From a virus, in the IMG/VR virus record IMGVR_UViG_3300037264_004563, positions 1 through 21,612 of that record: a DNA stretch of 21,612 nucleotides; one strand, given 5' to 3'. Positions 1 to 21,612 of this stretch are shown here, piece after piece. The notes under the pieces were generated by a model. It saw nothing but the letters and a program-made list of their open reading frames with translations. It searched no databases and was not told the DNA's origin. Every line of letters starts with the position of its first letter. Positions within the stretch are counted from its first letter, which is position 1. The position numbers and the translations under genes were made by a program.

Positions 1-460
1 TGCCAGCAGGCTTACCGTGGGTGCCAGTTGTGGGCTTGCCAACCCCAGGCTTGCAAACAGGCGGCTTGCCACAACCAGGCTTATCGCCAGGCTTGCAAAC
101 AGGCGGCTTGCCACAACCAGGCTTATCACCAGGCTTGCAATGACCATAGGCATGACCTTGGCCATGATTGCCAGGCTTGCCACAACCAGGCTTATCGCCA
201 GGCTTGCAATGACCATAGGCATGACCTTGGCCATGATTGCCAGGCAGACCACATCCAGGCTTGCCGCGACCATGACCTTGACCGTTGCCATTGGATGGCG
301 GCTTACAGACAGGTGGCTTAGGACAAGTTGGTGGTGTTGTCGGCGGCTTACAGACAGGCGGCTTAGGTGGCTTTGGAGGGTTGGTTGCGTAAGCCGCACT
401 GCCAAACGTCCAAGCCAATACTACAAAACTAACTACACAGACATTAATAAACCTACTCAT
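1..460 (-). CDS. Secreted Pro/Gly/Cys/His-rich repeat protein (partial, runs off left edge)
   Basis: The minus strand is open from an ATG at 460 to the window edge, so 153 codons are visible and the C-terminus is missing. The first 25 residues form a clear signal peptide: MSRF, a hydrophobic stretch of V, F, L and A, then a probable cleavage site after AYA. The mature part begins with Pro/Lys/Cys-rich sequence (KPPKPPVCKPP) and continues as tandem repeats. One unit of 23 residues, starting GKPGNHGQGHAYGHCKPG, occurs twice. A 14-residue unit, GKPPVCKPGDKPGC, also occurs twice with a further partial copy. Regular Cys and His would suit metal binding or disulfide cross-linking, but that is inference. 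An AAAGG lies about 8 nt upstream of the ATG, and the start overlaps the stop of a short leader ORF as ATGA. Homology is unknown. A signal peptide on a phage repeat protein suggests export from the infected cell. Confidence 0.8.
   Translation of the reverse strand, partial: MSRFINVCVVSFVVLAWTFGSAAYATNPPKPPKPPVCKPPTTPPTCPKPPVCKPPSNGNGQGHGRGKPGCGLPGNHGQGHAYGHCKPGDKPGCGKPGNHGQGHAYGHCKPGDKPGCGKPPVCKPGDKPGCGKPPVCKPGVGKPTTGTHGKPAG
33..250. repeat. Coding tandem repeats of 69 and 42 nt
   Basis: A 69-nt unit starts at 113 and again at 182; the second copy diverges near 245. A shorter 42-nt unit starts at 71 and its sequence recurs at the start of the longer unit, with a degraded copy at about 33-70. 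All units are multiples of three and keep the minus-strand reading frame, so they are protein repeats of 23 and 14 residues. They probably arose by slippage or unequal recombination within the gene. Confidence 0.8.
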
Positions 461-830
461 TTTGAGTGCCTTTCTCTTCTGATAAGAAACAAATTGGAGG
501 CTTTCCATAACAACAACATGTTATATCCTCCTCAGAACAGACATAGAGTTTCCGAACTCTGTGAAACAAAAAACAAATGAAACAAGGAACATAGTTGTAT
601 TTGCATAACGTTTTTGGAGGGTAATAGCAAATAAACTTTTTTACAAGTGAAAAGTTTATGAAATAGTAAAACAACCCTCGAATGATGAAAAACAAAATAC
701 AACAAACTGGAATGTTACTTCGTAATCCGCAACGCACGTCGCGGTAAATACTACCTAAGTGTACTTGAGAGTTTAAAATATCGCAATGCAACTCTGTTGC
801 TTTACGAATTTTTTTCAATGAAACTTTCAT
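453..830 (-). CDS. Doubtful 125-residue ORF downstream of the cupin gene
   Basis: The ATG at 828-830 directly follows the cupin stop codon (TGAATG). The first 40 residues (MKVSLKKIRKATELHCD...) look protein-like. The rest is rich in Cys, Phe and Tyr, and it runs through the hairpin at 631-659, the leader ORF and the start of the next gene. No Shine-Dalgarno sequence is visible. It may be a short real gene read through into a leader region, a decayed gene, or chance. The stretch otherwise holds only the 5' leader of the repeat-protein gene. Confidence 0.25.
   Translation of the reverse strand: MKVSLKKIRKATELHCDILNSQVHLGSIYRDVRCGLRSNIPVCCILFFIIRGLFYYFINFSLVKKFICYYPPKTLCKYNYVPCFICFLFHRVRKLYVCSEEDITCCCYGKPPICFLSEEKGTQNE
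457..519 (-). CDS. 20-residue leader ORF overlapping the start of the secreted repeat protein
   Basis: An ATG at 519 follows one of the best ribosome binding sites in the window (GAGGAGGAT, about 6 nt upstream). The ORF reads MLLLWKASNLFLIRRERHSK and stops with a TGA that shares bases with the ATG of the 1-460 gene (ATGA). This is the usual arrangement for translational coupling, so ribosomes loaded at the strong site could be delivered to the repeat-protein start. The peptide has no recognisable function. A small hairpin (AGAGTT, loop, AACTCT) lies just upstream, near 547-562. Confidence 0.5.
   Translation of the reverse strand: MLLLWKASNLFLIRRERHSK
617..679 (-). promoter_or_regulatory. Long hairpin in the leader of the secreted repeat protein
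   Basis: ATAAACTTTT at 631-640 is a perfect 10-bp match to its inverse at 650-659, with a 9-nt loop. An outer 6-bp stem, gagggt at 617-622 with accctc at 674-679, encloses it. There is no U-tract on the minus-strand side, so this is not a classical terminator. It lies about 100 nt upstream of the leader ORF and could affect transcript stability or regulation. Confidence 0.4.
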
Positions 831-1214
831 TCAATCGCCAGGTATAATTCTAATTGAATCAGAATCAAAATGCTGCGTAGAAAATTCAAAAAGAATGTTA
901 TTTTTCAATAAACCCTTCATTTGGTGTTTCAAACCAATAGGGACGTGAAAACTCTCGCCAGAATGCAAAATCAAGGTTTCTGACTTATTAATATCTTCAT
1001 CCCACCCATATCTTACTAAAAGCCTACCAGATTGTAAATAAAAGGTTTCTTCTTTTAATTTGTGGTAATGCCAACTACATTTCTTGCCTTTGTTGAAAAA
1101 AAGTAACTTTCCACAATACCTGTTATTATTCTCAATCCAAATTTCATAACCCCAGCCCTTTTCAACACGGTGTTGGCTCTGTATTGGCTTCCAATGATAA
1201 TCACTATTAGACAT
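831..1214 (-). CDS. Cupin-fold protein, mannose-6-phosphate isomerase type II-like
   Basis: 127 residues forming a single cupin domain. The segment KGWGYEIWI (residues 19-27) followed by YCGKLLFFNKGKKCSWHYHKLKEETFYL matches the usual opening of the cupin domain found at the C-terminus of GDP-mannose pyrophosphorylase/phosphomannose isomerases and in free-standing relatives. The metal ligands appear to be H49 and H51 (HYH), E55 or E56, and H97 in a second cupin motif (PIGLKHQM). The substrate cannot be predicted from the fold; a sugar-phosphate or sugar-nucleotide role is the family norm. The start overlaps the end of the 1207-1497 gene by 8 nt, so it belongs to the minus operon that begins with the dNMP kinase. 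Confidence 0.75.
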   Translation of the reverse strand: MSNSDYHWKPIQSQHRVEKGWGYEIWIENNNRYCGKLLFFNKGKKCSWHYHKLKEETFYLQSGRLLVRYGWDEDINKSETLILHSGESFHVPIGLKHQMKGLLKNNILFEFSTQHFDSDSIRIIPGD

Positions 1215-1497
1215 AACCTTCTAGCTCACATATTCTTTTAATTGTCGCCTGGAGTTCATTATAATCTTTCAAAGTCATATCCGCGCCGCGACCATTTAAT
1301 CTTTCCAAGTCTTCCATTTTTTGTTCCGTTGTGCGGTTGCACAACTCCATGTAAAAAGTAGGATATTGTGCAACCGCACTTTTAATTTCTTTTTTCAGTG
1401 CGGCATATGCTTTGTAAAATTTGTTTGCTTCGGTAGGAGTAAGTTCAATACCATCCTCAGCACAACTGTTTCTGAAATTCAAAATTTTAGGATTCAT
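1207..1497 (-). CDS. Unknown 96-residue helical protein
   Basis: A short, mostly helical, soluble protein (MNPKILNFRNSCAEDG...ICELEGYV) with no motif I recognise. Its ATG overlaps the stop of the kinase gene (ATGA at 1494-1497), and its 3' end overlaps the cupin start by 8 nt, so it is the middle gene of a coupled trio. The coding sequence contains a perfect 14-bp inverted repeat at 1331-1344 and 1366-1379. The gene is supported by packing and frame; its function is unknown. Confidence 0.7.
   Translation of the reverse strand: MNPKILNFRNSCAEDGIELTPTEANKFYKAYAALKKEIKSAVAQYPTFYMELCNRTTEQKMEDLERLNGRGADMTLKDYNELQATIKRICELEGYV
1331..1379. repeat. Perfect 14-bp inverted repeat inside a coding region
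   Basis: GTGCGGTTGCACAA at 1331-1344 is exactly complementary to TTGTGCAACCGCAC at 1366-1379, with 21 nt between the arms. On the plus strand it is followed by a T-rich stretch (TTTTAATTTCTTTTTT), so it could act as a terminator for plus-strand, antisense transcription through the minus operon. In the minus mRNA it forms a strong stem within codons of the 96-residue protein. Confidence 0.6.
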
Positions 1498-2126
1498 TTA
1501 ACACCTGTCTCCTGTAAGTAATGAATAAGGCCACTATTAATTTTGCTATATAAGTTTTCTATAGTGCCATTGTTTATAAGAAAATAATCAAAATACTCAA
1601 ACCCAGCGGGGTGCGGTCCAACAAGTGGCAGATCACTCAATGGACCTTCTTTATGATTCAAGGCGGCAAAATCAATATATGGCCTAATTTGAGATTCAGA
1701 TGGGTTGGGATCATTGTTTTCAAAACCAGGACGCCAAAGCAAGACATTAAATCCGCCTTGTTCTTTAATCATTTTAGCTTCATTGAGATAACGACCATCA
1801 GAAATAATTTTATAATCGCCGTTCCTTAATGCCGTGCGAATCCAAACATCACTTTGTATCTTTCGGAAGCCGTCACCGATATGTTGCAGACCTTGCCGAA
1901 CGGTCAAATCGAACCCAGGCGGAATTTCTGGTTTTCGTTTCCACTCTTCGATCCATTCCCATGTTACATTGAAAGATTGCATGAAAACGTGTTTGACTGC
2001 ATCGGCAAAACCGAGACGTTTCCAAGGGCAAGGTGGTCGCCCTTCATTGTTCAATGCTTTCGCTAAATAATTAGCAACAGTATCTTTACCGCCAGCAAGT
2101 TGTGCAAATAGACCAATTATTTTCAT
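1494..2126 (-). CDS. Deoxynucleoside monophosphate kinase, T4 gp1-like
   Basis: 210 residues. The enzyme should phosphorylate dNMPs to dNDPs to feed phage DNA synthesis. An N-terminal P-loop, GLFAQLAGGKDT (residues 5-16), has the GKDT form typical of phage dNMP kinases. Further family landmarks are RQGLQHIGDGFRKIQSDVWI (about 77-96), which matches the LQ-x-IG...DxW region, and SDGRYLNEAKMI, equivalent to the D-x-R-x-x-NE motif. The first gene of a three-gene coupled minus operon (kinase, unknown, cupin). AGAGGAT about 6 nt upstream supports the start. Divergently transcribed from the HNH gene. Confidence 0.85.
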   Translation of the reverse strand: MKIIGLFAQLAGGKDTVANYLAKALNNEGRPPCPWKRLGFADAVKHVFMQSFNVTWEWIEEWKRKPEIPPGFDLTVRQGLQHIGDGFRKIQSDVWIRTALRNGDYKIISDGRYLNEAKMIKEQGGFNVLLWRPGFENNDPNPSESQIRPYIDFAALNHKEGPLSDLPLVGPHPAGFEYFDYFLINNGTIENLYSKINSGLIHYLQETGVK

Positions 2127-2238
2127 ATTCGATCCTCTGTGATATTAAAATAATTCTTCCCCAAAAAAGATGCAACATTTTGTTTCAAAAAGCACACACA
2201 ATTTTCTAAAAATAATTAGTGAATACTATTTTAGTGAT

Positions 2239-2868
2239 ATGAAGAAGTGGACTGACGCACAATTAGTTGATGCTGTAATAAACAATAAATCCATTAACGG
2301 CATCCTAAGAGAAATTGGATTAAAAATCAATGGCAGTTCCCACAAAAAAATTAAGAACAAAATCAAAGAGCTTAATTTAGACACATCACACTTCACAGGC
2401 AAGGGATGGTGTCAAGGAAATCAACATAAAGAATTTGTTCAAAAATATGTCGAATATCCATTGAATGAAGTGCTGATTAAAAACTCTAATTATCTTAACG
2501 CTTACGGCTTGAAAAGGAAGTTACTTAAAGCAGGAACTTTGGAAGACAAATGTTACAAATGTGGAATTACTGAAACTTGGCAAGGTGAGCCAATCACCCT
2601 ACATATGCATCACATAAACGGCGACAGAACCGATAACCGCTTAAAAAATCTGACAATTTTATGTCCAAACTGTCACAGCCAAACGCCAAACTATGCTAGC
2701 AAAAATATTAAAAAACGTAAATCTGCGATGATGACCAAAAATATGATAATAAGAGTTGGATCATCGTTGTTGAATGAATTTCATAAACATTGTAACAACA
2801 ACTATAAATCAGTGTCGGAAGTGATACGCGAAATGATGAATGAATATACGAAAGTGAGGGATCAATGA
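2239..2868 (+). CDS. HNH endonuclease with C-terminal ribbon-helix-helix domain
   Basis: 209 residues from the chosen ATG. An N-terminal DNA-binding segment (MKKWTDAQLVDAV...SINGILREIGL, then KIKNKIKELNLDTSHF) is common in phage HNH proteins. A zinc-stabilised HNH core follows: C105-x2-C108, HMHHINGDRTDNRLKNL with H124/H125 and N137, then C142-x2-C145-H146. Residues 169-203 (MIIRVGSSLLNEFHKHC...SVSEVIREMM) look like a ribbon-helix-helix (RHH/CopG-type) DNA-binding domain, an unusual addition. I prefer the start at 2239 because the family normally begins at this W-T-D segment. An in-frame ATG at 2170 would add 23 residues, and neither has a good ribosome binding site. Probably a free-standing homing-type endonuclease inserted between operons. 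Confidence 0.85.
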   Translation: MKKWTDAQLVDAVINNKSINGILREIGLKINGSSHKKIKNKIKELNLDTSHFTGKGWCQGNQHKEFVQKYVEYPLNEVLIKNSNYLNAYGLKRKLLKAGTLEDKCYKCGITETWQGEPITLHMHHINGDRTDNRLKNLTILCPNCHSQTPNYASKNIKKRKSAMMTKNMIIRVGSSLLNEFHKHCNNNYKSVSEVIREMMNEYTKVRDQ

Positions 2869-3141
2869 ATGGGAAAGAAAAGAAAGAAATTAGAACCGAA
2901 GTGCAAGAATTGCCTACTCTACAACCGAGAAAAGGGCGAATGTAAGGTCGCCATTCTTATCGACGGTGAGCAAATTCACCTTCCCGTATTTCCCGAAGAT
3001 GATTGTCACATGGATCAGCTTGGGATACCAGTTGAACAAGTTAGATGGTGGGTAGAAGACCCCAAAACAGGTAAACCGACAGACGGCAGCGGTGTCGTCA
3101 AAATTGAATATCCAGACAAATTCTTTGGTAAGGGACTTTAA
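2869..3141 (+). CDS. Small Cys-motif protein of unknown function
   Basis: 90 residues starting immediately after the HNH stop (TGAATG), with GAGG about 9 nt upstream. A basic N-terminus (MGKKRKKLEPK) is followed by CKNCLLYNREKGEC and a later Cys-His pair (DDCHMDQLG), which could bind a metal ion. The C-terminal half contains WWVEDPKTGKPTDGSG. The family is not recognised. It sits directly before the Cys-rich gene at 3152, with a 10-nt gap, and is probably co-transcribed with it. Confidence 0.7.
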   Translation: MGKKRKKLEPKCKNCLLYNREKGECKVAILIDGEQIHLPVFPEDDCHMDQLGIPVEQVRWWVEDPKTGKPTDGSGVVKIEYPDKFFGKGL

Positions 3142-3151
3142 GGGATAGGTA

Positions 3152-3934
3152 ATGAATACAGGCTGTGTGCCTCCATATTGCCACGGAACGGGCGGATTCT
3201 GCGGTTGTAATTGCCGTTGTTGTCCTCCTCCATGTTGCCCATGCATTATGGTTTATTTTGACTGCGGTGCCTTACGCAGTCCAGATAACCCAGCAGGCTG
3301 CGATCCCCCTACGCCTTTCGCAGAAACAGCATGGAGCAATCTTGAACTAGAAGTTCCAGCACCTGAATTACCTGATTTTAGTGATAAGCCAATTTTCTCA
3401 GCAGATGGAAATTTTACGCTGGGATGTGGTAGCGTTCCATGCTCCATACCATGCCGTACAGTCTGTGTAGAACTTATGTGCGGCGGCTTTGGCTTACCGT
3501 GTTGCTGCCTGGAACTATTGGGTGGTAAAATCTTTTCCGTAGGCAATGGTTATGTAACTGCCCCTACAACAATTGATATAGGGGGCGGATGCGGCATAGG
3601 AACCGTTTTAATTAACGGTTCCCCACCACCTGTTTTTGTCAACGACTGCGAAGAAATTATTGTCGAACTTATAACAGAAATATTTACAATAGACGCTGGT
3701 AGCTGCCCGTGCATATGCAAATGTACACAAGTTGACATTCAATGTACCCCATGCTTCACACCAATGGCAATGAGTAAGGCAAAACCATTCTGGAAGCGTA
3801 AGGTTGATCCACGCACTGGAAAAACTAAAATCAACCCAAATACAGGACAGCCTATCATTGTTGTTAGCAAGAAGGAACTAATGAAAAGAGTCCTTAAGAG
3901 GATTGAACAATCAAAGCGGAGAAGTAAGGATTAA
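3152..3934 (+). CDS. Extremely Cys-rich protein of unknown function
   Basis: 260 residues with about 28 cysteines (roughly 11%), clustered at the N-terminus (FCGCNCRCCPPPCCPC, about residues 17-32), in the middle (CGSVPCSIPC, PCCC) and near residues 181-202 (CPCICKC...QCTPC). Between the clusters are Pro/Gly-rich and beta-like segments such as GNGYVTAPTTIDIGGGCGIGTV. The C-terminal 50 residues are different: basic and helical, with KRKVDPRTGKTKINPNTGQP and a Lys/Arg-rich tail. No signal peptide is seen. It may be a disulfide- or metal-stabilised structural protein, but no family is recognised. Its 3' end overlaps the convergent helicase gene by 24 nt. Confidence 0.7.
   Translation: MNTGCVPPYCHGTGGFCGCNCRCCPPPCCPCIMVYFDCGALRSPDNPAGCDPPTPFAETAWSNLELEVPAPELPDFSDKPIFSADGNFTLGCGSVPCSIPCRTVCVELMCGGFGLPCCCLELLGGKIFSVGNGYVTAPTTIDIGGGCGIGTVLINGSPPPVFVNDCEEIIVELITEIFTIDAGSCPCICKCTQVDIQCTPCFTPMAMSKAKPFWKRKVDPRTGKTKINPNTGQPIIVVSKKELMKRVLKRIEQSKRRSKD
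3599..3622. repeat. Perfect 9-bp inverted repeat inside the Cys-rich gene
   Basis: GGAACCGTT at 3599-3607 pairs exactly with AACGGTTCC at 3614-3622 around a 6-nt loop. It lies in coding sequence for GTVLINGSP and has no adjoining T-tract. Its meaning is unknown. Confidence 0.4.
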
Positions 3935-5947
3935 TTTCTTAGCTTCGGCCAAAATTTCTTCAATCTTATCCTTCTTCAAGCCTGTTGTCTTCCTTACAAC
4001 ATCTGGATTATTGACTATATCATGCAAGTCTTTAATGCCAGCCTTATACAACTTGTTGGCTCTAACCTTGGCGATGTGAGGAAGTTGACACAAGAACAAC
4101 ATCGGTCCTTTAACGCCGTAGTTCATCCTCATCTGAAGCTCACGGAACCACTTCTGTCTATTCCACTTGCCCTTAAACCCATCAATTGCTTGTAACACTT
4201 GATTTAATCTTGGGAAATCGAATTGTAATGCCCTGCTCATAGATGCAAAAATTGGGTTCGTTACACCTGTCAATAACTGATGGTAAATGTAAGCCGCCTT
4301 AACTGCTGGCTCCCTAATTACATTCTGCCCAAATTGAGCATTAACCTTAGCTTGGAACATGCCCATGTCTGCCCGTTCAGCCTTGCTAACAATTCCCCAA
4401 CGGTGAGTGTCAATATTCCCCAGCGACATAGCAAGCTGTAAATCATCTTCTTCTTTATGATTATCAAACATGATTTCAAAATTCTTAGCTAAATCCGCTA
4501 CATCAAAAGGAGAGTAATAAAATAAACTGGAAATCTTGCCAAGAGAAGTAACAGTATAAATACCATCCTCTTCCCACACCGCCCCGCATTTCTTGAGTAA
4601 ATCAATAGTGCTATCAACCGTTGTGTCATCTAATTCATTTGCCTGAAAGTGTGCTAAACTTCTGTCATACCAGCCGTGTATATCTTCTTTGGTCTTAATC
4701 GTCTCTTGGTGGATTTCACTAACAAGGTGAAATGCCAATACCTTGTGATGACCGCCTTCTTGATCGAGCATCTGCGACAAAATCATCTGCGGCTTCCTGA
4801 CACGTTCCTTATGAAGATCATAAGTTCGTTCAGGTAGAAGAATATAGGCATCACCCACTGGATCATATAATGGTCGGCCAGCGCGACCAACCATCTGCAT
4901 AACGTCATAGGTAGCAACTTCATCTAAACCACGATGAACACCGAGAATAATTACACGACGCGCAGGCAGGTTCAAACCCCATGCTAAGGTGCTTGTCGCA
5001 ACAATAACTCGGAAGTCTTTATCAGTTTTGAATAGTTTCTCTAGTTTGGTACGGGTGGCTTTATCCAGGTCAGCATTATGAAATTCACTTTTCACACCGA
5101 TATTGGTTAAAGCCGTTTTCATCAAGTGGCCAGTCTTTTTTGTGTGAGCAAAAACCAGGAACTTATCATCTGGATAATACTCCACAATCTGTAATGCCAT
5201 ATTCACTTTTTGCTGTTCGTTATCATCATAAGTGTATTCGCCATCCCAATACTTCTCATAATGGACATTAAGTGGGCATGGTCGGAATGTAGATGATAAC
5301 AGGACCGTATCCTTGCTATTGAGAATGAAACTAACCCAATTAGCAATTTCGTCTACATTTGGCATCGTAGCTGACAGAAATACCATGCGGCAAGCTTTAT
5401 TAATTTCGCTGAACCTCATCAGGCCAGCTTCTAGGTGGTCGCCCCGCTTAGGTACAGTTAAAAGATGCACTTCATCAGCAACCAACGTGCCTACTTTCTT
5501 TAAGAATTCACTGCGTTCAGAATTTAAGTTTCTGACGCGGGAATTAAACATCTCGTAACTCATGATGATTAAATCCGCTGCATCTAACTCCTTCTTGCGC
5601 TCAGCGGTCAATCGGTAGTCACCTGTGCAAATTGATATTTTCAAACCGTTGAAATGATGGTCTTCATCGGTCCATTCATCTATCTTTTCTTGTGCCAAAG
5701 CACGCAAAGGAACAAGGTATAGACCTTTGCCGCCCCGCTTTCTAATCTCATAGGATAAGCACATTTCGGCCACAACGGTTTTGCCAGACGAAGTAGCTGT
5801 GGCAACAATTAGGTTGTTATCTTTGTCGTAATAATCGTAGACACGACTTTGGACAGGGTTGAATTGTTGAAATGACCAGTTGGCGTAAGGGAAAACAGAG
5901 CTTTTTAATAACTCACCACGATCACCGACTTTAACGATTGGGGGCAT
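3911..5947 (-). CDS. Ski2/Hel308-like superfamily 2 DEVH-box helicase
   Basis: 678 residues with a full SF2 motif set: Q-like FNPVQ (29-33), motif I ATSSGKT (51-57), motif II DEVH (158-161), motif III SATMPN (192-197), motif V ATSTLAWGLNLPARR and motif VI QMVGRAGRP (351-359). The spacing and the WGLNLPA and GRAGRP signatures are those of Ski2-like helicases (Hel308, Brr2/Mtr4 relatives). The C-terminal part includes a winged-helix/ratchet-like region. It ends in a helix-hairpin-helix segment (KVRANKLYKAGIKDLHDIV...TGLKKDKIEEILAEAKKLI), as in Hel308/PolQ-type enzymes. A role in unwinding forks or recombination intermediates is likely. AGGAG lies 5 nt before the ATG. A terminator hairpin ends only about 19 nt upstream of the start. 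Confidence 0.85.
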   Translation of the reverse strand: MPPIVKVGDRGELLKSSVFPYANWSFQQFNPVQSRVYDYYDKDNNLIVATATSSGKTVVAEMCLSYEIRKRGGKGLYLVPLRALAQEKIDEWTDEDHHFNGLKISICTGDYRLTAERKKELDAADLIIMSYEMFNSRVRNLNSERSEFLKKVGTLVADEVHLLTVPKRGDHLEAGLMRFSEINKACRMVFLSATMPNVDEIANWVSFILNSKDTVLLSSTFRPCPLNVHYEKYWDGEYTYDDNEQQKVNMALQIVEYYPDDKFLVFAHTKKTGHLMKTALTNIGVKSEFHNADLDKATRTKLEKLFKTDKDFRVIVATSTLAWGLNLPARRVIILGVHRGLDEVATYDVMQMVGRAGRPLYDPVGDAYILLPERTYDLHKERVRKPQMILSQMLDQEGGHHKVLAFHLVSEIHQETIKTKEDIHGWYDRSLAHFQANELDDTTVDSTIDLLKKCGAVWEEDGIYTVTSLGKISSLFYYSPFDVADLAKNFEIMFDNHKEEDDLQLAMSLGNIDTHRWGIVSKAERADMGMFQAKVNAQFGQNVIREPAVKAAYIYHQLLTGVTNPIFASMSRALQFDFPRLNQVLQAIDGFKGKWNRQKWFRELQMRMNYGVKGPMLFLCQLPHIAKVRANKLYKAGIKDLHDIVNNPDVVRKTTGLKKDKIEEILAEAKKLILTSPL

Positions 5948-5955
5948 AATTACTC

Positions 5956-6003
5956 CTAAAACAAAAGCAGGAATCTATAGTAGCCCATACTATAGATTCC
6001 TGC
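5956..6003 (-). terminator. Intrinsic terminator between the 6021-6434 gene and the helicase
   Basis: A perfect 16-bp stem: GCAGGAATCTATAGTA at 5967-5982 with its inverse at 5988-6003, and a 5-nt loop. On the minus strand it is followed by TTTTGTTTT and then directly by the helicase Shine-Dalgarno AGGAG. This leaves no room for a conventional promoter between hairpin and gene, so it may act as a partial terminator. Confidence 0.85.
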
Positions 6004-6020
6004 AACTTCAAAAGAAACGA

Positions 6021-6434
6021 TTATTTCGCGTGAGTCTTTTCGGCATCTTTTATTTCAAGCATAAACGTCTCTGGAAGACGTGGATCAGTCGATGGAACCC
6101 ATGATGGGAAAACCCTAATAGTAATACGATTCTGCTTGAAATGATATAAAAGATGTTCTGCTAAAGCAGACATAAACTCTTTTACTTGCTCTGGCTTATT
6201 TGGGCTATTTGGATAGCAAATAGCCGAAATATCCCACCCATCCTCGCGGTAATCCTTCATCACAAAAGTAACTTTATCGGTTATCTTCACTGGTTGTGCT
6301 ATAGGGCAACTCTTTTGGAATTCCCCTATAACATCCATGAGTTGTCCTTTTGTGAATGAAGGTCCATGATAGCCTTCCCTGCTACCAATAGCAAACTTTA
6401 CTTCATAGGTTGAAGATTTTTTTATTTCATGCAT
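6021..6434 (-). CDS. Unknown 137-residue protein
   Basis: A soluble protein starting MHEIKKSSTYEVKFAIGSREGYHGPSF, with alternating beta-like segments (ITDKVTFVMKDYREDGWDISAICYP, ITIRVFPSWVPS) and a short helix between them. It looks like a small alpha/beta domain. I chose the ATG at 6434, which overlaps the end of the upstream gene by 8 nt. An in-frame ATG at 6479 would add 15 residues and overlap by 53 nt. It is the last gene before the 5967-6003 terminator. No family recognised. Confidence 0.65.
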   Translation of the reverse strand: MHEIKKSSTYEVKFAIGSREGYHGPSFTKGQLMDVIGEFQKSCPIAQPVKITDKVTFVMKDYREDGWDISAICYPNSPNKPEQVKEFMSALAEHLLYHFKQNRITIRVFPSWVPSTDPRLPETFMLEIKDAEKTHAK

Positions 6435-6690
6435 GGGCCACCAAATCTGGAGTTCTACGCATAATTTCTTTCTCAACAAAGCTCGCTACCAAATCGACCG
6501 ATGCCCAAAATTCATCCCCATTCTTTGCGGCAGCAAAGAACTTATCCACGTCGGGATTCTTGGAAACGAATTCAATAGCTTCGGCCAAATCAGGGCCGAT
6601 TCTCTCATCAAACCTATCAAACAGAAACTTCAAGCTGTCATACGGCAGCTTGACAACATACTCTTTAACTACAGTGTCAATTTTTTTCAT
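6427..6690 (-). CDS. Unknown 87-residue helical protein
   Basis: MKKIDTVVKEYVVKLPYDSLKFLFDRFDERIG... is predicted mostly helical and acidic, with no transmembrane segment or known motif. It overlaps the start of the next gene (stop at 6427-6429, next ATG at 6434), which supports both frames. GAGGT precedes the start by about 8 nt. Function unknown. Confidence 0.65.
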   Translation of the reverse strand: MKKIDTVVKEYVVKLPYDSLKFLFDRFDERIGPDLAEAIEFVSKNPDVDKFFAAAKNGDEFWASVDLVASFVEKEIMRRTPDLVAHA

Positions 6691-6786
6691 GAGATAACCT
6701 CATTTACAGAAACAATAAAATTCCATTACGAAAGTCACACGACTTCAGTATTCTATTCCAACCATGACGGGAGTATACCAAATTAT

Positions 6787-7086
6787 TTACACCACGTCTA
6801 GCTTTCTTACTTTTTCACCTTCGTCATTAATGACAGTTTCCTCGAAAATCAAAGATTTCGGGTTGTCATTAAAACGAAGTCCTAGATTGTAGGAGTCTAG
6901 AACAGCCATTTTATCCTCTTTGCTCGCCATGATCCAGCAATAATTATCGGCATTGACCAATTCTCCATTATTGCCAACCTGATTCGTGCCAATCTCAAGA
7001 ACGATACCGTCAGGCAGAAGTAACCTCAGCATTCCATGCTTCTGTAAGTGACCGATTAATAATGCCTGGATTTTGTTGTTTAACAT
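6787..7086 (-). CDS. Unknown 99-residue protein
   Basis: MLNNKIQALLIGHLQKHGMLRLLLPDGIVLEIGTNQ... has a helical start and a beta-rich middle (LRLLLPDGIVLEIG). This pattern resembles small phage proteins of unknown function. GAGGAA 7 nt upstream supports the start. About 96 nt of untranslated sequence follows before the next gene; it holds no obvious feature beyond a 4-bp GTC/GAC hairpin. Confidence 0.65.
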   Translation of the reverse strand: MLNNKIQALLIGHLQKHGMLRLLLPDGIVLEIGTNQVGNNGELVNADNYCWIMASKEDKMAVLDSYNLGLRFNDNPKSLIFEETVINDEGEKVRKLDVV

Positions 7087-7148
7087 GACTATTCCTCACA
7101 TAAGATATGAAAACCATGCGAGGTATATAGTTTTAATAAGCTATGTAA

Positions 7149-7622
7149 TTAAACTTTTTTGTCAGAAGTTTGAGAAGGATTTAAACATTTATAACACAAT
7201 CCTTCATATACACAATCATCCGACAAAGATTCTTTCTTATATGGCGCTGGGATCGGATTATTGGTTTTGTCAGAAGCGACCGTCCAGCAATAAGTCTTCC
7301 TATCGTCTTTCAGGAAATCAACATATGATAAGTGCTTATCACCAAGGAATTTTTTACCAATCTTACACACTAATGAAAAAGGTAAAAACGGAGCATACTT
7401 CGCAGTAATCTGCAACACCTCCATCTGGTGTGTCGGCCAATCATTCTTACTATAATAGATAACTACTGTATATCCATCTACAATCACTTCCTTGCCCTTT
7501 AAAAACTTGACAGCATCATCATCTTCTGGACTCACTTTTGGCGCACTATATGGCATAAGGAATAAGCCAAAAGACTTCATTTCCTTTACCACTTCATCAA
7601 AACATTTAATTGGGAATAACAT
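7149..7622 (-). CDS. Unknown 157-residue protein with C-terminal Cys cluster
   Basis: A soluble protein with a mixed alpha/beta pattern (GKEVIVDGYTVVIYYSKNDWPTHQMEVLQI...). Its C-terminus contains C-x6-C-x2-C (DDCVYEGLCYKCLNP), possibly metal binding. AGAGG about 6 nt upstream supports the start. It lies 21 nt downstream of the amidoligase-like gene on the same strand and is probably co-transcribed. Family not recognised. Confidence 0.65.
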   Translation of the reverse strand: MLFPIKCFDEVVKEMKSFGLFLMPYSAPKVSPEDDDAVKFLKGKEVIVDGYTVVIYYSKNDWPTHQMEVLQITAKYAPFLPFSLVCKIGKKFLGDKHLSYVDFLKDDRKTYCWTVASDKTNNPIPAPYKKESLSDDCVYEGLCYKCLNPSQTSDKKV

Positions 7623-7643
7623 AATGCCTCTTTTATTATTTAC

Positions 7644-8627
7644 TCACATAGAATAAATTTTGTCGTATACAGCGTCTTTGTAAGGGGTTGGATATAAGGA
7701 CTGTTTTAAGTTAAAATCTGGAAAGAACCTAAGCAACTCGCCAATCTGTTTATTAGTTATCATTCTCGCCTCTTTAAAAAATCCATCATCACAGCTAATA
7801 ACATTGTAATGCAACCTCCCCAAAAACCAATTTCTTATTTGTAACATTCCTGGGGAAAGATCACCCTGCAAAAAGCCCAAGAATTCAAAAACATCCTTAA
7901 CATCCAGCCAAGCCAGATTTTCTGGCGGTCGCTGTTTAGCTGTTTCTAAAAAGTGAATTAAAAGCCTAGCCCAATTTTTAGCAAAAAACGAATTTTTACA
8001 CAACGTATGTTCGCCAATCCTAAACTCAATAGCGCTCCTTTCTCCAGACCATAGATGGAAAGTATTAATACTGTTATACTTAGAAACACCTAATCCTTCA
8101 ATTAATTTGGTTGTGCTTATATGAGCCGTATCATCCAGCCAGTCCCAAAACCCTATAAACTGACAGAAACAATTGTTCTTTCGTCTATCAGGAACACTAT
8201 CAAAAAAGACTGGTTCGCATTTTATCCACCAGCGTAAAATATTACCTATCTCTTCTTCCATCAGATCATTAACATCTATGTGCAAATGAAACGAACAATC
8301 CTGATTAGCGGATATGAGCGTGTGATTTTGAAAAACATCAATCACTTGGCAAACCTTTTTCAGACCATGCCAGCCTTGTATAATGGGAGAACAAACCTCT
8401 ATGCCGCAGCTATTATCTGGCTTTAACACCCAATAACCATAGGTTTTATACCAATGCGTATGTCCCCAATCCCTTACTTCTACATATTCGCCAAGCGTTT
8501 CAGACACAAGATTTGCCACATAATGAATCCCCTTTGGCAACATGTCCCTTGGAGTAATGTTTATGCCATCAAATGAATTCACCTCAAGCTCTATTCCAAT
8601 GGGACGACAATACAAAAATTTCATCAT
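7644..8627 (-). CDS. Amidoligase-family (COOH-NH2 ligase) protein
   Basis: 327 residues. The conserved blocks of the Amidoligase_2/COOH-NH2 ligase family appear in order. They are IGIELEV (10-16), KPDNSCGIEVCSPIIQG (69-85), CSFHLHIDV (111-119), RRKNNCFCQ (148-156), KYNSINTFHL (183-192) and AIEFRIGEHTL (199-209). The acidic, His and Arg residues of these blocks form the ATP and metal site in this fold, which is related to glutamine synthetase and glutamate-cysteine ligase. The reaction would be ATP-dependent joining of a carboxylate to an amine; the substrate is unknown. Divergent from the 8691-9143 gene. The ribosome binding site is poor. Confidence 0.75.
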   Translation of the reverse strand: MMKFLYCRPIGIELEVNSFDGINITPRDMLPKGIHYVANLVSETLGEYVEVRDWGHTHWYKTYGYWVLKPDNSCGIEVCSPIIQGWHGLKKVCQVIDVFQNHTLISANQDCSFHLHIDVNDLMEEEIGNILRWWIKCEPVFFDSVPDRRKNNCFCQFIGFWDWLDDTAHISTTKLIEGLGVSKYNSINTFHLWSGERSAIEFRIGEHTLCKNSFFAKNWARLLIHFLETAKQRPPENLAWLDVKDVFEFLGFLQGDLSPGMLQIRNWFLGRLHYNVISCDDGFFKEARMITNKQIGELLRFFPDFNLKQSLYPTPYKDAVYDKIYSM

Positions 8628-8636
8628 AAAGAACTA

Positions 8637-8665
8637 TTGACTTATACACCTAAATCTTATATAGT
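8637..8665 (+). promoter_or_regulatory. Sigma70-type promoter for the 8691-9143 gene
   Basis: TTGACT at 8637-8642 (-35) and TATAGT at 8660-8665 (-10) are separated by exactly 17 nt. Transcription would start near 8672, giving a leader of about 20 nt that carries AGGAAAT before the ATG at 8691. This is the best promoter match in the window, and it rules out a TTG start at 8637 because that codon lies in the -35 box. Confidence 0.75.
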
Positions 8666-8690
8666 AATTAAGTTTCAAGTAGGAAATATT

Positions 8691-9143
8691 ATGAAACAAT
8701 GCTTAATGATCGAAACAAAAGACCGCAAGAGGTTCTTCACTCATGAAAAGAACTTCCCACAACTCATCGAATTTTCGAAGACTTTCAATGCAGAAATTTC
8801 AAAAGTCCAAATTCCCAGCGAAGCAGAAGTCCTAGAATTGGAAGAACTAGCACCTGCCTTTTGTGAAAAGAAATCACAAAAGGTAGATTACAAGATTTTA
8901 GAATCAAAACTGTGTCATAAAGTGACACGCCGTAAAATCCTATCCAGAGCCAAGAAAATACAGGGCTATATTGAGAAAAAATTATTGGCGGGAACCGCCG
9001 TAAGTTTGAAAGAATTGAATTGTAAATTCAAAGGATTGACCAGTGCGTGCTTGTGCAACCATTTCAAGCAAACTAGATGGAACTTGCAAACAAAAGGCTA
9101 TATTTTTGTTAAAGAAGGTGGCGGCAAATACAAGCTCAGCTAG
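8691..9143 (+). CDS. Unknown 150-residue basic protein, own promoter
   Basis: Starts MKQCLMIETKDRKRFFTHEKNFPQLIEFSKTF. AGGAAA lies 6 nt before the ATG and a good promoter lies just upstream. The N-terminal 60 residues look like a small alpha/beta unit. Residues 70-150 are basic and helical, with KVTRRKILSRAKKIQGYIEKKL, then LKELNCKFKGLTSACLCNHFKQTRWNL and a final GYIFVKEGGGKYKLS. This looks like a winged-helix-type DNA-binding region (helices, then a beta hairpin wing). A regulator role is possible but unproven. The gene stands alone on the plus strand between minus operons. Confidence 0.7.
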   Translation: MKQCLMIETKDRKRFFTHEKNFPQLIEFSKTFNAEISKVQIPSEAEVLELEELAPAFCEKKSQKVDYKILESKLCHKVTRRKILSRAKKIQGYIEKKLLAGTAVSLKELNCKFKGLTSACLCNHFKQTRWNLQTKGYIFVKEGGGKYKLS

Positions 9144-9150
9144 ACATTAA

Positions 9151-9184
9151 GAAGAAAGGCTAGCATTAATGCTAGCCTTTCTTC
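9151..9184. terminator. Bidirectional palindromic terminator
   Basis: A 34-nt perfect palindrome with 17-nt arms (GAAGAAAGGCTAGCATT and its complement) lies between the convergent ends of the 8691-9143 gene and recA. The A-rich/T-rich bases at the stem feet serve as U-tracts in both directions. Confidence 0.85.
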
Positions 9185-9200
9185 GAACCATATCAGTTAC

Positions 9201-10355
9201 TTATGCGTAATCACCTACTTCTTCCTTCGTATCAGTCTCTTCGTTCTCTTCATTCTCGCTTTGGCCAATAGCAGAGCCAAAAATTGCTATATAATCTCTT
9301 AACTCTTGTTCGTCTTTAGCATCAACCAAAGCAGGACATTTGTAAAGAGTATCAGCATCAATATCATTGCGTGCCTTAGATGCCCTGAACTTAATTTCAG
9401 CGCCACCAGCCCAAGGCTCCATGACCTGATAAGTGCCGTTCCCAGCCTTCTCAATTCGGGCAGACTGGATAAGTGCGGTTAACAAACCACTTAAAGGATT
9501 TACGCCATCTTTCCAAAAAAGTTGAACCCCTTCCGCTTCAAGAAAAGGTGCTGTGCAACGGTTCTTGATGTTTCTTACCTTCAAGTTAATGCCCATTGCT
9601 ATGTCGAGTTTCTTGTTTTCAATCTTTTTCTGGACGGCGGTGCATACTCTGAGACTAGCATAAAACTTCAAAGATTCACCACCACCCGCAGAAATTACTG
9701 GATTGCCATACATTACGCCAATCTTCAATCTTGTCTGATTAAGAACACATAATGTACAATTAGTTTTTTCTAGCAAAGTGTTTAGTTTTCTAAACTCTTT
9801 ACTGCAAATTCGTGCCCGAACACCTGGCTGATCCTTCTTTTCGGGATTCCAGTCTTTCTGTGTTTCTGCTAGTTCATCGCTGCTTGGAGAAGCAGACAAG
9901 CTATCATAGACAAACACCAATGGTGTATCGGGGTCTTTCTCACGAAGATTCCTAATCGTAGAGTAAATCTTATCGAAACAACCTTCCAAAGAATCTACGC
10001 CAGTCGAAGGATCGAAGACTAGAACTTTATCAAGGTCGATATGGCTTGTTTTAACAATCCATTCGTTATTAAGTGAGTTTTCACAATCAAGATAGACTGG
10101 AATACCACCAATGGCTTGACAGCCCCTTACGATGTTACAACCCCAATATGTTTTGCCAGAACCTTCGGCACCATACATTTCTGTAATACGGCCACCTGGA
10201 ATACCACCGCCCATAAATCTACCACTGCATGTCCAATTAAAAGCTAAATTGCCTGTATCTATAAAGTATTTCACTGGAGTTGTGTTACTTAATACCTCTG
10301 CCTTAGTAGCTTTCGCAAGGAAATTAAAAATATCATCATTCTTCTTTTTTGCCAT
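9201..10355 (-). CDS. recA: RecA recombinase
   Basis: 384 residues. It should bind single-stranded DNA and drive strand exchange for phage recombination and recombination-dependent replication. Walker A is GAEGSGKT (62-69), in the RecA context PGGRITEMYG. Walker B is LVFVYDSLS. The L1/L2 region, NQTRLKIGVMYGNPVISAGGGESLKFYASLRV, follows bacterial RecA closely. The C-terminal tail is acidic (ENEENEETDTKEE), as in RecA. I chose the ATG at 10355 because it gives the usual MAKKK start and has AAGGA 8 nt upstream. An ATG at 10391 with GAGGG 4 nt upstream would add 12 residues, so two starts are possible. The sequence is nearer bacterial RecA than T4 UvsX. Confidence 0.9.
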   Translation of the reverse strand: MAKKKNDDIFNFLAKATKAEVLSNTTPVKYFIDTGNLAFNWTCSGRFMGGGIPGGRITEMYGAEGSGKTYWGCNIVRGCQAIGGIPVYLDCENSLNNEWIVKTSHIDLDKVLVFDPSTGVDSLEGCFDKIYSTIRNLREKDPDTPLVFVYDSLSASPSSDELAETQKDWNPEKKDQPGVRARICSKEFRKLNTLLEKTNCTLCVLNQTRLKIGVMYGNPVISAGGGESLKFYASLRVCTAVQKKIENKKLDIAMGINLKVRNIKNRCTAPFLEAEGVQLFWKDGVNPLSGLLTALIQSARIEKAGNGTYQVMEPWAGGAEIKFRASKARNDIDADTLYKCPALVDAKDEQELRDYIAIFGSAIGQSENEENEETDTKEEVGDYA

Positions 10356-10409
10356 AAAAGTGTCCTTTTTGTTTAACCAATGGTTTTTCATTTGCCCTCA
10401 AAGTTTATA

Positions 10410-10460
10410 AAATGTTAAAAATAATGTCCCCCGTAATGATGAATTACGGGGGACATTATT
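10410..10460 (-). terminator. Strong terminator hairpin between the SSB gene and recA
   Basis: An 18-bp perfect stem: AATAATGTCCCCCGTAAT at 10420-10437 with its inverse at 10443-10460, and a 5-nt loop. On the minus strand it is followed by a T-rich run (TTTTTAACATTTT). It starts 4 nt after the SSB stop codon. A weak promoter for recA could overlap its 3' arm (GGGACA, 17 nt, TAAACT), but the match is poor. Confidence 0.85.
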
Positions 10461-10464
10461 GACG

Positions 10465-11496
10465 TTATTCAACCTTGTTCATTTCGTTGTCAATGCCGTC
10501 CAAGAAATCCTGTTCGGCTAAAGCGTCATCAGGAGTTGCTGGTGCTGAAACCACAGCCTTCGGTGCAGCCTTAGCTGCGGGCTTGGCCTTCTCAACAGCA
10601 ACCTGCGCGTCAAGATTTGCAGCCTCTGGCTTCCTGCGATATTTGCTCATATCGAAAGAAGTCTCATCGTCTGGAAGTGCGCCAGTGTACTTCTGTAACG
10701 CAATATCCATTTCCATTGTTGGCTTCAAAACGCGAAGCGAAGCCAAATCATGGAGAGTTGCTAGCCACGTTTCTATTTGTTCCTTGTCACCTAGCGGTGA
10801 TGGATCAAGGAATTTAGATTCGTCGTAGTATGGGAAATTACCAACTGGACGCAGTTTCTTGACGATCTTGAAGTCACGACCTGTTACTAAGTCGCACACA
10901 TCCCCAAGACCCTTCTCACCAGCCTTTGGATCGCCCACAATCGCTCGGACAATTCTTTCGTGGAGCGTCTTGCCGATAGATAGAATCTTCGGCCCTTCAC
11001 TCTTCTCAAGGTTGCCCTTCTTATCATAATAGCGAACCATTGCGTTGTAATAGTATCGCTCAATAGCCTTAACTCTACTGTATTCCGCATGAAGCAACTT
11101 GCCTTCTGCGCTTTCCTTACCAGCCGCTTCTACCTCGGCCCAAATACCGCGTGTATAAAGACAATGCGGGCATGGGTCTTTTGGATCAGTGTCTACCCAA
11201 AACTTCTTACCACCCTTGCCAGTTACTAACTCGCGTGGACAGTGGAAGTTTCGGCCACTCTTTTTACGATCTTTTTCATCTTTAATTAAACGGTGGGTGC
11301 GGGTTGCACAGTAGAACTTCTTGCCCTTAGCAGGCGGAAGAAGCCTAACAACAACGAAACCCTCTTTTTCGGGCATAATAACGAACTTCTCTAGGAAGCT
11401 CTTGTTCTGACCGCCAGCGGCGTCTTCTTCGCCACCGAAGCGCTCAGCTTCTTCAAACATTTCAGACATGTCTAGTGCATCATAGTTTTGAACCAT
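10465..11496 (-). CDS. Single-stranded DNA-binding protein, T4 gp32-like
   Basis: 343 residues. It should coat single-stranded DNA during replication and recombination. A short N-terminal segment is followed by an OB-fold core with aromatic and basic residues (GFVVVRLLPP, FYCATRTHRL, RYYYNAMVRYY). Zinc ligands in the gp32 arrangement are visible: H85-C86 in FHCPREL and C109-x2-C112 in DPCPHC, with H68 as another candidate. The region after residue 290 is an Ala/Pro/Lys-rich linker, and the protein ends in an acidic tail (DDALAEQDFLDGIDNE), the usual docking site for replication partners. GAGGAG lies 6 nt before the ATG. A terminator separates it from recA. Confidence 0.85.
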   Translation of the reverse strand: MVQNYDALDMSEMFEEAERFGGEEDAAGGQNKSFLEKFVIMPEKEGFVVVRLLPPAKGKKFYCATRTHRLIKDEKDRKKSGRNFHCPRELVTGKGGKKFWVDTDPKDPCPHCLYTRGIWAEVEAAGKESAEGKLLHAEYSRVKAIERYYYNAMVRYYDKKGNLEKSEGPKILSIGKTLHERIVRAIVGDPKAGEKGLGDVCDLVTGRDFKIVKKLRPVGNFPYYDESKFLDPSPLGDKEQIETWLATLHDLASLRVLKPTMEMDIALQKYTGALPDDETSFDMSKYRRKPEAANLDAQVAVEKAKPAAKAAPKAVVSAPATPDDALAEQDFLDGIDNEMNKVE

Positions 11497-11505
11497 TGTA
11501 ACTCC

Positions 11506-11754
11506 TCAGTTAATAAATTGTTGTGTCGGTTTCACCGTCACAGTGATCCCGTTATAGTTGATATCGTAACTCTTGTCAATGAAACTTAAATGTTTTTGAA
11601 AATTATTTTCCCAACTCTTCTGCGGGCGGGCCACCACAGCACAAGTTTGGTGCAAATCCTTCGGTACTGTCAATCCATTTGGACTTACCTTTGATCCTTG
11701 GTTGTGGATCATCGCTGCGATCAATGTCAGGATTATCTTCCTTTGCAAAAGCAT
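11506..11754 (-). CDS. Alternative-frame ORF: possible small overlapping gene or frameshift tail of the preceding gene
   Basis: This frame overlaps the last 152 nt of the 11603-11986 gene. It then continues alone for 97 nt and ends with a TGA that touches the GAGGAG of the SSB gene. The non-overlapping part (NNFQKHLSFIDKSYDINYNG, then ITVTVKPTQQFIN) looks like real protein, whereas the overlapping part does not clearly do so. No Shine-Dalgarno sequence precedes the ATGs at 11754 or 11712. The tail may be a separate gene with an unusual start or a +1 frameshift extension. It may also be evidence of an indel. Confidence 0.4.
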   Translation of the reverse strand: MLLQRKIILTLIAAMIHNQGSKVSPNGLTVPKDLHQTCAVVARPQKSWENNFQKHLSFIDKSYDINYNGITVTVKPTQQFIN

Positions 11755-11986
11755 TGTCAGTAAGCTTTTCCACTGCTTCCAAAGCTTTTTTCAACTCTGG
11801 TGATGCATTGCGGATTGGCTGTTTATTGAACTTGCGCTCAGCTTTATTGACTTCACGTTCCAATCTGTTTTGTTCTTCAATCTGTTTTGCTAGAACGTGA
11901 GAAGCTTCACGCTTCTTCAAAATCTTCTTACGGACAGCCCGCTCGCGGTCTTTTCGTTTTTGAAACTTTTTTTCAATTCTTCCCAT
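11603..11986 (-). CDS. Unknown basic coiled-coil protein, 127 residues
   Basis: The first 60 residues are very basic and helical (MGRIEKKFQKRKDRERAVRKK, then HVLAKQIEEQNRLEREVNKAERKFNK), probably a coiled coil that could bind nucleic acid. A helical middle is followed by an acidic, Pro-containing stretch and a C-terminus with NLCCGGPPAEE. GAGGGAGA 6 nt before the ATG gives a strong start, 2 nt after the stop of the 231-residue gene. The next frame downstream is the 11506 ORF, which may extend this protein. Function unknown. Confidence 0.7.
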   Translation of the reverse strand: MGRIEKKFQKRKDRERAVRKKILKKREASHVLAKQIEEQNRLEREVNKAERKFNKQPIRNASPELKKALEAVEKLTDNAFAKEDNPDIDRSDDPQPRIKGKSKWIDSTEGFAPNLCCGGPPAEELGK

Positions 11987-11988
11987 AT

Positions 11989-12684
11989 TTATCTCCCTCT
12001 AATATCAGGCATTGTGTCTTTCTCATAATTCCCAAATGCCAATTTCGGCTCAGATTCACGATCCACCGTGGAATTAAATCCCACCAATCTCTGGTCAGCA
12101 TTCAGAAAATATTCATCTTTTATTGTAACTTCTCGTTTATTTTCATCCAACATCGTATAAATCATTGTCCCAAACTCCTTTGGATGAGTTACTTCATTAA
12201 AAACTGGATAACGCTTGTTAGGCAAAAACGCCAACCCGCTACCTTTGACTTTGGCAAGGTTTTGGTCGCTTGGATCAAGGGCAACCCACTTGATGGGTCT
12301 TCCTGTGGGACCAGCGATATTAACTTTGTTGTTGGGAGGTAAGGCAGGCACCATCGCCCCATTCGTTGCAGGTTCGCCTTCCGTAAACTCATGAATAACT
12401 ATATTGGCGTCTGTGTCTAATTCAAACTTCTTGTTCTTAATGACAATGCCACCCTTAGTTTCACGAAAACTAATTTTTGTTTTCTTGTACTCGTAGATTT
12501 CAACGTCTGGAAGTATCCAAATGTCACGGCGAGCAAGCTGTGACATAATAACCGAGGCAAGCTTCTCTAAAGGTAAATCCTCGTAAGCATTGCCTACCTT
12601 CTTTTTTAATTCCTTGACTTCTTCCTTGTTGTAGTTACCACTAGCATCCTTTTCGTGGTACTTGTAAATTACTTCGAACCCCAT
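11989..12684 (-). CDS. Unknown 231-residue protein
   Basis: A soluble protein starting MGFEVIYKYHEKDASGNYNKEEVKELKKKVGNAYEDLP. It has a helical N-terminal part, then many beta strands (DIWILPDVEIYEYKKTKISFRETKGGIVIKNKKFELD). A Pro/Gly-rich middle (PALPPNNKVNIAGPTGRPIKWVALDPSD) and a strand-rich C-terminus follow. No catalytic motif is evident. AAAGG about 7 nt upstream supports the start. It lies between the methyltransferase-like gene and the coiled-coil gene in the same operon as SSB, so a replication-related accessory role is possible but only inferred. Confidence 0.7.
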   Translation of the reverse strand: MGFEVIYKYHEKDASGNYNKEEVKELKKKVGNAYEDLPLEKLASVIMSQLARRDIWILPDVEIYEYKKTKISFRETKGGIVIKNKKFELDTDANIVIHEFTEGEPATNGAMVPALPPNNKVNIAGPTGRPIKWVALDPSDQNLAKVKGSGLAFLPNKRYPVFNEVTHPKEFGTMIYTMLDENKREVTIKDEYFLNADQRLVGFNSTVDRESEPKLAFGNYEKDTMPDIRGR

Positions 12685-12730
12685 AATAAGCCTTTCTCTA
12701 ATATAGTATTTAGTGCAATCAATTAAATTT

Positions 12731-13351
12731 TTACCTAATTACCATCCCAACGCCATAATCTGTGTTGACATAAACTGGTTCCCTGTTTACACTTCTGCAA
12801 AAGTCGTTGAACGCTAACAGGGATGGCTTATATTTGCTGAGATAATCGACAATAATGATACCATCTTTTGCCATTTGTGGCCAAACCAAATCATAGTATA
12901 ATCGGTGTTTGTCGTAACCAACCTCCTCATTGATAATTACCAAATCAATATCTAGGGATCGCAACTTGGTAGTAAAAACATCTTCATTGTAATAACCTGA
13001 ATGGACAAAGAAATTACCCTTGTAATGATCCTTTATGTTACTTTTGCCAATACGGTCAGAGTAAAACTCACCAACCTTAACTTCCTGCAAAGCCAGAAAG
13101 TAATTTACGGTTTTACATGATTTGAGAAAGTTACCACTTAATAACCCTAATCTAAATCCAATTTCTACCAGTGTTTTTGACTCCAAAATTGTGCCAAGCC
13201 AATAGTAAAATGGAACATAAGTAGGATTGTTATAGGCTAGACTTTGCCTAGAGCCTTCGTCTATCAATCTCATGCGGTCGAGGAAGATATGAGCGGGCAA
13301 TCTCTTGTTTAACTTAACTTCGATTTTGGATTTGATTTCTTCTAATTTCAT
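12731..13351 (-). CDS. Class I SAM-dependent methyltransferase-like protein
   Basis: 206 residues. LVEIGFRLGLLSGNFLKS (61-78) resembles motif I of Rossmann-type methyltransferases. Further along are LDIDLVIINEEVGYDKHRLYYDLVWPQMAKDGIIIVDY (about 133-170) and an Ala/Phe-rich helix (LLAFNDFC). This order, in which D/N residues are followed by a helix and a DGIIIVDY strand, is that of the Methyltransf_24/cephalosporin hydroxylase-like group. The glycine pattern of motif I is degenerate, so SAM binding is not certain. The start codon lies only 18 nt after a strong terminator hairpin and has no Shine-Dalgarno sequence. Expression probably depends on readthrough of the RNA element upstream. Confidence 0.55.
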   Translation of the reverse strand: MKLEEIKSKIEVKLNKRLPAHIFLDRMRLIDEGSRQSLAYNNPTYVPFYYWLGTILESKTLVEIGFRLGLLSGNFLKSCKTVNYFLALQEVKVGEFYSDRIGKSNIKDHYKGNFFVHSGYYNEDVFTTKLRSLDIDLVIINEEVGYDKHRLYYDLVWPQMAKDGIIIVDYLSKYKPSLLAFNDFCRSVNREPVYVNTDYGVGMVIR

Positions 13352-13363
13352 TATCTAATTGAA

Positions 13364-13405
13364 TAAAAAAGTCTTGGTTTGTAACACAATTTACAAACCA
13401 AGACT
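13364..13405 (-). terminator. Intrinsic terminator at the 3' end of the structured RNA
   Basis: A perfect 15-bp stem: AGTCTTGGTTTGTAA at 13370-13384 with its inverse at 13391-13405, and a 6-nt loop. A run of six T follows on the minus strand (13364-13369). It sits 18 nt upstream of the methyltransferase-like start. Confidence 0.9.
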
Positions 13406-13552
13406 AGAAGGTTGGTTTTCCTTCTGTAAGACTTATGCGGTGGCTTAAACCATCCCCCATCTATGAAAGTCCTACTCGGCTTGCAGTTGGGTTAAAACAT
13501 CCTCATAGGCAGTCGTAAACCAAGTTCTCTGCTCGCCCTTGACAGAAGACCA
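13364..13552 (-). ncRNA. Structured non-coding RNA or attenuator leader of unknown class
   Basis: Four helices nest in a single rod. P1 pairs 13421-13430 with 13538-13548 (CTTCTG/CAGAAG core with one bulge). P2 pairs 13441-13446 with 13517-13522 (one G-U wobble). P3 pairs 13461-13466 with 13503-13508 (CTATGA/TCATAG). P4 pairs 13471-13476 with 13485-13490 (8-nt loop, one A-A mismatch). An AT-rich TATATATATT that could be a -10 lies just before P1, so the transcript would begin near 13552 and end at the terminator. No ORF of note crosses it. An upstream copy of the terminator arm (CTTGGTTT, complement of 13517-13524) could pair with the terminator 3' arm, and a small hairpin at 13406-13425 competes with P1. 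Either a free-standing RNA or a conditional terminator for the methyltransferase-like gene. Confidence 0.6.
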
Positions 13553-13602
13553 CTAAAATATATATACGACACCCTAAATAAATTTGTGTTTCTCAATTGC
13601 TG

Positions 13603-13646
13603 AAATAAAAAAGGGTCAACCAATCAAGAGACTGGTTGACCCTTTT
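13603..13646 (-). terminator. Terminator at the end of the large replication/Bat-like operon
   Basis: A 14-bp stem: AAAAGGGTCAACCA at 13609-13622 with TGGTTGACCCTTTT at 13633-13646, and a 10-nt loop. On the minus strand TTTTTTATTT follows. It lies 24 nt after the dCMP deaminase stop codon. Confidence 0.9.
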
Positions 13647-13669
13647 ACTGGCAAACTACTCAAATTTAT

Positions 13670-14365
13670 TTAATCTAGCCATATCCAGTCTTCGGGCACT
13701 AGCACTAATTTGACTTTCGATTTCTCGAAAAGCCATCTACTTGAATATAAACTATAATCTCCTCTACTGTGATCTATTCCAACTACAGTATCTATTCCTG
13801 CATTAATTATTACTTTGGTACATTCAATACAAGGGACGCCGCAGTAACACATCATATAACATCCACTGACACTTCTATTTGCTCTAGTTATGGCGTCAAC
13901 TTCTCCATGAATACAAGTGCATAGTTCCAATCTCTTTCCACTTGGCGCGCCTATCAATTTTCGGGGACAAATTTTCTTGTCCCCGAATGATTCACAAATC
14001 AAATCCTCGGAAGAAACCCCTTCCAATAACTCCCTTGGGAAAGAAGGTGTCGTCTTCGGAATAGCCGCCAGAAGCATCAATTTCTGTTCTTCTAGAGTTA
14101 ATTGCGGCCATACCACGTTCCGCAAATACTCTGGATCATCATTCTTTGGGCAACCTTGCGGTGGCCCATTATGCCCTGATGATACCAAAGAATTTGTATC
14201 AGGGTCAACTATTACAACCCCAATTTGCCTGGAATAACAAGGATTTTCGACTTCTTTGACCGACTTCGCAAGCCTCAACCACTTTTTTGTTTCTGGAAAA
14301 TGTAGCTTGTAACCTTCAGGGAACCAGTGTGGAAAATCCTTTTGAACTATTGTAATTTTACTCAT
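13670..14365 (-). CDS. Deoxycytidylate (dCMP) deaminase
   Basis: 231 residues. It should convert dCMP to dUMP, the precursor for dTMP. The zinc/catalytic motif is CIHGEVDAI with H153 and E155 (HGE in place of the more usual HAE), followed by GVPCIECTKVIINAGI with C179 and C182. The N-terminal part (CYSRQIGVVIVDPDTNSLVSSGHNGPP) is the standard core strand and Asn-Gly loop. Residues about 75-145 form an insertion with extra Cys (C72, C124, C133), longer than in most dCMP deaminases. This insertion contains a perfect 11-bp hairpin at the DNA level. The ATG overlaps the glycosylase stop (ATGA). Last gene of the long minus operon. Confidence 0.85.
   Translation of the reverse strand: MSKITIVQKDFPHWFPEGYKLHFPETKKWLRLAKSVKEVENPCYSRQIGVVIVDPDTNSLVSSGHNGPPQGCPKNDDPEYLRNVVWPQLTLEEQKLMLLAAIPKTTPSFPRELLEGVSSEDLICESFGDKKICPRKLIGAPSGKRLELCTCIHGEVDAITRANRSVSGCYMMCYCGVPCIECTKVIINAGIDTVVGIDHSRGDYSLYSSRWLFEKSKVKLVLVPEDWIWLD
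13960..13987. repeat. Perfect 11-bp hairpin inside the dCMP deaminase insertion
   Basis: TTCGGGGACAA at 13960-13970 pairs with TTGTCCCCGAA at 13977-13987 around a 6-nt loop. It encodes SFGDKKICPR. There is no long T-tract, so it is not a standard terminator. It may shape the mRNA or be the scar of an insertion. Confidence 0.5.
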
Positions 14366-14961
14366 CCTACTTGCCTCAATTCAATTTTATTTCTAGCTCT
14401 ATATCGGTTCCATATGTCCAAATCCCAATCAGCACATGACTTGCCTTCCTTACGAGCAAGTTGAATACAGAGTCTTTCAATAATAAAATACTTCTTCTTG
14501 CTTCCAGGCGTTACCTTTGGAACATCATAACCATTATCCCGCAAATAATGCAAGATATGTACATCGAGCGGAATGCACATGGCATCCTGGCGTGTATGCA
14601 GGACAAAGAGGCGGGAAGTCTTCATGCCTATCCCACGAACCTTCTCCAAATCATCAATAGTGCATGTTCTCAGATTAAGCCCCGACCTAACTAGCTCATA
14701 AAGACCTTTGGCCTTTACGTTGTAACAACCAAATCCATAATCTTTCAACACAACCGATAATCGAGGGGCAGTTTCTAATTCAAAATGACTGAATATTTCA
14801 AATGGATTATCACCTATATGGTCATAGTCCCTTAATAAAGCATCCAATAATCTTGAAGTGGTTAATGCGTTTTTACCCGCTACCAACAGTCCAAAAATTA
14901 TTGTTTCTTCAAGTTCTTTATCAGTTCTATTGTAATTGGTGAAGTTTATAGGATCAACCAT
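14362..14961 (-). CDS. HhH-GPD base-excision DNA glycosylase (endonuclease III/OGG-like)
   Basis: 199 residues. A helix-hairpin-helix, LEKVRGIGMKTSRLFVL (about 105-121), is followed by AMCIPLDVHILHYL, giving the K114 and D133 pair expected of bifunctional HhH-GPD glycosylases (equivalent to K120 and D138 of E. coli Nth). The C-terminal iron-sulfur Cys pattern of Nth is absent, so it is closer to OGG-type or cluster-free members. The damaged-base specificity cannot be read. It overlaps dCMP deaminase by 4 nt; together the two genes suggest management of deaminated or oxidised bases and of the dUMP pool. Confidence 0.75.
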   Translation of the reverse strand: MVDPINFTNYNRTDKELEETIIFGLLVAGKNALTTSRLLDALLRDYDHIGDNPFEIFSHFELETAPRLSVVLKDYGFGCYNVKAKGLYELVRSGLNLRTCTIDDLEKVRGIGMKTSRLFVLHTRQDAMCIPLDVHILHYLRDNGYDVPKVTPGSKKKYFIIERLCIQLARKEGKSCADWDLDIWNRYRARNKIELRQVG

Positions 14962-14964
14962 CGT

Positions 14965-15186
14965 TTAGTCTCTATATTCAATGAAATGCGTATGCCAACT
15001 ATCTGCATTACCACAATCAGGACAAGGCCAGTTGTTTTTCTGGCACAAATCAATTAATTCTTGCTTATTCTTAGATGTAAACAGGATTCTTTCTTCCTGC
15101 GACACTTCAAAATCAGCAAACTGCGTGATTTCTCTCAGAAAATAAGATGATCTTGGCACGCCATTTATTGGATTATATTTTTCCAT
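14965..15186 (-). CDS. Small zinc-ribbon-like protein, 73 residues
   Basis: MEKYNPINGVPRSSYFLREITQFADFEVSQEERIL is followed by a helix, and the protein ends with WPCPDCGNADSWHTHFIEYRD. The CPDCG pair and the two nearby His residues could bind one zinc ion. Its ATG overlaps the stop of the preceding gene (TAATG) and it ends 3 nt before the glycosylase start, so it is coupled on both sides. No known function. Confidence 0.65.
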   Translation of the reverse strand: MEKYNPINGVPRSSYFLREITQFADFEVSQEERILFTSKNKQELIDLCQKNNWPCPDCGNADSWHTHFIEYRD

Positions 15187-15515
15187 TACATCCTCGACAG
15201 ATACTTTTCAGTCTCTAAACCCGTACTTTCCAGCCTCTTTTGCTCAGGGGGCTTTATCCTTGGTATGGGCTTAATAACTGGCATTACTGGTTTTGGGGCT
15301 ACTCTAGCGATATACTTGCGGTGAATTTCGTCCCACCGCTCCACAGGAACATCTTTTTCTCTTTCTATTGTAATACCAAGCTTAACGGATTCTGCCCACG
15401 ACCGTCTATAAAGACGGGCAAACAAATCAAAAGCTTTGCCCTTGAAGAAGGTGTAGAACACAGCTATAGGCATACCATCTTTATCAAAAAAGAAGTAGTA
15501 GTCTCTGTCATCCAT
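15186..15515 (-). CDS. Unknown 109-residue protein
   Basis: Starts MDDRDYYFFFDKDGMPIAVFYTFFKGKAFDLFARLYRRSW and contains an aromatic-rich N-terminal half, a helical middle and a Pro-rich C-terminus (APKPVMPVIKPIPRIKPPEQ). I chose the ATG at 15515, just after the stop of the OBAP-family gene at 15517. An in-frame ATG at 15593 would overlap that gene by 77 nt. The Pro-rich tail may be a flexible linker. Function unknown. Confidence 0.6.
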   Translation of the reverse strand: MDDRDYYFFFDKDGMPIAVFYTFFKGKAFDLFARLYRRSWAESVKLGITIEREKDVPVERWDEIHRKYIARVAPKPVMPVIKPIPRIKPPEQKRLESTGLETEKYLSRM

Positions 15516-15516
15516 G

Positions 15517-16143
15517 TTATTTACCAAAAAGTTTTGCTCTGACTTTCTTAATCTCTTCCACGTTGAGATTATACTTCTTGTCCCGCTTGGCAATCAACTT
15601 GGGGTCAACGGAATCAGTTAGCCCAACCGACCACATAAGGATTGGCTTGCCCATAGGGACTTCGGTAGATACATCTGGCCATGTATGCCAGGTTTTACCC
15701 CACGAAGAATACAACGCTTTAAGCAATGTCTCTTCGCAAGACTTAGTTACATTGTGAATAGTAAGTAAACCATCATCAATTTCTTTTTTATGGGGATGCC
15801 ACAACTTCGCTTCATCCTGCGGAAGTTGGCCAAATCGCTTTTCGGTAATTACATACTCAACACCAATGAGTTTAGCATTCTTTTCGGGGGAATCATATAA
15901 AATACACTGGAATACACCATCGCCTACCGCTGTGCAGTAGTGGGTAACTTCCATTTGCAATTTTGGATCATCATAACCAAGATGAAAAGCACAAATTTGT
16001 GCGTGCTTTCGTTCTAATGGGTTCTTTGCCTTGATATCTTGATCGACACAAGGACATGGCGGGTCTTTTCGTTTTGGTGCCGCTTGTGCGCCCATAGTAA
16101 ATACTATGGTTGCACCAGTCGCAATTGCTTCACGTCTATTCAT
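15517..16143 (-). CDS. OBAP/DUF1264-family protein with N-terminal export signal
   Basis: 208 residues. The body matches the oil-body-associated protein family (DUF1264) known from plants, fungi and bacteria. Landmarks in order are THYCTAVGDGVFQCILYDS (67-85), LIGVEYVI (92-99), LPQDEAKLWHPHKKEIDDG (107-125), SSWGKTWHTW (146-155) and PMGKPILMWSVG (163-174). The biochemical role of this family is not settled. The N-terminus, MNRREAIATGATIVFTMGAQAAP, looks like a twin-arginine (NRRE) or Sec signal peptide, so the protein is probably exported. CPC follows at 30-32. Start chosen at 16143 for its AAGGGG Shine-Dalgarno; an ATG at 16197 lies within the upstream gene. Such a protein is unexpected in a phage replication operon. 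Confidence 0.75.
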   Translation of the reverse strand: MNRREAIATGATIVFTMGAQAAPKRKDPPCPCVDQDIKAKNPLERKHAQICAFHLGYDDPKLQMEVTHYCTAVGDGVFQCILYDSPEKNAKLIGVEYVITEKRFGQLPQDEAKLWHPHKKEIDDGLLTIHNVTKSCEETLLKALYSSWGKTWHTWPDVSTEVPMGKPILMWSVGLTDSVDPKLIAKRDKKYNLNVEEIKKVRAKLFGK

Positions 16144-16153
16144 TGCATTCCCC

Positions 16154-16669
16154 TTAAATATTGGCGGGCTTGATAATTTCATCCATCTTATCTTCATAAG
16201 TTACTTTGTCTTTATACAACCGTTCCAATTCTTTTCGCAAAGTATTACCACGGTTTTGTGCATTCTCATGGTTTTTATCCCACGCCCGTAAATGTTGCTG
16301 TAACATTCGCACAATATATTTCATTTCAATGGCTTTTACTTTCAGGGCTAACACTTTCTTGCGAGCATCAACAACCATAGGCTCAATCTTAGCCTTACCT
16401 TCGGTTAATTTATCACTGCCGCCTTCCGTATCTTTAATGGCGGCGAAAACCTTGGAGTAAGCCCGTTCGTATTCATCTTCTTCTCGCTCAACTTCCATTT
16501 CCATTTCTGCGTACTGTCTCTCAGCTTCGGCAAGTTTCGCACCGAAATAATCAATCCAGCCACCTTCGGTTTCTAGATATTCACTCAGCGTGCCTTCACT
16601 GAATTCCAGTTTCTTTGAATCGAGGACTACTTCTTGTCCATATACAGTTATTGTTCTTTTGTCTTCCAT
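16154..16669 (-). CDS. Coiled-coil protein, possible UvsY-like recombination mediator
   Basis: 171 residues, almost wholly helical. VVLDSKKLEFSEGTLSEYLETEGGWIDYFGAKLAEAERQ (14-52) echoes the T4 UvsY opening (IDSTKLQYEA..., then a helix with W and Y). The second half (KIEPMVVDARKKVLALKVKAIEMKYIVRMLQQHLRAWDK) echoes the UvsY region of charged and aromatic helices ending in a long amphipathic helix. UvsY helps load the UvsX recombinase on SSB-coated DNA. Here recA and a gp32-like SSB are encoded nearby, and the gene follows the replicative helicase. The match is from memory of the T4 sequence and is weak; any structural coiled coil remains possible. AGGA 7 nt upstream supports the start. Confidence 0.4.
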   Translation of the reverse strand: MEDKRTITVYGQEVVLDSKKLEFSEGTLSEYLETEGGWIDYFGAKLAEAERQYAEMEMEVEREEDEYERAYSKVFAAIKDTEGGSDKLTEGKAKIEPMVVDARKKVLALKVKAIEMKYIVRMLQQHLRAWDKNHENAQNRGNTLRKELERLYKDKVTYEDKMDEIIKPANI

Positions 16670-16706
16670 GTTTGTATCCTATCAAGTTAAAAGTAATTAT
16701 GCCAGT

Positions 16707-18272
16707 CTATCCCACCCTTTCTCCATCAGAAGGTTCAAATTTTCTCCCACTGACATTAATTTTGTCAATTGTTGTCTCTGTTCGGTCGCTGTCCTCATCC
16801 TGAATTTTGGTCATTTCTGCCATGTAAGTATGTTGACTAACTTCTTCTAATTTCAAAGTCTGATCCTTGAAATGATATTTGATCTTAAAATCAAAGCGAC
16901 TGCGACCGTCTCTTGTCTTTGCAATAAACCCACGCCCCACGCTCGCCTTACGTTCAGCTTTGGTCTGATTCAACGTGATGAAGAAATCGAAAATACGGTC
17001 CTGTTTGAAAGCATCTGCTGTATTGCTTTCATCCATAAATTCTTCAAGCGTCAACTCCGTAGCTGACTTGTTCGGATGCAAAGCAATTAAAGAACAATGC
17101 TTCTCTTCACCACCAAAACCACGAATCCCCTGCAATAAATTGAATCGAGCATCCCAGCTAGAAATATTCATCTGATGCTTCATATCGCCTGGGTAATCAT
17201 AAACCACCAGATCAGGCTTAAATCCAAGCATGACTGATTGTGCATAGTAAGCACGCACCACCGCCATGTCAGCCGTACCAGACGGGAATTGCTTGATAAT
17301 TAATCTGCGTTTGTCTTCATACCCGTCAACCGTATTCCTTAATGCCTGCCAGACTTCTTCTTTTCGTAACATCAACTGATGCTGACCTATATTGGTAAGC
17401 ATCGCATCAAAACGGCTAGCAATACGGTCTTGATCCATTTCGGTCGAAAGATAAAGTACCTTTTTGCCCCTGGCTATATTAAGACCAGAAACCCATGTTA
17501 AATACAGACTCTTACCGCCACCAGACTGCGCCATAACAGCGCCTAACTCGCCGCGCCTTAAACCACCGCCGACTAAAGCCAAATCCGCAGACCTAAAACC
17601 TACCGTAAACACTTCTTGTGCGGCTTCTTCGGCTGTAATTCTGGCATAACGATCTTCCATCGTCTCGAAGTAATTAAGACCCATATCGAAATTACGGTTA
17701 ACTAGGCGGGCTTCTTTATACAATTGGTCAATCTTATCCCAAGTCTCGTCCGACTCAGGATTCTTTCGCATTAACTCAAGCGACCTGGCAAACGCAGCTT
17801 TGGTGGCTTGGGTCTTAGCAAAAGTGGCAATACGATCTACAATAGCATCGGGAGAGTCTAGCGTTGGGAACATATTCCCAATGCCGCCCTTGGTGTAATA
17901 ATCGTATAGGAGATTGACTTCAGTTGTGTAGAGAAGTCTGATAGCTCGGTAGCTATCATCTTGATTTGGATATCGCTTTTTCAGGTAGTCATCCACCAAT
18001 TCCTTGACGAATATCTTGCTAGGCGGCTGTTTATATTCATCGAAATACTTAAACAACATCCTGCAAACATTCTGATGGACTTCACTCCTGAAATAAATAG
18101 GCTTGATTAACCCGACGCCTTGGCAAAGAAAAAATCTGTTACAGAGTAGCGTCCCCAACAACATTCTAAGAAAATCGTCGTTGAAAGGATATTTAGGTTC
18201 TTCTGTTGATTTGTTCGATTCGACCAAGGAAGCAAATGCTAACTGATTTTGTTCGTTGAGTTTATTTTCCAT
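16707..18272 (-). CDS. Replicative DNA helicase, DnaB/T4 gp41-like
   Basis: 521 residues. It should be the hexameric fork helicase. An N-terminal helical domain (1-190) precedes a RecA-like core with LALVGGGLRRGELGAVMAQSGGGKS; Walker A is AQSGGGKS at 248-255. Further motifs are VLYLSTEMDQDRIASRFDAML (272-292), Walker B LVVYDYPGD (355-363) and GRGFIAKTRDGRSRFDFKIKYHF (447-469) in the place of the arginine-finger/beta-hairpin region. The Gln-rich H3 motif of DnaB reads LIALHPNKSA here. Start chosen at 18272, which overlaps the stop of the VWA gene (TAATG) and has AAGG 7 nt upstream; an ATG at 18278 would add two residues. No primase is recognisable in the window. Confidence 0.85.
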   Translation of the reverse strand: MENKLNEQNQLAFASLVESNKSTEEPKYPFNDDFLRMLLGTLLCNRFFLCQGVGLIKPIYFRSEVHQNVCRMLFKYFDEYKQPPSKIFVKELVDDYLKKRYPNQDDSYRAIRLLYTTEVNLLYDYYTKGGIGNMFPTLDSPDAIVDRIATFAKTQATKAAFARSLELMRKNPESDETWDKIDQLYKEARLVNRNFDMGLNYFETMEDRYARITAEEAAQEVFTVGFRSADLALVGGGLRRGELGAVMAQSGGGKSLYLTWVSGLNIARGKKVLYLSTEMDQDRIASRFDAMLTNIGQHQLMLRKEEVWQALRNTVDGYEDKRRLIIKQFPSGTADMAVVRAYYAQSVMLGFKPDLVVYDYPGDMKHQMNISSWDARFNLLQGIRGFGGEEKHCSLIALHPNKSATELTLEEFMDESNTADAFKQDRIFDFFITLNQTKAERKASVGRGFIAKTRDGRSRFDFKIKYHFKDQTLKLEEVSQHTYMAEMTKIQDEDSDRTETTIDKINVSGRKFEPSDGERVG

Positions 18273-19294
18273 TACCATACCTTATTTAATAACAGACAGA
18301 GCATTAAGAGGCAGACTGTAACAGAAAATAAATAGGGTTGCAATCGTAATTTTTCTAACTTAGTTTTCTCTGAAACTAACTTTCTATTTTCTTTAATAAC
18401 CTTATCTAAATCATAAGCCAAAGCTGTAGAAGAATTTAAACTATAATATGCTCCCCTGCCATTGTCAGCAATTTGTTTCAAAATTTCTTCATCTAATTGC
18501 GAAGTCGCAATCTGATTATTTGCGTCAGTAATATAACGAACAAACCCACCCTTGCTGTCTCGCACAATCAAGGGTGCAGCTTTGTCACTACCAACGCCCA
18601 CAGTATAGATTTTGAAATTCTTGGAAGACAACTCCCGTGTTACTTGAAGTAACTTGATTCTGTTAGTTGCCAATGCTTCTTCTTTGCCGCCGTCAGAAAG
18701 TAATACTACAATATTCAGACCCGACTTGTCAATTTTATCTTTCTTGACGTAAACATCCTGAATTGCTTCCATCGCCCGCGTCAAATCCGTCCCCAATGTA
18801 GGTGCAGACCGCCAATCCATTTCATCCAACATTCCTAAGAATGATAGCTTCGTGGTAGTAAAAGGACAGAAATACGGGTTCACATCACCAGCAAACGGCA
18901 AAATAGAACATTCGTAAACACCGTCCAACGACTGATAAAACTGTCTGATTTGTTTCCTAGTTGCTTCCAAGCGGTTTGGTGGCACATCCTCCGCATATAC
19001 CATCGAACGCGATACGTCTACTACGAATATAATGCGTATATTGGAATATTCCTTGTCCTTCGCTTCAACATAAATATAAGGATCAGTAAGAGCCAGCATT
19101 GCCAAAGAAATAGCTAATAAATAGCCAGCATAAACACAGATTCGCCTGCGCCATGTAGGAATACTGCTGTAGGCAAGGAAATCCTTGTCCACTTTGTCAA
19201 ATTTAAGAAACGAATATGCTGCCCAAGCTACAGAAGCCAGCAAAGGCAGTATTAAAACAAATAGCAAAAATGCTAAAGGTCTATCGAAATGCAT
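18272..19294 (-). CDS. BatA/BatB-like membrane von Willebrand A protein
   Basis: 340 residues. Two hydrophobic segments at about 6-30 and 52-70 flank a basic stretch (TWRRRICV), then a large extracytoplasmic or periplasmic VWA domain follows, and a C-terminal TM segment lies at about 320-336. The metal-ion-dependent adhesion site is complete: D93-V-S95-R-S97, T169 in LGTDLTRA and D201 in LLSDGGK. NRLEATRKQI is the usual segment after the DxSxS loop in BatA/BatB. In bacteria Bat operons with a MoxR ATPase are tied to stress or envelope functions. The gene shares its stop with the start of the replicative helicase. TM ends and metal site suggest a protein-protein scaffold at the membrane. Confidence 0.85.
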   Translation of the reverse strand: MHFDRPLAFLLFVLILPLLASVAWAAYSFLKFDKVDKDFLAYSSIPTWRRRICVYAGYLLAISLAMLALTDPYIYVEAKDKEYSNIRIIFVVDVSRSMVYAEDVPPNRLEATRKQIRQFYQSLDGVYECSILPFAGDVNPYFCPFTTTKLSFLGMLDEMDWRSAPTLGTDLTRAMEAIQDVYVKKDKIDKSGLNIVVLLSDGGKEEALATNRIKLLQVTRELSSKNFKIYTVGVGSDKAAPLIVRDSKGGFVRYITDANNQIATSQLDEEILKQIADNGRGAYYSLNSSTALAYDLDKVIKENRKLVSEKTKLEKLRLQPYLFSVTVCLLMLCLLLNKVW

Positions 19295-19297
19295 GTT

Positions 19298-20098
19298 TTA
19301 GTTACCAGAAGATTTGCCGATGCCATATTTCTTACTATTAAGCATTTGTTTCTTGCGCTGTGGATTTCCCGCATTACCAACTAATTCATTTTGATTCTTA
19401 ATCAGAATCTCAATGTTGATAATCGTATTCATATCGTTGCTCCTACTGCGCAAAGCATACTTGTAGTAAGTTAATGTCTGATTGAACAATGCTGGCGCTG
19501 ATTCCTGATCCGCTACAAGTTCCAAAATACGGTAATATATCTCGCCCTTGAGATAATTGGTATGATAATCAAAATCTGTATCAAAACTATCCTTTAACTT
19601 CTCGCATTCCTTCCTTGCCTTTTCATACAAAGCAATAGCCTTATTAAAATTAATCAAGGTTAAAGGATGTAATTCTCTAGACCGTTGAGGTGGCGGTATT
19701 TGTTCTGGATTGTCTGGATTCTCTGGATCGGTAGCAGATGGCATAGGCTGGTCCTGCGGCACAGATGCTACCGCTCTTTCAATCTCAATAGCCTTGCGTA
19801 AATAATCTTCTGCTTCATTGAACCAGCAAGTAGCTCTCTTCAACGAAATGATCGGCGCAAGCCTTTCTTTATAAGTTGCTGGAAGGCTCTGCATTTCTTT
19901 CTCAATCTTGTCCAAATCATCAAGAGACTTCACGTTATTCACCATAACGCGAATCTTATTGTCTAAAACCTGTTCTTCATAGGTTTTGTTGATTTGCACG
20001 GTCAATTCATCATTCACGCCTTCTTCCATCTTGGAGAAATGCTGAATACTCACCAGACCAAACCCAATAAGGAGCAAACCAAATACTAATTTCTTCAT
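19298..20098 (-). CDS. BatC-like membrane-anchored TPR protein
   Basis: 266 residues. A single N-terminal hydrophobic segment (LVFGLLLIGFGLV, 4-16) may be a membrane anchor or uncleaved signal. It is followed by charged helices, an acidic Pro-rich linker (about 113-138, with PDNPEQIPPP) and TPR-like helices. The C-terminal unit QTLTYYKYALRSRSNDMNTIINIEILIKN has the tyrosine-alanine spacing and the N-x-x-x-NIE ending seen in the TPR of BatC proteins. It lies between the two VWA genes, 1 nt from the upstream VWA gene's stop codon and 3 nt from the next start, as in Bat operons. Confidence 0.65.
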   Translation of the reverse strand: MKKLVFGLLLIGFGLVSIQHFSKMEEGVNDELTVQINKTYEEQVLDNKIRVMVNNVKSLDDLDKIEKEMQSLPATYKERLAPIISLKRATCWFNEAEDYLRKAIEIERAVASVPQDQPMPSATDPENPDNPEQIPPPQRSRELHPLTLINFNKAIALYEKARKECEKLKDSFDTDFDYHTNYLKGEIYYRILELVADQESAPALFNQTLTYYKYALRSRSNDMNTIINIEILIKNQNELVGNAGNPQRKKQMLNSKKYGIGKSSGN

Positions 20099-20099
20099 A

Positions 20100-21155
20100 T
20101 TAAACCTCTGTAAAGTTAAGTTGTAAAGTTGTGTGAATCATAAATCCAGTTAATATCAACCATAATGCTACGCCGCCTAAGATATCAGAAAGAGAATGAT
20201 CCACACTTAGTTCTTTTACCACATATTCATTAGCTTGGCTTACCACAATTTCATTATAAATTTCTTCTAATTTTTTCTGGTCGAATTCTTTGATAACCTC
20301 GCCACGACCACCTGTGTCCTTGCAAAACTTAATCAAATCTTTGTCTAAATCGAAAACAGAAATAAAATAAACACGAATGCCAACCAGTTTACAGAAGTCT
20401 ATGATCTTAAAGGAAGACATTTTTCTTTGACTGCCAATCGCATTGAAAACACCATCTGTAAATATAATGATAGAACCGCCAGAGAACTTATCTTTACGCT
20501 CTACAACTGACTTTATAAAGTCGTCTATTTTAACCTTGTTTTCTTGACCATAGAATTTGAATTGTAACTTATACAACTCGTCCTGGTCCAGCACATCATT
20601 GTGCGAAAGAAGCATTTCTACTCCAGCCCATAAACCAGATTCAATATCCGTGCCTTTGGCCATAGGATCAAGACGGTAATCAATTCTTTTTAGCTTCTTC
20701 TGAACGAATTGGGGGTCGTCTGTCAACCCCGCGACCACAAAAGCATCATCGGAGAAAACAATCGCTCCAACCAAATCCTTGCTGCCATCCTTCCTTTTAC
20801 CAAGGAATTCAAACAGCTTATCATTTCCAGACAACACAGCAGCCAATTGATCCCCAATACCATTCTCTTTCTGGAAACTAATCATAGACCCACTACCATC
20901 ATTTACCAAGACATATTTATGGACTTGGTAAACCTTGCTAGTCTCCATCATTTTCCAGGTGATATTACATGCTGCCAGAGTAATAAAAAATACCCCACAT
21001 AGCATGAAATGCTGCCATTTGAGCCAAGTCTTGTCTGCAAACCCTTGTAGGTTTTGCAGACAAGCATGACGAAAATAGAACTTAACCCTGTTCTTAAAAT
21101 AAAAGTAAACAGGGAACAATAACAGTAATAACAGCAAGTATGGGTGTTGGATCAT
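20100..21155 (-). CDS. Second membrane von Willebrand A protein, Bat-like
   Basis: 351 residues with the same plan as its downstream neighbour but a diverged sequence. Hydrophobic segments lie at about 6-20 and 50-63, and a VWA domain with a complete metal site follows: D86-G-S88-G-S90, T169 in AKGTDIESGL and D234 in IFTDGV. A C-terminal TM segment lies at about 328-345. The DGSGS loop and AIVFSDDAFV resemble BatA. Its ATG overlaps the stop of the small TM gene by 4 nt (ATGA). The two VWA proteins probably form a complex with the TPR protein at the membrane, by analogy with bacterial Bat proteins. Confidence 0.85.
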   Translation of the reverse strand: MIQHPYLLLLLLLFPVYFYFKNRVKFYFRHACLQNLQGFADKTWLKWQHFMLCGVFFITLAACNITWKMMETSKVYQVHKYVLVNDGSGSMISFQKENGIGDQLAAVLSGNDKLFEFLGKRKDGSKDLVGAIVFSDDAFVVAGLTDDPQFVQKKLKRIDYRLDPMAKGTDIESGLWAGVEMLLSHNDVLDQDELYKLQFKFYGQENKVKIDDFIKSVVERKDKFSGGSIIIFTDGVFNAIGSQRKMSSFKIIDFCKLVGIRVYFISVFDLDKDLIKFCKDTGGRGEVIKEFDQKKLEEIYNEIVVSQANEYVVKELSVDHSLSDILGGVALWLILTGFMIHTTLQLNFTEV

Positions 21156-21544
21156 TTGTATCTGCGGTTTTTACAAAATTGCTTAACTAAATCCTTCAAA
21201 CTCTCATAATTGTAAACAGCTTCAGGCTGATAAAGCTTATCTAACTCATTAACCAAGTTCTGGAAGTTGACAGTACATTCACTGCGATTTACCACATACA
21301 GTGATACACCATAACCTTCCGTTAACAATTTATTTAAACATTTAGACACAATGACGTAATAATTCCTAGCTGTATCTGCTTCGCACGCTGCCAAACCTCT
21401 CCACAAACTGTCTTTGCCATCACTGGCATACCACCTGGAAACATCATGCTTTAGTGCAGATAAGCCCATAGCAATCAACATGGCCGCAACACCAAAACAG
21501 ATTGAGCTAGTACCGATTTTCAGGTAATAGTAAACCAACTTCAT
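21152..21544 (-). CDS. Small membrane protein of the Bat-like operon
   Basis: 130 residues starting MKLVYYYLKIGTSSICFGVAAMLIAMGLSALKHD, with one TM segment at about 9-29. A soluble part of about 95 residues follows; it contains three to four Cys and is mostly helical (ADTARNYYVIVSKCLNKLL). Its position before the first VWA gene matches the DUF4381-like or similar small TM proteins found in Bat operons, but sequence similarity is not clear. AAGGA lies 7 nt upstream of the chosen ATG at 21544. That ATG also overlaps the stop of the preceding gene as ATGA. Confidence 0.65.
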   Translation of the reverse strand: MKLVYYYLKIGTSSICFGVAAMLIAMGLSALKHDVSRWYASDGKDSLWRGLAACEADTARNYYVIVSKCLNKLLTEGYGVSLYVVNRSECTVNFQNLVNELDKLYQPEAVYNYESLKDLVKQFCKNRRYK

Positions 21545-21612
21545 CGGGTCGTCCTTCTTTGGAAACCCGACAGGTTGCAGTACAAGTAAATCCAAACCGT
21601 CGTAAGTGCGTG
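21542..21612 (-). CDS. C-terminal end of an upstream gene (partial)
   Basis: A minus-strand frame entering from the right edge encodes HALTTVWIYLYCNLSGFQRRTT plus Arg and stops at a TGA overlapping the next ATG (ATGA). Only 23 residues are visible, so no identity can be given. In Bat operons the gene in this position is often a DUF58 protein or a MoxR ATPase; that is a prediction to test with flanking sequence. Confidence 0.4.

Follow-up and report, generated by a model that had tools for sequence, protein, structure and literature searches.

Why would a phage keep what looks like a bacterial membrane operon immediately ahead of its replicative helicase gene? The DNA considered here (the window) is a 21.6-kb IMG/VR virus record, analysed over its whole length of 21,612 nucleotides. 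An initial annotation had described two VWA proteins, a TPR-like protein and a small membrane protein, laid out as in bacterial Bat operons and running into a DnaB-like helicase gene, and the open reading frames do lie where it had placed them, including those of 18272-21612. The genes that matter for the argument are the following:

21152..21612, minus strand: C-terminal part of protein X, with a TM segment and a predicted cytosolic helical domain; the frame is open to the window end.
20100..21155, minus strand: VWA1, 351 aa, with an N-terminal TM pair, a VWA domain with complete MIDAS and a C-terminal TM segment.
19298..20098, minus strand: TPR/BatC-like protein, 266 aa, with an N-terminal signal-anchor, an all-helical repeat-like predicted fold, a Pro-rich linker and a conserved GxGxSxGN tail.
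18272..19294, minus strand: VWA2, 340 aa, a Bat-family VWA membrane protein.
16707..18278, minus strand: DnaB-like replicative helicase (phrog_19, 2.7e-51), the downstream neighbour, outside the six-gene module described below.
16154..16669, minus strand: coiled-coil protein (phrog_2058, 2.9e-5), kept after DnaB in most contigs with the replication block.
10465-11496, minus strand: SSB-like protein (phrog_224, 3.6e-10), in the replication region.
9201-10391, minus strand: UvsX/RecA-like recombinase (phrog_97, 5.3e-57), in the replication region.

The genes of the module are tightly packed, as had been noted, with junctions of -4, +1 and +3 nt for X/VWA1, VWA1/TPR and TPR/VWA2, respectively. 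The TAATG reported at the VWA2 stop is also present, but it arises from the second Met of DnaB; the first ATG of the helicase gene overlaps the VWA2 stop by 7 nt (ATGGTAATG). What had been taken for a small TM protein (21152-21595) is instead the C-terminal tail of X, a protein of 461-507 aa in the relatives that is cut by the contig end, its start lying beyond the window's record. This tail is 57% identical to the C-terminus of X in one relative (L003:6733-8148).

The remainder of the operon can be read from related phages. A tblastn search led to the 595-kb uncultured phage LR756511 (W01), 68% identical to the window in VWA2 and 78% in DnaB, and IMG/VR scans added five more records (among them G001, 341 kb; G002, 187 kb; and G003, 436 kb). 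MoxR and DUF58 genes, which the annotation had suggested seeking further upstream, are found directly upstream in these relatives, and all six (W01 and G001 to G005) have the order MoxR-DUF58-X-VWA1-TPR-VWA2. The Bat-like genes are conserved in seven phage records, and in L142 a VWA2 fragment lies ahead of DnaB. That the carriers are phages is shown by the terminase and T4-type portal genes of LR756511 and G001; G003 and G002 have many further genes in common with W01. A bacterial chromosome, a concern raised at the outset, is ruled out by the terminase and portal genes and by the window being an IMG/VR virus record. The four genes of the window are probably the distal part of a six-gene phage Bat/MoxR-type envelope chaperone module.

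The MoxR gene, whose position is beyond the window end and known from the relatives, encodes a MoxR-type AAA+ ATPase of the kind found in Bat operons. In one relative (L003:4629-5699) it matches Pfam AAA_3 at 7.6e-39, and the MoxR profile matches the solved MoxR-like structure 2r44 at 8.3e-51; Walker A, Walker B and the arginine-finger region are invariant or nearly so. The DUF58 gene next to moxR (L003:5902-6732; PF01882, 3.8e-16) occurs in 6/6 relatives with the full module. The two are separated by a small extra ORF in G001 and G005 and by other ORFs in G002, with nothing between them in G004 or G003. An intein interrupts MoxR in G005 and G003 (L004:3615-5693 and L006:3686-5794), two otherwise divergent genomes, exactly after GGTGTGK / GGVGTGK, i.e., at Walker A. 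It carries a homing endonuclease (Hom_end_hint, 2.8e-19 in G005) and would have to be spliced out for an intact P-loop. An apparent intein-like insertion is also seen in the DnaB of L146 (contig 3300037264_003420, start of the locus), at the helicase's own Walker A.

How Bat-like are the two VWA proteins? By sequence, VWA2 is clearly Bat-like and VWA1 is more divergent. VWA2 matches Pfam VWA_2 (1.4e-11) and VWA (1.8e-10), the solved BatB domain 3ibs (1.8e-11) and 4jdu (1.9e-9), and NCBIfam BatB_Lepto at 3.5e-23, although this falls below the strict curated cut-off of that family; VWA1 matches VWA_2 at 1.4e-6, and the Pfam VWA matches of both proteins exceed the curated cut-off. The comparison with Bat proteins that had been proposed bears out the assignment: against a bacterial Bat VWA protein, hhalign gives a probability of 99.3 for VWA2 and 96.9 for VWA1. 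The MIDAS residues are invariant across five phages in both VWA2 (D93/S95/S97/T169/D201) and VWA1 (D86/S88/S90/T169/D234). Paired N-terminal hydrophobic segments and a C-terminal TM segment had been claimed for both proteins, and VWA2 has them all, two N-terminal and one C-terminal. In the VWA1 of the window only the C-terminal segment passes the threshold, the N-terminal pair falling below it, but all three are seen in several relatives, and the module has two BatA/BatB-type VWA proteins with an N-terminal TM pair, MIDAS and C-terminal TM.

The protein between the VWA genes does have the anchor claimed for it, and its AlphaFold model is all helical (pLDDT 81.5). Its structural matches are TPR-like, with Z scores within the range common for helical proteins, whereas in sequence there are weak TPR Pfam matches and a weak hhalign match to a bacterial TPR protein (probability 21); its TPR identity is thus suggested by predicted structure and is weak by sequence. 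The model of X, which is of lower confidence (pLDDT 65.5), has two alpha/beta domains and an Ig-like domain, which lies in the putative secreted part, followed by the TM segment and the C-terminal helical domain; the best structural match of the Ig-like domain is the TRAP-complex chain 8b6l_F (Z 9.0, rmsd 2.8 over 105 residues). X matches no Pfam family, and Foldseek found no match at E <= 0.001 for either X or the TPR-like protein. We also considered X as a BatD, for which sequence comparison gave no support: hhalign gave no match to the comparator proteins, including the one in the BatD position, and a PDB profile gave none.

Module protein identity declines roughly in step with DnaB identity. 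With dS near saturation the dN/dS values are rough, about 0.04-0.2 for the module genes where dS is estimable and 0.03-0.1 for DnaB, SSB and UvsX; by this measure the module is under purifying selection. Chance ORFs are ruled out by the Pfam and PDB matches, the synteny in seven records and dN/dS.

The claimed likeness to bacterial Bat operons needs some refinement. The bacterial comparators (L012/L013) have a single operon in which the genes for a secreted protein, a pair of TM-anchored VWA proteins and a TPR-like protein come after MoxR and DUF58, and the phage module shares MoxR, DUF58 and the two VWA genes with this plan. However, in the window and all relatives the TPR gene lies between the VWA genes (VWA1-TPR-VWA2, as opposed to BatA-BatB-BatC), the module yielded no BatE-like or classical BatD gene, and X is unrelated by sequence to the comparators. 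As far as gene content and order go, the module is Bat-like and not a canonical BatABCDE operon. Nor was a close bacterial homologue found. The phage MoxR is about 33–35% identical to the best bacterial-type sequences found; a GTDB scan for a bacterial donor with the VWA2 alignment gave no match, and one with MoxR gave only Arcicella (33%), whose contig shows no recognisable Bat operon around the gene. Most of the other MoxR matches from the phage collection are to short 'Bacteriophage sp.' records (two were checked, both titled UNVERIFIED) and to contigs labelled Listeria phage, which are probably bacterial contamination.

Other systems share the central pairing of MoxR with a partner. The group 2.2 jumbo phages (Iyer et al. 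2021, PMC7824862) encode MoxR and a VWA partner, but theirs is a two-gene system in which VWA is fused to a peptidase, and the passage on it mentions no DUF58, TPR or membrane VWA protein; VWA1 and VWA2 lack the N-terminal metallopeptidase, and a Pfam search found no peptidase domain in either. The large Bacillus thuringiensis phage 0305phi8-36 has a MoxR chaperonin with a linked partner (orf66/orf63), but only two subunits are described (PMC2147016). In the NorQ/NorD metal-insertion machine a MoxR AAA+ protein and a VWA partner likewise act on a membrane enzyme; in that case, however, the substrate is known (NO reductase), and the phage VWA proteins differ in being themselves membrane-anchored.

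What might such a module do? Two precedents guide the reading. The Bat-cluster VWA protein BB0173 of Borrelia has three TM helices and a periplasmic VWA domain (PMC5700661), and NorQD and similar MoxR-VWA machines exert force on a partner, maturing or remodelling membrane enzyme complexes (PMC13036017). Because of the analogy with these two, we read the phage module as an ATP-driven envelope chaperone. A cytosolic MoxR AAA+ ring, linked via DUF58, would spend ATP on an inner-membrane complex, in which VWA1 and VWA2 would present their metal-binding domains to the periplasm, the anchored TPR-like protein would scaffold the two, and X would span the membrane with a periplasmic part and its cytosolic helical domain. 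The machine may mature, remodel or protect a specific host envelope protein complex during genome replication. Complex formation, topology, envelope target and benefit to the phage are what we infer, and the chaperone role is proposed by analogy. It can be suggested, tentatively, that this transmembrane AAA+ machine of six genes branched off from bacterial Bat operons and was retained by a giant-phage lineage as a dedicated device for assembling or remodelling an envelope complex in the infected cell, mobile as one cassette.

Is the module then coupled to the helicase beside which it sits? The role that the initial annotation put first was a membrane scaffold for phage DNA replication, and a tight VWA2-DnaB junction is indeed present in all helicase-linked carriers, in a region that also holds the PolA, SSB and UvsX genes. 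However, the block PolA-p186-[Nudix]-DnaB-coiled-coil, in which Nudix is optional, occurs in >100 contigs, and most of these (nearly all) are without the module, which is found between Nudix and DnaB only in the window's clade; in twelve relatives, up to 527 kb, the entire record is free of AAA_3 matches above the cut-off. Across phages (L060-L204) the p186-DnaB gap is empty or holds unrelated cargo, including glycosyltransferase-like, IMPDH-like and thioredoxin-like genes (names given by eye from sequence), and is a variable cargo site within a conserved block. In G003, DnaB comes straight after Nudix, at 47.8-49.8 kb, and the module, at about 196-204 kb, is about 150 kb away. The VWA domains, moreover, are predicted to be periplasmic. 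A scaffold coupled to DnaB is therefore very improbable, and replication coupling is not supported: the association with replication genes is positional, and the tight junction is most readily explained by operon position. In a DnaB tree built with FastTree, with groupings read from topology alone, the helicase-linked carriers group with L146, a contig that begins within DnaB, in one clade; its sister, L144, is without the module in its 70-kb contig, and G003 is in another lineage. The single clade points to one insertion, and the simplest history suggested by these sequences is one insertion at the variable cargo site, with either a separate transfer or relocation and losses in the case of G003. 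The location hints at expression during replication, and not late with the virion genes.

That location also bears on virion assembly, in which the MoxR-VWA machine would help to assemble or membrane-dock phage structural proteins. Such a role has been proposed for the group 2.2 jumbo-phage MoxR-VWA pairs (PMC7824862) and is reported, in work cited there, for tail development in the archaeal virus ATV, and the pair in the Bt phage 0305phi8-36 is a further precedent (PMC2147016). These pairs are without the membrane Bat set, however, and the jumbo-phage VWA is fused to a metallopeptidase. The module is found beside replication genes or elsewhere and not among structural genes (that of LR756511 is at about 386-393 kb, versus 531-537 kb for portal and terminase), and many relatives do without it; virion assembly is distinctly unlikely. 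A patchy distribution, as cargo of a variable site, is what accessory functions typically show, and together with the predicted inner-membrane, periplasm-facing architecture would suit superinfection exclusion or counter-defence, with the VWA and TPR proteins blocking or detecting competing phages or countering membrane-based host defence. No module protein had a convincing match among the PADLOC defence models, where MoxR matched only generic AAA parts (E about 1e-6 or worse) and X gave one marginal match, and known exclusion proteins need less than a six-gene energised machine, which makes this reading unlikely. A redox or respiration auxiliary is a specific form of the envelope chaperone: the module would keep a host respiratory or metalloenzyme complex active in long infections, in an aerotolerance-like manner. 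Bat genes were found via a Bacteroides fragilis aerotolerance mutant (cited in PMC3557215), and NorQD inserts metal into a respiratory enzyme (PMC13036017). On the other hand, deletion of the Leptospira biflexa Bat genes gave no oxidative-stress phenotype, and Bat function, including a role in oxygen or oxidative stress, is unsettled even in bacteria (PMC3557215). This more specific form is somewhat doubtful.

MoxR-VWA pairs (PMC7824862) and a MoxR pair (PMC2147016) are already known in phages. In open-licence PMC text, where absence is not proof, no report of a full membrane Bat-like module in phages was found, and the main text of the huge-phage paper PMC7162821 mentions neither MoxR nor VWA; a complete membrane AAA+/VWA chaperone set in viruses has apparently not been described previously. 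Bat/MoxR operons are widespread in bacteria and their job is unsettled; a compact phage version under purifying selection narrows the likely core to MoxR, DUF58, two VWA proteins, the TPR-like protein and X. Its retention suggests that the module is useful within one infection, and it would point to the host envelope as something that giant phages control. If true, a dedicated envelope-remodelling machine would add a new class to the known means of host takeover by phages.

Several other features of these genomes may be recorded. Shine-Dalgarno-like motifs precede 15/22 genes of the window, which is weak evidence on the host; motifs this frequent are unusual for Bacteroidota. Next to the coiled-coil gene is a DUF1264 protein gene (15517-16197, minus strand; PF06884, 1.7e-52) with a twin-arginine-like N-terminus, odd for a phage replication region; G001, G005 and G002 keep it at this place, following that gene (73–85% identity), where it was not seen in LR756511. 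Conserved in related phages are an SF2 DEAD-box helicase (3911-5947, minus strand), 678 aa long and possibly with a helix-hairpin-helix at its C-terminus, and a putative amidoligase (7644-8627, minus strand; PF12224, 7.2e-10). At the left end (33-262), tandem repeats of 42 and 69 bp lie within overlapping low-complexity ORFs. Outside the Bat-like module, LR756511 has four VWA matches; it also has a second envelope-type cluster (L209, 313418-319171), in which a secreted VWA protein (PF00092, 3e-13) adjoins an OmpA-domain protein (PF00691, 1e-13) and another secreted protein.
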